This document shows positions 1 to 64,000 of a stretch of 64,000 bases of DNA, in pieces (positions within the stretch are counted from its first letter, which is position 1; each line of letters begins with the position of its first letter). The notes under the pieces were generated by a model. The model made no database searches. It was not told where the DNA came from and saw only the letters and a program-made list of their open reading frames with translations. Origin of the DNA: Aeromicrobium panaciterrae (lineage in GTDB: Bacteria > Actinomycetota > Actinomycetes > Propionibacteriales > Nocardioidaceae); contig NZ_JAVDWH010000001.1 of assembly GCF_031457275.1 (NCBI RefSeq), forward strand, positions 992,001 to 1,056,000, in the 5' to 3' direction. A program made the position numbers and the translations under genes.

Positions 1-46
1 TTGCGTCGCAGGACAGCGCTCTCAGAAGGGGACTGTGACGGTCGCC

Positions 47-52
47 TAGGAT
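47..52 (+). promoter_or_regulatory. -10 element of ispH, leaderless
   Basis: TAGGAT ends 6 bp before the ATG at 59, so the predicted transcription start falls on the A of the start codon. There is no Shine-Dalgarno sequence between the hexamer and the ATG, and no convincing -35 box. The remaining bases from 1 to 58 show no complete gene on either strand. Confidence 0.5.
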
Positions 53-58
53 GGAGTC

Positions 59-1051
59 ATGACTGAAGTGTCGCTCGGTATGCCGTCTGTTGGTGGCAGC
101 GTTCTGCTCGCTGATCCCCGCGGCTACTGCGCCGGAGTTGACCGTGCGGTGATCACGGTTGAGAAGGCTCTCGACCTCTACGGCTCGCCGGTCTACGTGC
201 GCAAGGAGATCGTGCACAACAAGCATGTCGTCAACAACCTGCGTGACCGCGGCGCGATTTTCGTCGAAGAGCTCGACGAGGTGCCCGAGGGCGCAACTGT
301 CGTGTTCTCGGCGCACGGTGTTTCGCCGATGGTGCACGCCGAAGCCGCCGAGCGCAGCCTCAAGACAATCGATGCCACCTGCCCGCTGGTGACGAAGGTG
401 CACCACGAGGCTCGCCGCTTCGCCAGCGAGGGCTACAGCATCTTGCTGATCGGGCACGAAGGTCACGAAGAGGTTGAGGGCACTGCAGGCGAGGCACCTG
501 ACCACATCACGTTGGTGCAGACCCCCGACGATGTCGACGCGCTCGAGTTCCCCGAAGGCACCCGCCTCTCCTGGCTGTCACAGACGACGCTGAGTGTCGA
601 CGAAACGATGGAGACCGTACGTCGGTTGCGCCAGAAGTTCCCGCAGCTCGAAGATCCGCCCAGCGACGACATTTGCTACGCGACCCAGAACCGCCAGGTC
701 GCGGTCAAGGAGATCGCCAAGAACGCCGATCTCGTGATTGTCGTCGGCTCGGCCAACTCCTCCAACTCGGTGCGCCTGGTCGAGGTTGCACTCGAGGCTG
801 GCGCCAAAGCGTCCTACCGCATCGATGACATCTCCGAGATCGACGAGACGTGGCTCGATGGTGTCGAGAACGTTGGTGTCACCTCGGGCGCCTCTGTACC
901 GGATGACCTGGTCCAGGAAGTGCTGGCTTATCTCGCAGAGCGCGGCCACCCTGGTGCTGAGGCCGTACGCACGGCTGACGAGAGCCTGATCTTCGCCCTG
1001 CCGCCCGAGCTCCGCAAGGACATGAAGAAGGCCGGCGTTCCCTACAAGTAG
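59..1051 (+). CDS. ispH: 4-hydroxy-3-methylbut-2-enyl diphosphate reductase
   Basis: Last enzyme of the MEP isoprenoid pathway; it reductively dehydroxylates HMBPP to IPP and DMAPP with a [4Fe-4S] cluster in the cytoplasm. The 330-residue length is normal. The three cluster cysteines are visible at C24 (RGYCAGV), C108 (DATCPLV) and C206 (DICYATQ). H53 (IVHNKHVV), H86 (SAHGVS) and the acidic EEVEG stretch near 138 fit the substrate pocket. The ATG at 59 is preceded by a correctly spaced -10 hexamer rather than a ribosome binding site, so the message is probably leaderless. The next gene starts 36 bp downstream on the same strand but has its own possible -10 and need not be co-transcribed. Confidence 0.97.
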
Positions 1052-1087
1052 GTCCGTCCGCGTGGCGTCTGGTGACAGACTCTTCCC

Positions 1088-2974
1088 GTGGACATTGCGC
1101 TAACCCTCGTCACCCTGCTGGCGATCGCAGTTGCCGTGAGCGCAGCCGCCGGTCGGCTGGGGATGTCGGCGCCGCTCGTACTGATCGTCGTCGGGATCGT
1201 CGGGTCCTATCTGCCGTTCGTACCGGACTTCGAGCTGACTCCTGAGCTCGTGTTGATCGGGCTGTTGCCGCCGCTGTTGTATGCCGCCTCGATTCAGACC
1301 TCGCTGGTTGATTTCCGCGCCAACCGGCGGCCGATTGCGCTGCTCAGCGTTGGCTTGGTCCTGTTCACCACTGCCGGCGTTGGTTTGCTCGTGTGGTGGC
1401 TGCTCGACGTACCGCTGGCGGTCGCGCTTGCACTCGGTGCGGTCGTCGCGCCGCCGGATGCCGTGGCTGCGACGTCGATTGCTCGCCGCGTGGGACTCCC
1501 GCGCCGAGTCGTCACGATCCTTGAGGGCGAGAGCCTCGTGAACGACGCGACCGCGATCGTCACCTTGCGCGCGTCGATCGCTGCGATCGGCGGAACGGTC
1601 AGTGTCTGGGAGGTCGGCGCAAGCTTCGTGCTGTCCGCGATTGGAGGGGCGCTGATCGGCCTTCTTGTCGCGATCGTTGTCGGCAAAATCCGCAAGCTGA
1701 TTCAGGACGACGTCACCGATGTCGCTGTCTCGCTGCTGACGCCCTGGATCGCCTATCTCCCCGCGGAGGAGATTCACATCCCCGGAGTCGAGGGCCACCC
1801 ATCAGGTGTGCTCGCCGTGGTGGTCGCCGGAATCATCCTTGGCCACAAGTCACCGATCATTCAGTCGGCATCGTCTCGGCTCTTCGAGCGTACGAATTGG
1901 TCCACCATCTCGTACGTACTCGAGAACGCCATCTTCCTTCTGATCGGGCTGCAAGTGCGCTCGATCGTGGACGACCTTGGTGAGAGCACCGTGTCGGGCC
2001 CGCGCATTGCGGTCTCGTGCGCAGCCGTGCTTGCGGCCGTGATCCTGCTGCGAATCCTGTGGGTGTTCCCCGCGACGTACGCGGCACGCATGATCCCCAA
2101 GATCCGGGATGCCGAACCACGGCCTTCTCCTCGGGTCGTCTTCCTCGTGGCGTGGACCGGTATGCGCGGTGTCGTGACTCTGGCGGCGGTGTTCCTGCTG
2201 CCCGAGCACACCGAGAAGCGTGAGGTGTTGGTCCTGATGGCGTTTGTCGTCACGATCGGCACGCTCCTCATCCAGGGTCTGACGATCCCGACGCTCGTCC
2301 GTCTGCTCAAGGTGCCGGGGCCCGATCGGCATGAAGACCACCTGCAGGAGGCGACGGTCTATCAGGCGGTGGCCGACGAGGGCATGAAGTTCCTGGACGA
2401 AGAGGTCGAGGGCACGGTGTCTGATTCGGTCATGCACCGTCTTCGCGAGCGCGCTACGGATCGTACGAACGCCGTGTGGGAGCGACTTGGCGGCTCAGCG
2501 ACACCCAGCGCGCAGTACTCACGTCTGCGGGCGGCCATGCTCGCCCGTGAACGTGACGAGCTGCTGCGCATACGGGCGCTCGGAAGCGTGGACCAGTCGA
2601 TCCTGGCTCGTGTCATGAATGCGCTCGATGTCGAAGAGTCGATACTTGATCGCATGTACGAGGACGAGACGACGGCCAACCGCGAGACCGAGCTGCGGCC
2701 AACGTACGAGCAAGGCGGCCCGTGCGAGCACCTCTCAGCGGCAGTCGTCGTACCGCCACCCGTGACGCCGACGGGTTGCGAAGAATGCCTCGCGGACGGC
2801 GACGAGTGGGTGCACCTGCGTCTATGTATGGAGTGTGGCCACGTCGGTTGCTGTGACTCGTCGCCGAATACGCACGCAACCAAGCATTTCCACGAGTCGG
2901 GACACGCCGTGATGCGCAGCTTCGAACCCGGTGAAGCCTGGCGCTGGTGCTACATCGACGAAGTATTGGGCTGA
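1088..2974 (+). CDS. CPA1-family Na+/H+ antiporter with C-terminal UBP-type zinc finger
   Basis: Membrane cation/proton antiporter of the CPA1 (NhaP/NHE) family. About twelve hydrophobic segments fill residues 1-410, with the family motifs APPDAVA (121-127) and ESLVNDATAI (148-157, D153 the likely ion-binding acid). A cytoplasmic, partly helical region follows (about 415-540). The last 83 residues (from 546) are a cysteine/histidine-rich module (CEH, CEEC, CMECGHVGC, then several His up to GHAV) that matches the ubiquitin-hydrolase-type zinc finger (zf-UBP). In bacteria this finger is known mainly as an appendage with unknown ligand. GTG start at 1088; CAGACT lies at -12 to -7, so it may be leaderless. 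The 3' end overlaps the convergent membrane gene by 25 bp. Confidence 0.9.
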   Translation: MDIALTLVTLLAIAVAVSAAAGRLGMSAPLVLIVVGIVGSYLPFVPDFELTPELVLIGLLPPLLYAASIQTSLVDFRANRRPIALLSVGLVLFTTAGVGLLVWWLLDVPLAVALALGAVVAPPDAVAATSIARRVGLPRRVVTILEGESLVNDATAIVTLRASIAAIGGTVSVWEVGASFVLSAIGGALIGLLVAIVVGKIRKLIQDDVTDVAVSLLTPWIAYLPAEEIHIPGVEGHPSGVLAVVVAGIILGHKSPIIQSASSRLFERTNWSTISYVLENAIFLLIGLQVRSIVDDLGESTVSGPRIAVSCAAVLAAVILLRILWVFPATYAARMIPKIRDAEPRPSPRVVFLVAWTGMRGVVTLAAVFLLPEHTEKREVLVLMAFVVTIGTLLIQGLTIPTLVRLLKVPGPDRHEDHLQEATVYQAVADEGMKFLDEEVEGTVSDSVMHRLRERATDRTNAVWERLGGSATPSAQYSRLRAAMLARERDELLRIRALGSVDQSILARVMNALDVEESILDRMYEDETTANRETELRPTYEQGGPCEHLSAAVVVPPPVTPTGCEECLADGDEWVHLRLCMECGHVGCCDSSPNTHATKHFHESGHAVMRSFEPGEAWRWCYIDEVLG

Positions 2975-3420
2975 CGATCCGGAGCAGTCATGATGCGCAG
3001 GGCGATGATGCCGAGCGCAAGGCCGTGACCCAGCACCAACGTCTTGCCGTGATCGATCGTCGAGGCGATGAGGCGACCAATGAAGCCTGCATCGTCGGAG
3101 AGCCCGTTGACCTGGATCGCGTCGGCCCAGAACATCGAGACCACAGCCAACGCGCCAATCATCAGAGCTGGTGGGAACACGCCAGCCTGGAACAGCGACT
3201 CGAGATCGACCGCCATCGCGACGGTCACGACAATCAGTACGAAGCTGAGTGAGAACAGGAAGCCGAGGCTGCCGTCGGTCAGGTCGAGACCGGTGAGCGC
3301 CGCCATGGCGATGACCGCGATGCGGATCGCCTCGCGAGCATTCAGATCGTGCCCTGCACGCTGTGGGCGTGAGGGCGACTCGACCGGGTGCGCGTCCATA
3401 CCTTCATCATGCGCCGCCAC
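2950..3420 (-). CDS. small integral membrane protein (DUF6542-like)
   Basis: 156-residue protein with a charged, proline-containing N-terminal stretch of about 30 residues followed by four hydrophobic segments (roughly 31-50, 53-72, 80-98, 125-145). It resembles small actinobacterial membrane proteins of the DUF6542 type; I cannot assign a function. The ATG at 3420 has CAAAGT at -12 to -7 on its strand, which fits a leaderless start; an internal Met at residue 8 is the alternative. It is convergent with the antiporter gene, overlapping its last 25 bp, and divergent from the acetyltransferase gene at 3459 with only 38 bp between starts. Confidence 0.65.
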   Translation of the reverse strand: MAAHDEGMDAHPVESPSRPQRAGHDLNAREAIRIAVIAMAALTGLDLTDGSLGFLFSLSFVLIVVTVAMAVDLESLFQAGVFPPALMIGALAVVSMFWADAIQVNGLSDDAGFIGRLIASTIDHGKTLVLGHGLALGIIALRIMTAPDRQPNTSSM

Positions 3421-3458
3421 GATGACACTTTGGGGGAGGCGACTGATAGGAACGACAC

Positions 3459-3995
3459 GTGGGAATCATTGAGACCGAGCGCCTGATCCTGCGTCCCTTC
3501 ACGCACGATGACGCTCCACGGGTGCTCGACATCCAGAGCCGTCTCGACGTAATCCGGTGGCTGAGTGATCCGCCGTTCATACCGATGCCTGATCTCGACG
3601 AGGCTCGCGCCTGGATCGACAACTGGAACACCGGCGACATTGGGCCGCTCAACTGCGGATATGCGATCGAGGTACGCGACACCGGAGTTCTGGCCGGCAC
3701 CGCGATGATCGTCCAGGTTCCCTACCCGATCAACGACGAACGGCAGGTCGGCTGGCATCTGCACCCCGACTCCTCGGGTCACGGCTATGCGACCGAGGCG
3801 GCAGTCGCCGTGATCGACCAGGCGTTTGTGGCGGGACTCGATGAGATCTGGTGCGGGATGTACCCCGACAACGAGGCGTCAGCGCGTGTCGCTCGCCGAC
3901 TCGGTCTGGTCGAACGCGGACTCGTCCCGGATCCCTGGTACCTGGGCTATTCGCGCTACTTCACAGCCACCCGCGACGAGTGGGCCAAGCGATGA
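3459..3995 (+). CDS. GNAT family N-acetyltransferase (RimJ/RimL-like)
   Basis: 178-residue GNAT acetyltransferase of the Acetyltransf_3 (RimJ/RimL) type. The N-terminus IETERLILRPFTHDDAPRVL is the usual first beta strand and helix of this subfamily. The acetyl-CoA region is the segment GWHLHPDSSGHGYATEAAVA (about 91-110), followed by GMYPDNEASARVARRLGLVE, the typical C-terminal helix. The substrate is unknown. GTG start at 3459 with TAGGAA at -12 to -7. The stop codon overlaps the ATG of a paralogous GNAT gene (ATGA), so the two are translationally coupled. Confidence 0.88.
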   Translation: MGIIETERLILRPFTHDDAPRVLDIQSRLDVIRWLSDPPFIPMPDLDEARAWIDNWNTGDIGPLNCGYAIEVRDTGVLAGTAMIVQVPYPINDERQVGWHLHPDSSGHGYATEAAVAVIDQAFVAGLDEIWCGMYPDNEASARVARRLGLVERGLVPDPWYLGYSRYFTATRDEWAKR

Positions 3996-4525
3996 TCGAG
4001 ACTGAGCGCCTCGTCTTGCGCCTCTACACGCATGACGACGCCGATCGGCTGTTCGACATGATGCGTCGCATCGAGGTGGCCAAATGGAGTGGCGAGGGCG
4101 TTCCGATGAAGACGATCGACGAAGCTCACACGCGAATCGATCGGATGCCGAGCCGCGCGGGCGACCGCCCCGAAGCCGGCGTGTTCGCCGTTGAACGCAA
4201 GGACAACGGTGTCGTCGCCGGCATGGCTGTGCTTGTGCCCATTCCTGCGAGCAAGGATGTCGACCGCGAGGACGAGGAGATTGGGTGGCACCTACATCCT
4301 GATTCGTGGGGCAATGGCTTCGCCACCGAGGCGGCAAGCGCGCTCGTTGCCCGGGGATTTGCGGCCGGTTTGACCGAGCTCTACGCCGTGACTAAGCCCG
4401 ACAACGGTCCGTCGCAGGCCGTTTGTCGGCGGCTCGGTATGGAGGACCTTGGCCTGCGTACGGACTGGTACGACCAAGAGCTCCGTGCCTTCTGTCTGAA
4501 GGGTCCCGGCGAGCCCGTAAAGTAG
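3992..4525 (+). CDS. GNAT family N-acetyltransferase, paralogue of the preceding gene
   Basis: 177 residues beginning IETERLVLRLYTHDDADRLF, clearly related to the gene upstream. It has the same acetyl-CoA loop (GWHLHPDSWGNGFATEAASA) and the same C-terminal NGPSQAVCRRLGMEDLG segment. I start it at 3992, where ATG overlaps the previous TGA; a longer in-frame reading to 3851 would add sequence with no GNAT character and run inside the preceding gene. The pair looks like a tandem duplication that has diverged in the middle third, where substrate specificity usually lies. The ychF gene follows after 6 bp, and a TAAAGT hexamer over the stop codon may be its own -10. Confidence 0.87.
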   Translation: MIETERLVLRLYTHDDADRLFDMMRRIEVAKWSGEGVPMKTIDEAHTRIDRMPSRAGDRPEAGVFAVERKDNGVVAGMAVLVPIPASKDVDREDEEIGWHLHPDSWGNGFATEAASALVARGFAAGLTELYAVTKPDNGPSQAVCRRLGMEDLGLRTDWYDQELRAFCLKGPGEPVK

Positions 4526-4531
4526 CCCCTT

Positions 4532-5620
4532 GTGGCTCTCTCCATCGGCATCGTCGGACTCCCCAACGCGGGCAAGTCGACCCTTTTCAATGCCCTCACC
4601 AAGAACAACGTCCTAGCGGCCAACTACCCGTTCGCGACGATCGAGCCCAACGTCGGAGTCGTCGGCGTACCCGACGCCCGACTCGGCAAGCTTGCCGAGA
4701 TCTTCGGCTCGGAGAAGATCCTCCCCGCGACAGTGCAGTTCGTCGACATCGCCGGCATCGTCCGTGGTGCATCCGAAGGCGAGGGGATGGGCAACAAGTT
4801 CCTCTCCCACATCCGCGAATCCGACGCGATCTGCCAGGTCACCCGGGTGTTCCGCGACGAGGATGTCACACACGTCGACGGCGACGTGAACCCCGCCAAC
4901 GACATCGAGACGATCTCGATCGAGCTGGCTCTGGCCGACCTTCAGACTCTCGAGAACGCGTTGCCGCGCCTCGACAAGGAGTCGCGCAAGGACAAGTCGC
5001 TCGTGCCCGCGTACGAGGAAGCCAAGAAGGCCAAGGAGTCGCTCGAGGCAGGCGTCGGTGTCCAGAAGGCCGGTCTCGATCTCGAGCTCCTACGCGATCT
5101 GCACCTGATGACCTCGAAGCGCTTCATCTACGTCTTCAACTGCGATCACGATGAGCTCAGCGATGAGTCGATCAAACAGCAGATGAGCGCGCTGGTCGCG
5201 CCGTCCGAGGCGATCTTCCTCGACGCCAAGTCCGAAGCCGAACTCGTCGAGCTCGGCGATGACGAAGAGGCTGAGGCCATGCGTGCCGAAATGCTGGCTG
5301 ACATGGGTGTCGACGAGCCCGGTCTCGACGCACTTGCTCGCGTGGGCTTCGACACGCTCGGTCTGCAGACGTACCTCACCGCAGGCCCCAAGGAGTCGCG
5401 CGCGTGGACGATCCCCAAGGGTGCAACTGCTCCGCAGGCTGCTGGCGTGATCCACACGGACTTCGAGCGCGGCTTCATCAAGGCTGAGATCGTCTCGTTC
5501 GCTGATCTCGTCGATGCTGGTTCCATGAACGCTGCCAAGTCGGTCGGCAAGGTTCGCATGGAGGGCAAGGACTACGTCATGACAGACGGCGACGTAGTCG
5601 AGTTCCGCTTCAACGTCTGA
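4532..5620 (+). CDS. ychF: redox-regulated ATPase YchF
   Basis: Universally conserved Obg-family P-loop NTPase that prefers ATP and associates with ribosomes. The 362-residue length is standard. The N-terminal G domain starts with GLPNAGKSTLFNAL (about 8-21), followed by the DIAGIVRGASEGEG switch region. The usual NKxD specificity motif is replaced by NCDHDE, as expected for an ATP-preferring YchF. A helical insertion follows, and the C-terminal TGS domain ends in MTDGDVVEFRFNV. GTG start at 4532, with no obvious Shine-Dalgarno; TAAAGT at 4518-4523 could serve as a -10. Confidence 0.96.
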   Translation: MALSIGIVGLPNAGKSTLFNALTKNNVLAANYPFATIEPNVGVVGVPDARLGKLAEIFGSEKILPATVQFVDIAGIVRGASEGEGMGNKFLSHIRESDAICQVTRVFRDEDVTHVDGDVNPANDIETISIELALADLQTLENALPRLDKESRKDKSLVPAYEEAKKAKESLEAGVGVQKAGLDLELLRDLHLMTSKRFIYVFNCDHDELSDESIKQQMSALVAPSEAIFLDAKSEAELVELGDDEEAEAMRAEMLADMGVDEPGLDALARVGFDTLGLQTYLTAGPKESRAWTIPKGATAPQAAGVIHTDFERGFIKAEIVSFADLVDAGSMNAAKSVGKVRMEGKDYVMTDGDVVEFRFNV

Positions 5621-5657
5621 GCTCCGGCTCGGGTGCTTACGCCAGCGACGTGAGCCG

Positions 5658-6722
5658 TCAGTCTGTGCTTGCGGGAAGTCCCAGTCCCCGACGTATCTTC
5701 GCCCCATCGGATGCGCCCCTGTCGCCCGCTTTGCGAAAGTCCGTACCGAAAGCGGCCAAGTACGTGGCGGAAGTCTTCGCTGACAGGGCCCTCTTCGTAG
5801 CGTCGTAGACCACGGCCTCTTGCCGCGCAAGATCGCTGATGAGTCCTGCGACCAATGACGGCCACGAATAGTTCTTCAGACACCTGATTTCCTCGTCGAG
5901 ACCTTGTGCGTACACCGTGGTGGCCTTCTTCAGCGCTGACCATGAAATTGCGCCGGCGTTGTGTCTGCTGATCGCAGTGTTCAAAGCGTCCCCGGCCTCA
6001 TTCGCCGGTTTGACACAACTTAGGTAGTGCGCCGCAGCCTCGTGATCGATGACGAAGAAGTTCATCGGCTTTCCGCTTGCTGCCGCATGCTGTGGCGTTT
6101 CAAGAACTGTGGCGCGCACCGTGATCGCTCCGGCATTGGTCGTTGGCGCTCTGAGCGTGAATGAGCCGTTGTTGGCCGTCGTCACGGGGGCACCGACAGA
6201 AACCCAGGTTGTCCCATCGACGGTTGCTTCGAGCGTCACCGCACGGCCTAGTTCTGCTGGCGAGACAGTGCCGATGACAGTCACCTTCTCGTCGAGCGCT
6301 ACTTCGGTCGGTCCTTCTAGATGTGACTTGATTGCAGTCGCTTCTAGAACGGTGATCGCTAGTTCGCGAGAGACGACCGTTTTGTCTCCATTGACCAGGA
6401 CGACCCGAAGGCTGGTTTTTACTCGAGAGCCGGGCTTGTAACTGAACGTGTAGGCGCCTGAACTGTCGGTGATTGTCGCTTGTCCGGTTGGTTCGAACGC
6501 GGACCCTCGTGTCGACGACTGAAGTTCGACCTCCAGACCGGCCACTTTGTCGCTGAATGCGCCAGACAGTGTGATCGTGTCGGCAGGTCCGACCTTGGAT
6601 CTTGACGCGACGAATGACACGGATTGGCCTGCGCAAGCCGAGAGCGAAATCAGTAGGAGCAGTGCCAGGAGCGAGTTTCGGGTGTTGCGGCCTGTGCGGA
6701 GCAGGTCAAGCGAATGCGGCAT
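5658..6722 (-). CDS. predicted lipoprotein with two Ig-like domains
   Basis: 354-residue secreted protein. A basic N-terminus (RTGRNTRN) leads into a hydrophobic stretch LLALLLLISLSAC with a lipobox, giving a lipid-anchored Cys near residue 31. Two beta-rich repeats follow (about 35-125 and 130-220). Both resemble bacterial Ig-like or carboxypeptidase-regulatory-like domains (LSGAFSDKVAGLEVELQSS; IGTVSPAELGRAVTLEATVDG). The C-terminal third is helical, with two cysteines. The function is not recognised. I start at the ATG at 6722, preceded by AGGGGA at good distance; an upstream in-frame extension to 6764 would cross the inverted repeats at 6734-6756. It is divergent from the HprK-like module. 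Confidence 0.7.
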   Translation of the reverse strand: MPHSLDLLRTGRNTRNSLLALLLLISLSACAGQSVSFVASRSKVGPADTITLSGAFSDKVAGLEVELQSSTRGSAFEPTGQATITDSSGAYTFSYKPGSRVKTSLRVVLVNGDKTVVSRELAITVLEATAIKSHLEGPTEVALDEKVTVIGTVSPAELGRAVTLEATVDGTTWVSVGAPVTTANNGSFTLRAPTTNAGAITVRATVLETPQHAAASGKPMNFFVIDHEAAAHYLSCVKPANEAGDALNTAISRHNAGAISWSALKKATTVYAQGLDEEIRCLKNYSWPSLVAGLISDLARQEAVVYDATKRALSAKTSATYLAAFGTDFRKAGDRGASDGAKIRRGLGLPASTD

Positions 6723-6733
6723 TGGCACGTCCC

Positions 6734-6756
6734 CTACGAGTCGTAGAGACTCTACG
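6734..6756. promoter_or_regulatory. overlapping inverted repeats between lipoprotein and HprK-like gene
   Basis: Two perfect dyads share one arm. CTACGA-G-TCGTAG occupies 6734-6746, and CGTAGAG-A-CTCTACG occupies 6742-6756. In DNA this looks like a pair of overlapping operator sites. In the lipoprotein mRNA it would form two mutually exclusive hairpins immediately 5' of the AGGGGA ribosome binding site. It sits 11 bp upstream of the lipoprotein ATG and about 100 bp upstream of the divergent module. Confidence 0.5.
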
Positions 6757-6847
6757 CGGCACATACGACCACCGATCCGGAGTTCGCACTTGTGATTCCA
6801 CGGAGCTCTCAGTTCGGTGGTTCCTCAGTGCTTTCCGTGGATCCACC

Positions 6848-6853
6848 TAGGGT
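6848..6853 (+). promoter_or_regulatory. -10 element of the HprK-like module, leaderless
   Basis: TAGGGT ends 6 bp before the ATG at 6860. This favours that ATG over the overlapping GTG at 6857 and suggests that the module's mRNA has no leader. No good -35 box was found. Confidence 0.45.
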
Positions 6854-6859
6854 TGTGTG

Positions 6860-7582
6860 ATGCAGGTTTCTCTGGAGGTGCTCGACGTTCGGATCGACGT
6901 TGAGCTGCCGACCTCCGTTGACCCGCGCGTGAAGGATCAGGTGGAGTGGGCGTGGCAGCACTGCCTAGCTCGGTCCGGTGGGCTTGCGGCGCGACGTGTG
7001 GCCTGGCGGGGACACGACAGCGCAACTGGCATGCACCTGCTGTCGCAGGACGTGACCCGCGCTGCGATTGATGCGCGGGCCGGGCAGGCGGTGATGCTTC
7101 ACGCTGCGGCCATCGCCAACCCAGACTCCGGCGCGGCACTCGCCGTTGTTGGAGCTTCGGGCGCCGGCAAGACAACCTGGGTACAGGCCAATGGCGGCAA
7201 CCGTCGTTACATCTCCGATGAAGCTGTATTGATCACGAGCGATCTCCAGATATTTGGCATTCCCAAACCGCTCTCGCTCGGTCACTACGGCATCAAGGAG
7301 CAGGTCGCTCCCGTCGAGTTCGGATTGAGTGAGGCGAACGGAACCGAATACCTCGCTGGCCTGTGGATTCTCGATCGCGACGACGCTGCAACAACCCTGC
7401 TCGAGGACGTCGAGATTCTCGATGCCTTGCCGCTGCTCGCGCAGCAGGCTTCCTACCTGAACGCACTTGCCCAACCGCTCCATCAGTTGGCTGCGGTCGT
7501 CTCGGGAAGCGGTGGGCTAAGACGAGCCCGCTATCGCGAGGCGTCTGACCTGTCCGAACTCGTTGCGGAATCATTGGCATGA
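6860..7582 (+). CDS. HPr kinase-like (HprK-related) P-loop protein
   Basis: 240-residue protein resembling the kinase domain of HPr serine kinase, as in the HprK-related kinase families found with PqqD-like proteins and in some lasso-peptide clusters. Visible motifs: LHAAA at 80-84; Walker A GASGAGKT at 98-105; the HprK-type metal/phosphate motif as YISDE at 117-121; and the family hallmark PKPLSL at 135-140. It lacks the HPr-binding C-terminal signature of true HprK, and no HPr gene is nearby, so the substrate is probably not HPr. It starts at 6860 on promoter spacing. The stop overlaps the start of the PqqD-like gene (ATGA), the first link in a four-gene coupled operon. Confidence 0.75.
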   Translation: MQVSLEVLDVRIDVELPTSVDPRVKDQVEWAWQHCLARSGGLAARRVAWRGHDSATGMHLLSQDVTRAAIDARAGQAVMLHAAAIANPDSGAALAVVGASGAGKTTWVQANGGNRRYISDEAVLITSDLQIFGIPKPLSLGHYGIKEQVAPVEFGLSEANGTEYLAGLWILDRDDAATTLLEDVEILDALPLLAQQASYLNALAQPLHQLAAVVSGSGGLRRARYREASDLSELVAESLA

Positions 7583-7839
7583 GAGTTACGCGTGGCGCAC
7601 TCAGTGACATCTTCGAACACGGAAACGAATCCGTGGTGATGGCTGGATCGAACGTTGTTCGGCTCTCCGAACTTGCGACGTTTCTGGTTGGTGGACTGAC
7701 GGTTTCGCGCACCAGCGACGAACTCGCCGCGATGCTTGTCGATCAATTCGGTGAACCAGTCGACGCGGACGCGCGTGATCTGGTCGAGCGCATGCTCAGT
7801 CAACTCGCAGCACTCGAAATCGTGGAAATCGACCTATGA
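7579..7839 (+). CDS. PqqD family protein (RiPP recognition element-like)
   Basis: 86 residues with the PqqD/RRE fold pattern. Short beta strands come first (MRVTRGALSDIFEHGNESVVMAG), then the characteristic VVRLSELATFLVGGL segment. Two helices with SDELAAMLVDQFGEPVDADARDLVERMLSQLAALEIVEI close it. PqqD-like domains normally bind leader peptides or partner proteins. Here the protein probably serves as an adaptor for the kinase-like protein encoded just upstream. Starts and stops overlap by 4 bp on both sides (7579-7582 and 7836-7839), so tight stoichiometric coupling is expected. The sequence is too divergent to predict a specific leader peptide. Confidence 0.72.
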   Translation: MRVTRGALSDIFEHGNESVVMAGSNVVRLSELATFLVGGLTVSRTSDELAAMLVDQFGEPVDADARDLVERMLSQLAALEIVEIDL

Positions 7840-8720
7840 CAGAACGACCATTGGCAACCAGCGAAGCTCGGGATGTCTTGGCAGCGATGGTGGCCCGGGT
7901 GGCGCAGGACGCCCATCTTGATTTGCTGTTAGTCAAGGGACCATCGCTCTCGTTCCACGGCCTCCGCGCCGAACGCGGCTGGGGTGACGTCGACATCCTG
8001 GTGCGACCTGACCACGCGGGACCCTTGCGTCGGCTACTCGAAAAGTCCGGGTGGGCCGCGTTCAACGAGCCGTCGCAGTACCCGTTGATCGCCGTCCCAC
8101 ACGCCATCACGCTGATCCATCCCCGCTGGCACACCGAGATTGATCTCCATACGTTCTTCCCCGGCTGCTACGCAGATCCCGAATCGACCTTCACGCAACT
8201 TTGGGAAGAGCAGACATGCATTGAGTTGGCGCATCAGCCCGTGCCGTGCACCGGTCTCATTGGATCGGCGCTGATCGCGGCGGTGAACTTGGCCCGCATG
8301 CCGATGGAGCCTCGAAGTCTCGTGGAGGTGGAGCAATGGAATGCTGCCGTCTCCCGATGGTCTGACGCCGACAAGTCTTCGCTCACTCGCCTTGCTGCTG
8401 ACTGCCGTGCTTCTGAAGTGGTGGCGCCTCTGTTCGCCACGGTCGACATATCGCCACTTGATCATGGCGCTATGACCAAAGACGACTGGGCAGACTGGCG
8501 GAATCGCGTGTTGGGCGGAGGGCGCACCGGCTACGGGTGGTGGGTCGCCTTTCGGCGTGCTCCACTTCGTCGCAAACCACGGCAGCTGATGCGGGCCCTC
8601 TCATTTGACCCGCAAGCCGCAGCGGGTGGGCTGCCGCAGCCCACAGGTTGGTCCCGTTTGCGCCAGGTAGCGCGTCGGATCGGTCAAGGAATCGCGAAGG
8701 CCGTCAGGTGGAACTCATGA
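7836..8720 (+). CDS. nucleotidyltransferase family protein (NTP_transf_5-like)
   Basis: 294-residue protein of the uncharacterised nucleotidyltransferase family often seen beside HprK-related kinases and PqqD-like proteins. The N-terminal third shows LLLVKGPSLSFHGL (about 29-42) and then GWGDVDILVRP (about 48-58). Its D-x-D pair is the metal-binding motif of the polymerase-beta superfamily. A later acidic residue in HTEIDLH (about 104-110) could be the third carboxylate. The C-terminal half is helical and ends in a basic tail. The substrate is unknown. It is coupled by ATGA overlaps to the PqqD-like gene upstream and to the small gene downstream. Confidence 0.72.
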   Translation: MTERPLATSEARDVLAAMVARVAQDAHLDLLLVKGPSLSFHGLRAERGWGDVDILVRPDHAGPLRRLLEKSGWAAFNEPSQYPLIAVPHAITLIHPRWHTEIDLHTFFPGCYADPESTFTQLWEEQTCIELAHQPVPCTGLIGSALIAAVNLARMPMEPRSLVEVEQWNAAVSRWSDADKSSLTRLAADCRASEVVAPLFATVDISPLDHGAMTKDDWADWRNRVLGGGRTGYGWWVAFRRAPLRRKPRQLMRALSFDPQAAAGGLPQPTGWSRLRQVARRIGQGIAKAVRWNS

Positions 8721-8971
8721 TCAATCCCAGCAACGAGTGGCGTATCCGAAGTGACGTGGCCTGGGTTGGCGATGAAGTTCGCGTCATTGCGGCCCATACG
8801 TCTCCACCCGACGCTGACGGGCCCCGCATTCTTGAGGGCGCAACCTCGTGGGTGTGGCTCCGCTTGTCGGCCCAAGAAGTCGTTGCGCTCGGCGATGGAG
8901 TCGCCGAGCAGGCACTCATCAACCTGGCGCTGAAGGCGCTCGCCGACGCCAAATTGATCGTTCCCGCCTAG
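8717..8971 (+). CDS. small PqqD-like protein
   Basis: 84-residue protein, last gene of the coupled module; its ATG overlaps the TGA of the nucleotidyltransferase gene. The pattern WRIRSDVAWVGDEVRVIAAH, then ATSWVWLRLSAQEVVAL, then a helix ending ALADAKLIVPA, follows the strand-helix-helix plan of PqqD-like domains. I read it as a second, degenerate RRE-like protein. That assignment rests on pattern only. The gene ends in a short hairpin and faces the convergent Tat-exported proline-rich protein gene 12 bp away. Confidence 0.55.
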   Translation: MINPSNEWRIRSDVAWVGDEVRVIAAHTSPPDADGPRILEGATSWVWLRLSAQEVVALGDGVAEQALINLALKALADAKLIVPA

Positions 8972-8976
8972 CGGGA
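8962..8976. terminator. short hairpin between convergent genes
   Basis: TCCCGC-CTA-GCGGGA gives a perfect 6-bp GC-rich stem with a 3-nt loop spanning the TAG stop of the small PqqD-like gene. It lies between two convergent genes and could act bidirectionally. No U-tract follows, so it is at best a weak intrinsic terminator. Confidence 0.35.
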
Positions 8977-8983
8977 GTGAACT

Positions 8984-9301
8984 CTATTTGGGCTTGAAGA
9001 TCTTGGGTGGGACCTTGTCAGGCAGCACGATCTGGGGCCTGCCAGGTCCCGGAGGGATGCCCGGGATCGGCGGCGGCACAATCTTGATGGCGGGAGGCAC
9101 CGGAATTTGGGGGAGGTTTGGCTCCGGAATCGGGAGAGGGTTTTCAGCGGGAATCAGCGGGTCCGGGATCGTCAAGGTTGCGGCAGCCGCAGGCGGAGCG
9201 ATGGTTGCTAGCGCAACAAACGGAGCCGTCCATGCGGTGGCGCGCAACATGGCGCGCCGAGAGAGGAGCGGATCGTCTCGCCTGCTCTCTGATTCACCCA
9301 T
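8984..9301 (-). CDS. small Tat-exported proline-rich protein
   Basis: 105 residues. The N-terminus carries a twin-arginine signal: SRRAMLRAT at 14-22, a hydrophobic stretch TAPFVALATIA, and a likely cleavage site after the alanine run ending at 41. The predicted mature part is only about 64 residues. I count 23 prolines in it, mostly in IP, LP, VP, PP and EP pairs, and it has no Cys, His, Tyr, Trp or Ser. Such a chain should be extended and unstructured. ATG start at 9301 with TACCAT at -12 to -7 on its strand, so it has its own promoter. Function unknown; the product ends KIFKPK. It is convergent with the HprK/PqqD/nucleotidyltransferase module. Confidence 0.65.
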   Translation of the reverse strand: MGESESRRDDPLLSRRAMLRATAWTAPFVALATIAPPAAAATLTIPDPLIPAENPLPIPEPNLPQIPVPPAIKIVPPPIPGIPPGPGRPQIVLPDKVPPKIFKPK

Positions 9302-9307
9302 GGACCA

Positions 9308-9313
9308 ATGGTA
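9308..9313 (-). promoter_or_regulatory. -10 element of the proline-rich Tat protein gene
   Basis: On the minus strand TACCAT ends 6 bp before the ATG at 9301, the leaderless arrangement. No Shine-Dalgarno is present between them. Confidence 0.45.
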
Positions 9314-9369
9314 GCGGGCTGGGTTGGGCTGACCACTCCAAATGCACCGAGGCGGACGCGGGGCCAGTC

Positions 9370-10308
9370 CTAGCTACCAGAGCGCTGGACGCTGGCGAGG
9401 AACGGCAGCAACACCTTGAGGAACGCATTCGGCTTCTCAATCATTGGACTGTGTCCAGATCCCTTGATGATGTGGGGCTTGAGCCCGGACTTCTCGTAGC
9501 GGGCAACGTTCGTCGCAGTCGGGGTCAGGTCATCCCGATCACCCCAGATGACAAGCACGGGCTTGCCAAGTGCGACGAGTTGATCAGCGACGGGCTCCTT
9601 CGCATTCATCTGATCCCCTGCTTTCGACTTGCAGACGCCGCGATAGGTCAGTTGCTCCAACGAACGGTGGGCCATTGCCGGCACCTTGAAGTTCTTCGCG
9701 AATCCAGTCTGGAGGGAGCCCTCGACCATGGCGTCCCAGTGCTTGAAGCGATCGATGGACTGCCCCATGACCGGCCAGCAGGCGGCCCGAGCCAGGATGG
9801 GCAGGGCGCGAAGTCCGGGACCGCCGAACGTGTCCGAGATGGCGACTCCATCGACGAGGCCAGGCTTTCGTTCGGCCACTGCAAGGGCCACGTGTCCGCC
9901 CATCGAGTGACCAACCAAGGTCACGTGCTGCAAGCCGAGCTCGGCCAAGGCGTTGATGACCGCGGAAGCTTGACCGGCTGCACCATAGGCATCAGTGTCG
10001 GTGGGCGCCTCCGAGCCGCCGTGCCCCACCAGATCGATGGCGACGACCCGGCGACCGGTCGCCGTCAGCGCCGGTATCACGTACTTCCACCACTCGATCG
10101 ATGCTGAATAGCCGTGCAGCAGCACGATCGCATCATTGGCCGAGGCTGGACCGTACTCGCGCACATTGAGGTCCGGCCCCTCGAGCTTCAGAACGTGACC
10201 ACCTGCGAAGCTTTCGGCAGCACGGGAATCCCGGTTGACGAGGAAGGTGTTGATGAGGAGCAGCGCAGCGATGGCGACGAAAGCGACAGCGACTCGGCGG
10301 CGGGTCAT
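9370..10308 (-). CDS. secreted or membrane-anchored alpha/beta hydrolase
   Basis: 312-residue alpha/beta hydrolase. An N-terminal hydrophobic stretch (VAVAFVAIAALLLINTFLV, about 5-23) acts as a signal anchor, so the catalytic domain probably lies outside the membrane. The oxyanion motif LLHGYS (about 64-69), the nucleophile elbow GHSMGG (about 133-138), an acid in WGDRDDL and the histidine in GSGHSPM complete the triad. The substrate is unknown; esterase or lipase activity is the default inference. The ATG at 10308 has TAGCCT at -12 to -7 on its strand. It is divergent from the methyltransferase gene at 10440. Confidence 0.85.
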   Translation of the reverse strand: MTRRRVAVAFVAIAALLLINTFLVNRDSRAAESFAGGHVLKLEGPDLNVREYGPASANDAIVLLHGYSASIEWWKYVIPALTATGRRVVAIDLVGHGGSEAPTDTDAYGAAGQASAVINALAELGLQHVTLVGHSMGGHVALAVAERKPGLVDGVAISDTFGGPGLRALPILARAACWPVMGQSIDRFKHWDAMVEGSLQTGFAKNFKVPAMAHRSLEQLTYRGVCKSKAGDQMNAKEPVADQLVALGKPVLVIWGDRDDLTPTATNVARYEKSGLKPHIIKGSGHSPMIEKPNAFLKVLLPFLASVQRSGS

Positions 10309-10314
10309 CGAGGC

Positions 10315-10320
10315 AGGCTA
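10315..10320 (-). promoter_or_regulatory. -10 element of the alpha/beta hydrolase gene
   Basis: On the minus strand TAGCCT ends exactly 6 bp before the ATG at 10308, consistent with leaderless transcription. Confidence 0.45.
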
Positions 10321-10439
10321 TCGGACAGGCACCTTCACCATTCCTCGAATGCCGCGACGGAGCCCACGTTGTTCCGCGTACGATCGCGCTTGGGGGGCAA
10401 CCAGATTGAGGTGCCCGAGATGAAGAATCGAAGTCAGCC

Positions 10440-11342
10440 ATGACCGGATCTGACCTGCTGGACGGCTCGTCCTGGGTGACCGACGGCGGTCTTGAGACCG
10501 ACCTGATCTTCAACCACGGAATCGACCTCCCGGAATTCGCCTCGTTCCCGCTCGTCGAGAACGCGGACGGTGTCGCTGTCCTTGAGCGCTACTACGCCGG
10601 GTACGCCGTGATCGCGGCTGCCGCTGGCGCGGGCCTACTGGTGGAGACACCGACGTGGCGTGCCAATCCCGACTGGGGTCAGGTGCTCGGCTACAACGCA
10701 GAGGGTCTGGACCGGGCCAATCGTGCTGCTGTCGACCTGGCGCGGCGGGCCGCGACGACATCCGGGCTCGACAGCACGCTGGTCAGCGGCGTCGTCGGAC
10801 CCCGGGGCGACGGGTACCTGGCGGGCGGCGAGGACCCGGACGAGGCTGCCGAGTACCACTCCGCGCAGGTGCGATCCTTCGCCGCTGCAGGTGCTGATCT
10901 GGTCCATGGGATGACGATTACTGGGCCGGCCGAGGGAATCGGCATAGTGCGCGCCGCTCGTGACTCCGGGCTGCCCGTGGCGATCTCGTTCACGGTGGAG
11001 ACCGACGGTGTGCTGCCAGACGGCAGCACGCTGGCGGCAGCGGTAGGCCGACTGGAGGCCGAAGCGCCGGCGGACTGGTACGGCGTGAACTGTGCCCACC
11101 CGACGCACGTGCTTCCTGCCTTGGACGGCGCTGCCTGGCAGCAGCGGCTCCGGTTCTTCCGACCGAACGCCTCGACGATGTCGCACGCCGAGCTCGACGA
11201 GATGGAAGTCCTAGACGCTGGCGACATGAGCCTGCTGTCGTCGTCGGCGAGCACGTTGCGAGGCCAGGTGCCGACACTCGGCGTTCTCGGCGGGTGCTGC
11301 GGAACCGACAGTCGGCACGTGGCAGCGCTCTGGGGCGTCTGA
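10440..11342 (+). CDS. homocysteine S-methyltransferase family protein
   Basis: 300-residue TIM-barrel enzyme of the MmuM/HMT family, which moves a methyl group from S-methylmethionine or S-adenosylmethionine to homocysteine. The start of the barrel is visible as VTDGGLETDLIF. The three zinc-binding cysteines of the family appear as VNCAHP (about 216-221) and GGCCGTD near the C-terminus (about 284-290). There is no cobalamin domain, so it is not methionine synthase MetH. ATG start at 10440; I see no strong ribosome binding site or -10 at standard spacing. Confidence 0.88.
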   Translation: MTGSDLLDGSSWVTDGGLETDLIFNHGIDLPEFASFPLVENADGVAVLERYYAGYAVIAAAAGAGLLVETPTWRANPDWGQVLGYNAEGLDRANRAAVDLARRAATTSGLDSTLVSGVVGPRGDGYLAGGEDPDEAAEYHSAQVRSFAAAGADLVHGMTITGPAEGIGIVRAARDSGLPVAISFTVETDGVLPDGSTLAAAVGRLEAEAPADWYGVNCAHPTHVLPALDGAAWQQRLRFFRPNASTMSHAELDEMEVLDAGDMSLLSSSASTLRGQVPTLGVLGGCCGTDSRHVAALWGV

Positions 11343-11352
11343 CCGGGGTCGT

Positions 11353-11847
11353 CTAGCCCTTGATGCGGGCGCGTGCCTGCTCGAGCAGCGCCTGATATTC
11401 CTGGCTTCGGGCCGCGTCATACTTGGGATTCGGCTCGCCAAGGATGGTCGGGGCGCCCACGATCGGCGTCCAGTAGCCCTCGCACTCGAGCCAGCGGTGG
11501 TGCTCGATGCCGTTCTCGGCCAGCACTAGGTGGTGGTCGACCTTGTTGCCTGAGGGGTCGAGGCGGAACGACATCTCTGCGTGCACCTTGGCGAAGAACT
11601 CCAGGGTGCAGGGCACCGCCCCACCACGGGCACGAGCCTGCGCCTCTTGGTACAGCGGCATGAACGCCAGCGCGGTCTTGCCACCATCGGCCGGGTCACT
11701 CATTTTTGCGGTCCAGCCGGTCTTCGACTCGAGCCACTCGGCCTCACTCACATCATGGGCGGCTGCGATCGCAAACTCGCGCTGCTCATCACCAGCGGTG
11801 TCCGCCATCAAGGCGCACAGTTCCGCGTACTTCTCGATCGGGATCAT
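11353..11847 (-). CDS. conserved-looking hypothetical protein
   Basis: 164-residue soluble protein with no signal peptide or membrane segment. It begins IPIEKYAELCALMADTAGD and contains a helix-rich first half. A second half has paired histidines (DHHLVL, IEHHRWLE) and an aromatic stretch GYWTPIVGAP. I do not recognise the family. The ATG at 11847 has TACCGT at -12 to -7 on its strand, so the start is well supported and the gene is probably transcribed alone. It is convergent with the homocysteine methyltransferase gene (10 bp apart) and downstream of the haloalkane dehalogenase gene. Confidence 0.6.
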   Translation of the reverse strand: MIPIEKYAELCALMADTAGDEQREFAIAAAHDVSEAEWLESKTGWTAKMSDPADGGKTALAFMPLYQEAQARARGGAVPCTLEFFAKVHAEMSFRLDPSGNKVDHHLVLAENGIEHHRWLECEGYWTPIVGAPTILGEPNPKYDAARSQEYQALLEQARARIKG

Positions 11848-11853
11848 GTTCAG

Positions 11854-11859
11854 ACGGTA
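11854..11859 (-). promoter_or_regulatory. -10 element of the hypothetical gene at 11353-11847
   Basis: On the minus strand TACCGT ends 6 bp before the ATG at 11847. It lies in the short gap after the stop of the dehalogenase gene. Confidence 0.4.
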
Positions 11860-11880
11860 GAAGAGAGGTCGCAGGGTTCG

Positions 11881-12855
11881 CTAGGTTCCGGCGATGAAAT
11901 CCGCAACGACTTCGCCGAGCTTTTCGCCGGCGTCCTCCTGCAGGAAGTGACCTGCCCCGAGGATCTGCACGTGCGGCTGGCCTGCGGCGCCAGGGACTCG
12001 CTCCTGGAAAATCGACTCCCACCCTCGCGTCGCCGGATCGCCATCGGAGTACGCCGTCAGGAAGGGTCGCTCGAACTGTTCCAGTGCGCGCATCGTGCGG
12101 CGACCGGTACGAGCGCCGACGTCGTTGCGGGTTAGGGGGAGCAGTGCGGTCATCTGCCTCAAGCCCGCTGTGTACGACTGGTCCGGGAACGGGGCGTCGT
12201 ACGCCGCTAGCACGTCCGGGTCTGGTGGTGTCGAGGCGGTGGCGGCGATGAAGTCGCTTGCACGGAGCTCCTCGGCTCGCTGGGTGTAGAGCAGGTAGTC
12301 GACCAGCGCCTCCTCGAGTAGCACCCGAGACTCGCCGACTCCGTTGACTGCAAAGTCGAGCCGGTCGGCCAGGGCCGGATCGGCCGTGTGCAGGATGGTG
12401 TTAGCCGCAACGACGCGCGCGAATCGGTCAGGCTCCGCCGCGAGGACACTGAACCCGATTGGTCCGCCCCAGTCCTGGGCGACCAAGGTGATGTCGCGGA
12501 GGTCGAGGCCGGTGACCAGGCTCTGCGTCCACTCGATGTGCCGAGCGAAGGTGTAGTCGGTGTTGCGTACGGGCTTGTCGGAACGACCGAACCCGATGTT
12601 GTCCGGAGCGATCACCCGAATCCCGCGACCTGCGAGCACCGGTACGACCTTGCGGTACAGGTAGGACCAGGTTGGTTGGCCGTGGAGCAGCAACGCAACG
12701 GGGCCATCGGCGGGTCCCTCGTCGAGATAGTGCATCCGTACCGGATCCATGCCCTCGGCCTCGACGTCGCGGAAGTTCGGCGTGAACGGGTAGTCCGGCA
12801 GATTGTCGAAGCGGGAGTCCGGGGTTCGGAGTGCGTGATGTGTCACGCGCACCAT
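11881..12855 (-). CDS. haloalkane dehalogenase, HLD-I type (DhlA/DhmA-like)
   Basis: 324-residue alpha/beta hydrolase matching haloalkane dehalogenases, which hydrolyse carbon-halogen bonds to alcohols. The HGQPTWSYLYRK oxyanion segment (59-69) replaces the HGEPTW or HGNPTS of relatives. The nucleophile aspartate is D128 in VAQDWGG, and W129 is the halide-stabilising tryptophan. The acid lies in TAYSDGDP (D271 or D273) and the catalytic histidine is H303 in GAGHF. Placing the acid after the cap domain fits subfamily I. The true physiological substrate of this group is often unknown. The gene lies 7 bp downstream of the lipoprotein gene on the same strand and is probably co-transcribed with it. 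Confidence 0.87.
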   Translation of the reverse strand: MVRVTHHALRTPDSRFDNLPDYPFTPNFRDVEAEGMDPVRMHYLDEGPADGPVALLLHGQPTWSYLYRKVVPVLAGRGIRVIAPDNIGFGRSDKPVRNTDYTFARHIEWTQSLVTGLDLRDITLVAQDWGGPIGFSVLAAEPDRFARVVAANTILHTADPALADRLDFAVNGVGESRVLLEEALVDYLLYTQRAEELRASDFIAATASTPPDPDVLAAYDAPFPDQSYTAGLRQMTALLPLTRNDVGARTGRRTMRALEQFERPFLTAYSDGDPATRGWESIFQERVPGAAGQPHVQILGAGHFLQEDAGEKLGEVVADFIAGT

Positions 12856-12862
12856 TGTGAAC

Positions 12863-13345
12863 TCATCGCGCGTTGCATTGGATTCCGACCTTGTGCATCC
12901 TGTCGATCTCAGTCACGCCCCCGTGGACCGTCTCCAAGTACTGGTCGTTCGCAGCTTCGAATCGCTCTTGATCGCCTGTCTGAGCCGCAGCAAAGACGGG
13001 GGCGTCAGCTGCATCGGAGAATCGCCGGTATGCATCGAACGCGTCAGCTGCTTTGCGGTCTGCCGCTGTCACCCGGATTGATTCGACTTCGGCGTCGAAG
13101 TCCTGAATGGCGGCGACCAGTTTCTCGTGCTTGGTCAAGAACTCCTCGGTTGACACCACGTTCCCGATGTCGAACGCCAAGACCTGAGTGAGGAGCTTCC
13201 CGCACAGGGCGTTGACTTGTGTGACGTAGTCAGCCTGGACGGACGGAGAGGGCTTTGAGGGCGCGTCATTCGAGTCGGTACATCCGGTTACCAAGGCTGC
13301 CAGGAGAAGTGCTGCCCCCAGCGTCAACCGCCATCGTTGGCTCAT
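12863..13345 (-). CDS. small predicted lipoprotein
   Basis: 160-residue protein with an N-terminal signal (LTLGAALLLAALVTGC) ending in a lipobox, so the mature protein is probably lipid-anchored at C22. A low-complexity Ser/Pro linker follows, and then an all-helical domain of about 120 residues (VTQVNALCGKLL ... EFLTKHEKLVAAIQDFDAEVES). Two further cysteines could form a disulfide (one in NALCGK, one four residues from the C-terminus). No family name recognised. A TAGCCT hexamer on the minus strand at 13411-13416 could be the -10, which would leave a leader of about 60 nt. It precedes the haloalkane dehalogenase gene by 7 bp. Confidence 0.65.
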   Translation of the reverse strand: MSQRWRLTLGAALLLAALVTGCTDSNDAPSKPSPSVQADYVTQVNALCGKLLTQVLAFDIGNVVSTEEFLTKHEKLVAAIQDFDAEVESIRVTAADRKAADAFDAYRRFSDAADAPVFAAAQTGDQERFEAANDQYLETVHGGVTEIDRMHKVGIQCNAR

Positions 13346-13473
13346 GCCGATCTCGCTCTCTGCCGCCAGCCGGATGCCCGTGAGCCTGCGACAGCCCGGT
13401 CGGTCAGATCAGGCTAACCGCGACCAACGGTGACTCGCAGTCGTATTTATGGTTCTTCATCGTGGGCCAGGTA

Positions 13474-13509
13474 TGCAGCAGCAGGAGTGTGACGGACTCC
13501 TGCGCTGCA
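13474..13509. other. strong imperfect hairpin in a divergent intergenic region
   Basis: The left arm TGCAGC-A-GCAGGAGT pairs with the right arm ACTCCTGC-GCTGCA, giving 14 base pairs with one bulged A and a 7-nt loop. It lies in the 244-bp gap between a leftward lipoprotein gene and a rightward membrane-protein gene, so it is not a simple 3' terminator for either, and no T-tract flanks it. A second GC-rich dyad, CCGCGG-CC-CCGCGG, lies at 13544-13557. Role unknown: leader structure, operator or small RNA. Confidence 0.45.
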
Positions 13510-13589
13510 GTGAAAGTGTGAGGTCACGGGGTTGATCCTCTCTCCGCGGCCCCGCGGCTCGGGCACACTTCCAATCAGGAGGTGGATGC

Positions 13590-14171
13590 GTGGGCGAAGT
13601 CGAGCCGTATGTGTTTCTGGCGTTGGCTGTGTTCGGCATCAATTTGCTGCCTGCCTTCGGCCCCCCGACCTGGGCCGTTCTCGTCCTGTTCCATCTGCAC
13701 GGGGACTACACCGTTCCACTCTTGGTTCTCGTTGGTGCGCTCTCGGCAGCTACTGGCCGGCTCCTGCTGGCACAGGCCACCCGTAGCCTGGCCCGCTACC
13801 TTCCCCGTCGTCATCGTGAGAACTTCATCGCCGCTGGCGAACTGCTCGAGCGGCGCCAACGACACGGTGCGGCGGTCCTCGCACTTTTCGCACTCTCGCC
13901 TGTCCCGTCAGCTCAACTGTTCGAGGCAGCGGGTCTGATGACGATCAGGCTGATTCCGCTGACCGCAGCATTCTTCGCCGGACGTACTGTCAGCTATTCG
14001 CTGTACGTCGGAGGTGCGCGGGCTCTGAGTAACACCGACACAGGCAGCGTGCTGCTGTCGTCGCTCACGTCTCCCTGGGGATTGGGGTTGGAAATCCTCA
14101 TGATCGTCGCCCTCGTCCTGCTTGCCAGAGTGGATTGGCGCAAGCGGTTACACCGCGACCCGCAGTCGTGA
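13590..14171 (+). CDS. multi-pass membrane protein (VTT/DedA-like)
   Basis: 193-residue membrane protein with about five hydrophobic segments. The pattern resembles VTT/DedA-superfamily proteins: LLPAFGPPTWAVLVLF near residues 18-33, then a central positively charged stretch (RYLPRRHRENF). A LFALSPVPSAQLFEAAG motif (about 99-115) comes next, comparable to the conserved proline/arginine region of that superfamily, and the protein ends in a basic C-terminus. A lipid-scramblase or envelope role would be the family inference. GTG start at 13590, chosen because a strong Shine-Dalgarno (AGGAGGTGG) lies at 13578-13586; this is one of the few genes here with such a site. Confidence 0.68.
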   Translation: MGEVEPYVFLALAVFGINLLPAFGPPTWAVLVLFHLHGDYTVPLLVLVGALSAATGRLLLAQATRSLARYLPRRHRENFIAAGELLERRQRHGAAVLALFALSPVPSAQLFEAAGLMTIRLIPLTAAFFAGRTVSYSLYVGGARALSNTDTGSVLLSSLTSPWGLGLEILMIVALVLLARVDWRKRLHRDPQS

Positions 14172-14207
14172 CCGTCTCAACGAGACCGGACTGATCTACT
14201 AGTCCGC

Positions 14208-15260
14208 ATGACGACCCCTTCTTTCGACCGTCCGCTGCGTGTCATCCAGTGGACGACAGGCAATATCGGCAGCCGTTCACTCCACGCGATCCTCGCTCGA
14301 CCGGACTACGAGCTGGTCGGTGTGTACGCGCACGGTGACGACAAGGTCGGCCGCGATGCAGCTGAGCTGTGCAACTGGCCCGAGCCGACCGGCATCAAGG
14401 CCACCAACGACATCGACGAGCTGATCGCCCTCGCTCCCGATGCGTGTTGCTACAACCCGTTGTGGCAGAACGTCGACGAGCTCGAGCGCTTGCTCACGGC
14501 GGGAATCAACATCGTGGCCACCGCAGCGTGGATCACCGGAGGCAAGCTTTCGGATGCCGACCAGGCGCGTATCGCCAAGGCGTGCGAAGTCGGCAAGTCG
14601 ACGATCTTCGGCTCGGGTGCTCACCCGGGCATCACCAACATGGTCGGCATGGTCTTGTCCGGAGCCTGCGAGCGAGTCGATGAAATCCGGATCACCGAGT
14701 CGGTGGACTGCTCGACGTACGAGTCAGGCGACACCATGAGTCACATGGGCTTCGGCCGAGAGCTGATGACCCCCGGACTCGAGGATTTCGTGCGTGAGGA
14801 GAGTGAGGTCTTCGCCGAGTCCGCCGCGATGATGACCGAGGCCATGGGACTCACCGTCGATCGCCTCTCGTTCGACGTTGTGTTCACGCCGGCCGATGAG
14901 GACGCCGACCTCGGGTTCATGAAGATCCCCAAGGGCACCATCGCTGGCGTATACGGCTTCCACCGCGCGTGGGTTGGTGACAAGAACGTCGTGTCGGTCG
15001 GGTTCAACTGGATTATGGGCATCGTCACGCCGCCCAAGAAGATCGCTCACGGCCATGTCATCCAGGTCTTCGGCCGCCCGAACTTCCGTACCGTGATCAA
15101 CTGCCTGCCGCCCGCTGACTGGGACGAAGCGGGCTACATGGGCCCCGGCATGATCTACACCGCGATGCCAGCGACCAACGCGATTCCGTACGTCGTGGCT
15201 GCAGAACCAGGCGTAGTAACCCTCAAGGATTTGCCTGTGATTACAGGTCGCAGCTACTAG
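14208..15260 (+). CDS. dihydrodipicolinate reductase-like NAD(P)-binding protein
   Basis: 350-residue protein with an N-terminal Rossmann fold, VIQWTTGNIGSRSLHAIL (about 12-29), typical of the DapB-like group. These include 2,4-diaminopentanoate dehydrogenase and related amine dehydrogenase family proteins. The segment GSGAHPGITNMVGMVL (about 139-154) is the conserved central motif of this group. The C-terminal half is the alpha/beta substrate domain. It is not DapB of lysine synthesis, which is much shorter. Substrate unknown. TACTAG/TCTACT immediately upstream suggests a promoter at 14195-14202. A flavoenzyme gene follows 57 bp downstream. Confidence 0.75.
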   Translation: MTTPSFDRPLRVIQWTTGNIGSRSLHAILARPDYELVGVYAHGDDKVGRDAAELCNWPEPTGIKATNDIDELIALAPDACCYNPLWQNVDELERLLTAGINIVATAAWITGGKLSDADQARIAKACEVGKSTIFGSGAHPGITNMVGMVLSGACERVDEIRITESVDCSTYESGDTMSHMGFGRELMTPGLEDFVREESEVFAESAAMMTEAMGLTVDRLSFDVVFTPADEDADLGFMKIPKGTIAGVYGFHRAWVGDKNVVSVGFNWIMGIVTPPKKIAHGHVIQVFGRPNFRTVINCLPPADWDEAGYMGPGMIYTAMPATNAIPYVVAAEPGVVTLKDLPVITGRSY

Positions 15261-15317
15261 GAGCGCTGCTACCTTCAACTACGGACACTCGGGTTGCCCG
15301 CTCTTGCTAGGAGCCCC

Positions 15318-16781
15318 ATGTCCACGAACGACGCAGCTGTCGAGACGTACGACCTGTGCATCATCGGTGCCGGTATCGCCGGTATGAATGCGTTGGTCGT
15401 GGCGAGCACGTACCTGCCGAAGACCGCCAAGGTGCTTCTCGTCGACACCCGCCCACGAGTTGGTGGGATGTGGGTCGACACGTACGACTACGTGCGACTG
15501 CACCAACCCCATGGCAACTTCACCGCCGGCAACATCTCGTGGAAGCTCGACGAAGCTCCGAACCATTTGGCGTCCAAAGGGGAGGTGCTGGACCACTTCC
15601 AGCGTTGCTTCGGGATTGCCGCCGAGCGGATGAACATCGAGACGGAGTTCGGAACCGCGTATGTGTCCCACCGGGAGTCCGGCGATCTCGTCGAAATCAC
15701 GCTCACGACGCCGGGCGGGCAGTCGAAGACCGTGAGCGCCGAGCGATTGATCAAGGCCATCGGCCACCACGTCACGCCGAACGAGCCGTTGGCCGTCGCC
15801 AGTGCCAATGTCCGGTCGATCACGCCAGAGCTGCTCCGCGAACATGACGCGGCACTTCGCGCCGACGACACCCCGATTTGGGTGATCGGTGGCGGCAAGA
15901 CTGCCGCGGACGCGGCATACCGCCTGATCACAGAGTTCCCCGGGCGCGAGGTCAACATGCTCGCTGGGCCGGGCACCATCTTCACGCGTCGAGAGCCCTT
16001 CTTTCCGAACGGCGCGCGTCGTTGGTGGTCGGGGAAGTCGATCAATTCGATGGTGCGTCAGACCTCCCGGATGTTCGACGGAACCAACGAGGACGAGGTC
16101 AGAGACTGGTTCCTGGGCGCGTACGGGCTCGGGATCGCCGAGGAATCACGCGACTACTTCGGCGCGTACCTGTCCGAAGGTGAGGCCGACGTGATCAAGA
16201 ACGGTCTAGCGACGGTCGAGAACGAATACTTTGCCGACGCCGTCGACCGTGGCGGCCGCACCGAGCTCGTACTGCGCAGCGGAGGCGTTCGCGAGGTCAA
16301 GCCTGAAACGTGGCTGGTCAACTGCACCGGATCGCTGCTGCGCGAGGAGCTCCGCCCGTACGAAGAGCTCATCTCGCCCTCGGGTCGCGTGCTCGCCATC
16401 CAACTGAGGTCGAGCGCCACTGGTGTGTTCACCTCCTTCTCGGGCTACTTCATGACGCATCTGATGTTCACTGACAAGCTCCGAACCGCAGACATCTATG
16501 TGCTCGACGTTGAGGAGCTGTTCTCCAAGGCTCGACCTCTGGCGATCTACGCCTCGTTCAGCTGCTCGATGCACAACCTCAGCGTCATCTCGAAGGCGCT
16601 GCCGAACAAGGTGTTGCTCGACTGCGGTCTGGATTACGACCGCTGGTACCCGTTCCCGCGCCGGATGATCTTCACGATGGACTTCCTGCGTACGCACAGC
16701 CGCGACCGGAAGCATCACCGGAAGACGCTCGACACCGTCTGTGAGCGATTCGGCGTACGCGGCGGGATGATCAACGCCTAG
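15318..16781 (+). CDS. FAD-dependent oxidoreductase (flavin monooxygenase-like)
   Basis: 487-residue flavoprotein. The N-terminal FAD-binding motif is CIIGAGIAGMNAL (about 14-26), and an acidic-to-basic strand end LLVDTRPRVGGMW follows it. A second nucleotide-binding site WVIGGGKTAADAAYRL (about 191-206) probably binds NAD(P)H, a layout shared with class B flavin monooxygenases. The FMO fingerprint itself is not obvious, so the substrate and even the reaction are open. I start at 15318, where AGGAG lies 5 bp upstream of ATG; the in-frame upstream ATG at 15294 lacks such a site. The stop shares CTAG with the convergent HNH gene. Confidence 0.75.
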   Translation: MSTNDAAVETYDLCIIGAGIAGMNALVVASTYLPKTAKVLLVDTRPRVGGMWVDTYDYVRLHQPHGNFTAGNISWKLDEAPNHLASKGEVLDHFQRCFGIAAERMNIETEFGTAYVSHRESGDLVEITLTTPGGQSKTVSAERLIKAIGHHVTPNEPLAVASANVRSITPELLREHDAALRADDTPIWVIGGGKTAADAAYRLITEFPGREVNMLAGPGTIFTRREPFFPNGARRWWSGKSINSMVRQTSRMFDGTNEDEVRDWFLGAYGLGIAEESRDYFGAYLSEGEADVIKNGLATVENEYFADAVDRGGRTELVLRSGGVREVKPETWLVNCTGSLLREELRPYEELISPSGRVLAIQLRSSATGVFTSFSGYFMTHLMFTDKLRTADIYVLDVEELFSKARPLAIYASFSCSMHNLSVISKALPNKVLLDCGLDYDRWYPFPRRMIFTMDFLRTHSRDRKHHRKTLDTVCERFGVRGGMINA

Positions 16782-17113
16782 CCGAAGGTGGCCATGATCT
16801 CGGCCTGGCGGACGAGGAAGCCACGCTCGTCGAGCTTCTTGCGACGCATCCACGTCGTGACCTCGATGTTGCACTTGCTGGCGTTGCACGATCCGCACGC
16901 CGGCACCACGTTCGTCAGCGTGTAGCGACCCCCGCGTGAGATGGGGAGCATGCAGTCCTTCTGGAGTGGCACTGCGTCGGCGCCGCAGTAGGCGCATCCA
17001 CCCCAGGCCAGCTGGAGGCTTGTCCACTGGTCGTCGGTCAGGTCGTGATCGACCTTCGCCATCCGTCGCTTGCGGCGGCGTGCGTACGTTGCCGCGCGGC
17101 TGCGTGTGGGCAC
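16778..17113 (-). CDS. HNH endonuclease family protein
   Basis: 111-residue protein with an HNH/zinc-binding core: CAYCGADAV, then [20 protein letters not shown] and [10 protein letters not shown]. The first histidine of HNH is not obvious; the central part reads PISRGG rather than DHIVPLSRGG, so catalytic competence is uncertain. The two CxxC pairs and the N of TLTNVVPAC are intact. A GTG start at 17113 is chosen because TACGAT lies exactly at -12 to -7 on its strand; the open frame continues upstream to 17218 but would overlap the rnhA coding region. It is divergent from rnhA. Confidence 0.72.
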
Positions 17114-17119
17114 AAGCCG

Positions 17120-17125
17120 ATCGTA
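17120..17125 (-). promoter_or_regulatory. -10 element of the HNH gene
   Basis: TACGAT on the minus strand ends 6 bp before the GTG at 17113. The hexamer decides the start codon for this gene. Confidence 0.45.
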
Positions 17126-17162
17126 CGGCGCGGCGAGCCTGATCCTCGGCAACGCGGCAAGG

Positions 17163-17168
17163 CATGAT
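17163..17168 (+). promoter_or_regulatory. -10 element of rnhA
   Basis: CATGAT ends 6 bp before the GTG at 17175. It matches the spacing used throughout the window but has C instead of T in the first position. Confidence 0.35.
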
Positions 17169-17174
17169 GCATGG

Positions 17175-17624
17175 GTGAGTGAAGACGTCGTGGTGATCCA
17201 CACGGATGGTGGGTGCACCCCGAACCCTGGGCCAGGCGGTTGGGGTGCCGTGATGAGGCAGGGCGATCACGCCCGCGAGCTCTTCGGTGGTGAGTCCGGT
17301 GAGACGACCAACAACCGTATGGAGTTGATGGCGACGATCATGGCGCTCGAGGCGCTGACCCGTCGCGTGAGGGTTCATCTGCACACCGACAGCACCTACG
17401 TGCGCAACGGCATCACCAAGTGGGTGCTGGCGTGGGAGAAGAACGGCTGGAAGACCTCAGCCAAGCAGCCGGTCAAGAACGTCGACCTGTGGCAGCGTCT
17501 CCAGGCAGCGTGCGCGCAACATGACGTCGAGTGGTTCTGGGTCAAGGGTCACGTCGGAGTGCCCGACAACGAGCTCGCCGACGAGCTCGCCACAAAAGGG
17601 ATGCTCGAAGCGATGTCCCGCTAG
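17175..17624 (+). CDS. rnhA: ribonuclease HI
   Basis: 149-residue RNase H that cleaves the RNA strand of RNA-DNA hybrids, removing primers and R-loops. The catalytic carboxylates are visible: D in [17 protein letters not shown] (about residue 10), E in NNRMELMA (about 48), D in [11 protein letters not shown] (about 70), and the final D in [11 protein letters not shown] (about 134). The basic handle [20 protein letters not shown] is present. GTG start at 17175 supported by the spacing of CATGAT. The last 4 bases overlap the convergent F420-type oxidoreductase gene within the palindrome CCCGCTAGCGGG at 17617-17628. Confidence 0.95.
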
Positions 17625-18115
17625 CGGGGTTCGAGGACGACGATCGGGATCTCGCGGTCGGTCCACTTCTCGTACTTCTGGAAGTCCGAGTAGAGGTCGA
17701 CCATCTTGTCCCAGAGCTCTGCTCGCTCAGCACCTTCCGCGACTCGTGCACGAACCTTGCGGTTCTTGTCCTTGCGAATGTGCACAACAGTGTCGGGATT
17801 GGCGATCAGGTTGCCGTACCACTGCGGGTTCTTGGGCAGCCCACCCTGCGAAGCAACCACGATCAGGTTGTCCCCGTCGACGCGGTAGACGAGTGGCGCC
17901 GTGAACGTCTTGCCGGACTTGCGACCGATGTGCTCGAGCAACAGGATCGGCGGCGGCTTCTTGAAACCCTCGCCAACGCGCCATTTGGCGCCGAGACGAC
18001 CGTTGGACGCCTTGAACACGGCCGTGTTGATCTTCGACATCGCCTTGATGAACGACACGGTCCCCGGCTTGTCGAGCCCGGGCGGCTTTTCGTCGGGCAA
18101 TGAGAAGCGCCCCAT
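17621..18115 (-). CDS. deazaflavin (F420)-dependent nitroreductase family protein
   Basis: 164 residues of the Ddn-like, split-beta-barrel family that uses the deazaflavin F420. Family features include an N-terminal helix ([15 protein letters not shown]), then [31 protein letters not shown] (about 83-113), the usual phosphate-binding and sheet region, and [18 protein letters not shown] (about 116-133). Mycobacterial Ddn reduces quinones and activates nitroimidazoles; the substrate here is unknown. The ATG at 18115 has GGAAGGA upstream, a real Shine-Dalgarno. The stop is shared with rnhA through CTAG. Its presence implies that the organism makes or imports F420, which matters for the degenerate CofD-like gene at 43084. 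Confidence 0.87.
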
Positions 18116-18187
18116 GTACGTTCCTTCCGTCGCGCCCGGAGATCGAGCCGGTGAACAACATACTGCCCACCCGACGCAGGTCGGGAT

Positions 18188-18520
18188 CTAGAGGACCCGG
18201 CGAAGGCTGCTCAGGGCAACTCGGGTGAAGCCGAGCCCGCTCACGTATGCCTTGGAGGGTGGACTCTCGTCGTACAGCTGCTCGGAAGTCGAGACCCGAG
18301 TGGCACTCAAGTCGAGCGAGATCACGATCCTGCGCACATGCACATCTGCGACGGCAGTCGAGCTCTTGGCGACGATGAAGAACTCACCGTCGGCGGTCTG
18401 ACCCTCAGCTGTGATGGCTGGATCGCTCACGCGCTCGATGGCGCGCAGGATCCGCTGCTGACGTGCCTCGTTCGTGACGCGGTAGATCGATGACCGGACG
18501 GTCTTCGGCGAGCTGGACAT
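18188..18520 (-). CDS. hypothetical protein, 110 residues
   Basis: Small soluble protein of mixed alpha/beta composition: SSIYRVTNEARQQRILRAIERVSD, then two likely strands (GEFFIVAKSST, VRRIVISLDLSA), and a basic C-terminus. No signal peptide or membrane helix. I do not recognise the family. The start at 18520 is chosen because GGGAG lies 6 bp upstream; the longer frame to 18706 would run through the region holding the osmC promoter and into the osmC coding region. A TAGTAT hexamer on the minus strand at 18564-18569 could be its -10, giving a leader of about 35 nt. Confidence 0.55.
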   Translation of the reverse strand: MSSSPKTVRSSIYRVTNEARQQRILRAIERVSDPAITAEGQTADGEFFIVAKSSTAVADVHVRRIVISLDLSATRVSTSEQLYDESPPSKAYVSGLGFTRVALSSLRRVL

Positions 18521-18660
18521 CGTGACTCCCAGGGCGGGATCGATATGTTGCGGGACACCACAAATACTACGTTTCGTATCCTGACCTGCGCAGTTGCGCG
18601 GGTCACGCCGCGCGTGAACATTGGATGCCAGATCGGCGAACACGGCGGGACGCCCGGGCC

Positions 18661-18666
18661 TACCCT
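18661..18666 (+). promoter_or_regulatory. -10 element of the OsmC-family gene
   Basis: TACCCT ends 5 bp before the ATG at 18672. No Shine-Dalgarno is visible between them, so the transcript is probably leaderless or nearly so. Confidence 0.4.
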
Positions 18667-18671
18667 GAGCC

Positions 18672-19172
18672 ATGACGACTCTCAGCGAGATCCAGGCACC
18701 GCTCAAGGCCCGCTATCGGGAGGAGCCGGAAGCCGCCAAGGTCACGCTCTCCGCGAGCGGACAGCTTGGTGAAGGGGTGTCCTGCTCACTCAGCACTGGC
18801 CGCGCCATGGCCGAAGCCGGTCTGCACCCGGCGAGCGGCGGCGACGGTACGCAGCTCTGCTCGGGCGACATGTTGCTCGAGGCGCTGGTCGCTTGTGCCG
18901 GCGTGACCCTGCGCGCTGTGGCGACCTCGCTCGACATCAATGTGCGCGGGGGATCGGTCACGGCTGAAGGCGATCTGGACTTCCGAGGCACGCTCGCGGT
19001 CGACAAGGAGGTCAACGTCGGGTTCACCGACATTCGCATGACCTTCGACCTCGAGACGGACGCCACCCCTGATGAGCTCGCGACTCTCCAGCGCCTGACA
19101 GAGCGCTACTGCGTTGTCCTGCAGACCATCACGACTCCGCCGCGCATCACCGCAACGACCGTCACGAGCTGA
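18672..19172 (+). CDS. OsmC family protein
   Basis: 166-residue OsmC/Ohr-superfamily protein, a family of thiol-dependent peroxidases that detoxify organic hydroperoxides. The two reactive cysteines are in the expected places: one in LVACAGVTLRA (about residue 75, on the central helix) and one in ERYCVVLQT (about residue 150). An additional Cys sits in LCSGDMLLEAL. The length is slightly above that of classical OsmC. The ATG at 18672 is preceded by TACCCT. The last 11 bases overlap the end of the convergent YibE/F gene. Confidence 0.87.
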   Translation: MTTLSEIQAPLKARYREEPEAAKVTLSASGQLGEGVSCSLSTGRAMAEAGLHPASGGDGTQLCSGDMLLEALVACAGVTLRAVATSLDINVRGGSVTAEGDLDFRGTLAVDKEVNVGFTDIRMTFDLETDATPDELATLQRLTERYCVVLQTITTPPRITATTVTS

Positions 19173-20382
19173 CCGGCACCGCGCTCGGCTCGGTCTCAGG
19201 CTCGGGCTTTGGCGCCAGCCATACGGCGATCACGGTCGTCACGGGCACCGCGAGTACGAGCCCGATCGCGCCGACCAACGTTCGTACGATCTCTTGGGCG
19301 AGCTGCTCTGTCGTTGCCATTTCGGCGAGCCCGCGCTGGTAGGCCGTGATCAGCAACAGGACGGTCATCGCCGATCCGGCGTATGCGAACACCAGCGTGT
19401 AGACGCTCGACGCAATGTGGTCGCGGCCGATGCGCATCGCTGACGCGAAGATTGAAGCCCCGCGAGCCATGGGCTGTAGTGCTCGCAGCTCCCACACGGC
19501 ACTCGCTTGTGTCACGGTCACGTCGTTGAGTACGCCGAGTCCGGCAATGACCATGGCTGCGGCCACAATGCCGGAGAGGTGTAGGTCGGGGACCGTGGCG
19601 ATCAGTGTCTGGTCGTCCTCAGAGCCGACACCTGTGAGGTTGGTCCATCCGGTCGCCATCACGCCCATACCGGCGGTCATGACAATGCCGAACAGTGTGC
19701 CGAACAAGGCAGATGTCGTACGGATCGAAACTCCGTGTGCCAGATAGAGGACGGCGATCATGATCGCCGTCGACCCGACCACCACCACGACGAGTGGTGA
19801 CTCTCCCGCGAGGAACGCTGGGAGCATGAACTTCGTCAGAGCCAGCAACGTGACACCGATTCCAACGAGCGCGAACAGACCGCGCCATCGGGCAACTGCG
19901 ATGACAAGCAAAGCGAAGATCACGGCGAGCGCGGTCAGGGGGAAGCCGCGTTGGAAGTCGATGAATTCGTACGAGGTCGGCTGGCCTTCGGGCGCGTAGC
20001 GAATGAGCTTGACCTTGTCGCCGTCCTCGATGCCTGCGCGATAGCGCGTCGCATCTAGGTCGAACGTGGCAGCCTCGCCCTTGACCTTCACGCCGACGTG
20101 GGCGCACGACCCCACGACTTCCCGCGTGTTGTCTGGGCCTTCGCCGCCGCTGTTGCAGTCGAAAGGCGTCACCTTTGTGACCGTCGCGGTCACCGTGCTC
20201 ACGCCCTCGCCGCTGTACGGATTGGCGTCCTTCGGCACGTCGTCGGGATCGGGCCACAGGACAACCATCGCCGCGATGGCGCCGGCTGCGATGGCCAGGA
20301 CAACAACCGTCAGCACTGCTGCGAGTCCTCGTCGAGGTGGTCCGTAATCGGGGGCTGAGGAGTGCGAGTGTGAATGTGCCAC
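19162..20382 (-). CDS. YibE/F family membrane protein
   Basis: 406-residue protein of the YibE/F family. The N-terminus is histidine-rich (AHSHSHSS) and precedes one membrane anchor (about 21-44). An extracytoplasmic beta domain of about 110 residues follows, with two Cys (DCNSGGEG and GSCAHVG). At least seven further membrane helices from about residue 150 include the motif GLGVLNDVTVTQASAVWEL, where the Asp is the family hallmark. Function is not established; transport is inferred from topology. GTG start at 20382 because CACGCT sits at -12 to -7; the upstream frame continues to 20556 but lies over the divergent phosphotransferase gene. Its C-terminus overlaps the OsmC gene end. Confidence 0.83.
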   Translation of the reverse strand: MAHSHSHSSAPDYGPPRRGLAAVLTVVVLAIAAGAIAAMVVLWPDPDDVPKDANPYSGEGVSTVTATVTKVTPFDCNSGGEGPDNTREVVGSCAHVGVKVKGEAATFDLDATRYRAGIEDGDKVKLIRYAPEGQPTSYEFIDFQRGFPLTALAVIFALLVIAVARWRGLFALVGIGVTLLALTKFMLPAFLAGESPLVVVVVGSTAIMIAVLYLAHGVSIRTTSALFGTLFGIVMTAGMGVMATGWTNLTGVGSEDDQTLIATVPDLHLSGIVAAAMVIAGLGVLNDVTVTQASAVWELRALQPMARGASIFASAMRIGRDHIASSVYTLVFAYAGSAMTVLLLITAYQRGLAEMATTEQLAQEIVRTLVGAIGLVLAVPVTTVIAVWLAPKPEPETEPSAVPVSS

Positions 20383-20394
20383 GATGAAAGCGTG
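20380..20394. promoter_or_regulatory. interlocked divergent leaderless promoters
   Basis: For the rightward gene (GTG 20392), CACGAT at 20380-20385 is at -12 to -7. For the leftward gene (GTG 20382), CACGCT read from 20394 down to 20389 is also at -12 to -7. Each -10 therefore contains the complement of the other gene's GTG start codon. Only 9 bp separate the two start codons. Confidence 0.4.
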
Positions 20395-21153
20395 CCACGC
20401 GACTCCGAAGAACCTGAGCACCTTCCCGGTGCCGTGGGCGGAGCGACGCGCGTCGGGGGCACGGTTCGTCGGCCGACTGGGCCGTGGACACCGGCTGTGC
20501 ACGAGTTGCTGACCTACCTGCGCGAGAGCGGCCTGCGTGGCATCCCCGAGCTCCATGGGCTCGACGAGGAAGGCCGCGAAATCCTCGAGTACGTCGAAGG
20601 TCGCGGTGTGCCGGTCGACCAGGAGATAGTCCTCGACAACGTCCTCGTCGAGGCAGTCACCTGGCTACGCGACTTCCACGATCTCGTCGACGGCTTCCGC
20701 CCCGCCGGCACCCGCGTCTGGCGGGCTGCGGGGGAGGTCGAGCTGGGCGCGGACGAAATCATCTGCCACCACGACCCGGGTGCTTACAACTGGATCATCC
20801 AGAGCGGCCACTTCGTCGCGATGATCGACTGGGACATGGCGGGCCCTGGTCAGCCAATCGATGATCTCGCATTTCTGGCGTGGACAGCGATTCCGCTCTA
20901 TCGCGAGATCCCGATCGACGACGTCGCCCGCCGGCTCGACTTGCTGGTCGAGGCGTACGGCGAGTGGGGCCCGATGACGGTGCTGGACGCAGTGGTGCGG
21001 CGTATGTCGACCGCAACCGACCGCATCGAGGCAGGCCAGGCCCGCGGCGACGAAGGCTTCCTCAACCTTGCGAAGGTCGGCGAGCCACAACGTACGCGCG
21101 ATCGGCTCGCGGCATTCCGTGAGCGCGTTCCCGAGATCGAGGCAGCCCTGTGA
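20392..21153 (+). CDS. aminoglycoside phosphotransferase family protein
   Basis: 253-residue kinase-fold protein of the APH/choline kinase group. The N-terminal lobe starts with TRVGGTVRRPTGPWTPAVHELL. The catalytic loop is HHDPGAYNWI (about 124-133), corresponding to HxDxxxxN, and the metal-binding IDWDMAGPG (about 145-153) corresponds to DFG. The substrate is unknown, and small size plus chromosomal context argue against a dedicated resistance gene. GTG start at 20392 fits promoter spacing; a second GTG at 20434 is possible. The stop overlaps the start of the cupin gene (GTGA). Confidence 0.83.
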   Translation: MPRDSEEPEHLPGAVGGATRVGGTVRRPTGPWTPAVHELLTYLRESGLRGIPELHGLDEEGREILEYVEGRGVPVDQEIVLDNVLVEAVTWLRDFHDLVDGFRPAGTRVWRAAGEVELGADEIICHHDPGAYNWIIQSGHFVAMIDWDMAGPGQPIDDLAFLAWTAIPLYREIPIDDVARRLDLLVEAYGEWGPMTVLDAVVRRMSTATDRIEAGQARGDEGFLNLAKVGEPQRTRDRLAAFRERVPEIEAAL

Positions 21154-21575
21154 CCCGCCCGACGCTCGCTGAAGAACTCGACCTTCAGCCCCATCCCGAG
21201 GGTGGTTGGTATCGCCAGACCTGGGTCTCGCCGGTCGAGGTCACCTTGCCGGACGGTCGCGTACGCCCGACAGCGACGCTGATCTACTTCTTGCTGCCAG
21301 CAGGTGAGTCCTCGGCGTGGCACCGGGTCTCATCGGACGAGTTCTGGCTCGCCCATCAAGGCGCGGTGGTGGTCGAGCTGGGTGGCTCCGACGATCTGCC
21401 CGGGCGAGGTGAGGCGTACGTGGTGGGTCTCGACCTCGAGGCGGGTGAAGTGCCCCAGCTCCTTGTTTCGGCCGATGTGTGGCAGCGAACCCGGCCGGCT
21501 GAACACGACGCCCTGGTCAGCTGCTTGGTGTCACCTGGCTTCGACTTCGAGGACTTCGAGCTCGCCCCTGAGTGA
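21150..21575 (+). CDS. cupin domain-containing protein (DUF985/Cupin_5)
   Basis: 141-residue single-domain cupin of the DUF985 type. The family N-terminal signature LQPHPEGGWYRQTW (about 12-25) and the core ATLIYFLLPAGESSAWHRV (about 41-59) are intact, followed by the second strand pair around QLLVSADVWQRTRP and VSCLVSPGFDFEDFEL. The usual metal-binding histidine of the first motif is present (AWHRV). Reaction unknown. GTG start at 21150 overlaps the TGA of the phosphotransferase gene, so the two form a coupled pair. Confidence 0.87.
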   Translation: MTRPTLAEELDLQPHPEGGWYRQTWVSPVEVTLPDGRVRPTATLIYFLLPAGESSAWHRVSSDEFWLAHQGAVVVELGGSDDLPGRGEAYVVGLDLEAGEVPQLLVSADVWQRTRPAEHDALVSCLVSPGFDFEDFELAPE

Positions 21576-21588
21576 CCCAGGTCGCCCC

Positions 21589-21594
21589 TAATGT
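21589..21594 (+). promoter_or_regulatory. -10 element of the bile acid:sodium symporter family gene
   Basis: TAATGT ends exactly 6 bp before the ATG at 21601, and no ribosome binding site lies between, so transcription is probably leaderless. Confidence 0.45.
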
Positions 21595-21600
21595 GACCAG

Positions 21601-22470
21601 ATGGACTCCGCGCTCACCACAGTTGGCCTGCCGATTGCCCTCGGCATCATCATGTTTGGCCTCGGCCTGTCGCTGACCGTTGACGACTTCCGGCGAGTGC
21701 GGCAGCACCCTCGCGCGGTCATCGTTGCGCTGGCGTGCCAACTGATCCTGCTGCCCGCGATCTGCTTCGGACTGGTGCTGCTCCTCGACCTGCCAGCGCT
21801 GCTCGGCATCGGCATGATGCTTCTCGCGGCTTCCCCCGGCGGCACCACGGCCAACCTCTTCAGCCATCTCTTCCGTGGCGATGTGGCGCTCAACGTGACG
21901 CTGACAGCGGTCAACTCGATCATCGCGATCTTCACCCTGCCGATCATCACCAACCTCGCCATCACGTACTTCGATCGCGAAGACGACGTCAATCTTCCGT
22001 TCAGCAAGGTCGTCGAGGTATTTGCCATCGTGCTCGGCCCGACGGTGCTCGGCATGCTCGTACGCTCGCGCAAGCCGGAGTTCGCCGAGCGCATGGAGAA
22101 GCCCGTACGCATCGGCTCCGCCGTCATTCTGGCTGTGCTGGTCCTCGGCATCATGCTCGACCAGAAGGACAACCTGAGCGACTACTTTGTCGATGCCGGC
22201 CTCGCCACGGGCCTGTTCTGCGCCATCAGTCTGGTGGTCGGCTACTACGTCCCGAAGGCACTCGGCATCGTGGAGAGCCAGGCGATTGCGTCGTCCATGG
22301 AGATTGGCGTACACAATGCAACGCTCGCGATATTCATCGCGGTCGAGGTGCTCGACAGCACGGAGATCTCGATCCCGGCGGCGGTCTATTCGCTGTTCAT
22401 GTTCGCGTTCGCCGCGATCTGGGGATCCTTCGTGTCGCGCAAGGTCAGCTCTGCCCGAGCCACTTCTTAG
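21601..22470 (+). CDS. bile acid:sodium symporter family protein
   Basis: 289-residue integral membrane protein of the BASS/ASBT fold, with about nine hydrophobic segments. The N-terminal crossover region IMFGLGLSLTVDDFRRV (about 17-33) and the first broken helix AASPGGTTANLFSHLFRGDVAL (about 78-99) are typical. So is the second, IESQAIASSMEIGVHNATLAIFI-like stretch (about 222-245), whose E-x-G-x-x-N residues form a sodium site in ASBT. The physiological substrate in bacteria is usually an organic anion and is unknown here. The 3' end overlaps the convergent alditol oxidase gene by 26 bp. Confidence 0.87.
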   Translation: MDSALTTVGLPIALGIIMFGLGLSLTVDDFRRVRQHPRAVIVALACQLILLPAICFGLVLLLDLPALLGIGMMLLAASPGGTTANLFSHLFRGDVALNVTLTAVNSIIAIFTLPIITNLAITYFDREDDVNLPFSKVVEVFAIVLGPTVLGMLVRSRKPEFAERMEKPVRIGSAVILAVLVLGIMLDQKDNLSDYFVDAGLATGLFCAISLVVGYYVPKALGIVESQAIASSMEIGVHNATLAIFIAVEVLDSTEISIPAAVYSLFMFAFAAIWGSFVSRKVSSARATS

Positions 22471-23671
22471 TCAGGTCATTCGCGAACATGCCGGTGGGGT
22501 CGAACTGTTCGGCGAGCTCACGGAACTGATCGAGCTTCGGATACGCAGCCATGAGCCGATCTGGGGTGGTCTCGAAGAGCTTGCCCCAGTGCGGTCTCGC
22601 AGCGAACGGCGCGAGTGCGTCGTCAAGCGTCGGGAGGAACGCTGTCACGCCGGGTATGTCCTGGCGCCAGGTGAAGTGCAATGCGACGCAGTCGACGTCA
22701 TGACTGGGGCTCAGCCACAGGTTGTCGGCGGCGATCGTACGGATCTCGGAGACCAGCAGGAGCGGCTGCACCTGCGCAGCCAGCGCGCGTACAGCATCGA
22801 TCGCCTCGAGCGCGTGCGTGCGCGGCACCAGGTACTCGGTCTGCAGCTCCTCACCGTTGCTCGGGGTGAACTCGAGCCGGAAGTGCGGTAGCCGGTCCCA
22901 CCACGGTCCGGGCTGTCCGAGCTGCAGCGTCGTGAACTCGCCCGAGAGCCCAGGCAGAGGATGCACATTGGCCGTTGCGGGCACTGCGTCGTAGAGCTCG
23001 GGGAGAGCCTCATTGCGTGACTTGAGCCAGACCGTGCTCGCGCCGTCGCCCCAGTCGGTGAACAAGCTGACGCTGTAGGCGCTCGAAGTGATCTCGTCGA
23101 AGTGCTCGTGGATCGCAGACCACGACAGGTTCTCGAAGACGTGCTGGCTCACTTCGTACGTCGGCTCGATGTCGAGCGTCACGTGGGTGACCACGCCGAG
23201 GAGTCCGAGTGAGACGACCATCCCGTCGAAGTCAGGATCGCCGCGCCTGATCTCGAGCAACTCTCCACCGGCGGTGACCATCTGCAGTCCAGCGACCGCG
23301 GTGGCAAGACTGCCGTTGCCGTCGCCTGACCCGTGCGTGCCAGTGGCGACGGCGCCAGCGATCGAGATGTGGGGGAGCGAAGCGAGGTTGTGCAGTGCCC
23401 AACCGGCGTCGTGGAGTCGCCCCACCATCTCGCCGTACCGCACCCCGGCGCCGACGGTGACGGTCGAGCCGTCGATCTCGAACACCTCGGGCAGCTTCTC
23501 CACCGTGACCTGGACCGCGTCGGTGTCAGCGATCCGGTTGAACGAGTGACGGCTGCCCAGCGGTCGGATGCGAGGAGTCATCGAGACGATCTCCTGCAGT
23601 TCTTCGACTGAGCTCGGCTTCAGCAACATGAGGGCGTCGTACGCGATGTTGCCTGCCCAGTTCCGAGTCAT
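22445..23671 (-). CDS. aldO: alditol oxidase (FAD-dependent, AldO-like)
   Basis: 408-residue VAO-family flavoprotein closely resembling Streptomyces AldO, which oxidises xylitol and sorbitol at C1 using oxygen. The FAD-attaching histidine is H42 in LGSRHSFN (AldO H46). The residues that hold the polyol in AldO all have counterparts: S98 in NLASLPHIS, E309 and R311 in SEIRTIAAD, T334 in HFTW and K364 in PHWGK. The ATHGSG FAD loop is at 110-116. I start at ATG 23671, because the protein then begins with TRNWAGNI as in AldO and GACACT sits at -12 to -7; longer readings run into the divergent small gene. Confidence 0.88.
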   Translation of the reverse strand: MTRNWAGNIAYDALMLLKPSSVEELQEIVSMTPRIRPLGSRHSFNRIADTDAVQVTVEKLPEVFEIDGSTVTVGAGVRYGEMVGRLHDAGWALHNLASLPHISIAGAVATGTHGSGDGNGSLATAVAGLQMVTAGGELLEIRRGDPDFDGMVVSLGLLGVVTHVTLDIEPTYEVSQHVFENLSWSAIHEHFDEITSSAYSVSLFTDWGDGASTVWLKSRNEALPELYDAVPATANVHPLPGLSGEFTTLQLGQPGPWWDRLPHFRLEFTPSNGEELQTEYLVPRTHALEAIDAVRALAAQVQPLLLVSEIRTIAADNLWLSPSHDVDCVALHFTWRQDIPGVTAFLPTLDDALAPFAARPHWGKLFETTPDRLMAAYPKLDQFRELAEQFDPTGMFANDLTKKWLGQS

Positions 23672-23690
23672 GTCACCAGTGTCCACGTCA

Positions 23691-23696
23691 TACGAT
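23691..23696 (+). promoter_or_regulatory. -10 element of the small acidic protein gene
   Basis: TACGAT ends 6 bp before the ATG at 23703. The divergent alditol oxidase gene has GACACT at 23678-23683 on the other strand, so two promoters share a 31-bp gap. Confidence 0.45.
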
Positions 23697-23702
23697 CCAT
23701 TC

Positions 23703-23969
23703 ATGCCGCAGATCTTCTTCGACTCCGACGACGACGCCACCGAACTGATCATGGCGCTCGAGGCCGAGGGCTACACGACCGCGCTGAATCGCGAGGCATT
23801 CGCCGGCGAGGAGGACTGGGAGGATCGTGCGTGGGTGCTGGACGTGGAGCCCTTCGACGACCGGGTCATCGAGATGGTCGACGTCTACGGCGGCTGGATG
23901 CCCGGCGACGAACAACTACCTGCCGAGCCGACAGAGCTCCCGGAAGAGCCCAAACGTCTCAAGGACTAG
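23703..23969 (+). CDS. small acidic hypothetical protein
   Basis: 88-residue, strongly acidic protein. It starts PQIFFDSDDDATELIMALEA, followed by EGYTTALNREAFAGEEDWED, WVLDVEPFDDRVIEMVDVYGGW and a Glu/Pro-rich tail. The alternating strand-helix pattern suggests a ferredoxin-like alpha/beta domain, comparable to small actinobacterial proteins of unknown function. No family name recognised. The TACGAT promoter and leaderless spacing support the start at 23703. The stop shares CTAG with the convergent nitrilase-family gene. Confidence 0.6.
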   Translation: MPQIFFDSDDDATELIMALEAEGYTTALNREAFAGEEDWEDRAWVLDVEPFDDRVIEMVDVYGGWMPGDEQLPAEPTELPEEPKRLKD

Positions 23970-24883
23970 GCACTGATTTTCGAGCCAGCGCCGTTCTTGT
24001 CGTACCAGCGGCGTCCGTGCCAGCCCTGAAGTTTCCATCCCAAATACTTGGTCATGGGGTCCAGGCCCTGGATCCAAAAGTCATCGGTCAGGGTCTCGGT
24101 GGGCTCGACGCGGCCGGGCGTGATGTCGGCGACCACGACTCCCGATCCATCTTCCGGAGCCCGCCATCCGAGGATGTTGCCCTGCGCGTCGCAGATGCTT
24201 GCTCCGCCGCGGTAGCTGGACGAGTAGGTGCCGGGGAGCGCTGGCGTAGGGCAGCGGAAGCGTCCCGAATGGGCTGCGTCGACCACCGGCGTACCCATCA
24301 GCCGGGCAAAGGTGGGGATCCAATCGACCCAGGCATCCATCTTCTTGGTCATGTACTCCGGCGTCCCCTTGGCAGCACCCCATCTGCACGACCCACCGAC
24401 CACGACATCGACCTTGCCCCGGAGGCGCTTCACGGTCTGACTGCGGTTGAACTCCAGGCACAGCCCAATGCCGGCGGTGACGTCTCCGACGGAGATGATG
24501 CCGTCATCGGTGCCGCCGACGTAGAAGCAGTTCTCCCACATGCTGGGGATGTCCTTGTCGTGCCGACCGGCGATGCCGTCCGGGGTGGCGAGGAAGAAAG
24601 CGTTGCGGACGTGGCCGTCGTCATCGAGGCACAGGAACGATCCTCCGACCGTCGCGTCGTGACGCTTTGCCAGGTCGAGAAGGAGCTGCGTCGGTGTCCC
24701 TTCAGGCGGGAACACGCAGTCGGTTAACTTCTCGTCGAAGCCCATCCCGGTCGTGAAGAACTCGGGCAACAGGATCCAGTCGGCGCCCTCGCGTGCTGCC
24801 TCGTCGGCCAGCCGTTCGCACTCGGCGAGGTTGGCGTCGACATCGGCGAGAATCGTCGCGGTTTGGACAGCTGCTGCGCGCAT
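23966..24883 (-). CDS. carbon-nitrogen hydrolase (nitrilase superfamily)
   Basis: 305-residue member of the nitrilase superfamily, which hydrolyses amides, carbamoyl groups or nitriles through a Glu-Lys-Cys triad. All three residues are visible: Glu in LLPEFFTT (about residue 41), Lys in GRHDKDIPS (about 110) and Cys in GIGLCLEFNR (about 142). The C-terminal ten residues or so extend beyond the usual core. Substrate not predictable. ATG at 24883 with AAGGA about 7 bp upstream. It ends 4 bp into the convergent small acidic gene and starts downstream of the S9 peptidase gene on the same strand (47 bp). Confidence 0.86.
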   Translation of the reverse strand: MRAAAVQTATILADVDANLAECERLADEAAREGADWILLPEFFTTGMGFDEKLTDCVFPPEGTPTQLLLDLAKRHDATVGGSFLCLDDDGHVRNAFFLATPDGIAGRHDKDIPSMWENCFYVGGTDDGIISVGDVTAGIGLCLEFNRSQTVKRLRGKVDVVVGGSCRWGAAKGTPEYMTKKMDAWVDWIPTFARLMGTPVVDAAHSGRFRCPTPALPGTYSSSYRGGASICDAQGNILGWRAPEDGSGVVVADITPGRVEPTETLTDDFWIQGLDPMTKYLGWKLQGWHGRRWYDKNGAGSKISA

Positions 24884-24930
24884 ACCGGCATCCTTTTGAT
24901 CGCCCGATTGCGCTGACCCTACGGGGGTTG

Positions 24931-27012
24931 TCAGACGTCCAGTGCGCTTTTCAAGAAGTCGACCTGCAGAAGTTTGAGGTTCTCGGCGACGACTTCCTGC
25001 GGAGTCATGTGCGTGACACCCGAGAGCGGCAGCACGGTGTGCGGTCGACCGGCGGCCAACAATGCAGATGACAACTGCAGCGTGTGTGCCGCGACAACGT
25101 TGTCGTCCGCGAGTCCGTGAATGATCATCAGCGGACGCTCGAGCGCGGGTGCCAACGGAATCAGCGAGTTGCGGTCGTAGACGTCGGGTTGCGTATTCGG
25201 GTCACCTAGATAGCGCTCGGTGTAGCACGTGTCGTAGAGACGCCACTCGGTCACAGGTGCTCCAGCAACCGCGGCGTGGAACACGTCGGGCCGACGGAGA
25301 ACTGCAAGGGCAGAGAGATAGCCGCCGTACGACCAACCCGTGATGCCGACGCGCGAGGTGTCGACGTCTTCCGGGTACGCCTCTGCGACGGCCGCGAGAG
25401 CGTCGACCTGGTCGTCGAGAGTGACTCCGGCGAAGTCATCCTGCACGGCTCGTTCGAAATCGTGGCCGCGACCGGGTGTGCCGCGACCGTCCGAGACGAT
25501 GACGACGAAGCCCTGGTCAGCGAGCCACTGCGCCTCGAGGAAGGCGCGCGCCGAAGCAACCACGCGCTGGGCGTGCGGACCGCCGTATGGATCCATCAGC
25601 ACTGGCAGCTTGTGCGACCCGGCCTTGTGGTCGCGGGGGAACAGCACTGCCGTACGGAGCTCGTGCTTGCCGGCCAGGAGCAGGCGAACCTCGGGATGGT
25701 GCGGGGGCGTCTCGCTGACGACGGTGATCGGTGCGGGTTCAGCACCTTCGCGATGCACCATGACCGTCGTGCCAACAGCCTCAAGCGCTGAACGACTGAT
25801 GACCGTTGTGGGCCCACTGATCAGTGCGCCGTGAACGGCCGCGCCTTCAGTGATGGGGGTGACGGTGCCGTCGAGGCCGAACCGTACGACGTTCACCTCG
25901 ACTGGCTCCTGTGACGCGGACGCCACAACGCAATCCTCGAACACCTCGACGATGCCGCGAACTTGCCAACCGTCGGGGGTGATCGCAGTGCCGTCGACGA
26001 GAATGCGGCGCCAGCCGTCGAGGTCTTCGACGGTGACCAGTGCACCACCGGGCGCGAATCGCGGTCCTGCTGAGAGCTCGACCCAGGCCGGGTCAGTCAG
26101 CTCGCGGAGCACGTTCGTACGGCCGGTGGCGACGTCAACCGACAGGATCAGCGATGACTTCTGGTCGCGGCTGAGTACCTGGATGACCGGATCGCCATCG
26201 GCGCTCCAGCTGACGCGACCGAGGTACTCGTACGCCGCGCGGTCCCACTCAACCTGCGTGCGGTTGCCGTCCAGGTCGACGTGCCACAGCGTGACGTCGG
26301 AGTTCGGAGTTCCTGCGGCGGGGTAGCGGCGAGCAACAGGTGTGCGCTCGGGGTGCTCGGGGTCGGCGATGTGCCAGGTCTGGACGTTCGCGTCGTCGAA
26401 GCGTTCGACGAGCAACGACTGGCCATCGGGTGCCCACCAGAAGCCGCGGAATCGTTCCATCTCCTCGGCGGCGATGAATTCCGCCTGACCCCAGACCTCG
26501 GTGTCCGACTCGGGTGTGACCAGAGCGCGCTCATCCTGTCCGTTGACGCCAATGACTCGCAGCGCGCCGCCTGAGGCGTACACGATGAGTCGACCGGTCG
26601 GGTCGAGGCGTGGATCGATGACGGCGCCGACGCTCGGCAGGGAGTGAACAGCCTTGGCGCCGAGGTGCACGGCCCAGAGCTGTCCCGAAAGGGTGAAGCA
26701 GGCCCAGCGTCCCGTCTTGTCGACGTCGTAGCCGACGAGGCCGCCCGAACCTTCGCGGCTGCGTTCGCGACGTGAGCGCTCCTCGGGCGACAGCTGCTCG
26801 CCGTCTTCGCCGAGCAGGGCAACAGGGTCGACCAGGAGGGACTCAGTAGCGCTTGCGACGTCGTATTCCCACAGTTGTCCCAGGGCGGTGACGCCATCGG
26901 GCGTACGGATGAATCGGACCGTCGCGCCATCGGGCGAGATCGTCAGGTTTCGTGGGATGCCAAGGGTGAAACGCTGCGTCCGTGCAGCCAAGCGGGGGTA
27001 CGACGTGGTCAT
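24931..27012 (-). CDS. S9 family prolyl oligopeptidase (dipeptidyl peptidase IV-like)
   Basis: 693-residue serine peptidase. The N-terminal two thirds form a beta propeller, with the DPP IV-type segment AAEEMERFRGFWWAPDG whose paired glutamates normally bind the substrate N-terminus. The C-terminal alpha/beta hydrolase domain carries Ser561 in GWSYGG, the acid in HGLADDN (about 635) and His668 in GVTHMT. It probably removes X-Pro or X-Ala dipeptides. No signal peptide, so cytoplasmic. I start at ATG 27012 (MTTSYPRLAARTQRF); an extra ATG four codons upstream is possible. TTGGAT sits at -12 to -7. Confidence 0.9.
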   Translation of the reverse strand: MTTSYPRLAARTQRFTLGIPRNLTISPDGATVRFIRTPDGVTALGQLWEYDVASATESLLVDPVALLGEDGEQLSPEERSRRERSREGSGGLVGYDVDKTGRWACFTLSGQLWAVHLGAKAVHSLPSVGAVIDPRLDPTGRLIVYASGGALRVIGVNGQDERALVTPESDTEVWGQAEFIAAEEMERFRGFWWAPDGQSLLVERFDDANVQTWHIADPEHPERTPVARRYPAAGTPNSDVTLWHVDLDGNRTQVEWDRAAYEYLGRVSWSADGDPVIQVLSRDQKSSLILSVDVATGRTNVLRELTDPAWVELSAGPRFAPGGALVTVEDLDGWRRILVDGTAITPDGWQVRGIVEVFEDCVVASASQEPVEVNVVRFGLDGTVTPITEGAAVHGALISGPTTVISRSALEAVGTTVMVHREGAEPAPITVVSETPPHHPEVRLLLAGKHELRTAVLFPRDHKAGSHKLPVLMDPYGGPHAQRVVASARAFLEAQWLADQGFVVIVSDGRGTPGRGHDFERAVQDDFAGVTLDDQVDALAAVAEAYPEDVDTSRVGITGWSYGGYLSALAVLRRPDVFHAAVAGAPVTEWRLYDTCYTERYLGDPNTQPDVYDRNSLIPLAPALERPLMIIHGLADDNVVAAHTLQLSSALLAAGRPHTVLPLSGVTHMTPQEVVAENLKLLQVDFLKSALDV

Positions 27013-27040
27013 GCCCCGATCCAATCACGGAGGTGGTCAG

Positions 27041-27046
27041 TAGCCT
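27041..27046 (+). promoter_or_regulatory. -10 element of mshB
   Basis: TAGCCT ends exactly 6 bp before the ATG at 27053; the bases between contain no ribosome binding site. Confidence 0.45.
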
Positions 27047-27052
27047 TGGGGC

Positions 27053-27958
27053 ATGCCTCTCAGCGACCGCCGCATCCTGTTCGTGCACGCGCATCCCGAT
27101 GACGAGGTCATCAACAACGGAGCCACGATGGCGAAGTACGTCACCGAGGGCGTTCAGGTCACCTTGGTCACCTGCACAGCCGGCGAGATGGGCGAGGTCC
27201 TGGTACCTGACCTGGAGCACCTGGCGTTCGACAAAGAAGGTGGGCTCGGCGAGCACCGCCAGGGCGAGCTGGCCGATGCCATGAAGGCCGTTGGCGTGAC
27301 GGATCACCGCTTTCTCGGTGGATTCGGCCGCTTCCACGATTCCGGCATGTCCTGGGCCGACGACGGCTCGGCGACTGCCGCTGAGGAGACTCCTGACGGA
27401 GCGTTCTGGCATGCCGATCTGCTCGTCGCATCTGACCTGCTGGTTGAGATCATTCGCGAGCTCAAGCCGCAAATACTGGTGACATACGACCAGTTCGGAG
27501 GATATGGCCACCCCGATCACATTCAGGCGCACCGCGTCGCGACGTATGCGATGGAGCTCTCGGCCGTACGTTCGTACAAGCCGGAGCTCGGCGAGGCCTG
27601 GGATGTACCGAAGGCCTACTGGGTCGCGATGTCGAGGTCGCAGATGAGCGAAGGCATCAAGCAGGTACGCGCGGCGGGTGACGAGACGTCCTTCGCGGAC
27701 TGGGACCCGGACAATTTGCCGTTTGGCGCGACCGACGAGGAGCTCGACGCGGTCGTGGACGCGACCGAGTTCGTCGAAGCCAAGATGGAAGCGATGAAGG
27801 CGCACCCGACCCAGATCGCCTTGGACGGACCGTTCTTCGCTCTGTCGAACAACCTCGGCAACCAGGTCTGGGGCAAGGAGTTCTATCGCCTCGCCAAGGG
27901 CACGCTCGGACCAGTCGGCCCGGACGGGCTAGAGGAAGACCTCTTTGCCGGGCTCTGA
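27053..27958 (+). CDS. mshB: N-acetyl-1-D-myo-inositol-2-amino-2-deoxy-alpha-D-glucopyranoside deacetylase
   Basis: Zinc deacetylase of mycothiol biosynthesis; it removes acetate from GlcNAc-inositol in the cytoplasm. The 301-residue length and motifs fit MshB. AHPDDE puts zinc ligands at H14 and D17 with D16 as catalytic base, and GGYGHPDHIQAH provides H152 and H155, the latter the third zinc ligand. The C-terminal LSNNLGNQVWGKEFYRLA matches the MshB tail. Mca, the related mycothiol-conjugate amidase, is the alternative; adjacency to a DUF6113-like membrane gene favours MshB, as in streptomycetes. The promoter indicates a leaderless message. The membrane gene follows after 3 bp. Confidence 0.9.
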   Translation: MPLSDRRILFVHAHPDDEVINNGATMAKYVTEGVQVTLVTCTAGEMGEVLVPDLEHLAFDKEGGLGEHRQGELADAMKAVGVTDHRFLGGFGRFHDSGMSWADDGSATAAEETPDGAFWHADLLVASDLLVEIIRELKPQILVTYDQFGGYGHPDHIQAHRVATYAMELSAVRSYKPELGEAWDVPKAYWVAMSRSQMSEGIKQVRAAGDETSFADWDPDNLPFGATDEELDAVVDATEFVEAKMEAMKAHPTQIALDGPFFALSNNLGNQVWGKEFYRLAKGTLGPVGPDGLEEDLFAGL

Positions 27959-27961
27959 TTC

Positions 27962-28297
27962 ATGAAACGCGCTGCCCTCGTACTGGTCGGGGCCTACTTG
28001 TGTGCCATCGCTGCGATCGTGCACCGACATTCCTCCACGATCGCTGGAGCCAAGATTCCGTGGGGTCTGATCCTCGCGCTGGTCGCCACCGCTGCGGTCG
28101 TTCTCGCAGCGAGCGAGCTGATGCGGGTCGGAGGCGCCTGGCTGGGTCTGGGGTGGGCCGCGATGCTCACCGCACTTCAGCTTTCTCCGGGCGGTAGTTA
28201 CCTCGTGGCCACCGATTGGATCGGTCTGACGTTTGCGGCTGGATCGCTCGCCCTCATAGTGTGGGGCGCGCTCCGCACTCCTAGGGTTGAGCGATGA
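27962..28297 (+). CDS. small membrane protein downstream of mshB (DUF6113-like)
   Basis: 111-residue protein with four hydrophobic segments (about 4-20, 34-53, 59-74 and 88-103) and short basic ends. Small membrane proteins of this size follow mshB in several actinobacteria, where the family is labelled DUF6113; the match is by size, topology and position rather than by clear motifs. ATG at 27962, 3 bp after the mshB stop, so it is probably co-transcribed. The VanW gene starts 22 bp downstream with its own ribosome binding site. Function unknown. Confidence 0.65.
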   Translation: MKRAALVLVGAYLCAIAAIVHRHSSTIAGAKIPWGLILALVATAAVVLAASELMRVGGAWLGLGWAAMLTALQLSPGGSYLVATDWIGLTFAAGSLALIVWGALRTPRVER

Positions 28298-28319
28298 CGA
28301 CGGTTCTGAAGGGGGACGA

Positions 28320-30476
28320 ATGACAGACCGCCCGGACGAGCCCGACGCCACCGAGTCGCCCGAGCCCAGAGACGAGAACGTCGAGGACGTCGTCGACGAG
28401 GCTGCCGAGGTTGATCCCGACATCGACGCTGCCTTGGACTCCGAGGCCGAGGACATCGCCGAACCGGAAGTCGAAGCCGACGTCGAGGTTGACCACGAGG
28501 ATGAGCCCGAGGTCGAGGAGCCGGAAGAACCGGATGAGCCTGTCGACTCCGATGAAGAAGCTGACGCAGACCCTGAAGACGACGAGCCAGAAGAACTCGA
28601 CTCCGACGAAGAGGCTGACGCAGACCCTGAAGACGACGAGCCAGAAGAGCTCGAGTCCGAAGCAGGGCTTGAGCCAGAGGACGACGATGTCGTGCCGGAA
28701 GGCGCGTTCGATCCCGATGCTGACGATGTCGTCGTTGCTGCCGCCGCACCCATCCACGAAGTTGGGGACGACGACGATGGCCCTTCGCACAACGGTCGCC
28801 GGGTACTGCTCGGAATCCTCGGTCTGGTTGCTGCGCTGTACGTAGCCGGCTACTTCCTTACTGGATCCCGTATGCCCGCCAACGCGACGATCGGAGGCGT
28901 CGACGTCAGCGGCAAGTCACCGTCGGCCGCGCGGGCAGCAGTCGATCAGGAACTGACGCCGCGCATCGCCAACGAGATCGTGCTCAACCACGGCAAGAAG
29001 GAGTTCCGCATCAAGCCCGCCGATGCCGGACTCGTCTTCAACCTTGATCGGTCAATCGAAGAGGCCGGCGGCAACCGCAGCTGGAACCCGTCGGAGATGG
29101 TTGGACTGTTCTTCGGTGATCACGAGACGGCTCCCGCACTCGACGTCGACGACGCGAAGCTTCAAAGCGTGATCGGCACAATCGGCGAGTCGGTCAACCT
29201 TGAGGTCGTTGAAGCGCAGATCACGTTCCCCAAGGGCAAGCCCACACCCCGCGAGCCGAAGGCGGGACTTGTCGTTGCCCGTGATGACGCAGCTGAAGCA
29301 ATGAAGGGTGCATACCTGGTCACGGACAAGCCGGTTGCAGTGCCGACCGTCGTGGTCGAGCCTGCGGTCGACGCTGACGGCCTTGCGGACGCGATGAAGA
29401 CGATCGCCGAACCAGCTGTCGCTGGTCCCGTCACTCTTGCTGTCGGTGACAAGAAGGTCTCTCTTCCCGTCAGCGCCTACACGCCTGCCCTCGTCATACA
29501 CATCGAGGACAACGTGCTCAAGCCGTACATCGACCCCAAGAAGCTGGCCAAGCCACTGACCAATTCGGTGACTGGCCTTGGCAAGAAGGCCGTCGATGCG
29601 ACGGTTCGCATCGAGAACGGCAAGCCTGTCGTCATTCCGGGCAAGGAAGGCGTCGGTCTGCAGCCCGAGGAGATGGCCAAGAAGCTTCTGCCGGTGATCG
29701 ACAAGACCGGCGACGAACGCAGGATCTCGATCAAGGCCAAGGTTGTCGACCCGCTGTTCACGACCAAGGACGCCAAGGCCCTCAAGATCAAGGAACGCAT
29801 CAGCAGCTTCACGACGCACTTTCCGTACGCCGAATATCGCAACACCAACCAGAGTCGCGCGGCCGCGTTGCTCAACGGCACGATCATCAAGCCGGGCGAG
29901 ACGTTCAGCTTCAACAAGATCGTCGGCGAGCGGACCGTTGCCAACGGCTTTGTGTCCGGCTTCGTGATCAATGGCGGCGTGTTCCGCGAAGAGCTCGGTG
30001 GCGGCGTCTCGCAGGTCGCGACGACGATGTACAACGCCGGATTCTTCGGTGGCATGGACGACGTCGAGCACCACCCGCATGCGTTCTACATCAACCGCTA
30101 TCCCGCAGGCCGCGAAGCGACCGTCTACTACGGCAGCCTCGATCTGCGTTGGAAGAACTCGACGAAGTACGGCGTCCTCGTGCGCGCTTGGGTCGTCAAG
30201 AGCACTCCGGGCTCACAGGGTGAGATGCACGTTCAGCTGTGGAGCACCAAGATCTACGACGTGAAGTCCGGTCAGTCGGCTCGTCGCAACTTCCGGGCGC
30301 CTGGCAAGCAATACGACGACACCGACCGCTGTGTTCCGCAGGATCCGATCCAGGGCTTCGACATCGACATCTATCGGACGTTCTACAAGGACGGCAAGAA
30401 GGTGAAGTCGGAGACGGACACCGCGCACTACCAGGCGGCCGACACCGTCATCTGCGGCAAGAAACCCCCGGCTTAG
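28320..30476 (+). CDS. VanW family protein with acidic N-terminal tail
   Basis: 718-residue envelope protein. Residues 1 to about 155 are a very acidic, repeat-containing cytoplasmic tail. One membrane helix follows (RVLLGILGLVAALYVAGYFL, about 161-180). Outside the membrane come two putative peptidoglycan-binding modules (PG_binding_4-like, about 186-310 and 320-470) that share the SA-x-x-V-x-x-L pattern. The VanW domain follows (about 490-640; FPYAEYRNTNQSRAAALLNG, GETFSFNKIVGERT, GGGVSQVATTMYNA). VanW domains occur in vancomycin-resistance clusters but have no proven reaction. ATG at 28320 with AAGGGGGA at 28308-28315. The stop shares TTAG with the convergent dioxygenase gene. Confidence 0.87.
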   Translation: MTDRPDEPDATESPEPRDENVEDVVDEAAEVDPDIDAALDSEAEDIAEPEVEADVEVDHEDEPEVEEPEEPDEPVDSDEEADADPEDDEPEELDSDEEADADPEDDEPEELESEAGLEPEDDDVVPEGAFDPDADDVVVAAAAPIHEVGDDDDGPSHNGRRVLLGILGLVAALYVAGYFLTGSRMPANATIGGVDVSGKSPSAARAAVDQELTPRIANEIVLNHGKKEFRIKPADAGLVFNLDRSIEEAGGNRSWNPSEMVGLFFGDHETAPALDVDDAKLQSVIGTIGESVNLEVVEAQITFPKGKPTPREPKAGLVVARDDAAEAMKGAYLVTDKPVAVPTVVVEPAVDADGLADAMKTIAEPAVAGPVTLAVGDKKVSLPVSAYTPALVIHIEDNVLKPYIDPKKLAKPLTNSVTGLGKKAVDATVRIENGKPVVIPGKEGVGLQPEEMAKKLLPVIDKTGDERRISIKAKVVDPLFTTKDAKALKIKERISSFTTHFPYAEYRNTNQSRAAALLNGTIIKPGETFSFNKIVGERTVANGFVSGFVINGGVFREELGGGVSQVATTMYNAGFFGGMDDVEHHPHAFYINRYPAGREATVYYGSLDLRWKNSTKYGVLVRAWVVKSTPGSQGEMHVQLWSTKIYDVKSGQSARRNFRAPGKQYDDTDRCVPQDPIQGFDIDIYRTFYKDGKKVKSETDTAHYQAADTVICGKKPPA
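28545..28652 (+). repeat. 54-bp tandem duplication in the VanW acidic tail
   Basis: Two adjacent 54-bp units (28545-28598 and 28599-28652) differ at only three positions by my alignment, all synonymous third-codon changes. Each encodes the same 18 residues, DSDEEADADPEDDEPEEL. A recent in-frame duplication within a disordered acidic region. Confidence 0.85.
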
Positions 30477-31327
30477 ACCGCGACGTTCAGCGCGATCGTG
30501 TAGCCCTTGTCGACCGAGCCGGTCGCGGTGGCGAGCTGCAATGAGTAGCCGTCGCTGAAGACCATGTCACTGTCGAGCGACGTGCCGGCGAGGTTGGACA
30601 CGCTCTGCTCGTAGCCGCTGGTCGCGTAGACCTTCTTGCACACGTCCTCGGGCAGAGCGATCTGAGACGTACGCAGCTTGCCGCTCGCCGATGTTGCCTT
30701 GGCGAGGCTCGGGTAGACCTCGAAGTGGATGTGGGGCCAGCGACCTTGATAGGCCGCGGGGAAGATGCTCTTGAAGACGACCTTGCCGCTGTCGTCCGCT
30801 GCCTGCACTCCTCGCAGGTAGTTCTCGTCGGCGATCTCGGAGTCGTACATCGAGTAGCGACCCTCGCGGTCGCAGTGCCACGCATAGACGGCAGCGCCCG
30901 CGTACGGGGTCACCTTGCTCCCGGACATGTCGAAGATTGTCATCTCGATGTTCATCGGCACGCCTTCGGCGGCAGTGCTGGATGACCCGAAGCTCGTGCT
31001 GATGTCGCTGCGAACGATTCCGCTCTCGGTCAGCACGTTGACGCCGTTCGTTCCGTCCGCGGGGTAGGGGCCGCCCGTCTCCTCGGGCACCTCTGCCGTG
31101 ACGGTGCCCGAGGAGCTCGTCGGCGTCGCTGAGGTTGACGACGACGTCGCTGTGCTTGATGAAGACGTGCTCGTGGGTGAGTCGCTCCCACCACACGCGG
31201 CGAGCGCTGCTGCAAGTCCGGCGCCGCTCAGTAGGCCGAGGGCCCGGCGTCGGTTGAGCAGTGTCGGCAGGTCGTGACCCAGGCCGAGATCGTGCTCTTC
31301 AGGTGTGTCGGTGTGGTGGTGGCTCAT
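30473..31327 (-). CDS. secreted intradiol ring-cleavage dioxygenase family lipoprotein
   Basis: About 284 residues. The N-terminus has a twin-arginine signal (NRRRALGLLSGAGLAAALAAC) that ends in a lipobox, so the protein is probably Tat-exported and lipid-anchored, followed by a Ser/Thr linker. The catalytic domain resembles the protocatechuate 3,4-dioxygenase beta type. The expected iron ligands are two Tyr (RYSMYDSE, ENYLRG) and two His (WPHIHFEVY). Extracellular members of this group are poorly characterised and may act on aromatic compounds outside the cell. I start at ATG 31327 with TACGGT at 31335-31340; an ATG at 31336 is possible. The stop overlaps VanW by 4 bp. Confidence 0.83.
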   Translation of the reverse strand: MSHHHTDTPEEHDLGLGHDLPTLLNRRRALGLLSGAGLAAALAACGGSDSPTSTSSSSTATSSSTSATPTSSSGTVTAEVPEETGGPYPADGTNGVNVLTESGIVRSDISTSFGSSSTAAEGVPMNIEMTIFDMSGSKVTPYAGAAVYAWHCDREGRYSMYDSEIADENYLRGVQAADDSGKVVFKSIFPAAYQGRWPHIHFEVYPSLAKATSASGKLRTSQIALPEDVCKKVYATSGYEQSVSNLAGTSLDSDMVFSDGYSLQLATATGSVDKGYTIALNVAV

Positions 31328-31369
31328 GGTCAACACCGTACGAACGCAGTCTGGGAGGCGCCAGTGCCG

Positions 31370-32335
31370 TCACTGTGAGGTTGCTGTGGATGGCTGCAGA
31401 TAGATGTAGTCGTGGTGATCGACGAATCCGTATGGCTTGTAGAGCGCCAGCGCGGCCTCGTTCGTACGCATCGTCTGCAGGTAGGCCTTGTCGGCGCCGT
31501 GCTCGATCGCCCAGGCCAACGCAGTGTCGACTATGCGGGTGGCGAGGCCCTGACGGCGCGCATCGGGTTCGACCTCGACGCAGGCAATGCCGGCCCACTC
31601 GCCGGTGGCCACGACCCGACCGATTGCGACAGTCGGAGCTCCGATCGAGATGAACGCAACCTGCGCCGGACCTTCGAGGACCTCGCGGGCCGCAACCGGG
31701 TCGTTGACACGTCCGTAGTGGCTCAGCCATTCGTCGTCGACTGAGTCGGACGTGCGTGCCTCGGGATCGGCGGCGTACGCCGGATCGAGATCGGCGACCT
31801 GTACGACGGCGCCACCGAAGTAGCCCTCCATCGGCTCCCAACCCGCAGCCGCAAACGAATGCTCGTGCACTGATCCGACGACAACCTGAGCCAGAGCAGG
31901 TTGGTCACGTTGGGCGTAGAAGGCCTCGACCTCAGCGGTGGCATCGCCGAACGGCATCCCGGGCGAACCGTGGACCGCGACTGAGTTGGCTCGTCCCGTG
32001 AACCTGCCTGAGGCGCGGAGTTCCCACTCGCCCAACAACAACGATTCGATCGGTGGCCAGCCGCGGGACGTGATGCGCGTGAGCTCCTCGGCATCGATCG
32101 CAGCCGCTGATCGCCGCCGCAACGGTCGGTCGGGAACGGCCTTCCAGGTGACGATGTCCGTCAGCGCGACGATCGCCGTACGACCATCGCGGCGCTGGAC
32201 TGTCACGGACTGCTCATCGACCGCGAGAACCCGCCCGACGACGTCGTTCAGCGCCGGGCCGCCGGATGGTCCGACGCCTCCGGCGAGATGTCGTACGACG
32301 ACGCGTTGGCCGACTGTCGGAGCGTCTGAGGTCAC
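31370..32335 (-). CDS. GNAT family N-acetyltransferase with N-terminal extension
   Basis: 321-residue two-part protein. The first 65 residues form a small beta-rich domain (QRVVVRHLAGGVGPSGG, DVVGRVLAVDEQSVTVQRRDG) that looks like an SH3-like barrel. The C-terminal GNAT domain has the acetyl-CoA loop VEVEPDARRQGLATRIVDTALAWA (about 255-278) and the usual N-x-A-L-x-x-Y-x-x-x-GF ending (NEAALALYKPYGFVDHH). Proteins of this layout occur beside fdxA/dapC in other actinobacteria. Substrate unknown. ATG at 32335 with AACGCT at -12 to -7. It is divergent from fdxA. Confidence 0.83.
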   Translation of the reverse strand: MTSDAPTVGQRVVVRHLAGGVGPSGGPALNDVVGRVLAVDEQSVTVQRRDGRTAIVALTDIVTWKAVPDRPLRRRSAAAIDAEELTRITSRGWPPIESLLLGEWELRASGRFTGRANSVAVHGSPGMPFGDATAEVEAFYAQRDQPALAQVVVGSVHEHSFAAAGWEPMEGYFGGAVVQVADLDPAYAADPEARTSDSVDDEWLSHYGRVNDPVAAREVLEGPAQVAFISIGAPTVAIGRVVATGEWAGIACVEVEPDARRQGLATRIVDTALAWAIEHGADKAYLQTMRTNEAALALYKPYGFVDHHDYIYLQPSTATSQ

Positions 32336-32429
32336 TGGCCCAGCGTTTCATGTCCATGTATGGACCTGCTGCGCGGATATCTTGGCGGCCACGGGATAAT
32401 GGACGAGAACCTTCGAAGGAGAACACCTC

Positions 32430-32756
32430 GTGACCTACGTGATCGCCCAGCCATGTGTGGACCTCAAGGACCTCGCATGCGTGGACGAATGTCCGGTGGA
32501 CTGCATCTATGAGGGCAACCGCATGCTCTACATCCACCCCGACGAGTGCGTCGACTGTGGTGCGTGTGAGCCGGTGTGCCCCGTTGAGGCCATCTTCTAC
32601 GAGGACGACACCCCGGCGGAGTGGAAGGACTACTACACCGCCAACGTCGACTTCTTTAACGACCTGGGCTCGCCCGGCGGTGCTGCCAAGCTCGGCAAGA
32701 TCGACAAGGATCACCCGATCATCGAAGCGCTGCCGCCGCAGGAACACGACGAGTGA
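32430..32756 (+). CDS. fdxA: 7Fe ferredoxin
   Basis: 108-residue [3Fe-4S][4Fe-4S] ferredoxin, a small cytoplasmic electron carrier. By alignment with Azotobacter FdI, C9, C17 and C50 would hold the 3Fe cluster, and C21, C40, C43 and C46 the 4Fe cluster, with C25 free. The long C-terminal tail (EEWKDYYTANVDFFNDLGSP-like region) is typical of actinobacterial FdxA. GTG start at 32430 with GAAGGAG about 8 bp upstream, a real Shine-Dalgarno. The stop overlaps the start of dapC (GTGA), a linkage also seen in mycobacteria (fdxC-dapC). Confidence 0.95.
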   Translation: MTYVIAQPCVDLKDLACVDECPVDCIYEGNRMLYIHPDECVDCGACEPVCPVEAIFYEDDTPAEWKDYYTANVDFFNDLGSPGGAAKLGKIDKDHPIIEALPPQEHDE

Positions 32757-33865
32757 CTCACGTGCGGCTCGGGGGAGTTTCCGCACGGTTTCCTGATTTT
32801 CCGTGGGACACGATCGCTGACGCCAAGGCGCTCGCCGAGTCCCATCCCGAAGGGCTGGTCGACCTCTCGATCGGCACCCCGGTCGACGACACCCCCGCGG
32901 TTGCGCAGGACGCCCTCAGGGCGGCCGCCAACTCACCTGGCTACCCGACGGTGTTTGGTCCTGAATCGCTGCGGCAGGCTGCCGTCGATTGGCTCGAGCG
33001 ACGGTTTGAGGTCTCTGGCCTGAAGCCTTCGCAAGTCCTGCCGACGATGGGCTCGAAGGAGCTCATCGCCACGCTTCCCATCCAGCTTGGACTAGGTGCC
33101 GGTGATCTGGTGGTCGTCCCAGAGCTCGCCTACCCGACGTACGAGGTTGGTGCGCGGTTCGCTGGCTGCGATGTCATCGCAACGGACTCCACGGTTGCGG
33201 TCGGCCCCAAGGCGCCCGCGATCATTTTCATCAACTCGCCGGGCAACCCGAGCGGCAAGATCCTCGGCATCGATCACCTGCGCAAGGTCGTCGAGTGGGC
33301 TCGCGAGCGAGGCACGCTGGTCGTGTCTGACGAGTGCTATCTCGAGTTCGCTTGGGAAGACACCCCCTACTCGGTGCTTCATCCGTCGGTCTGCGGCGGA
33401 TCGTTCGACGGCATCCTTGCTGTCCACTCGCTGTCCAAGCGTTCCAACCTTGCGGGCTACCGCGATGCCTTTGTCGCCGGCGATCAGGCGATCGTCACCG
33501 AGCTGCTCGAGGTGCGCAAGCACCTCGGCTCGATGGTGCCGACGCCGATCCAGGCAGCCATGGCTGCCGCTCTCGGCGACGACGAGCACGTCAAGATCCA
33601 ACGCAAGGCCTACGCCATGCGTCGTTACGACCTGCGTACGGCGATCGAAGCCGCAGGCTTCACGGTCGAGCACTCCGAGGGTTCACTTTTCCTTTGGGTC
33701 ACCCGAGGCGAGAACGGCCGCAAGACGATCGATTGGCTCGCCGAGCGCGGCATCCTCGGTGCCCCGGGCGACTTCTATGGCGCTGCTGGCGCCAACTACG
33801 TGCGCCTGTCCTTCATGGCCAAAGAAGAACGCATCGCCGCGGCCGTGAAGCGCCTCGCCAGCTAG
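32753..33865 (+). CDS. dapC: succinyldiaminopimelate transaminase
   Basis: 370-residue class I/II aminotransferase. It converts N-succinyl-2-amino-6-ketopimelate and glutamate to N-succinyl-LL-DAP in the succinylase branch of lysine and meso-DAP synthesis. PLP-fold landmarks: TMGSKELIATLP, YPTYEVGARF, the NSPGNPSG motif (about 162-169), DECYLEF (about 193-199), and the Schiff-base lysine in SLSKRSNLAGYR (about 226-237). The direct link with fdxA and the actinobacterial sequence character support DapC rather than ArgD-type enzymes. GTG start at 32753 overlapping the fdxA stop. The stop shares CTAG with the convergent transglycosylase-like gene. Confidence 0.92.
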   Translation: MTHVRLGGVSARFPDFPWDTIADAKALAESHPEGLVDLSIGTPVDDTPAVAQDALRAAANSPGYPTVFGPESLRQAAVDWLERRFEVSGLKPSQVLPTMGSKELIATLPIQLGLGAGDLVVVPELAYPTYEVGARFAGCDVIATDSTVAVGPKAPAIIFINSPGNPSGKILGIDHLRKVVEWARERGTLVVSDECYLEFAWEDTPYSVLHPSVCGGSFDGILAVHSLSKRSNLAGYRDAFVAGDQAIVTELLEVRKHLGSMVPTPIQAAMAAALGDDEHVKIQRKAYAMRRYDLRTAIEAAGFTVEHSEGSLFLWVTRGENGRKTIDWLAERGILGAPGDFYGAAGANYVRLSFMAKEERIAAAVKRLAS

Positions 33866-34686
33866 TTGGTCGACACCCGCACGATGTCTGGGTCGGCGTC
33901 GTCGGTCTTGGTCCAGCCGAGATCGGAACGTTCAGCGTTCCACTGCTTCGTCTCGAACTTCACGGTCGTGATGCCCAAATGCGACGCATTGCCGACGAGA
34001 TAGTGGGCGATGGCCCAGCCACGCGCCTTCACGTCTGCTGGTTTGCCTGTCAGCGGGAAGCGCGCATTGTCGCGGTCCTGACCTGATTCGATCTTGCCGA
34101 AAGCCCTCTGTACATCCTCGACGACAACCTGGGTGCTGCTGTTGCCTTGGGGGTTGATCTGGCAGGTGAAGGCCGCCGGGCTGTAGCCCCGGAGTGCCGA
34201 TGCGAGAGCTCGAGCTTCGGGTTCGTGCTGTGCGTACGCGGTGGGGAATCCAGAGCGCTGGACCTTCTGCGCCGCCTCGGTGATGACCATCGACTCGTAG
34301 CCCTTGATCTTGGCGAGAGCGCTGTAGAACCGGCCGATCGCGTAGTGCGGATTCATGATCTGCTCGACGGTGCCCCAGCCCTGCGAGGGTCGCTGCTGGA
34401 ACAGGCCTACTGAATCGCGATCGCCGTAGTCGATGTTGTGGATCTTCGACTCCTGGAATGCCGTAGCGATCGCAATCGTCGTGGCCCGCGGTGACAGCCC
34501 GCGTTCCTGGGCGATGGCCGCCATCAGGCTGGCCCAACGACCTTGCTCGAGATCGACCTGAGCGCGTACGTCGCCGACCTCCGCTACGCAGTATTCGCTG
34601 CGCAACGGCGCACGATCGCGCAGACCGGTGGCGACCAGGATGCCTGCGGCAACGAGGCCACATACAACAAGCCAGCGCAGCTTCAT
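33862..34686 (-). CDS. lytic transglycosylase-like cell-wall protein
   Basis: 274-residue exported protein. An N-terminal hydrophobic segment (LRWLVVCGLVAAGILVATGL, about 3-22) is a signal peptide or anchor. The central domain has the lysozyme-fold signature of goose-type or SLT-like enzymes: AIATAFQESKIHNIDYGDRD (catalytic Glu about residue 79) followed by SVGLFQQRPSQGWGTVEQIM. Two cysteines (SEYCVAE and FTCQINP) could form a disulfide. Probably cleaves or binds peptidoglycan. It starts 9 bp after dapD and is therefore likely in the dapD operon; its end overlaps dapC. Confidence 0.73.
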   Translation of the reverse strand: MKLRWLVVCGLVAAGILVATGLRDRAPLRSEYCVAEVGDVRAQVDLEQGRWASLMAAIAQERGLSPRATTIAIATAFQESKIHNIDYGDRDSVGLFQQRPSQGWGTVEQIMNPHYAIGRFYSALAKIKGYESMVITEAAQKVQRSGFPTAYAQHEPEARALASALRGYSPAAFTCQINPQGNSSTQVVVEDVQRAFGKIESGQDRDNARFPLTGKPADVKARGWAIAHYLVGNASHLGITTVKFETKQWNAERSDLGWTKTDDADPDIVRVSTN

Positions 34687-34695
34687 CGGCGGCTA

Positions 34696-35631
34696 CTAGT
34701 TGGCGTGCAGGGCGGAGTTGAGCTCGATGCCCGTACGTTCACCGCGAGGCCGAGCCTCGATTGCACCAGTCTGGCTGTTGGTGAGGAAGAGGATGCCGTC
34801 CTGCCCCGACAGCTCGGCGGCCTTGACGGTCGAGCCGTCGGGCATCGTGACCTTGGAGCCGGCGGTGACATAGGTGCCGGCCGCGACGACACAGTCGTTG
34901 CCCAGCGAGATGCCGATGCCGGCGTTGGCGCCGATCAGCGAGTTCTCGCCGACGCTGATGACTTCCTTGCCGCCGCCTGACAGCGTGCCCATGATCGAGG
35001 CGCCACCACCGACGTCGGAGCCGTTGCCGACGGTGACACCGGCGGAGATGCGCCCTTCGACCATCGCCGTGCCGAGCGTGCCAGCGTTGAAGTTGACGAA
35101 GCCTTCGTGCATGACCGTGGTGCCCTCGGCGAGGTGAGCGCCGAGCCGTACGCGATCAGCGTCGCCGATGCGTACGCCGCTCGGTACGACGTAGTCGGTC
35201 ATGCGGGGAAACTTGTCGACGCTGGTGACCTGAACGTGGAGGCCTGCAGCACGAGCACGTGCGCGGGTCGCCTCGAAGCCGTCGACAGCGCAGGGACCGA
35301 TCGACGTCCAGACAACGTTGGTCAACGCACCGAACAGGCCATCGAGGTTCTGCCCGTGCGGCTTGACCAGACGGTGCGACAGCAGGTGCAGGCGGAGGTA
35401 GGCGTCATATGCGTCCGTCGGTGCTGCCTGGAGATCGGCGATCTCGGTCAGGACCACGGTCTTGACGACGTTGCGGATCTCATCCTTGCCAGCCAACGCA
35501 GTCAGCTCGGCCGGTTCGGTCAGGCCCTTCGGCGCTGTTCCGAGCTGAGGGGACGGGTACCAGACGTCGAGCACTGTGCCGTCGGGCGTCAGAGTGGCGA
35601 CTCCGTAGGCGTATGCGTTGGCTGTGCTCAT
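34696..35631 (-). CDS. dapD: 2,3,4,5-tetrahydropyridine-2,6-dicarboxylate N-succinyltransferase
   Basis: 311-residue actinobacterial-type DapD, which transfers succinyl from succinyl-CoA to tetrahydrodipicolinate in lysine/DAP synthesis. The C-terminal half is a left-handed beta helix of hexapeptide repeats ([60 protein letters not shown]). The catalytic Glu/Gly region [20 protein letters not shown] is clear. The ATG at 35631 has TAGATT exactly at -12 to -7. The previous pathway gene (dapA/dapB) and dapE are not in the window; dapC lies 0.8 kb away, facing it. Confidence 0.95.
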
Positions 35632-35637
35632 TGCTCC

Positions 35638-35643
35638 AATCTA
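35638..35643 (-). promoter_or_regulatory. -10 element of dapD
   Basis: On the minus strand TAGATT ends 6 bp before the ATG at 35631, leaderless spacing. The divergent transporter gene has TAGGTT at 35673-35678, so two promoters share a 54-bp gap. Confidence 0.45.
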
Positions 35644-35672
35644 TCGGGGCGCCTGTGAGCACAGGATGAGGC

Positions 35673-35678
35673 TAGGTT
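35673..35678 (+). promoter_or_regulatory. -10 element of the BASS-like gene
   Basis: TAGGTT ends 7 bp before the ATG at 35686 and supports that start over the in-frame TTG at 35677. Confidence 0.4.
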
Positions 35679-35685
35679 GCTCCGC

Positions 35686-36513
35686 ATGACTTCCGTCGTC
35701 CTTGTCGTCCTTCTGGTGACGTCGATGCTGGCAATCGGAGCCAACCTCACGACGGAATCGTTCGTGGAGCTGACGCAGCGACCAGCCTCGTTGGCCATCG
35801 CCGTCGTCGCGAATGTCGTGGCAGTTCCGGCAGTGGCCGCGATCGCCGTTTCGGTGATCGACTTCCCCGCACCAGTCGCTCTCGGGATCCTCGTGTCTGC
35901 CGCCGCCTCGGGCGGTAGCTCTGGCCCGCTGCTCGTACGTCATGCCGGCGGATCGCTCGCCTTGGCCGTCTCTCTTCAGGCGATGCTGGCGCTCCTTGCC
36001 CTTGCAGCGGTGCCGCTGTGGATGTTGGTCCTGTCGTCGGAATCGTCGTTCGACCTTGACCGGGCTGCGGCCTTGGTCGCCGGGCTGCTTGTCGCGCAGG
36101 TCGTACCGTTCGCGGTCGGGATGACCCTGCGCAGGCGGAACCCGGAAACTGCGGACCGCGTGCATGTCGTAGCCGGAAGAATCGCCGACCTGCTCCTGCT
36201 TGGGATCATCCTTTGGTTCGCGGTCACCACGCTGAGCCACATCGCAGATCTGCCGGCAGCGACGCTCCCCGTGATCGTGATGATCGTCGTTGTGACGCTG
36301 GCCGCGTACGGGCTGCCACAGCTTCAGGGATCAAGCGAGCGTGCCGCGGTGTCGATGATCACCGCGGTCCGCAATCTGACGCTCGCTCTGCTCGTGGTCA
36401 GCCTCAGCAAGTCACCTGATCTGGCAGTGACGACGGTGCTCACCTACGGCTTCGTCATGTACGTCGGTGCACTTCTTGCACTCGCGCCGATGCGTCGCGC
36501 CCGGGTTGGCTGA
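35686..36513 (+). CDS. bile acid:sodium symporter-like membrane protein
   Basis: 275-residue membrane protein with about nine hydrophobic helices, related to BASS-family transporters and to the symporter at 21601 but shorter. The first broken-helix region SAAASGGSSGPLLVRHAGGSLALAV (about 69-93) and the second QGSSERAAVSMITAVRNLTLALLVV (about 213-237) resemble the sodium-binding crossover. The substrate is unknown. The start at ATG 35686 is chosen from promoter spacing. The stop lies 3 bp before the end of a convergent LCP gene. Confidence 0.75.
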   Translation: MTSVVLVVLLVTSMLAIGANLTTESFVELTQRPASLAIAVVANVVAVPAVAAIAVSVIDFPAPVALGILVSAAASGGSSGPLLVRHAGGSLALAVSLQAMLALLALAAVPLWMLVLSSESSFDLDRAAALVAGLLVAQVVPFAVGMTLRRRNPETADRVHVVAGRIADLLLLGIILWFAVTTLSHIADLPAATLPVIVMIVVVTLAAYGLPQLQGSSERAAVSMITAVRNLTLALLVVSLSKSPDLAVTTVLTYGFVMYVGALLALAPMRRARVG

Positions 36514-36516
36514 CCC

Positions 36517-37635
36517 TCAATTCTTCGGCAGGCCGTCCTTGGTGCAGAGCTTGCCTATGTCAGCAGTGCGATCGGTCTTGATGTAATCGAACATCCTGGG
36601 TGCCCGCTCGGGATCCCACGTCACGGCGAAGTCACGCAGCGGGACGGTGCAGTTGAGGCCTTCGCCGCCCATGGCCGCCGACAGCGCAAGCGCGAACTTC
36701 GCCAGCGAGATCGGGCCAACGTTGTCGCCGATCTGCAGCGACCCAGAAGCGCCGCTCGCGACCCGCATGTAGCGGAACGGGTTGAGAACAGTCCACGGTG
36801 ACTTGGCAGACTTGGCGATCGAGCCGAGCACCTCGCGCTGGCTCTGAACGCGCTGGATGTCCTGCGTCGCGTACGTGTGGCGGTTGCGGGAGTAGGCGAG
36901 CGCCGTCTTGCCATCGGCGGTCTGGCAGCCCTTCTTGACGTTGAGCCCGGAGTCCTTGTCCTTGAGATCGGTCTTGGGGCAGATCTCGACGCCACCCAGG
37001 GAGTCGACGACCTTGACCAGGCCGCCGAAGCCGACCTCGACGTAGTCGTCGACCCGGATGCCGGTGTTCTGCTCAATCGTGTGGACCAGCAGTGGAGCGC
37101 CGCCAAACGCGTACGCGGCGTTGATCTTGGTGCGGCCGTAGCCCTTGATGTCGACGAGCGAGTCGCGCGGCAGCGACATTAGCAGTGTCGGACCGCTTCC
37201 GGTGTGCAGCAGCATGATCGTGTCCGTACGACCTCGACCACCGCTGTCTCCACCGGTTGCGAGCTCCTTCTGCTCTGCCTTGGTGAGTCCGCGACGGCTG
37301 TCGGAACCGACGAGAAGGTATGTGGTGCCCGGCTGCTCCGGAGGGCGCGCACCGTTGGGCTCGGCGTCGACCTTGCCGATCTTGCCCCAGGCCCAGACAG
37401 GTACGGCGACCAGGAACACAATCCACGCAAGCAGGACGAAGCCGAAGATCTTGCGCCCGTTGCGCTTCTTCTTGGGCGGCGCCGGTGGACGCTCAGCGGG
37501 TTGGGCGCGGACCGACCCCGGTGGCGGCAGCTTGGGCGGCGGCAGGTCGGACGATGCCGGAGCAGCCTTGGGAGGGGTCGACTTCCCGTCGCCGTACAGC
37601 CATCCGTACTCACCCTCAGACCACTCACCTGGCAT
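36517..37635 (-). CDS. LCP family protein (LytR-CpsA-Psr ligase)
   Basis: 372-residue enzyme that moves lipid-linked glycopolymers onto peptidoglycan. A Pro-rich cytoplasmic head (DLPPPKLPPPGSV and similar, about 1-75) precedes one membrane helix (FGFVLLAWIVFLVAVPVWAW, about 81-100). The LCP catalytic domain follows: TYLLVGSDSRRGLTK, GGRGRTDTIMLLHTGSG, SLPRDSLVDIKGYGRTKINAAYAFGG and the RNRHTYATQDIQRVQSQREV region. The conserved Asp/Arg residues of the active site are in place. It starts at ATG 37635 with TACGGT at 37643-37648. It is divergent from two further LCP genes across a gap with two dyads. Confidence 0.9.
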   Translation of the reverse strand: MPGEWSEGEYGWLYGDGKSTPPKAAPASSDLPPPKLPPPGSVRAQPAERPPAPPKKKRNGRKIFGFVLLAWIVFLVAVPVWAWGKIGKVDAEPNGARPPEQPGTTYLLVGSDSRRGLTKAEQKELATGGDSGGRGRTDTIMLLHTGSGPTLLMSLPRDSLVDIKGYGRTKINAAYAFGGAPLLVHTIEQNTGIRVDDYVEVGFGGLVKVVDSLGGVEICPKTDLKDKDSGLNVKKGCQTADGKTALAYSRNRHTYATQDIQRVQSQREVLGSIAKSAKSPWTVLNPFRYMRVASGASGSLQIGDNVGPISLAKFALALSAAMGGEGLNCTVPLRDFAVTWDPERAPRMFDYIKTDRTADIGKLCTKDGLPKN

Positions 37636-37720
37636 GCAAATGACCGTACCGGACTGCTCGACGTAGGAGCTCAATCCCGCTCGGAACTGCCTTCGAAATT
37701 GCTGAGACTTTCACGGCGCG

Positions 37721-37769
37721 CCTTCAACCACGACTTGAAGGTTGAGGGCAATACTGAGAACCGCCTCAG
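37721..37769. promoter_or_regulatory. two dyads in the divergent gap between LCP genes
   Basis: CCTTCAA-N7-TTGAAGG (37721-37741) is a perfect 7-bp inverted repeat, and CTGAG-N6-CTCAG (37754-37769) is a second shorter one. Both lie in the 157-bp gap between divergent LCP genes, upstream of the GTGAGGA ribosome binding site at 37782-37788. They may be an operator and a leader hairpin; no function is proven. Confidence 0.4.
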
Positions 37770-37792
37770 CTTCTTCCCCACGTGAGGACAAC

Positions 37793-39226
37793 ATGTCTGA
37801 CGTTCGCTCGAGTGTGATGGGTGGCTCCTACGCCCGTCCGGCCGACACCTCGGCCCGCATCCAGTTTCGCCGTGCCCTGACACTGACGGCGATGACCCTC
37901 GTGATGCCGGGCTCCGCCCAGCTCGTGATGGGCAATCGCAAGGTCGGTCGCATCAGCGTCCGCATCTGGCTCTCGTTCCTCGCTTTCGGCGGGTTCCTTC
38001 TGCTGCTGTCGATGACGTCGCGTACGGGACTGTTCTCGCTGCTGACCAATCCGCGCCTGCTGACCTTGGGCCGGTACGTGCTGATGGCGGGTGCCATCGC
38101 CTGGGTCGCCTTGATCATCGATGCGTGGCGTCTCGGACGCCCGCTCGAAATGGCTCGCAACCATCGCCTCTGGATGACCGGACTCAACAGCGCGCTGTGC
38201 TTCGTCACCGCGGGCACCATGTTTTTCGCCGCACACCTCGTCGCCGTACAGAGCTCGTTCATCGGCACGGTGTTTGCCTCCGAGACGGTGTCGGAGCCCG
38301 AGGACGGTCGCTACAACGTGCTGCTTCTCGGCGGCGACTCCGGACCGGACCGAAGCGGCCTGCGCCCCGACTCGCTCACCGTCGCCAGCATCGACAAGGA
38401 CACGGGTCGTACCGTCCTGATCGGTCTTCCCCGCAACTTGCAGGACATGCCGTTCCCCAAGGGTTCGGTCATGGCGAAGCAGTTCCCGAGCGGATTCAAC
38501 GGTGAGGGCCAATACCTCAACGCGATCAACACCTGGGCCAACGACCACGCGGATCTGTTCGACACCAAGGACCCAGGCCTCGAGGCAACCATGGGTGCCG
38601 TCGAAGAGGCGACCGGGCTCAAGCTCAACTACTACGCGCTGGTCAACATGCACGGCTTCTCCAAGCTCGTCGATGCCGTGGGTGGCGTGACCATCAACGT
38701 CAAGGAGCGCACGGCAATCGGCGGCATCGGCTCACCGATCCGTGGCTACATCGAAGCCGGTACGCAGAAGCTCGATGGCGGCGAGACGCTCTGGTACTCG
38801 CGCAGCCGAGTGCAGAACGACGACTGGTCCCGTATGGGTCGCCAGAAGTGCGTCATGAACGCGATGCTCAAGCAGCTCAGCCCGCAGAAGGTTCTGCTCA
38901 ACGTTCAGAAGATCGCCGACTCGGGCAAGGCGCTGCTCAGCACGAATATCCCGCAGCAGGACCTCGACGTGTTCATGAACCTCGCGTTGAAGGCGAAGTC
39001 GCAGAAGATGTCGACCGTTTCGCTGGTGCCGCCGCTGATCTATACGGGCAGCCCGGACTTCGACAAGGTTCGTCGCGTCATCGACAAGGCCATCGCCAAG
39101 TCCGAGGGCAAGTCGACACACAAGACAGGTCTGACGCAGGCAAAGCTGTCGCTCCCGAAGACCGACGACACCTCGAATGACCCTCGCAAGGCCAACCAGT
39201 CGGCGGACCTCGACTCCTCCTGCTGA
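37793..39226 (+). CDS. LCP family protein (LytR-CpsA-Psr ligase)
   Basis: 477 residues. Unlike the LCP protein upstream it has three or four N-terminal membrane helices (about 30-50, 62-80, 92-108 and 133-152). The catalytic domain follows: RYNVLLLGGDSGPDRSGLRP, SIDKDTGRTVLIGLPRNLQD, LKLNYYALVNMHGFSKLVDAVGG and LWYSRSRVQNDDWSRMGRQK. The tail is Ser/Lys-rich. Closely related to the next gene in length, order of helices and motif wording, so a tandem duplication. ATG at 37793 has GTGAGGA upstream. Probably attaches a teichoic-acid-like or arabinan-like polymer. Confidence 0.9.
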   Translation: MSDVRSSVMGGSYARPADTSARIQFRRALTLTAMTLVMPGSAQLVMGNRKVGRISVRIWLSFLAFGGFLLLLSMTSRTGLFSLLTNPRLLTLGRYVLMAGAIAWVALIIDAWRLGRPLEMARNHRLWMTGLNSALCFVTAGTMFFAAHLVAVQSSFIGTVFASETVSEPEDGRYNVLLLGGDSGPDRSGLRPDSLTVASIDKDTGRTVLIGLPRNLQDMPFPKGSVMAKQFPSGFNGEGQYLNAINTWANDHADLFDTKDPGLEATMGAVEEATGLKLNYYALVNMHGFSKLVDAVGGVTINVKERTAIGGIGSPIRGYIEAGTQKLDGGETLWYSRSRVQNDDWSRMGRQKCVMNAMLKQLSPQKVLLNVQKIADSGKALLSTNIPQQDLDVFMNLALKAKSQKMSTVSLVPPLIYTGSPDFDKVRRVIDKAIAKSEGKSTHKTGLTQAKLSLPKTDDTSNDPRKANQSADLDSSC

Positions 39227-39270
39227 TCGACTGCGGAACCTGAGATTAGCCGTAGATCACACTCATTCAT

Positions 39271-39300
39271 TTCAGACATGGCACCTGTGTCAGTGATAAT
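39271..39300 (+). promoter_or_regulatory. sigma-A-like promoter of the third LCP gene
   Basis: TTCAGA (39271-39276) and GATAAT (39295-39300) are separated by 18 bp. A transcription start near 39307 would give a leader of about 30 nt containing GAGGGA just before the ATG at 39336. This gene therefore uses a conventional leader, unlike many neighbours. Confidence 0.45.
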
Positions 39301-39335
39301 GGATGCTTCGTCGGCCACCATTTTCGTGAGGGACC

Positions 39336-40745
39336 ATGTCGCACCGCGCGAGTCTCCTAGGCCGCGGCTATCAGGACCGCCACCTCGATTCGCCGCGTGT
39401 CCGCTTTCGCCGAGCCCTCACGTTGTGCCTGATGACGATCATCTTTCCCGGCTCAGCGCAGTCGGCAGTCGGCAGCAGATTCGTGGGTCGGATCGCTCTG
39501 TTCGTGTGGGTTTGCCTGCTGGGCCTGGGCGGATTCCTGGCCTTCACCTACTTCACTGACCGAGCAACGTTCCTTGGCTACTTCACCAACAGCGACAAGC
39601 TGGCGATCGCCCGTATAGCCCTGGTTTCTTTGGGTGTTCTGTGGCTGATGCTGTTCGTCGACGCGTGGCGCCTCGGTTCCCCGTTCAGGTTGCCGTTCAA
39701 GCGAGCCGCGATCATCACACTCATCAACGTCGGCATCGTCGCTGGCGTTGCAGGCTCGACGGCCTATGCCTCGCAACTCATCAAGGTCTCGCGCGACACC
39801 GTCAAAACGGTCTTCACCGCAACCGAGACGACGCCTCCCCTTAAGGGGCGCTACAACATCCTGATGGTGGGCTCGGATGCCCGCAAGGATCGGATCGGCG
39901 TCCGTCCGGACTCGCTGACGATCGCAAGCATTGACGCCACCACAGGTCGTACGGTGCTCGTCTCACTGCCGCGCAATCTGCAGAACGTCCCGTTTGCGGC
40001 GGATTCGCCCATGCGCAAGGTCTACCCGTACGGCTACAACTGTGGGCCGACGTGCTTGCTCAATGCAGTGCACACGGCGGCGCAGAACCGTACCGACCTC
40101 TATCCCGACAGTGACGACCCGGGATTGGAGGCGACGATCGACGCAGTCGAGGGTGCCACCGATCTCAAGATCAACTACTACGTGATGGTCAACCTCAACG
40201 GCTTCAAGGGACTCGTCAACGCGGTCGGTGGCGTCACGATGGACGTCAAGACGCGCATCGCCATGTTCGGTCACGATGACTCCTACAAGCAGACGTACAT
40301 CGAGCCGGGCGAGCAGAAGCTTGATGGGCAGCAAGCCCTTTGGTACGCGCGCAGCCGCGTCGCGTCGGACGACTTCACCCGCATGGGTCGCCAGAAGTGC
40401 CTCATGGCGGCGATGCTCGACCAGCTCAGCCCGCAGAAGGTGCTCACGAACGCGACGCAGATCGCCGCGTCCGGCAAGGAACTGTTGAGCACCAACATCC
40501 CCGAGGTCGAGCTCGGCCAGTTCGCCGACCTTGCCCTGAAGTCACGCGGCGAGAAGATCGGCGTCGTTTCGCTGGTGCCGCCAGTCGTGTCGACCGTCAA
40601 CCCCAACTTCCCGGCGATCCACGCGATGATCCAGACCGCGATCAAGAAGTCAGAGAAGGCTTCCGCTGCGAATGGCGAAAAGAAGAAGAAGGACCCGACC
40701 CAGCGCGCCGCCAATACGACGGACGACCTGGCAGCAACCTGCTAG
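39336..40745 (+). CDS. LCP family protein (LytR-CpsA-Psr ligase), tandem paralogue
   Basis: 469 residues with the same plan as the preceding LCP gene: four N-terminal helices, then RYNILMVGSDARKDRIGVRP, SIDATTGRTVLVSLPRNLQN, LKINYYVMVNLNGFKGLVNA and LWYARSRVASDDFTRMGRQK. The C-terminal tail is Lys-rich. A cysteine pair appears in the catalytic domain (YNCGPTCLLNAV) that is absent from the upstream paralogue. ATG at 39336 with GAGGGA. Its own promoter separates it from the previous gene by about 110 bp. It is convergent with the exporter ATPase gene (17 bp apart). Confidence 0.9.
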   Translation: MSHRASLLGRGYQDRHLDSPRVRFRRALTLCLMTIIFPGSAQSAVGSRFVGRIALFVWVCLLGLGGFLAFTYFTDRATFLGYFTNSDKLAIARIALVSLGVLWLMLFVDAWRLGSPFRLPFKRAAIITLINVGIVAGVAGSTAYASQLIKVSRDTVKTVFTATETTPPLKGRYNILMVGSDARKDRIGVRPDSLTIASIDATTGRTVLVSLPRNLQNVPFAADSPMRKVYPYGYNCGPTCLLNAVHTAAQNRTDLYPDSDDPGLEATIDAVEGATDLKINYYVMVNLNGFKGLVNAVGGVTMDVKTRIAMFGHDDSYKQTYIEPGEQKLDGQQALWYARSRVASDDFTRMGRQKCLMAAMLDQLSPQKVLTNATQIAASGKELLSTNIPEVELGQFADLALKSRGEKIGVVSLVPPVVSTVNPNFPAIHAMIQTAIKKSEKASAANGEKKKKDPTQRAANTTDDLAATC

Positions 40746-40762
40746 TCGAACTGCTTCGGCAC

Positions 40763-41515
40763 TCAGCCGGTTGAGGCTTGGTACGCATCGATGACCTCAG
40801 CGGGATCGCCGTCCATCATCAAGGTGCCCTTGTTGATCCAGATGACGCGGTTGCACGTGTCGCGGATCGACTGCATCGAGTGGCTGACCAAGAAGATCGT
40901 TCCCGCGTTGTCGCGGATCTCGCGGATGCGAGCCTCGCTCCGGCGACGGAAGGCCCGGTCACCGACGGCGAGTGCCTCGTCAACGATGAGGATCTCGTGG
41001 TCTTGAACGGTCGCGATCGCAAACTTCAGGCGTGCCGTCATACCGGATGAGTAGGTGCGCATCGGGAGGTTGATGAACTCCCTCAGGCCGGCGAACTCGA
41101 CGATGTCATCCAGTCGCGCTTCCATCTCGCGGCGAGTGAAGCCCAAAGCCAATCCGCCGAGGATGATGTTGCGCTCACCCGACAGGTCCTTGATCAGGGC
41201 GGCTCCAACGCCGAGCATGCTGGGTCGTGACGCGGCGTAGATGGCGCCTTGCGACGTGGGCGTCGAGCCGCTGATGGCACGCATCAGAGTCGACTTTCCG
41301 GATCCGTTGGATCCGATGACGCCGATGCTGTCGTTCTCGTAGGCCGTGAACGACACACCCTTGAGGGCGTGAACCGAACGCGTACGGCGTGAGCGCTGCA
41401 TCAGCTTGCGTGAGCTGTCTGCTGCGGTGGCGCGCTTGCCGGTGGCGAGCACTTTGTATTCGACGTGGACGTCGTCCACGATCACCACGGGCTTGCGATC
41501 AGTCGGCGCGACCAT
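40763..41515 (-). CDS. ABC transporter ATP-binding protein, polymer exporter (Wzt/TagH-like)
   Basis: 250-residue ATPase of the ABC-2 polysaccharide exporter type. Walker A GSNGSGKSTL (about 78-87), the ABC signature TYSSGMTARLKFA (about 159-171), Walker B ILIVDEALAVGD (about 181-192) and the H-loop LVSHSM are present. It ends at YQASTG with no C-terminal carbohydrate-binding domain, so the polymer is not recognised by a Wzt-type tail. Start at ATG 41515, overlapping the permease gene by 17 bp. With the permease and the LCP genes next door it forms a plausible export-and-attach set for a wall glycopolymer. Confidence 0.9.
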   Translation of the reverse strand: MVAPTDRKPVVIVDDVHVEYKVLATGKRATAADSSRKLMQRSRRTRSVHALKGVSFTAYENDSIGVIGSNGSGKSTLMRAISGSTPTSQGAIYAASRPSMLGVGAALIKDLSGERNIILGGLALGFTRREMEARLDDIVEFAGLREFINLPMRTYSSGMTARLKFAIATVQDHEILIVDEALAVGDRAFRRRSEARIREIRDNAGTIFLVSHSMQSIRDTCNRVIWINKGTLMMDGDPAEVIDAYQASTG

Positions 41516-42350
41516 AACGCTCCTCCGCAACCCAGAAGAAGACGACTCCGATGGCGAAAATGCCGAAGGCCCAAGCGGAGGTGTAGAGCCAGTAGTCCAT
41601 CTTGACCTTGTATGCGTCGCCGCCGAGCAAGATGCCGCGGGCGAGCGTGAGGAATTCGTGGATCGGCTGGAAGTCGGCGAAGCGAAGGATCTTTGGGTGA
41701 TCCTTGAACCGCTCTTCCACGCTGAAGAACAAGCCGCTGGTGTAGAACAGCAGCCGCGTGATGAAGGGCAGCAACTGCTTGAGGTCACGAACGTGGACCG
41801 TCAGGCGTGCCGTGATGAGCGTGAGCCCAGCATTGAAGAAGAAGAAGATCCCGACGAGCGGGATCAGCAACAGCCAGTTCACGTGCGGCTTGTTGCCGGT
41901 GAGCATGACCAGGACCAGCATGATGCCGATCGTGGGGATGAACAGCAGAAGTCGCTGAACGACGAGTGAAATGGGCAGCGTCATTCGCGGGAAGCTGAGG
42001 CTCTGCAAGAGCGCGATGTTGCCAGTGATCGACTTCGACCCGGCAGCGAACGTGGATGAGAAGAACTGGAACATGAAGACGCCAATGACCAGGAACTCAA
42101 CGAAGTTGGGTGGGCGGCTGCCTGCGAGCAGCATGCCGAAGACGAGTCCGTAGACGCTGGCTTCGAGCACAGGCTGGAGAACGACCCACAGCATGCCGAG
42201 ACGGTTGCGCTGGTTGTCAGCCTCAATGCGGAACTGTGCCAGCGACAGGATGAACTGGCGTCGTGCCCAGACTTCGCGAAGGTAGGCACCCAGAGGGGGC
42301 CGTGCGCCTACTCGTGGGAGACCGCCCGGTCCCACGTCATTGGCGTGCAT
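41499..42350 (-). CDS. ABC-2 type permease, polymer exporter (Wzm/TagG-like)
   Basis: 283-residue membrane component with six hydrophobic segments between about residues 45 and 275, preceded by an amphipathic N-terminus (LGAYLREVWARRQFILSLAQF) typical of TagG/Wzm proteins. The EADNQRNRLGMLWVVLQPVLEA stretch is the conserved coupling region. It pairs with the ATPase encoded just downstream. The start is uncertain: ATG 42350 matches the usual length, while ATG 42407 has a possible -10 (CACTAC at 42415-42420) and would add 19 residues. No Shine-Dalgarno is clear at either. Confidence 0.87.
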   Translation of the reverse strand: MHANDVGPGGLPRVGARPPLGAYLREVWARRQFILSLAQFRIEADNQRNRLGMLWVVLQPVLEASVYGLVFGMLLAGSRPPNFVEFLVIGVFMFQFFSSTFAAGSKSITGNIALLQSLSFPRMTLPISLVVQRLLLFIPTIGIMLVLVMLTGNKPHVNWLLLIPLVGIFFFFNAGLTLITARLTVHVRDLKQLLPFITRLLFYTSGLFFSVEERFKDHPKILRFADFQPIHEFLTLARGILLGGDAYKVKMDYWLYTSAWAFGIFAIGVVFFWVAEERYGRAD

Positions 42351-42427
42351 CTGGAAATGGGTCCCTACTGTGAGTTCTCGCCGGACGATCAGACCCGACC
42401 GCGGCATCCCGAGTGTAGTGGATCGCC

Positions 42428-43087
42428 CTATGTGATCTGGGCTGACTCCTGCTGCGCCACGCGCGTCAGATCAGCGGGAGTGGCAGACGTCACGACGACC
42501 AGAGAGCCGCCACCGAGACAGGCCGCGACGATGAGTTGAGCATCGCGCTCCACGGTGCCGGGTTCGACAAGTACGCGTCGGCTGTCAGACGGGGTCGCCA
42601 GGAGCTGCGCGTGCGTACGCGACACGCCCCCGAAGTCGAGGGCGACTGCTGCTTCGGTCGGTGGATCGGAGGCGAAGAAATGGTCGCCGTGCCCCGGCAC
42701 CTCGGCACCGAGATCCAGGAAGCCTTCGGGCTCGGAGATGAACCGGCCGCCGAGTGGGCGCAGAGACGCGGCAACACGGTGGCGCTCATCGCCCTCGAGC
42801 TCCGGCCCGCTGAGTCCGATGTCGGCCGCCGAATCCACGATCGCTGCACCGACGTTCCAGGCCGACAGAATCCAGACGAATCGCAGCCAGTGAGTCGGTA
42901 TGCCGATCCGGATGCGTGACGAGCTGTCGGCATCGAGGTCGTCCACCAGGAAGTTGCTGGTCTTGGCGACCCAGTTGGCAGTGGTCGTACCGCTGAGTTC
43001 GACCCGCTCGCCCGTCGAGATGTCGTAGTACGTCAGCAGCGGTACGGAAGCGTCGGTGATTCCGGCGAGGAGCTTGTCGAGACTCAT
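42428..43087 (-). CDS. TIGR03089 family protein
   Basis: 219-residue protein recognisable as the small actinobacterial family TIGR03089, which resembles a truncated AMP-binding (acyl-CoA synthetase-like) domain. It opens with TDASVPLLTYYDISTGERVELSG and TTANWVAKTSNFLVDDLDAD, the usual family start. The ATP-binding signature of full AMP ligases is missing, so catalysis is doubtful. Members sit beside LCP genes in mycobacteria as well (Rv3268 next to Rv3267 from memory). ATG at 43087 overlaps the TGA of the CofD-like gene upstream, so the two are coupled. Confidence 0.82.
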   Translation of the reverse strand: MSLDKLLAGITDASVPLLTYYDISTGERVELSGTTTANWVAKTSNFLVDDLDADSSSRIRIGIPTHWLRFVWILSAWNVGAAIVDSAADIGLSGPELEGDERHRVAASLRPLGGRFISEPEGFLDLGAEVPGHGDHFFASDPPTEAAVALDFGGVSRTHAQLLATPSDSRRVLVEPGTVERDAQLIVAACLGGGSLVVVTSATPADLTRVAQQESAQIT

Positions 43088-43848
43088 ACGGACACGCGTG
43101 CGATCTGGACCACGGCTTGTGCGTTCTTCGGCACGGAACGCGGGCGACCGGGATCTGGCTGGCGAAGTCCGGCCACTCGTACGAGCTCAGTCGGGGCGGT
43201 GTCTTCGTGCTCGACGACGAGTACCGGCAGCGAGCCGCCCACCAGTTCGAGGAAGCCGGGGGTGCGGAGCACCGGGTCGATTGCCAGAGTCCGACTGGAG
43301 GGTCCGAGGACCAGAACATCGGTCTCGCCGAGTGCGTCGGCGACGGCCTTCGAGACGGTGATCTTGTCCGCGACGAGCAGGAGTTGGGTGGCTTCGTACG
43401 CCGTTGGGGTGGCGAGGTATTCGTCGACGTGGATTGCCCGAGGATCCTCGGATCCGTGCACGACCCTGAACTCTGCTCGCTCGTCACACACCGGCAGCAG
43501 TGTGAACGGAAGTGACGAACGGATGCCGACCGCGATCGTGGCGTCGGTCAGCGTGGCGCCGGTCGCAACGAGCTGCGTACGGACGAGTCGCGCGGCAACT
43601 GCCTGGTCGCTGGCACGCTGCCAGCCGGGGGTGAACTCGACCGAGTCAAGGGCGTCGGCAACGGAGTATGTCGGTGTGGGGCTGGGGGAGAGGAGCCCGT
43701 CGATATCCGGGCTCGCCTGCAGTCCGGCGGCAAGGTGTCCACGAACCGTTGGGGCAATGACGGTCAGCTCGTCACCCGAGTCGAGCTGGGAGGCGAGCTC
43801 GTGGACGAAAGAGGCACCGTCCGAGCCGGTGACGATCGTGATGCGCAT
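43084..43848 (-). CDS. degenerate CofD/FbiA-like protein
   Basis: 254 residues with the overall plan of 2-phospho-L-lactate transferase (CofD/FbiA, F420 biosynthesis). The middle GWQRASDQAVAARLVRTQLV, TLLPVCDERAEFRVV and the later DVLVLGPSSRTLAIDPVL all follow the family. The N-terminal motifs are not intact. The expected GGxGGAK loop reads TGSDGASF, and the NTGDD motif is replaced by APTVRG (32-37), though SPDID (46-50) keeps one acidic pair. It sits beside whiB2 where mycobacteria have fbiA, but no fbiB follows. It is probably a diverged or inactive copy. ATG at 43848 with GACACT upstream. Confidence 0.65.
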   Translation of the reverse strand: MRITIVTGSDGASFVHELASQLDSGDELTVIAPTVRGHLAAGLQASPDIDGLLSPSPTPTYSVADALDSVEFTPGWQRASDQAVAARLVRTQLVATGATLTDATIAVGIRSSLPFTLLPVCDERAEFRVVHGSEDPRAIHVDEYLATPTAYEATQLLLVADKITVSKAVADALGETDVLVLGPSSRTLAIDPVLRTPGFLELVGGSLPVLVVEHEDTAPTELVRVAGLRQPDPGRPRSVPKNAQAVVQIARVSV

Positions 43849-43941
43849 ACCCAAGTGTCTCGCGTCCTCGGCGAGTGTCCTCACGCGCGGTGACTTTTGA
43901 CCGGCGACACGCCGTGTATTTGATGAATCTTGCGATTCCGC

Positions 43942-43970
43942 TTGACTTGTGAGAGTCGCAGGCTTGTAAT
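43942..43970 (+). promoter_or_regulatory. sigma-A-like promoter of the whiB gene, leaderless
   Basis: TTGACT (43942-43947) and TGTAAT (43965-43970) are 17 bp apart, the best -35/-10 pair in the window. The predicted start of transcription coincides with the ATG at 43978. Confidence 0.6.
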
Positions 43971-43977
43971 TTCAAGT

Positions 43978-44232
43978 ATGTCATTCGATTTGGGTCTGCC
44001 GCCGGAGCTTGATGAAGAACTCATGTGGCAAGAGCGAGCCCTCTGCGCTCAGACTGACCCCGAGGCGTTCTTCCCTGAAAAGGGCGGTTCGACGCGCGAG
44101 GCCAAGCGGGTCTGCTTGACCTGTGACGTCCGCGGTGAGTGCCTCGAGTACGCCCTTGGCCATGATGAGCGGTTCGGCATCTGGGGCGGTCTGTCCGAGC
44201 GCGAGAGGCGCAAGCTCAAGAAGCGAGCCTGA
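43978..44232 (+). CDS. whiB2: WhiB-family iron-sulfur transcription factor
   Basis: 84-residue WhiB protein. The four cluster cysteines are C23, C46, C49 and C55, with the spacing C-x2-C-x5-C for the last three, followed by the G(I/V)WGG turn (GIWGGLSERERRKLKK) and a basic tail. WhiB proteins hold a redox-sensitive [4Fe-4S] cluster and bind sigma factor domain 4. Its place next to a CofD/FbiA-like gene and upstream of manB matches mycobacterial whiB2 (whmD), which is needed for septation. The ATG at 43978 sits right at the predicted transcription start of a strong promoter. Confidence 0.93.
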   Translation: MSFDLGLPPELDEELMWQERALCAQTDPEAFFPEKGGSTREAKRVCLTCDVRGECLEYALGHDERFGIWGGLSERERRKLKKRA

Positions 44233-44267
44233 CCTCCGCTTAACCTCGTCCACTAAGGTCGCTAGCT

Positions 44268-47069
44268 GTGGACGAGACTCAGACGACGCGCCATTGGCTG
44301 GACGCGCCGCCAACTGTGGCGGCGGTGCTCGTGTCCCACAACGGAGCCACCTGGCTGCCCAAGGTCATCGCCTCACTCGGCTCGATGTTCTTTGCGCCAA
44401 CGGCGTGGCAGGTCGTCGATGTGGCCTCCACCGACGGCAGTGCTGACATGCTCCGCGACTCGTTCGGCGCGGGGCGCGTCTCGGTCGCTCCTTCCGGTAC
44501 GGGCTTCGGTGACGCTGTACGACTAGCGCTTGAGTCGCTGCCACGTACGGACTGGATCTGGTTGCTTCACGACGACTCGTCGGTTCTTCCCGGAACGCTG
44601 TCGGGTCTGCTCGACACGGCCACGTCGGCGCCGGACATTGCCGTCGTCGGCCCCAAGATCCGTGAGTGGCCATCGCTGCGTCGCCTTCTAGAGGTCGGCC
44701 TGACGATCACGTCGACCGGTGGCCGCGAGACAGGTTTGGAGACCGGCGAACCAGATGCGGGCCAGCATGACCGTGAGCGCGATGTGCTCGCCGTCAACAC
44801 CGCCGGAATGCTGATCCGCCGTGATGTGTGGGACGAGCTCGGCGGCTTCGATCGCCGGTTGCCGCTGCATGGCGACGACATTGACTTTGGTTGGCGGGTT
44901 GCTCGAGCGGGGTACCGGACGCGTACTGCTCCAACCGCCGTCCTGTTCCACGCAGAGGCCTCCCGTCGCGGCACTCGTCGCCGTTCGCGCAGCGATGTTC
45001 CGCACTGGGAGCCGCGCCGTGCTGCGCTCTACACGCTGTTGGTCAACACCCCGACTCCGTTCTTCCTGTTCCAGAGCGTTCGCCTCTTCATCGGATCACT
45101 CCTTCGCGTTATGGCGTTCCTGATCGGCAAGGATCCTGAGGCCGCGAGCGATGAGCTGCTGGCTCTGCGATCGGCGTACACGCATCCGATCCGGCTGTTC
45201 AAGGGCCGACGTCAGCGCGCCAGGACGGCGATTCGACCACATAGAGAGATCCGCGGCCTGCTCGCTCCGTACTGGCTGCCCTATCAGCACGGCTACGACA
45301 TTGCCCGAGAGACGATCACGGCCCTTGTACGCCCGGAGGCCGTCGCGACGGTGGGCCGCAGGTCGACGCGACCTGACGAGTCGCCGGACGAGGCGGTCGA
45401 CCTCGAGGACGAGCCATCGGTGTTGGCGCGCCGTCCCTGGTTCGCGGTCGTCCTCGCCTTGGTCATTCTGTCGCTGTTTGCCAGCCGCGGGCTGTTCGGC
45501 GCCGGCCTGCACGGTGGGGCGCTCCCGGCCTCCCCGGAGTCGGCCTACGGCTGGTGGTCGTTGCTGTTCGACCGTCACCGCGAGCTGCCAACGGCGAGTG
45601 TGCTCGCGCCCGTATTCGCGATCCCGTTGGCGTTGATCTCCATTCCCTTGTGGTTCCACCCGGGCATAGTCGTGTGGACGCTGATGCTCTTCGCAGTGCC
45701 GCTCGGTGCACTCTCGGCTCACCGGTTGGGTCGCCTGCTGTCGCCACATCGCGGCATACGTATTGCGGTCGCTGTCACGTACGGCCTGAGCATCGTGGCG
45801 ATGGGTGCTGTGAATCAGGGCCGGATTGGCACTGTCGTTGCGCTGATCGTTCTGCCGATCATCGTCAACACCGCGATCCAGCTCGCCGAGACACCCGGTT
45901 GGCAGCTCGGCCTGCGAGTCGGCATCTGGATCGCCGTCGCCGCCGCGTTTGCACCGATCGCCCTGGTGCTGGGGCTCGGCGGTCTGTTGATCCTGCTGTA
46001 CGCCGAGGGCCGTTGGGTGAGCCGCTATCTTCTGGCGGCGGCTGGAGTTCCCCTGGTCCTTCTCGGTCCATGGCTGTTCCAGCGCGCGCTTCGGCCGTGG
46101 CGCATGTGGTGGGAAGCGGGATTCCCCGTTCCTGGTTCCGCCACTGCTCTCGATGTTGTGCTCGGCCGAGCTGGAGGAGTGTCGGCTCCTGGCTGGCTGA
46201 CGATCGGGTTGATAGTGCTGGCGGTGCTCGCGCTCTGGCCGCCACGTTCGCGTTTGGGCGTCGAGCTCTCATGGCTGGTTGCGCTGTTGGGATTGGCGGT
46301 TGCTCTGATCGGCACCCTCGTGACCTACTCGACACACGCTGGACCGGCTTCGATCGAGCCCTGGGTCGGAGTGCCGGTTGTCGTCTGGATCGGCGGGCTC
46401 CTGTCAGCTGTCTTGCTCGCCGCGCCGGAAGCCTGGCGGAAGCTTTCCCGGCCCGCGTTGGTCGCTGTTGTGGTCGTCGCGCTGGTGCTGCCGATCGGCT
46501 CAGCCGCATGGTGGCTGGGACGCGGCAACGCTGACCCGCTCGACATTGGACGATCGGCGGTCGTCCCGGTCTTCCTCGCCGATCGACCGGGCAACACCCT
46601 CGTTCTGACCGGCACCGTCGCGAAGGGTGTCGACTATCGCGTCGTCGATGGCGACGGCCCCTACCTCGGCCAAGAAGCGATCGCCGGATCGTCTCCGGCC
46701 ACCAAGGAGCTCACGGCGGCTGTACGCCGAGTGCTCGCCAACGCCACCGCCGATGACATCCGCGTGCTCAGCGCTCATGGCATCGATGCGATCTACGCAC
46801 CGGCCGCGGATCCTGAGGTCGCCCGCCGTGTGGACGGCGCGCCCCTGCTGGCACCGGCGGGTAGCGACTCTCCGGGATCGCGTGTGTGGACGCTGACCAT
46901 CAAGCCGAAGTCAGATAGTGCGACGGCCCCCATGTGGCACCCGATCGTCTCCGGCGTTCAGGTCCTCGCTTGGTTGCTCGCCATCGTGCTCACAGCTCCG
47001 GTTCGCCGACGCGAGCTCGAGCCGCTTCTTGAGGACGCCCTCCTCGAAGATGAGGGGGCCACGACATGA
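44268..47069 (+). CDS. membrane-bound family 2 glycosyltransferase
   Basis: 933 residues. The N-terminal GT-A domain (about 15-260) has the nucleotide-sugar motif LLHDDSS (99-105) and the acceptor motif GGFDRRLPLHGDDIDFGWR (192-210). From about residue 265 onward there are about a dozen membrane helices, then an extracytoplasmic C-terminal region (about 740-900) before a last helix. Large GT2 proteins of this form occupy this locus in other actinobacteria and probably build or modify an envelope polymer. GTG start at 44268 with TAAGGT at 44254-44259. The stop overlaps the DUF5719 gene (ATGA). Confidence 0.88.
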   Translation: MDETQTTRHWLDAPPTVAAVLVSHNGATWLPKVIASLGSMFFAPTAWQVVDVASTDGSADMLRDSFGAGRVSVAPSGTGFGDAVRLALESLPRTDWIWLLHDDSSVLPGTLSGLLDTATSAPDIAVVGPKIREWPSLRRLLEVGLTITSTGGRETGLETGEPDAGQHDRERDVLAVNTAGMLIRRDVWDELGGFDRRLPLHGDDIDFGWRVARAGYRTRTAPTAVLFHAEASRRGTRRRSRSDVPHWEPRRAALYTLLVNTPTPFFLFQSVRLFIGSLLRVMAFLIGKDPEAASDELLALRSAYTHPIRLFKGRRQRARTAIRPHREIRGLLAPYWLPYQHGYDIARETITALVRPEAVATVGRRSTRPDESPDEAVDLEDEPSVLARRPWFAVVLALVILSLFASRGLFGAGLHGGALPASPESAYGWWSLLFDRHRELPTASVLAPVFAIPLALISIPLWFHPGIVVWTLMLFAVPLGALSAHRLGRLLSPHRGIRIAVAVTYGLSIVAMGAVNQGRIGTVVALIVLPIIVNTAIQLAETPGWQLGLRVGIWIAVAAAFAPIALVLGLGGLLILLYAEGRWVSRYLLAAAGVPLVLLGPWLFQRALRPWRMWWEAGFPVPGSATALDVVLGRAGGVSAPGWLTIGLIVLAVLALWPPRSRLGVELSWLVALLGLAVALIGTLVTYSTHAGPASIEPWVGVPVVVWIGGLLSAVLLAAPEAWRKLSRPALVAVVVVALVLPIGSAAWWLGRGNADPLDIGRSAVVPVFLADRPGNTLVLTGTVAKGVDYRVVDGDGPYLGQEAIAGSSPATKELTAAVRRVLANATADDIRVLSAHGIDAIYAPAADPEVARRVDGAPLLAPAGSDSPGSRVWTLTIKPKSDSATAPMWHPIVSGVQVLAWLLAIVLTAPVRRRELEPLLEDALLEDEGATT

Positions 47070-48418
47070 TCCGCTATCGGACCGTTGGCATCCCACTCGT
47101 CGCAGCGGGGTTGGTCATCGGCGCCTACTTCGCACCCGAACAGTCAGATGACCCGCGTCCGCCTGCGGGAGTGAAGGTCACCCAGACGACGTACGGGTGT
47201 CCTGCCGGAGCTGGGATCACTGTCGCCGCTGGGCAGGTTTCGCCAGGCACCACGGGCACGGCAACTGTCCTGCCCGGCAAGTCCACCGCCAAGGACCTCG
47301 GCGGTACGCGGAGCTGGAGGACGGCACGGGTGGATGGACGAGGAGTCCTCGTCGAGCAGCAGGGCCGTGGGTCAGGGCCGTCGGGCTTCTTTGGCAGCAT
47401 CGCGCCCAAGGCAGGCGGCAGCGGACTAGGCGTGGGCTCGTGTTCGGCGAGTGTTGACGCCGCCTGGTTCCTTGGCCTCGGATCAGGGGTCAAGCACTTC
47501 TCGACGGTGACCTTGACCAACGGGACAACTGCTCCCGCCGCGGTCGATCTCGACCTGTGGGGTCCGGACGGAAAGATTGACGCCGTCGGTGCCAAGGGCA
47601 TCGTGATCAAGCCCCATACGACCCGCCGAGTTCAGCTGGAGGATCTTGCGGCGGGTGAGCCAGAGCTTGCCCTTCGCGTCCTTCGCCGTCGTGGTGCCGT
47701 GTCCGCAGTCGTCAACGATTTCTCGACCGCCGTGTTCGGCGGAACCGAGCCGGTAACCGCGACTTCTGCGCCTCGACGCAGCCAGGTCGTTGGCGGTCTG
47801 GTGTCTGGAGCCAGCGGCCGTACGCTCGCACTCCTCAACCCAGGCACTGCGACTGCACGAGTCGAGGTCGACGTCATCGGGTCCAAGAGCACCTTCAAAC
47901 CAGAAGGCCTCGGCGCCATCAAAGTGAAGGGCGAGTCGGTTCGCCTGGTGGAGGTACCGAGCACAGCCGGCGGAGCACGCCAGGCACTCAAAGTCACTTC
48001 GGATGTCCCGGTGGCCGCGACGGTGCGGATGGCGCCCAATGAGCTCGACTATGCGTACGCCGAGTCCGTGCTTCCGCTCTCTGGCCCTGCGATCGTGCCG
48101 GTTTCGCTTGGCAAGGGCGTCAGCGCACCGGATCTGATTGTGACTGCGCCGCGTGGGACCTCGAGCGTTCAGGTGTTTGCGTACGACAAGAACATGAAGC
48201 AGCTGGGTGAGTTCACGATGTCGATCGAGGGCGAGACCACCAAGCACATCGACGTAGCGAAGAAGTTCACCCAAAAGGGCATCGCCTACCTCGTCGTTCA
48301 GAGCAAGGGTGAAGTCGTGGGAGCCGCGACCTACCGCGACGGCGGCCTCGTCAGTTCACTTGCACTGTTGTCGGCACCGATCAGAGTGCTTGCCCCGCAG
48401 GTACGTCCGATCGACTAG
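47066..48418 (+). CDS. DUF5719 family exported protein
   Basis: 450-residue protein with one N-terminal hydrophobic segment (VGIPLVAAGLVIGAYFA, about 6-22), so it is exported or anchored. The rest is beta-rich repeats with few charged clusters (GSGVKHFSTVTLTNGTTAPA, VDLDLWGPDGKIDAVGAKG, RTLALLNPGTATARVEVDVI), consistent with DUF5719. Two cysteines in TYGCPAGAG and GVGSCSAS. Function unknown; it is always downstream of the large GT2 gene in the loci I recall, which suggests a common complex. ATG overlaps the glycosyltransferase stop. The stop shares CTAG with the convergent metallopeptidase-like gene. Confidence 0.8.
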   Translation: MIRYRTVGIPLVAAGLVIGAYFAPEQSDDPRPPAGVKVTQTTYGCPAGAGITVAAGQVSPGTTGTATVLPGKSTAKDLGGTRSWRTARVDGRGVLVEQQGRGSGPSGFFGSIAPKAGGSGLGVGSCSASVDAAWFLGLGSGVKHFSTVTLTNGTTAPAAVDLDLWGPDGKIDAVGAKGIVIKPHTTRRVQLEDLAAGEPELALRVLRRRGAVSAVVNDFSTAVFGGTEPVTATSAPRRSQVVGGLVSGASGRTLALLNPGTATARVEVDVIGSKSTFKPEGLGAIKVKGESVRLVEVPSTAGGARQALKVTSDVPVAATVRMAPNELDYAYAESVLPLSGPAIVPVSLGKGVSAPDLIVTAPRGTSSVQVFAYDKNMKQLGEFTMSIEGETTKHIDVAKKFTQKGIAYLVVQSKGEVVGAATYRDGGLVSSLALLSAPIRVLAPQVRPID

Positions 48419-48870
48419 CGCGGGTCGAGATCATCTGGCGACATGCGCCAGACCTCGGCAAGACGTTCAAGAACGACCGACCAGACGAGATCCTCGAGGT
48501 CGGTCTTGTTGCGGCAACGATGTGACATCGGAAGCCGGAACAACACCACGCGCATGGCGCCGGGTCGCGCCACCACGATGCTCAGCGGGACCTCGTCGGT
48601 CCATTCGGGCGGCAGCAGTGGTGCTTCCTCGACCACGATGTCGACGTGGTCTGGCTCAGCCGCAAAGTGATGGTCAAGCGCACCGAGGACATCGCCGACG
48701 AGGAGGTCGAACGACTCACGAGGCGTCCGATGGGCCGGCACGCTGCGTGGAGAGAGCGGACCGGGCATCGCCATGGGTCCGCGCAACCCAGCTCCTCGGC
48801 GATCGCGCATCCGACCAGGCCGGGGACCACTCACAATTCCGCCCCAGTTTGATCCCACAGCGCGATCCAT
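48415..48870 (-). CDS. metallopeptidase family protein lacking HExxH
   Basis: 151-residue protein of the small zincin-like family that sits next to DUF3499 in actinobacteria. The basic start RDRRGAGLRGPMAMPG and the core FDLLVGDVLGALDHHF, VEEAPLLPPEW and LEDLVWSVVLERLAEVWRMSPDDLDP follow the family. Where zinc peptidases have HExxH, this protein has VLERLAEV, so no zinc site of that type exists and proteolysis is unlikely. ATG at 48870 is supported by TAGGCT at -12 to -7; a shorter start at 48810 is possible but lacks this. It is divergent from the DUF3499 gene. Confidence 0.78.
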   Translation of the reverse strand: MDRAVGSNWGGIVSGPRPGRMRDRRGAGLRGPMAMPGPLSPRSVPAHRTPRESFDLLVGDVLGALDHHFAAEPDHVDIVVEEAPLLPPEWTDEVPLSIVVARPGAMRVVLFRLPMSHRCRNKTDLEDLVWSVVLERLAEVWRMSPDDLDPR

Positions 48871-48876
48871 GCGGTG

Positions 48877-48882
48877 AGCCTA
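48877..48882 (-). promoter_or_regulatory. -10 element of the metallopeptidase-like gene
   Basis: On the minus strand TAGGCT ends 6 bp before the ATG at 48870. This choice fixes the start of the gene. Confidence 0.45.
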
Positions 48883-48906
48883 ACGCGGTGGCGACTTGGG
48901 GACGGT

Positions 48907-48912
48907 TAGCCT
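48907..48912 (+). promoter_or_regulatory. -10 element of the DUF3499 gene
   Basis: TAGCCT ends exactly 6 bp before the ATG at 48919, again without a ribosome binding site. Confidence 0.45.
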
Positions 48913-48918
48913 CACCAC

Positions 48919-49245
48919 ATGGTCAGACGATGCACCCGTTCGGCTTGCTCAATGCAAGCCGTGGCGACGCTGACGTATGTCTACGCCGATCAGACTGCCG
49001 TCCTCGGACCGCTGTCCACCGCTGCCGAGCCGCACACGTACGACTTGTGTGTCGAGCATTCGCAGCGGATGTCGGCGCCACAGGGCTGGAGTGTGCTGCG
49101 ACTTGCACCCGATCCTGAAGCTGGAGCACCGAGCCGTGATGACCTTCTGGCTCTCGCAGACGCCGTACGTGAAGCTGGCCGCCCCGCCGAACCGGTGCCC
49201 GAGGGTCAGCCCGCGCTGCGACTCGTAAGACCTCTACAAGAATGA
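48919..49245 (+). CDS. DUF3499 family protein
   Basis: 108-residue protein matching the actinobacterial DUF3499 family (Rv3258c-like). It opens with RRCTRSACSMQAVATLTYVY, where the two cysteines (C5 and C10) and a later Cys in YDLCVEHS (about residue 43) suggest a small zinc or thiol site. The second half is helical and acidic. Function unknown; the family always lies near manB and whiB2. Leaderless promoter at 48907. The manB gene begins 7 bp downstream, so the two form an operon. Confidence 0.83.
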   Translation: MVRRCTRSACSMQAVATLTYVYADQTAVLGPLSTAAEPHTYDLCVEHSQRMSAPQGWSVLRLAPDPEAGAPSRDDLLALADAVREAGRPAEPVPEGQPALRLVRPLQE

Positions 49246-49252
49246 GTGCCGC

Positions 49253-50626
49253 GTGATCGATCCCCGACTCCAGGCCGTGGTCAAGGCCTATGACGTACGT
49301 GGCCTCTCTCCCGAACAGCTCGACCCTGACATGACGTTTGCGCTCGGTATGGCCTTCGCGCTCGAGACCGGCGTCACGGGCGGCGGCACTGTGGTCATTG
49401 GCCACGACATGCGCGACACCTCCCCAGTCCTGGCGCAGGCTTTCAGCGATGGCGTACGCACTCAGGGCGGCAACGTCATCGGCATCGGGTTGGCCTCGAC
49501 TGACCTGCTGTACTTCGCTTCCGGCGATCTCGACCTGCCCGGCGCCATGATCACCGCGAGCCACAACCCGGCCGAGTACAACGGCATCAAGTTGTGCCGG
49601 GCCGGAGCCAAGCCGATCGGCTACGACACAGGTTTGTCGGCGATTGCCGAGAAGGCGACCACGATTTTGAACGGTTCTGGCTTGGCATCGCCCGTCGCTT
49701 CGGATCCTCAAGGCACCTACGAAGAGCGGGACGCTCTGACTCGGTATGCCGACTATCTCCACGAGCTCGTACCCGTGCCTGCAGGTCGCCGACTCAAGGT
49801 GGTCGCTGACGCTGGCAACGGTATGGCCGGCCATACGGTTCCGTCGGTGTTCGCGCCTCTCAACCTCGAGCTGACCGCGATGTACTTCGAGCTCGACGGG
49901 ACCTTCCCCAACCACGACGCCAACCCGCTGGACCACAGCACATTGGTGGACCTTCAGGCGAAGGTGCTCGAGACCGCTGCTGACATCGGCTTGGCATTCG
50001 ACGGCGATGCCGATCGATGCTTTGTCGTCGACGAGCTCGGCGACGTCGTGTCGCCGTCAGCCATCACCGCCCTCATTGCTGCGCGTGCCTTGATCACGAC
50101 CCCGGGCGCCACGATTCTGCACAACGTCATCACGTCGAAGGCAGTCCCCGAGATCATCGTCGAGCGCGGCGGCACGGCCATACGTACGCCGGTCGGTCAC
50201 TCGCTGATCAAGGCCGAGATGGCTCGCACAGGAGCCGTTTTCGGGGGAGAGCACTCCGGACACTTCTATTTCAAAGACTTCTTCCTCGCCGACTCCGGGA
50301 TGATCGCCGCACTCCACGTGATGGCCGCGCTCGCCGAGACCGACGGAACGGTTTCGGAGCTGATGGCGCAGTACGAGCGCTACGTCGCGTCCGGCGAAAT
50401 CAACAGCACCGTTGACGATGGCGCAGCCGTGATGGAGTCGTTGTCACAGACGTACGCAGACCTGCCGCAAGACCGACTCGATGGCCTGACAGTCGAGGGC
50501 GACACCTGGTGGTTCAACGTGCGTGCCTCGAATACTGAGCCGTTGCTTCGCCTCAATGTCGAGGCTGACACGGAGGCGGAGATGGCACGCGTACGTGACG
50601 AGGTTCTTGCCGTTATACGTCGGTAA
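49253..50626 (+). CDS. manB: phosphomannomutase/phosphoglucomutase
   Basis: 457-residue alpha-D-phosphohexomutase that interconverts mannose-6-phosphate and mannose-1-phosphate, feeding GDP-mannose and hence mannosylated lipids and glycans. All four domains are visible: the phosphoserine loop [13 protein letters not shown] (about 101-113), the metal loop FDGDADRCF (about 248-256), the sugar loop [10 protein letters not shown] (about 329-338) and the phosphate loop [12 protein letters not shown] (about 424-435). GTG start at 49253. In streptomycetes an SIS-type isomerase gene follows the Trm112-like gene; here it is absent. Confidence 0.95.
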
Positions 50627-50636
50627 GGTGGAGAAC

Positions 50637-50804
50637 ATGAACCTTGATCCGGCTCTCCTCGAGATCCTCGTCTGCCCCCAATGCCGCGCGACCCTGTTCG
50701 TCGACGAAGAGGCAAGCGAGCTCGTGTGCAACGCCTGCTCGCTCGCATATCCCGTGCGTCGCGACATCCCGGTGATGCTGGTTGACGAGGCTCGGGCCCT
50801 TTAG
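50637..50804 (+). CDS. Trm112 family zinc-ribbon protein
   Basis: 55-residue protein of the Trm112/UPF0434 family. Zinc-binding cysteines come as CPQC (about 13-16) and CNAC (about 31-34), with the [17 protein letters not shown] ending of the family. In eukaryotes and some bacteria Trm112 proteins activate methyltransferases; the bacterial partner is mostly unknown. ATG at 50637, preceded by AAGGTGGAG and by TAAGGT at 50624-50629. It directly abuts the CDF transporter gene, whose GTG begins at the next base. Confidence 0.88.
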
Positions 50805-51788
50805 GTGTCCGCTGAGGGCGGCACCAAGGCCGTTGTCGCGGCACTGCTCGCCAACACCGGCATCGCGGTCACGAAGTTCATCGCATTCCTGCTGACTGGC
50901 TTCTCATCGATGCTCGCTGAGTCGATCCACTCGGTGGCCGACGCCAGCAACCAGGGTCTGCTGTTGTTGGGCGGCAAGCGATCCAAGCGCGAGGCCACCG
51001 AGGAACACCCCTTCGGCTATGGCCGTGAGCGCTACGTCTACGCGTTCGTCGTGGCGATCGTGTTGTTCAGCATTGGTGGCCTGTACGCGATCTACGAGGC
51101 GTATCACAAGTGGCACGAGATCCACGATGGCCATGGCGGTGACGTCTTCGACAGCAAGTGGCGCTTCGTCCCATTGATCGTTCTCGGCATTGCGATCGTG
51201 CTCGAATCACTCTCGTTCCGCACGGCGATCCGCGAGAGCAACAAGGTGCGCGGCGAGCAGAGCTGGTGGTCCTTCATCCGCAAGGCCAAGGCGCCTGAAC
51301 TGCCGGTGATCCTGTTGGAAGACTTCGCTGCCCTCCTCGGCCTCGTCGTCGCGTTTGCCGCCGTGTCCCTGACGCTCATCACCGAGAACGGCTACTTCGA
51401 CGTTGCCGGTACCGCCACGATCGGCGTACTGCTGGTCGTCGTCGCGATCACCTTGGCTATCGAGGTCAAGAGTCTGCTGGTGGGCGAATCCGCGACCAAG
51501 GAGTCAAACGCCAACATCCGTGGCGCGATCGAATCGACTCCCGGCGTCACGCAGATCATCCACCTGAAGACGCTGCACATCGCGCCCGAAGAGCTTCTGG
51601 TCGCCGTCAAGATCGGCGTCTCGGAGAAGTCGACCGGCGCCCAGATCGCCGAGGCCATCAATGCGGCCGAGCGCAACGTACGCGCTGCCGAACCGATGGC
51701 GTCGCAGGTCTTCATCGAGCCAGACATCTTCAAAGCCGACTACGTACCCGAGGAACGCCCAGATCTTCCTGCGGCTCCGTCACACTGA
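50805..51788 (+). CDS. cation diffusion facilitator family transporter
   Basis: 327-residue CDF-family metal/proton antiporter. Six membrane helices occur between about residues 10 and 215. The metal site lies in helix 2, FSSMLAESIHSVADASNQGLL (about 30-50), and helix 5, VILLEDFAALLGLVVAF. The E-x3-H... D pattern departs from the usual HxxxD and DxxxD, which often marks altered metal choice (iron or manganese). The C-terminal cytoplasmic domain (about 225-327) has a ferredoxin-like pattern. GTG start immediately after the Trm112 stop codon. Confidence 0.88.
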   Translation: MSAEGGTKAVVAALLANTGIAVTKFIAFLLTGFSSMLAESIHSVADASNQGLLLLGGKRSKREATEEHPFGYGRERYVYAFVVAIVLFSIGGLYAIYEAYHKWHEIHDGHGGDVFDSKWRFVPLIVLGIAIVLESLSFRTAIRESNKVRGEQSWWSFIRKAKAPELPVILLEDFAALLGLVVAFAAVSLTLITENGYFDVAGTATIGVLLVVVAITLAIEVKSLLVGESATKESNANIRGAIESTPGVTQIIHLKTLHIAPEELLVAVKIGVSEKSTGAQIAEAINAAERNVRAAEPMASQVFIEPDIFKADYVPEERPDLPAAPSH

Positions 51789-51823
51789 GGGCGGCCGATT
51801 CGGTGACCATGGGGGGCCGCCGG

Positions 51824-51829
51824 TACGCT
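51824..51829 (+). promoter_or_regulatory. -10 element of ahcY
   Basis: TACGCT ends exactly 6 bp before the ATG at 51836. There is too little space upstream for a known SAH or SAM riboswitch. Confidence 0.45.
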
Positions 51830-51835
51830 TAGCGC

Positions 51836-53263
<1,428 letters not shown>

Positions 53264-53283
53264 GCCTGTAGCATCGCCGCCTC

Positions 53284-53979
53284 ATGAACTATCGCCGCAC
53301 GAAGCGGGACCGAGTGCTCGTCGTAGATGACGACGCCTCGCTCGCCGAGATGCTCACGATCGTCCTTGAGGGCGAAGGACTCACCACGGGTGTGTGTCGC
53401 TCCGGCGACCGCGTGATGGCTGTGTTCGCACAGTTCAAGCCCGACGTGGTCCTGCTCGATCTGATGCTCCCGGGTCTCGATGGCATGAGCGTGTGCCGAC
53501 AGATCCGGGAGAAGTCAGCCGTCCCGATCATCATGCTGACGGCCAAGGCCGACACCCCAGATGTCGTGGCGGGTCTCGAGGCCGGTGCTGACGACTACAT
53601 CACCAAGCCGTTCAAGAACACCGAGCTGGTCGCCCGCGTACGGGCGCGACTGCGTCGTTCCGACACCCTGGTCGAGCCACTCGAGTTCGGAGAGATCGTG
53701 CTCGACCCGGCTGGCCACACCGTGACCCGCAAGGGTCAGCCGCTTGAGCTGACTCCGCTCGAGTTCGACCTGTTGGCCTGCCTGCTGAGTGACCCGTCCC
53801 AGGTGTTCACCCGTGAGGTCCTGCTGCAGAAGGTCTGGGGCTATCACCACCCGGGCGACACCAAGCTGGTCAACGTCCACATGACGCGTCTGCGCTCCAA
53901 GATCGAGGACGACGCTGAGAACCCCGAGATCATTCGCACGGTTCGTGGTGTTGGCTACCAGGCGATAACACCCTCCTGA
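53284..53979 (+). CDS. mtrA: response regulator MtrA
   Basis: 231-residue OmpR/PhoB-type response regulator that controls division, wall remodelling and development genes in actinobacteria. Receiver domain: DDD at 15-17, phospho-acceptor D59 in VVLLDLMLPG, Lys in TKPFKNTE (about 108). The winged-helix DNA-binding domain (about 135-228) contains LTPLEFDLLACLLSDPSQVF and KLVNVHMTRLRSKIED. ATG at 53284; TAGCAT at 53269-53274 may be the -10. The stop overlaps the mtrB start (TGATG), and the order mtrA-mtrB-lpqB is the conserved actinobacterial one. In M. tuberculosis tmk lies between ahcY and mtrA; it is absent here. Confidence 0.96.
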   Translation: MNYRRTKRDRVLVVDDDASLAEMLTIVLEGEGLTTGVCRSGDRVMAVFAQFKPDVVLLDLMLPGLDGMSVCRQIREKSAVPIIMLTAKADTPDVVAGLEAGADDYITKPFKNTELVARVRARLRRSDTLVEPLEFGEIVLDPAGHTVTRKGQPLELTPLEFDLLACLLSDPSQVFTREVLLQKVWGYHHPGDTKLVNVHMTRLRSKIEDDAENPEIIRTVRGVGYQAITPS

Positions 53980-55508
53980 TGCGCGGCCTCGCCGGCATCT
54001 GGCGCCGTTCGATCCAGGCACGAGTCGTCACCAGCACAATCCTGCTGAGTGCGCTGGTCATCAGCCTCACCGGTTGGGCGCTGCTGCGTGACGTGGCGAG
54101 CGGTCTCGCGGAGAGCCGCCGTACAGCGGCGATCTCCGAAGCGCGCTCGGGATTTGAAGCCGCACAGGCTCGCCTCGATGCGGCCGTGGAGACCGAGCCC
54201 GGTACCCAGTCCCAGAGCCTCACCCAGATGGTGGACTCGCTCACCAGTGCACGTGGAGCACGGCGAACCTACGAGCTCGTGTTGCAAGGACCGTTGGCCA
54301 CTGCAGGTGGACAGGTCCCCGTACGTTCCTCGGCCGCGATCCTGCCGGATGCATTGCCCAGGGACCTCGCCAACACCGTCAAGAGCAAGGCCGGCACCTA
54401 TTGGCGTTACTCCAAGCTCGGACTGCTCGGCGGCAAGGATCGCGAGGCGTCTGTGGTCGTCGGCAGTCAGCTGCGCGCTCCCGGCACGGGGGACACGTAC
54501 GCGCTGTTTTATCTGTTCTCCATGGCTGATCAGCAGTCCACGCTCGACCTCGTACGTCGCGCACTCCTGCTTGGCGGCCTGGCGATGGTCTTGATGGTGG
54601 GCGGCGTCGCCTGGCTTGTCTCGCGGCAGGTGCTCGATCCGATCCGCATGGCGCGACGTATTGCTGAGCGCTACGCCAGCGGCAATCTCGAGCAGCGCAT
54701 GCACGTGAGCGGCGAGGATGACATCGCCCGTCTGAGCACGTCGTTCAACCAGATGGCGGCCAGTCTTCAGAGCCAGATTCGGCGACTCGAAAACCTCTCG
54801 CGACTCCAGCAACGGTTCGTGTCTGATGTGTCGCACGAGCTGCGCACGCCTCTCACCACGGTTCAGATGGCCAGTGAGGTCTTGTACGACTCTCGCAAGC
54901 GCTTCGATCCTCAGACCGCACGATCCGCCGAGCTGCTCAAGGGCGAGCTCGACCGCTTCGAGTCTTTGCTGTCAGACCTGCTCGACCTCAGTCGTTTTGA
55001 CGCCGGGGCGGCCAAGCTCGCGCTGGACACGATCGACCTCACTCAAGTGGCCCGTGACGCGTCAAAGGACCCGACGATCAAGCGCAAGGGCATCAAGGTC
55101 AAGGTCATCGGCGCCGACGAGCCCGCCGTGGTTGAGGCCGACATCCGACGTATCGATCGCATCGTCCGCAACCTCATGACGAACGCCGCGAAGTACAGCG
55201 GATCGGACCGCCTCGAGATCGAGATCGCCCAGAACGACGACTGTGTCTCGCTGGCCGTACGCGACTTCGGAGTCGGGCTGAGCGGCGATGAGACCAATCG
55301 GGTATTCGACCGGTTCTGGCGCGCGGACCCTGCCCGTACGCAGGGTGGCACTGGCCTCGGTCTGCCGATCTCTCGCGAGGACGCGCAGCTGCACGGTGGA
55401 TCGCTGGTGGCGTGGGGCGAACCGGGCGAGGGAAGCGAGTTCATCCTGACGATCCCGAAGCCCGACGGATCGGCGGCGACTCCAGCACTGACATCGGTGT
55501 ACGCATGA
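53979..55508 (+). CDS. mtrB: sensor histidine kinase MtrB
   Basis: 509-residue membrane kinase that phosphorylates MtrA. Two helices (about 18-38 and 196-216) enclose an extracytoplasmic sensor domain of about 160 residues. A HAMP linker follows (about 217-268), then the H box FVSDVSHELRTPLTTVQMA with the phospho-histidine H286. The N box (about 405-415; MTNAAKYSGS), G1 region DFGVGL and G2 GGTGLGLPIS lie further on. ATG overlaps the mtrA stop. The following lpqB start overlaps its stop (ATGA), giving a tightly coupled three-gene unit. Confidence 0.96.
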   Translation: MRGLAGIWRRSIQARVVTSTILLSALVISLTGWALLRDVASGLAESRRTAAISEARSGFEAAQARLDAAVETEPGTQSQSLTQMVDSLTSARGARRTYELVLQGPLATAGGQVPVRSSAAILPDALPRDLANTVKSKAGTYWRYSKLGLLGGKDREASVVVGSQLRAPGTGDTYALFYLFSMADQQSTLDLVRRALLLGGLAMVLMVGGVAWLVSRQVLDPIRMARRIAERYASGNLEQRMHVSGEDDIARLSTSFNQMAASLQSQIRRLENLSRLQQRFVSDVSHELRTPLTTVQMASEVLYDSRKRFDPQTARSAELLKGELDRFESLLSDLLDLSRFDAGAAKLALDTIDLTQVARDASKDPTIKRKGIKVKVIGADEPAVVEADIRRIDRIVRNLMTNAAKYSGSDRLEIEIAQNDDCVSLAVRDFGVGLSGDETNRVFDRFWRADPARTQGGTGLGLPISREDAQLHGGSLVAWGEPGEGSEFILTIPKPDGSAATPALTSVYA

Positions 55509-57223
55509 GAAGACGGCTGCTGGTCGCCGTGGTTGGCGTACTTCTAGTGGGAGGCTGCGGCAGTATTCCGACCTCCGGGCCTGTCACTCGCGTTGCTGAT
55601 GACAAGGGCTTCGGCGAGAGCACCGTGCGCTATGCCCCGGCTCTTCCTGTGCCTGGAGCGTCACCGCAGGAGATCGTGCTGGGCTACCTCGACGCGATGC
55701 TCGCGTTCCCGGTGTCGACCGGCACAGCGTCCGCGTTCCTCACCCCGTCGGCGGCGAAGGGCTGGCGCCCGCTCGATGGCGTACGGGTCTACTCCCGCCC
55801 GAAGGTCTCGGCTCCAGTTGCCGATCGCTCCACGGACGTTGACGGCGACGATGCAGGCGACCGGGTCGTCGTACGTATGTCGTCCTCGCAGATCGCGCGA
55901 CTCGATCAGCAGGGCCGCTACACCCGCATGAGGGGCGACTCCGATCTCACATACGGACTGCAGCAGGTTGACGGCGAGTGGCGTATCGCGACCCCGCAGG
56001 CCGGGCTGCTGGTCAGCAGCAAGTACTTCAACGACTACTTCCGTCCGTTCAACATCTTCATGTTCGACAACCCAGGGCGACGCCTGATCCCGGTCCCGGT
56101 CTACTTGGCGGTCGGCGATCAGTTGGCAACGTCCCTGGTGGCGAGCTTGGCTCGGGGCCCGGCCGTCGATGACGACGTGACACGGACGTACGTGCCGAAG
56201 CTCGAGTCGCTGCGCACGTCGGTGCCAATCTCCGACGGGGTGGCCGATGTCGAGTTCGATGAGGAGTTTCGAACCGAGAGTGAGTCGACGCAGGACCACT
56301 TGTCCGCACAGATCATCTGGACGCTGCGCCAGGTGCCAGAGATCGAAGGCGTACGACTCTCCGGCGGCGCGACCGTCCTCACCCGCAACGGACTTCCGGT
56401 GCAGCCGATTGACTCGTGGGGCGCGTTCGGCCCGAGCACCTCTGGCACGCATGTGTACGGGATCAGCGATGACAAAGTTGTGCAGATTGACGAGGATCGT
56501 ATTGCTCCGCTGACAGGTGACTGGGGCAAGGATGCGCGAGGTGCTGTTCGGGTCGCCGTGAGCGACTCGGGTGTGGCGGGAGTTCTGCAGGGTCGCTCGC
56601 AGGTGCGAGTCACCAACCGGGCCGGCTCTGCACCGCGTGTCTACGGCGGCAGTCAGTTCGTGACTCCTCGCTGGGACCGCGACGGAGTCCTCTGGCTCGT
56701 CGATCGTGTTGGAGGGTCCACTCGCGTGCGACTGGTGCGCGACGACGTCATCACGGCTCTGCCGATCGGGTCGCTTGCCGGACTCAACGTCACGACCTTC
56801 TCGTTGTCACCGGGTGGTTCTCGGTATGCCGTCACGGCTGACGGTGGTGTGTACGTCGGCATGATCCAGCGCAGCGACGACAACCAGATCTTGCGACTCA
56901 CCGACCCGCAACCCCTCGCGGTCGACGCGGCCACGCCGACCTCCGCCGTATGGGCGTCGGACACGCAGTTGGCCTATCTCTCCGGCAGCAAGATCAGCCG
57001 ACAGGTTCACTACATCCGTATCGACAGCTCGGCGGGGGACAGCGATGTTGGCGGCGGCGCGCTATTGCCCGACGTCGGAGCCGATGTACTCGCCCTCGGC
57101 GCCGGCGATCCACAGACGCGGTACGCCACCGACACGAAGGACCGTGTCTGGTACCTGCCTCCCGACGGGACGTGGCACGTGGTCAAGTCGGCAGAGGTCA
57201 CAGGTCTGACGTACGGACGCTGA
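55505..57223 (+). CDS. lpqB: lipoprotein LpqB
   Basis: 572-residue lipoprotein that modulates MtrB. The signal sequence RRRLLVAVVGVLLVGGC ends in a lipobox with C18. The region to about 200 is the LpqB N-terminal domain, followed by a GerMN-type domain around FIFMFDNP-like and VYLAVGDQLATSLVASLARG (about 190-310). The C-terminal part (about 320-570) is a beta-propeller-like domain with repeated WDRDGVLWLVDRVGG-type blades. Start at ATG 55505 overlapping the mtrB stop; a longer reading to 55412 lies inside mtrB and lacks a signal peptide. Confidence 0.94.
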   Translation: MRRRLLVAVVGVLLVGGCGSIPTSGPVTRVADDKGFGESTVRYAPALPVPGASPQEIVLGYLDAMLAFPVSTGTASAFLTPSAAKGWRPLDGVRVYSRPKVSAPVADRSTDVDGDDAGDRVVVRMSSSQIARLDQQGRYTRMRGDSDLTYGLQQVDGEWRIATPQAGLLVSSKYFNDYFRPFNIFMFDNPGRRLIPVPVYLAVGDQLATSLVASLARGPAVDDDVTRTYVPKLESLRTSVPISDGVADVEFDEEFRTESESTQDHLSAQIIWTLRQVPEIEGVRLSGGATVLTRNGLPVQPIDSWGAFGPSTSGTHVYGISDDKVVQIDEDRIAPLTGDWGKDARGAVRVAVSDSGVAGVLQGRSQVRVTNRAGSAPRVYGGSQFVTPRWDRDGVLWLVDRVGGSTRVRLVRDDVITALPIGSLAGLNVTTFSLSPGGSRYAVTADGGVYVGMIQRSDDNQILRLTDPQPLAVDAATPTSAVWASDTQLAYLSGSKISRQVHYIRIDSSAGDSDVGGGALLPDVGADVLALGAGDPQTRYATDTKDRVWYLPPDGTWHVVKSAEVTGLTYGR

Positions 57224-57283
57224 GCGTCCACAGCGCACGAACTCCTGGCGTGGCGCTCGACCCGGGCCGACGATGATCGATCG

Positions 57284-57979
57284 ATGGGCAAGCTGGCGGT
57301 GTCGGCCGCCGACCTGATCCTGGGCGCACGTTGTCCGGGCTGCGAATGTCCTGCGCTGGGACTGTGTCGCTCGTGTGGGGCGTCGATACGTCCCGATCCG
57401 CGCGTGGCCTGGCCAACGCCGACACCGCCGGCGCTTCGAGGGCCGGACGTCACTCCGATCGCGGCAGGCACCAATGAGGGGGTGTTGCGAGTCGCACTCA
57501 TCGCCTGGAAGGAGCAGGGCAGGTTCGGTCTGACCACGCCGTTGGCTCATCTGCTGGCCGCTTCCGTCGTCGATCTGTCATCCGACTGTGGCCCGATTGT
57601 GCTGGTTCCCGTGCCAACATCACGACGGAGCAAGCGTTCGCGTGGCACGGATGTCGTCGATGAACTCGCCCGCGAGAGTGTGCGATTGCTGAGGGGCATC
57701 GGTGTCGATGTCAAGGTCGAGCAGGCACTTACGTACGCGAGGGCGACGGTCGACCAATCGGGTCTCGACTCATCCGCTCGCGCAGCCAACCTGCGCGGCG
57801 CGTTCCGCCTCCGCCGGGGGACGCTCCGGACTCCGTCCCAGGTCGTCGTGATCGACGACATCCTCACCACAGGGGCGACGGTCGGCGAGGCCGTACGCGT
57901 GCTGACGGCGGCAGATCGACGGCCGATCGGAGTCGCAGTCGTAGCCGCGACGCCTCTCAGATCTGATGATCACCAATGA
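57284..57979 (+). CDS. ComF family phosphoribosyltransferase-like protein
   Basis: 231-residue ComF-type protein. The N-terminal zinc-ribbon-like part has cysteines in GARCPGCECPALGLCRSCGA (about 15-34). The phosphoribosyltransferase domain ends with the PRPP loop VVIDDILTTGATVGEA (about 187-202). Competence is known for ComF in some bacteria, but a DNA-uptake role here is not implied. ATG at 57284 with GATGAT at -12 to -7. It lies downstream of lpqB, as in mycobacteria (Rv3242c). Confidence 0.88.
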   Translation: MGKLAVSAADLILGARCPGCECPALGLCRSCGASIRPDPRVAWPTPTPPALRGPDVTPIAAGTNEGVLRVALIAWKEQGRFGLTTPLAHLLAASVVDLSSDCGPIVLVPVPTSRRSKRSRGTDVVDELARESVRLLRGIGVDVKVEQALTYARATVDQSGLDSSARAANLRGAFRLRRGTLRTPSQVVVIDDILTTGATVGEAVRVLTAADRRPIGVAVVAATPLRSDDHQ

Positions 57980-58003
57980 GTTTGGTCGAACCTATAGAGA
58001 TAT

Positions 58004-58031
58004 TTGCAACGCAGGTCTACCGTCGCAATAT
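58004..58031 (+). promoter_or_regulatory. possible promoter of hpf
   Basis: TTGCAA (58004-58009) and CAATAT (58026-58031) are 16 bp apart, upstream of AAGGAG and the ATG at 58069. A start near 58038 would give a leader of about 30 nt. The spacing is slightly short. Confidence 0.35.
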
Positions 58032-58068
58032 GGCATGAGCCGAGCATCACTCGAGGCAAGGAGCTCCC

Positions 58069-58695
58069 ATGGAAATTGTCGTCAACGGTCGCAACAGCGA
58101 GATCTCCGAACGATTCAGGGAGCACGTCGAGGAGAAACTCCTCCGCATCGGAAAGTACGACACCCGCCAGAAAATTCATCGCGTCGAGGTCGAAGTGACG
58201 CATGAAAAGAACCCGCGCCAGCACGACACCGCCGCCCGCGTCGAGATGACCCTCCGATCGCGAGGACCGGCCGTTCGCGCCGAAGCCGCGTCCACCGACC
58301 AGCACTCCGCGCTTGACGCCGCGATCGACAAACTTGAGTCGCGACTGCGTCGCGCAGTAGACCGTTCCCGCATCCATCACGGACAGCGTGGCCCCACGTC
58401 ACTGGGCGCCGCGACGGCACAGCTGCCTCTCGAGGATCTGGTCACCGACGTCCCCGACGACGCTCCGCCGATCAACAAAGCCGGACCGATCGACGTCGAA
58501 GGCGACTGCCCACTTGTCGTGCGCGAAAAGACGCACGAAGCGACGCCGATGACGCTCGAACAGGCGATGTACGAGATGGAGCTCGTGGGCCACGACTTCT
58601 ATCTGTTCCTCGAAAAGGACTCGATGCGACCCAGCGTCGTTTACCTGCGCAGGGCGTACGACTACGGCGTGATTCATTTGGACGTCACCACGTAG
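58069..58695 (+). CDS. hpf: ribosome hibernation-promoting factor, long form
   Basis: 208-residue long HPF that dimerises 70S ribosomes in stationary phase. The N-terminal RaiA-like domain (about 1-100) opens with EIVVNGRNSEISERFREHVE and contains the lysine/arginine-rich helix FESRLRRAVDRSR-type segment. A linker of about 50 residues leads to the C-terminal dimerisation domain (about 150-205; VREKTHEATPMTLEQAMYEM, GHDFYLFLEKDSMRPSVVYL). ATG at 58069 with AAGGAG at 58057-58062, one of the conventional leaders in this window. Transcribed in the same direction as mtrAB-lpqB. Confidence 0.94.
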   Translation: MEIVVNGRNSEISERFREHVEEKLLRIGKYDTRQKIHRVEVEVTHEKNPRQHDTAARVEMTLRSRGPAVRAEAASTDQHSALDAAIDKLESRLRRAVDRSRIHHGQRGPTSLGAATAQLPLEDLVTDVPDDAPPINKAGPIDVEGDCPLVVREKTHEATPMTLEQAMYEMELVGHDFYLFLEKDSMRPSVVYLRRAYDYGVIHLDVTT

Positions 58696-58739
58696 GCACG
58701 GCCTAATGCGCTGACCGTCATTCGTGGCATGATCGGAAT

Positions 58740-59405
58740 GTGACTATTCGGGGCGACAACAGCATCCGCGTGTTGCTGGTCGACGACCAGGAGCTCTTCC
58801 GTCGCGGCGTCAAGATGGTTCTTGGTGCAGACGAGACGCTGGAGCTTGCCGAAGTCGACGACGGTGACAAAGCGCTCGAGCTGGTCGCAGAAAATCCCTT
58901 CGACGTTGTCCTGCTCGACGTGCGCATGCCCGGCCGCAGTGGTGTCGAGGTGTGCGCCGCGATCAAGGAGATCTCGCCGACCACCGGCATCATCATGCTG
59001 ACGGCCAGCGACGACGAGTCGGACCTGTACGAATCGATCCGCAGTGGTGCGTCGGGCTACCTCCTCAAGGACGGTTCCACGTACGAGCAGGTCGCCGAAG
59101 CCGTACGCCTGGTGGCCTCCGGCCAGTCACTGATCAGCCCGAGCATGGCGACCAAGCTGCTCGATGAGTTCGTGCACATGTCCAAGAGCCCGACGCCAGC
59201 CACCAACCTCACTCCGCGTGAGCTGGGCGTGCTGCGCCACGTGGCCCGCGGACTGAGCAACCGCGAGATCGCCGAAGAGCTGTTCATCAGCGAGAACACG
59301 GTCAAGAACCACATTCGCAACATCCTCGAGAAGCTCCAGATGAAGTCGCGCATGGAAGCAGCGATGTTCGCGGTGCGCAGCAAGCTCGTTGACGACGTCC
59401 TCTAA
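58740..59405 (+). CDS. orphan NarL/LuxR-type response regulator
   Basis: 221-residue regulator. The receiver has DDQ at 15-17, phospho-acceptor D60 in VVLLDVRMPG, T in LTASDDE and Lys in LLKDGSTYE. The C-terminal LuxR-type HTH (about 157-215) reads TPRELGVLRHVARGLSNREI and ENTVKNHIRNILEKLQ. No histidine kinase gene is next to it; the same arrangement is seen between hpf and secA in streptomycetes, so the gene is a conserved orphan. GTG start at 58740 with CATGAT at -12 to -7. The AlkZ-like gene follows after 30 bp. Confidence 0.9.
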   Translation: MTIRGDNSIRVLLVDDQELFRRGVKMVLGADETLELAEVDDGDKALELVAENPFDVVLLDVRMPGRSGVEVCAAIKEISPTTGIIMLTASDDESDLYESIRSGASGYLLKDGSTYEQVAEAVRLVASGQSLISPSMATKLLDEFVHMSKSPTPATNLTPRELGVLRHVARGLSNREIAEELFISENTVKNHIRNILEKLQMKSRMEAAMFAVRSKLVDDVL

Positions 59406-59435
59406 ATGTCAGATCAATAGACGACGATCAGGTCC

Positions 59436-60638
59436 ATGAGTCTGACGCCAATGCAGGCGCGTCGCATTGCGCTGGCAGCACAGGGATTCACTCGACCTCG
59501 TCCAGACGCGGTTGCTGCTCGGCATGTGCAGAAGGTCATCGATCGTCTGGGCTTCTTCCAGATCGACTCGGTCAACGTCCTCCAGCGCGCCCACTACATG
59601 CCGCTGTTCTCGCGGCTCGGCGCGTACGACACCGAACTCCTACACCGCGCTGCCGGGCGCAAGCCGCGCCGGCTGTTCGAGTACTGGGCCCATGAGGCCG
59701 CTCTGGTCGACGTCAACCTGTGGCAGGCGTTCCAGTTCCGGATGGAGTCCGGCGCCCGTATGTGGGGTGGCATCAAGCGCGTGTACGACGAGAAGCCTGA
59801 GTTCGTCGAGTGGGTACTCGACGAAGTGCGCGCCAACGGCCCGCTGACGGCTCGCGAGGTCGAGCACGACGTACCGCGTGAGAAGGACAACTGGGGCTGG
59901 AACTGGTCCGAGGTCAAGACGTCGCTCGAATACCTCTTCTACAAGGGACAGGTGAGCGCTGCACGCCGCAACTCGGCGTTCGAAAGGGTCTATGACCTGC
60001 CCGAACGCGTGATTCCCCAAGCGCAGCTCGACGCGCCACCACTCACAGCAGCCGCGGCTCACGGGGTCCTTGTCAGTCACGCGGCACGCGCACTCGGTGT
60101 TGGGACAGCGCAGTGCCTGCGCGACTACTTCCGTATGGATCCCGCCCAGACCAAGGCTGCGATTGATGAGTTGGTTTCCGGAGGCGAGCTGATCCCGACC
60201 ACGGTCACCGGATGGAAGCGTCCGGCCTATCTGCACCGTGATGCCGTGCAGCCACGGAAGGTGTCGGCGCGGGCGCTGCTCAGCCCCTTCGACCCGCTGG
60301 TGTTCGAGCGCACGCGTACGGAGCAACTGTTTGACTTCCGCTACCGGATCGAGATCTACGTGCCGGCTGAGAAGCGCGTGCACGGCTACTACGTGCTCCC
60401 ATTCCTGCTCGGCGACCGGCTCGTCGCTCGCGTCGACCTCAAGGCTGACCGGCAAGCCGGCACGCTCATCGTTCACGGAGCGTGGGCGGAGGATCATGCG
60501 CCCGAATCAACCGCGACGGAGCTCGCCGCCGAGCTGTCCTTGATGGCAGGTTGGTTGGGACTGGACCGCGTTGCGCCACCGTCCAAGGGGGATCTCGCCG
60601 GGGAACTCTCGGCTGCCCTTGGGCGTCACATAGACTAG
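59436..60638 (+). CDS. AlkZ/YcaQ family DNA glycosylase-like winged-helix protein
   Basis: 400-residue HTH_42 protein. Members such as AlkZ and E. coli YcaQ remove alkylated bases and unhook interstrand crosslinks. The catalytic QxD-type motif appears as FFQIDSVNVLQRAHY (about 36-50), so the glycosylase site is intact. FEYWAHEAALV (about 77-87) and the C-terminal wing region DPLVFERTRTEQLFDFRYR (about 287-305) are family landmarks. GACGAT at 59423-59428 is a possible -10 for the ATG at 59436. Position between hpf and secA is shared with streptomycetes. Confidence 0.87.
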   Translation: MSLTPMQARRIALAAQGFTRPRPDAVAARHVQKVIDRLGFFQIDSVNVLQRAHYMPLFSRLGAYDTELLHRAAGRKPRRLFEYWAHEAALVDVNLWQAFQFRMESGARMWGGIKRVYDEKPEFVEWVLDEVRANGPLTAREVEHDVPREKDNWGWNWSEVKTSLEYLFYKGQVSAARRNSAFERVYDLPERVIPQAQLDAPPLTAAAAHGVLVSHAARALGVGTAQCLRDYFRMDPAQTKAAIDELVSGGELIPTTVTGWKRPAYLHRDAVQPRKVSARALLSPFDPLVFERTRTEQLFDFRYRIEIYVPAEKRVHGYYVLPFLLGDRLVARVDLKADRQAGTLIVHGAWAEDHAPESTATELAAELSLMAGWLGLDRVAPPSKGDLAGELSAALGRHID

Positions 60639-60686
60639 ACAGGCTCAGTCTTCCCGTACGAACCCCGCGTCAAGAGAGTTCATTTC

Positions 60687-63413
60687 GTGCCAAAAATTGT
60701 CGACAAGATCCTTCGCATGGGCGAAGGCAAGATCCTCAAGCAGCTTGAGGCAATTGCCAAGCAGGTGAATGCGCTCGAGGACGAGTTCAAGGCCATGAGC
60801 GATGACGAGCTGCGCGGTATGACCGATGAGTTCCAGGGTCGACTGGCCGATGGCGAGTCCCTTGACGACCTGATGCCGGAAGCGTTCGCGACCGTACGTG
60901 AAGCTGCCTGGCGTGTGCTGGGCCAGCGTCACTTCGACGTACAGATCATGGGTGGCGCAGCGCTGCACCTCGGCAACATCGCCGAGATGAAGACCGGCGA
61001 GGGCAAGACCCTCGTCTCGACCCTGCCGGCCTACCTCAATGCCCTTGAGGGCAAGGGTGTCCACGTCGTCACGGTCAACGACTACCTCGCGAAGTACCAC
61101 GCTGAGTGGATGGGTCGCGTCCACCACTTCCTGGGACTCTCGGTCGGTCAGATCCTGCCGAGCATGAGCCCCAACGAGCGCCGCGAGTCGTACGCCGCCG
61201 ACATCACCTACGGCACCAACAACGAATTCGGTTTCGACTACCTCCGCGACAACATGGCCGACAACATTGCCGACTGTGTCCAGCGCGGCCACAACTTCGC
61301 GATTGTCGACGAGGTCGACTCGATCCTGATCGATGAGGCGCGTACGCCGCTGATCATTTCGGGCCCGACTGAGGACGAGGTCAAGTGGTACGCCGAGTTC
61401 GCCCGGATCGTCGGCGCGATGAAGATCGACGAGCACTACGAGGTCGATGAGAAGAAGCGCACTATCGCCGTGTCCGAGGAGGGAATCGACCGGGTTGAGG
61501 ACCAGCTCGGCATCGACAATCTCTATGACTCGGTCAACACGCCGCTGATCGGCTTCCTCAACAACGCGATCAAGGCCAAGGAACTCTTCAAGAACGACAA
61601 GGACTACGTCGTCATCGAGGGCGAAGTCCTGATCGTCGACGAGCACACCGGACGCATCCTGGACGGTCGCCGCTACAACGAAGGCCTGCACCAGGCGATC
61701 GAGGCCAAGGAGGGCGTGCGCATCCGCGAGGAGTACCAGACCCTCGCCACGATCACGCTGCAGAACTACTTCCGCCTCTACACGAAGCTCGGCGGCATGA
61801 CCGGTACGGCGCTCACTGAGGCCTCGGAGTTCGACAAGATCTACAAGCTCGGTGTCGTCCCGATCCCGACCAACCGTCCTGTCGGTCGTATCGACCAGCC
61901 CGACCTCGTCTACCGCACCGAGCAGGCGAAGTTCGACGCCGTGGTCGAGGACATCGTCACGCGCCACCAGAACGGCCAGCCGATCCTCGTTGGTACGACC
62001 AGCGTCGCCAAGAGCGAACGACTCTCCAAGCAGCTCAAGAAGCGCGGCGTCCCGCACGAGGTGCTCAACGCCAAGCAGCATGATCGTGAAGCCGCGATCG
62101 TCGCTATGGCCGGACACAAGGGTGCCGTCACAGTCGCCACCAACATGGCCGGCCGCGGTACCGACATCATGCTCGGCGGCAGCGTCGAGTTCCTTGCTGA
62201 CGCAGCACTGCGCGCCAAGGGCCTCGACCCGCTCGAGGACTCCGACGCATACGAAGCCGCTTGGCCCGATGAGCTCAAGAAGGTTGAGGCGCAGGTCGCT
62301 TCCGAGCATGACGAAGTTACCGCTGCTGGCGGTCTCGCCGTGATCGGTACGGAGCGCCACGAGTCGCGTCGCATCGACAACCAGCTGCGCGGACGTTCCG
62401 GCCGCCAGGGTGACCCGGGCGAGACCCGCTTCTACCTGTCGCTCGAAGACGACCTGATGCGACTGTTCAAGTCGGACTGGGTCAACTGGGTGCTGCAGAA
62501 GATGAAGATCCCCGACGACCAGCCGATCGAGGACAAGCGCGTCACCGGCGCCATTGCCTCCGCGCAGGGTCAGGTCGAGGCGCAGAACTTTGAGACTCGC
62601 AAGAACATCCTCAAGTACGACGACGTCATGAGCCGTCAGCGTGAGGTCATCTACACCGAGCGTCGTGAGGTGCTCGAGGGTCAGGACATGAACGAGTGGG
62701 TCCGCTCGATGATCGCCGAGGTCACGGGCGCCTACATCGACGGTGCCACCGAGGGATTCCCCGAGGAGTGGGAGCTGGAGCAGCTCTGGACCGCTCTCGG
62801 GACTCTCTACCCGGTCAGCCTGACGATCGAAGGTGTCGAGTCTGAAGCCGGAAGCCGTGAGGCGCTGTCGCGTGAGGGCCTCAAGGAGGCTATCGGCGGG
62901 GATGCGCTGGCGGCATACGAGAAGCGCGAGAGCGAGCTCGGCGAAGAGGTCATGCGTGAGCTGGAGCGTCGCGTCGTCCTGAGCGTGCTTGACCGCAAGT
63001 GGCGCGAGCACCTCTACGAGATGGACTACCTGCGCGAGGGCATTGGCCTGCGCGCCTACTCGCAGCGCGATCCGCTGGTCGAGTACCAGCGCGAGGGCTA
63101 CGACCTGTTCAACGCCATGATGGAAGGCATTGCCGAGGAGTCGGTGGGCTTCCTGTTCAACCTCGACGTCCAGGTTGAGGCGGCAGAAGAGGCTGAGCCG
63201 CAGCTGACTGCCAAGGGTCTTGGTGGCGAGAAGAAGCAGCAGGCGCTGTCGTACTCCGCCCCGAGCGAAGACGGCGAAGCCGAGGTGCGTGGTGACTCGG
63301 CGTCAGCATCCGCTGAGACTCCGGAAGCCGAAGCGCGCCGTCAGGCGAACGCCAAGAACAAGGCACGCCAGAAGGCCAAGCAGCAGCGAAAGTCGCGCAA
63401 AAACAACCGCTAG
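60687..63413 (+). CDS. secA: preprotein translocase ATPase SecA
   Basis: 908-residue motor of the Sec pathway; it pushes unfolded preproteins through SecYEG using ATP. Walker A TGEGKT is at 103-108, and the [16 protein letters not shown] Walker B region is at about 209-224. Motif [17 protein letters not shown] is near 371-387, and [14 protein letters not shown] is near 487-500. The C-terminal zinc motif is missing; the chain ends in a Lys/Arg-rich tail ([16 protein letters not shown]). GTG start at 60687 with AAGAGAG upstream. A long antisense frame over the gene is a high-GC shadow. The stop shares CTAG with the convergent gene. Confidence 0.97.
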
Positions 63414-63892
63414 GCCCAGGTCAGCGCCGTACAACGCCAGACCTTGTCGCCTCGGTGAGTTGTCTGGAGCTCGAGTCGCACGGCGAGAGCGCGCGAGCGT
63501 CCGCGGTGCACCATGCGCCCGGCGATTTCGGCGGCCTCGTCGTGCACCATCGCAACGTGAACTGACACGATCCGGGCGCCGCGCGCTGCGGTCGGGCGCC
63601 TCGGCGTACGGGCGTGGGCAGCGAGACGTGTGCTGAGCTGCTCGTACACATGGGGCGCCATCCACGGTCCCATCTGGCGTACGGGACGTTCGCCTGACAG
63701 CACCTCGACGAGCGCCTGCATGAAGCGCGCCGACCGATCACGTAGCGGTTTGGCATCTCCACGCTCGACGGGTGCAGGGAGCACCGGGGTCATGCCAGGG
63801 AACGGCAGAGGTATCTGATCCGGAGACGGTTCGACAATCCCGGTGAAGGACGGCCGAACGACGGGTACTGACAAGGCGGTGGCTGTCTTCAT
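63410..63892 (-). CDS. DUF6459 / Rv3235-like family protein
   Basis: 160-residue cytoplasmic protein. The first 60 residues are Pro-rich and low complexity ([24 protein letters not shown]). The C-terminal half forms an alpha/beta domain resembling the Rv3235 family: [58 protein letters not shown] and a last strand [10 protein letters not shown]. Function unknown. ATG at 63892 overlaps the TGA of the LysM-protein gene upstream, so the two are coupled. The stop overlaps secA by 4 bp. Confidence 0.8.
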
Positions 63893-64000
63893 GAGGCGTC
63901 CTTTGCGGGTGGAGTGAGTCTCTGCAGTGGGTGGATCAGGTTCGGGTCGTCGCCGATCACGGCGCGGTTGGTGACGTACCAGCGAGCACAGGCGGTGGCG
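63889..64000 (-). CDS. LysM-domain protein, 3' end only (cut by window edge)
   Basis: Only the last 36 or so codons are in the window. They read ARWYVTNRAVIGDDPNLIHP, then [12 protein letters not shown] and a TGA at 63889-63891. The W-x-x-N...IG-DP-x-LI-x-P-x-x-x-L pattern is the second half of a LysM fold, which binds peptidoglycan or chitin-like glycans. The stop overlaps the start of the DUF6459 gene. In related genomes a large LysM-containing protein precedes this family; the rest lies to the right of the window. Confidence 0.6.
   Translation of the reverse strand, partial: ATACARWYVTNRAVIGDDPNLIHPLQRLTPPAKDAS

Follow-up and report, generated by a model that had tools for sequence, protein, structure and literature searches.

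Organization of the locus

The window, that is, the whole 64,000-nucleotide stretch of the Aeromicrobium panaciterrae genome analysed here, carries four open reading frames (ORFs) on the forward strand, with a 4-bp overlap at each junction when the last ORF is given the start at 8717. An earlier, sequence-only reading of this DNA had described such a four-gene set, and its ORFs were confirmed in the sequence. A fifth gene lies on the opposite strand, its stop being 12 bases beyond the last stop of the module. The features are:

6860..7582, plus strand: HprK/PEPCK-fold P-loop kinase-like protein, 240 aa (from profile, 17-sequence alignment and structure model)
7579..7839, plus strand: PqqD-like peptide-binding protein 1 (PqqD1), 86 aa (PF05402; 4-bp overlap with the kinase gene)
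7836..8720, plus strand: PF14907 nucleotidyltransferase (NT), 294 aa (KG...DxD...DxH motifs kept)
8717..8971, plus strand: PqqD-like protein 2 (PqqD2), diverged, 84 aa (from a profile of the relatives' PqqD2)
8984..9301, minus strand: predicted Tat-type exported protein, candidate substrate, 105 aa, with a proline-rich mature part
9176..9301, minus strand: AWxxP-type Tat signal of that protein (LSRRAMLRATAWTAPFVALATIAPPAAAAT; signal profile E 2.3e-15, the sequence itself being a row of the profile)

The kinase ORF is taken to start at the ATG at 6860, with a GTG at 6857 as a possible alternative. Two other ORFs of the window may be mentioned: a secreted or lipoprotein-like ORF (5658-6764, minus strand), divergent from the module, with weak Ig-like (Big) matches under the cut-off; and a Na+/H+ exchanger (1088-2974), the C-terminal UBP-type zinc finger of which scores above the Pfam cut-off.

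Proteins of the module

Both motifs attributed to the gene 1 product, the Walker A sequence GASGAGKT and PKPLSL, are present, and the GK of Walker A, a DE pair and KPL are invariant among 17 aligned sequences, that of the window included. The structure model (pLDDT 91.8) aligns with PEPCK 2pc9_B (Z 14.4, rmsd 3.8, 227 residues aligned), while the HprK/P chains 2qmh, 1ko7 and 1kkm stand below PEPCK in the list (Foldseek E 0.016-0.073). On this model the protein, with its Walker A motif, is predicted to belong to the PEPCK/HprK fold superfamily. Compared by sequence with solved structures, it matched over the P-loop stretch only, among the best 60 of 195 matches. Neither a Pfam HPr-kinase model nor TIGR00679 was among the matches listed for gene 1, and the protein is not assigned to HPr kinase/phosphatase proper. 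A clear homologue (E 5e-17 or better) was found in 18 of 148 related genomes, the window's own included, and weak matches in 14 more. A single Enterobacterales locus (L032), all that was picked up when contigs were scanned with one kinase sequence, matched weakly over 44 residues and was left out. On one contig (G146:C14, locus L045) the kinase, the nucleotidyltransferase and Wzc each occur twice in mirror image, with the kinases about 58 kb apart; the arrangement reflects either an extensive inverted duplication or an error of assembly.

The assignments of gene 2 as PqqD-like and of gene 3 as a DxD nucleotidyltransferase were borne out, the former scoring 25.8 bits against PF05402 (PqqD; cut-off 23.4) and the latter 39.6 bits against PF14907 (NTP_transf_5; cut-off 31.2). 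The suggested filing under HPr-rel-A fared less well. Exactly the pair of that grouping heads the NCBIfam matches of genes 1 and 2, but the scores are far under the cut-offs (HprK_rel_A, TIGR04352, 25.7 bits against 200 and over residues 71-144 only; PqqD_rel_X, TIGR04353, 19.7 bits against 35), and the module adds PF14907, a second PqqD and a partner with a Tat signal.

As to gene 4, Pfam and NCBIfam are silent (E<=10), and its probable reading as a second PqqD-like gene comes by way of its relatives: it scores 22.4 bits against a PqqD2 profile made from the copies of nine relatives, gene 4 itself excluded. Two members of that profile reach 39.8 and 41.5 bits in Pfam (PF05402 cut-off 23.4), and the PqqD2 copies of three relatives (L033, L041 and L110) pass PF05402. 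Among the 46 kinase loci read, a non-random sample, many of which were fetched since the signal described below lay near, a PqqD gene is present in 44, a PqqD-kinase fusion in 19, and a fusion of PqqD2 to a low-molecular-weight protein tyrosine phosphatase (LMW-PTP) in two relatives. A PqqD-nucleotidyltransferase fusion had been suspected in G502 from an N-terminal extension of about 100 residues; neither Pfam nor the PqqD profiles detected a PqqD domain there.

The nucleotidyltransferase motifs KG, DxD and DxH are invariant in 13 aligned sequences. Its structure model (pLDDT 82.1) is nearest to MenT1 (Z 15.3, rmsd 3.1, 176 residues), followed by ANT(2'') and, lower, FKRP; the predicted fold is what gene 3 would have in common with these proteins, whereas a search of the PDB by sequence gave no match at E<=1.

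An N-terminal signal on predicted exported proteins of no common family

The Tat-type neighbour has an RR motif, a hydrophobic stretch and an AxA site, which by motif and by eye make up a predicted Tat signal (MGESESRRDDPLLSRRAMLRATAWTAPFVALATIAPPAAAAT). The 105-aa protein matched no Pfam or NCBIfam family at E<=10. A similar signal occurs on one or two proteins in 10 of the 18 stretches compared, namely L033, L035, L036, L037, L039, L041, L043, L046, L049 and the window, and in L033, L037 and L043 signal proteins lie between module genes. A signal profile was built from 11 aligned signals, in which two Arg, the Trp, two Pro and one Ala are invariant; the consensus is SRR[TS]xxxGxAW[ST]VPxV...PAFAAS.

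Measured from the RR onwards, the Tat-type proteins that carry this signal are 91-449 aa long, and a genome often has several of them. No family was common to the mature parts of the carriers scanned, and no C-terminal motif was seen by eye in 41 rows. Weak Ig-like, TIG or fimbrial matches to mature parts, and NHL/ScyE-like repeats in the carrier of L126, were all under the cut-offs; the signal protein of L110, a locus of family f23, has an LPXTG anchor above the NCBIfam cut-off. One signal on mature parts of no common family is, as with PEP-CTERM, what a signal for sorting or modification would look like.

Co-occurrence of the kinase and the signal

In a first test, the signal was matched (E<=0.01) in 18 of 18 genomes with the module and in none of 13 genomes of the same genus without it; three other genomes gave no match in one case and weak matches in two (E 4e-4 and 5e-4). 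Across 293 genomes of the order, with cut-offs of E<1e-15 for the kinase (69 genomes, which places the module beyond chance) and E<1e-6 for the signal (70 genomes), both were present in 67, the kinase only in two, the signal only in three and neither in 221. Fisher's test gives 9e-60 by genome and 2e-9 by genus, the latter figure being the safer one because the genomes are related; by genus, both were present in 15 of 37, the kinase only in one and the signal only in none. These counts leave out weak matches to the kinase (G021, G024, G026, G080, G117 and G163) and to the signal (G080, G116, G117, G119, G125, G129, G135, G145, G161, G181, G187 and G209); with weak matches kept (E<=1e-6 and E<=1e-3, respectively), the numbers become 69, 6, 13 and 205. 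Seven of the 67 double positives had donated profile rows (G000, G059, G070, G124, G126, G136 and G144), and after their removal the signal was present in 60 of 62 kinase genomes.

The exceptions can be described individually. In G287, which has the kinase only, the kinase gene is broken by a stop and PF05402 is not matched; in G318, also kinase only, two weaker signal proteins, scoring under the cut, lie near a divergent kinase. The three signal-only genomes (G177, G249 and G252) have no PF05402 match at E<=0.01, and G177 and G249 have no module near the signal.

Family f39, which lies outside the order and had contributed to neither profile, provided a replicate. Of its 150 genomes, from 85 genera, 12 had both, none the kinase only, one the signal only and 137 neither (Fisher 8e-17 by genome, 2e-11 by genus), weak signal matches in G661, G722, G732, G738 and G758 having been dropped, which when kept raise the signal-only count from one to six. 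The signal-only genome, G698, has only a different HprK/NT/PqqD set (locus L190, G698:C5:73000-92000, about 3282-10192), which by eye looks like a lasso-peptide set. Beyond the order, the rest of the class gave 25 kinase matches (E<=1e-10), of which 12 coincided with the signal (E<=1e-5): the signal accompanied all four strong kinases versus 8 of the 21 divergent ones, the 13 kinase-only cases were all divergent (E 1e-18 or worse), and three signal genomes had no kinase. Kinases closely related to the window's are tightly associated with the signal, more distant ones less so.

The number of signal matches ranges from 1 to 39 per genome, the 39 being in f39; since each profile was scored against a limited number of candidates in every genome, copy numbers of both kinase and signal are lower bounds, and a copy may have been missed. 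The window's genome has a single signal-profile match at E<=0.01, the neighbour of the module.

The nucleotidyltransferase follows the signal less closely. After 21 weak matches had been dropped, 59 of the order's 69 kinase genomes held a strong PF14907 homologue (E<1e-40), against none of the remaining 224. The signal is present in each of the 59 and in eight more kinase genomes without a strong NT, four of which have a weak NT match adjoining the kinase. The kinase covers 67 of the 70 signal genomes versus 59 of 70 for NT. Strong NT is absent from 10 of the 69 kinase genomes, with a weak NT match adjoining the kinase in G150, G223, G258 and G315, and in the variant of family f23 (L110-L116) the gene after a PqqD2-HprK arrangement is, in NT's place, one that by eye resembles a glycosyltransferase gene; NT may therefore not be obligatory.

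The sequence-only reading had proposed a comparison of neighbourhoods, and it is the AWxxP signal class that this comparison found to co-occur with the module. The contrary prospect it had named, of proteins with no conserved co-occurrence, is contradicted by the kinase and signal counts. It is very likely that the signal and the module are functionally paired.

Linkage and the polysaccharide setting

The two are also linked on the chromosome. Of 62 genomes, 18 have a signal no more than 5 kb from the kinase; with signal places drawn at random in 4-Mb genomes, 0.39 would be expected. Seven of these 18 were themselves a source of profile rows owing to this nearness, and without them the count is 11 of 55. 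Within 45 kb, the count is 37 of 62 (152 typed signal places). In family f23, the signal is at most 0.7 kb from the kinase match in all eight genomes having both, five further kinase genomes having no signal match, and it adjoins PqqD2 in the three loci in which the gene was called (L110, L111 and L113). In g7 genomes (e.g. G260:C1:359401-371446 and G326:C1:2108055-2120131; many genomes of one genus), several signal proteins are clustered about 30 kb from the kinase.

Module neighbourhoods are often polysaccharide loci. A Wzc-like gene is found in 13 and an LMW-PTP gene in 11 of 18 (17 loci plus the window), and in 29 and 26, respectively, of the 46 kinase loci read; dTDP-sugar and LCP genes are frequent as well. 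One could argue from this setting that the module regulates or builds a surface polysaccharide, and that the signal proteins merely live there, their signal going unrecognised. However, in the window's genome the module and its signal protein stand alone, the nearest Wzc match being more than 200 kb away. Furthermore, what the carriers have in common is an N-terminal signal motif, and living in the same environment would not by itself account for that. As a control, Wzc was looked for in 34 genomes and was present in 32, among them 12 of the 13 same-genus genomes that have no module; since Wzc is present with or without the module, polysaccharide synthesis in general does not account for the signal pattern. 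We consider such an indirect link unlikely.

A model for the module

The module had been described as a modification device whose target is not known. A device that modifies peptides or proteins is still the best reading, whereas a candidate target is now visible in the adjacent Tat-type protein; the module probably acts on signal-bearing exported proteins. RiPP pathways use PqqD-type domains to bind leader peptides, and since PqqD is present in nearly all kinase loci read, is in some of them fused to the kinase or to LMW-PTP, and has the AWxxP signal as the only co-occurring leader-like element found, PqqD is likely to be the reader of the signal. That the kinase modifies the signal-bearing proteins is a reading we favour by a modest degree.

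We infer the following course of events. Before the carrier leaves the cytosol, its N-terminal AWxxP signal would be recognised by the PqqD domains, and the HprK-like enzyme would phosphorylate the carrier, most likely on the strongly conserved Ser two residues past the predicted signal-peptidase site. The PF14907 nucleotidyltransferase would then put a nucleotide or a sugar on the carrier's phosphate, as has been suggested for PsmN in lasso peptides. The folded, modified carrier would exit through Tat and, in many relatives, might join the surface polysaccharide produced by the Wzc/LMW-PTP locus in which the module lies. Taken as a whole, a system in which a leader guides the modification or sorting of one subclass of Tat-exported proteins has, in our estimate, an even chance of being correct; a Ser-phosphate-sugar on the carrier is conceivable, with the balance somewhat against it.

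The candidate residue comes from the signal sequences. In 65 of 78 of them, Ser occupies position +2 past the AxA site, a count in which one protein was parsed twice and several non-Ser cases are mis-parsed; the profile used for it ended before +2, the loci, however, having been found with a longer profile. In a crude control, +2 was Ser in 7 of 34 other AxA proteins of the same loci (p 3e-10), a set that includes some membrane proteins and, through a mis-call, one signal protein. The window's own signal protein has Thr at the matching position. A precedent exists in pseudomycoidin, where, according to passages of PMC9266682, PsmK phosphorylates the C-terminal Ser, PsmN is needed for a hexose on that Ser, and PsmN may nucleotidylate, a host enzyme then adding the sugar.

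The same parts might instead serve export proofreading: PqqD would act as a chaperone holding the AWxxP signal, and a kinase/NT switch, working on the signal or on PqqD, would time Tat export, leaving the mature protein unmarked. The signal is indeed the only element found common to the carriers, with its Trp and Pro invariant in the 11-row alignment and no mature-part family among those scanned. However, the +2 Ser, which belongs to the mature part, is conserved too, and proofreading has no obvious need of a nucleotidyltransferase. We doubt this explanation.

Relation to known systems and implications

Lasso-peptide tailoring resembles the module in its enzymes. There too, the kinase and nucleotidyltransferase act with a PqqD-type recognition element. 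Passages of PMC9266682 describe a kinase and a nucleotidyltransferase as tailoring enzymes (paeninodin PadeK; pseudomycoidin PsmK/PsmN), and three further lasso-peptide papers (PMC7533575, PMC8498205 and PMC10368454) mention both HPr kinase and PqqD. The module could accordingly be imagined as a set of orphan lasso or RiPP tailoring genes whose precursor lies elsewhere, and the PqqD2 of one relative (L033) has a lasso-type PqqD profile as its top NCBIfam match, under the cut-off. However, as had been noted for the cyclase, neither the B2 protease nor the asparagine-synthetase-like cyclase was found by Pfam among the 10 flanking proteins scanned, the neighbour and the lipoprotein-like ORF (ORFs 2950-3399 and 12863-13345 left out), and a crude search for a precursor near the module gave unconvincing short ORFs only. 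The partners that do co-occur are Tat-type proteins instead, and with the co-occurrence seen in the order and in f39 the lasso explanation becomes very improbable.

The MenT1-like fold predicted for NT raises the thought of a toxin inactivated by the kinase, for which TakA/TglT, a kinase inactivating a nucleotidyltransferase-type toxin, would be the model, but two PqqD proteins, an exported partner, the polysaccharide setting, an NT that is the less constant member of the module and PADLOC matches at chance level only (two, at E 0.02 and 0.06) leave this hardly credible.

A parallel in principle is the PEP-CTERM/EpsH (exosortase) system, in which, according to PMC1569441, one machinery serves many targets with only a short sorting signal in common, a tie to exopolysaccharide loci exists, and phylogenetic profiling was the route of discovery. 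The module is unlike it in that its signal is N-terminal and its components are a kinase, PqqD proteins and a nucleotidyltransferase, with no membrane transpeptidase; by eye, the window's partner also has no helix of the kind found in the PEP-CTERM C-terminus (PEP motif, TM helix, basic tail). As a tentative and rather doubtful proposal, a PqqD-read AWxxP Tat signal could mark carriers for Ser phosphorylation and phospho-glycosylation before export, the carriers then arriving at the surface folded and with the phosphodiester-linked sugar anchoring them to, or priming, exopolysaccharide, which would amount to an actinomycete counterpart of PEP-CTERM/exosortase made from RiPP-type parts.

HprK-like/PqqD gene sets have been named in databases, and no target was found for this module's kind. 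No description of the kinase/signal pairing was found in the open-licence PMC literature searched, which does not imply its absence from print. The pairing yields candidate substrates (at least 39 in one genome), a motif, a candidate residue and minimal genomes, such as that of the window, in which just one module and one candidate target make the question testable. If the model is true, leader-guided tailoring, familiar from small peptides, would reach complete exported proteins as well.
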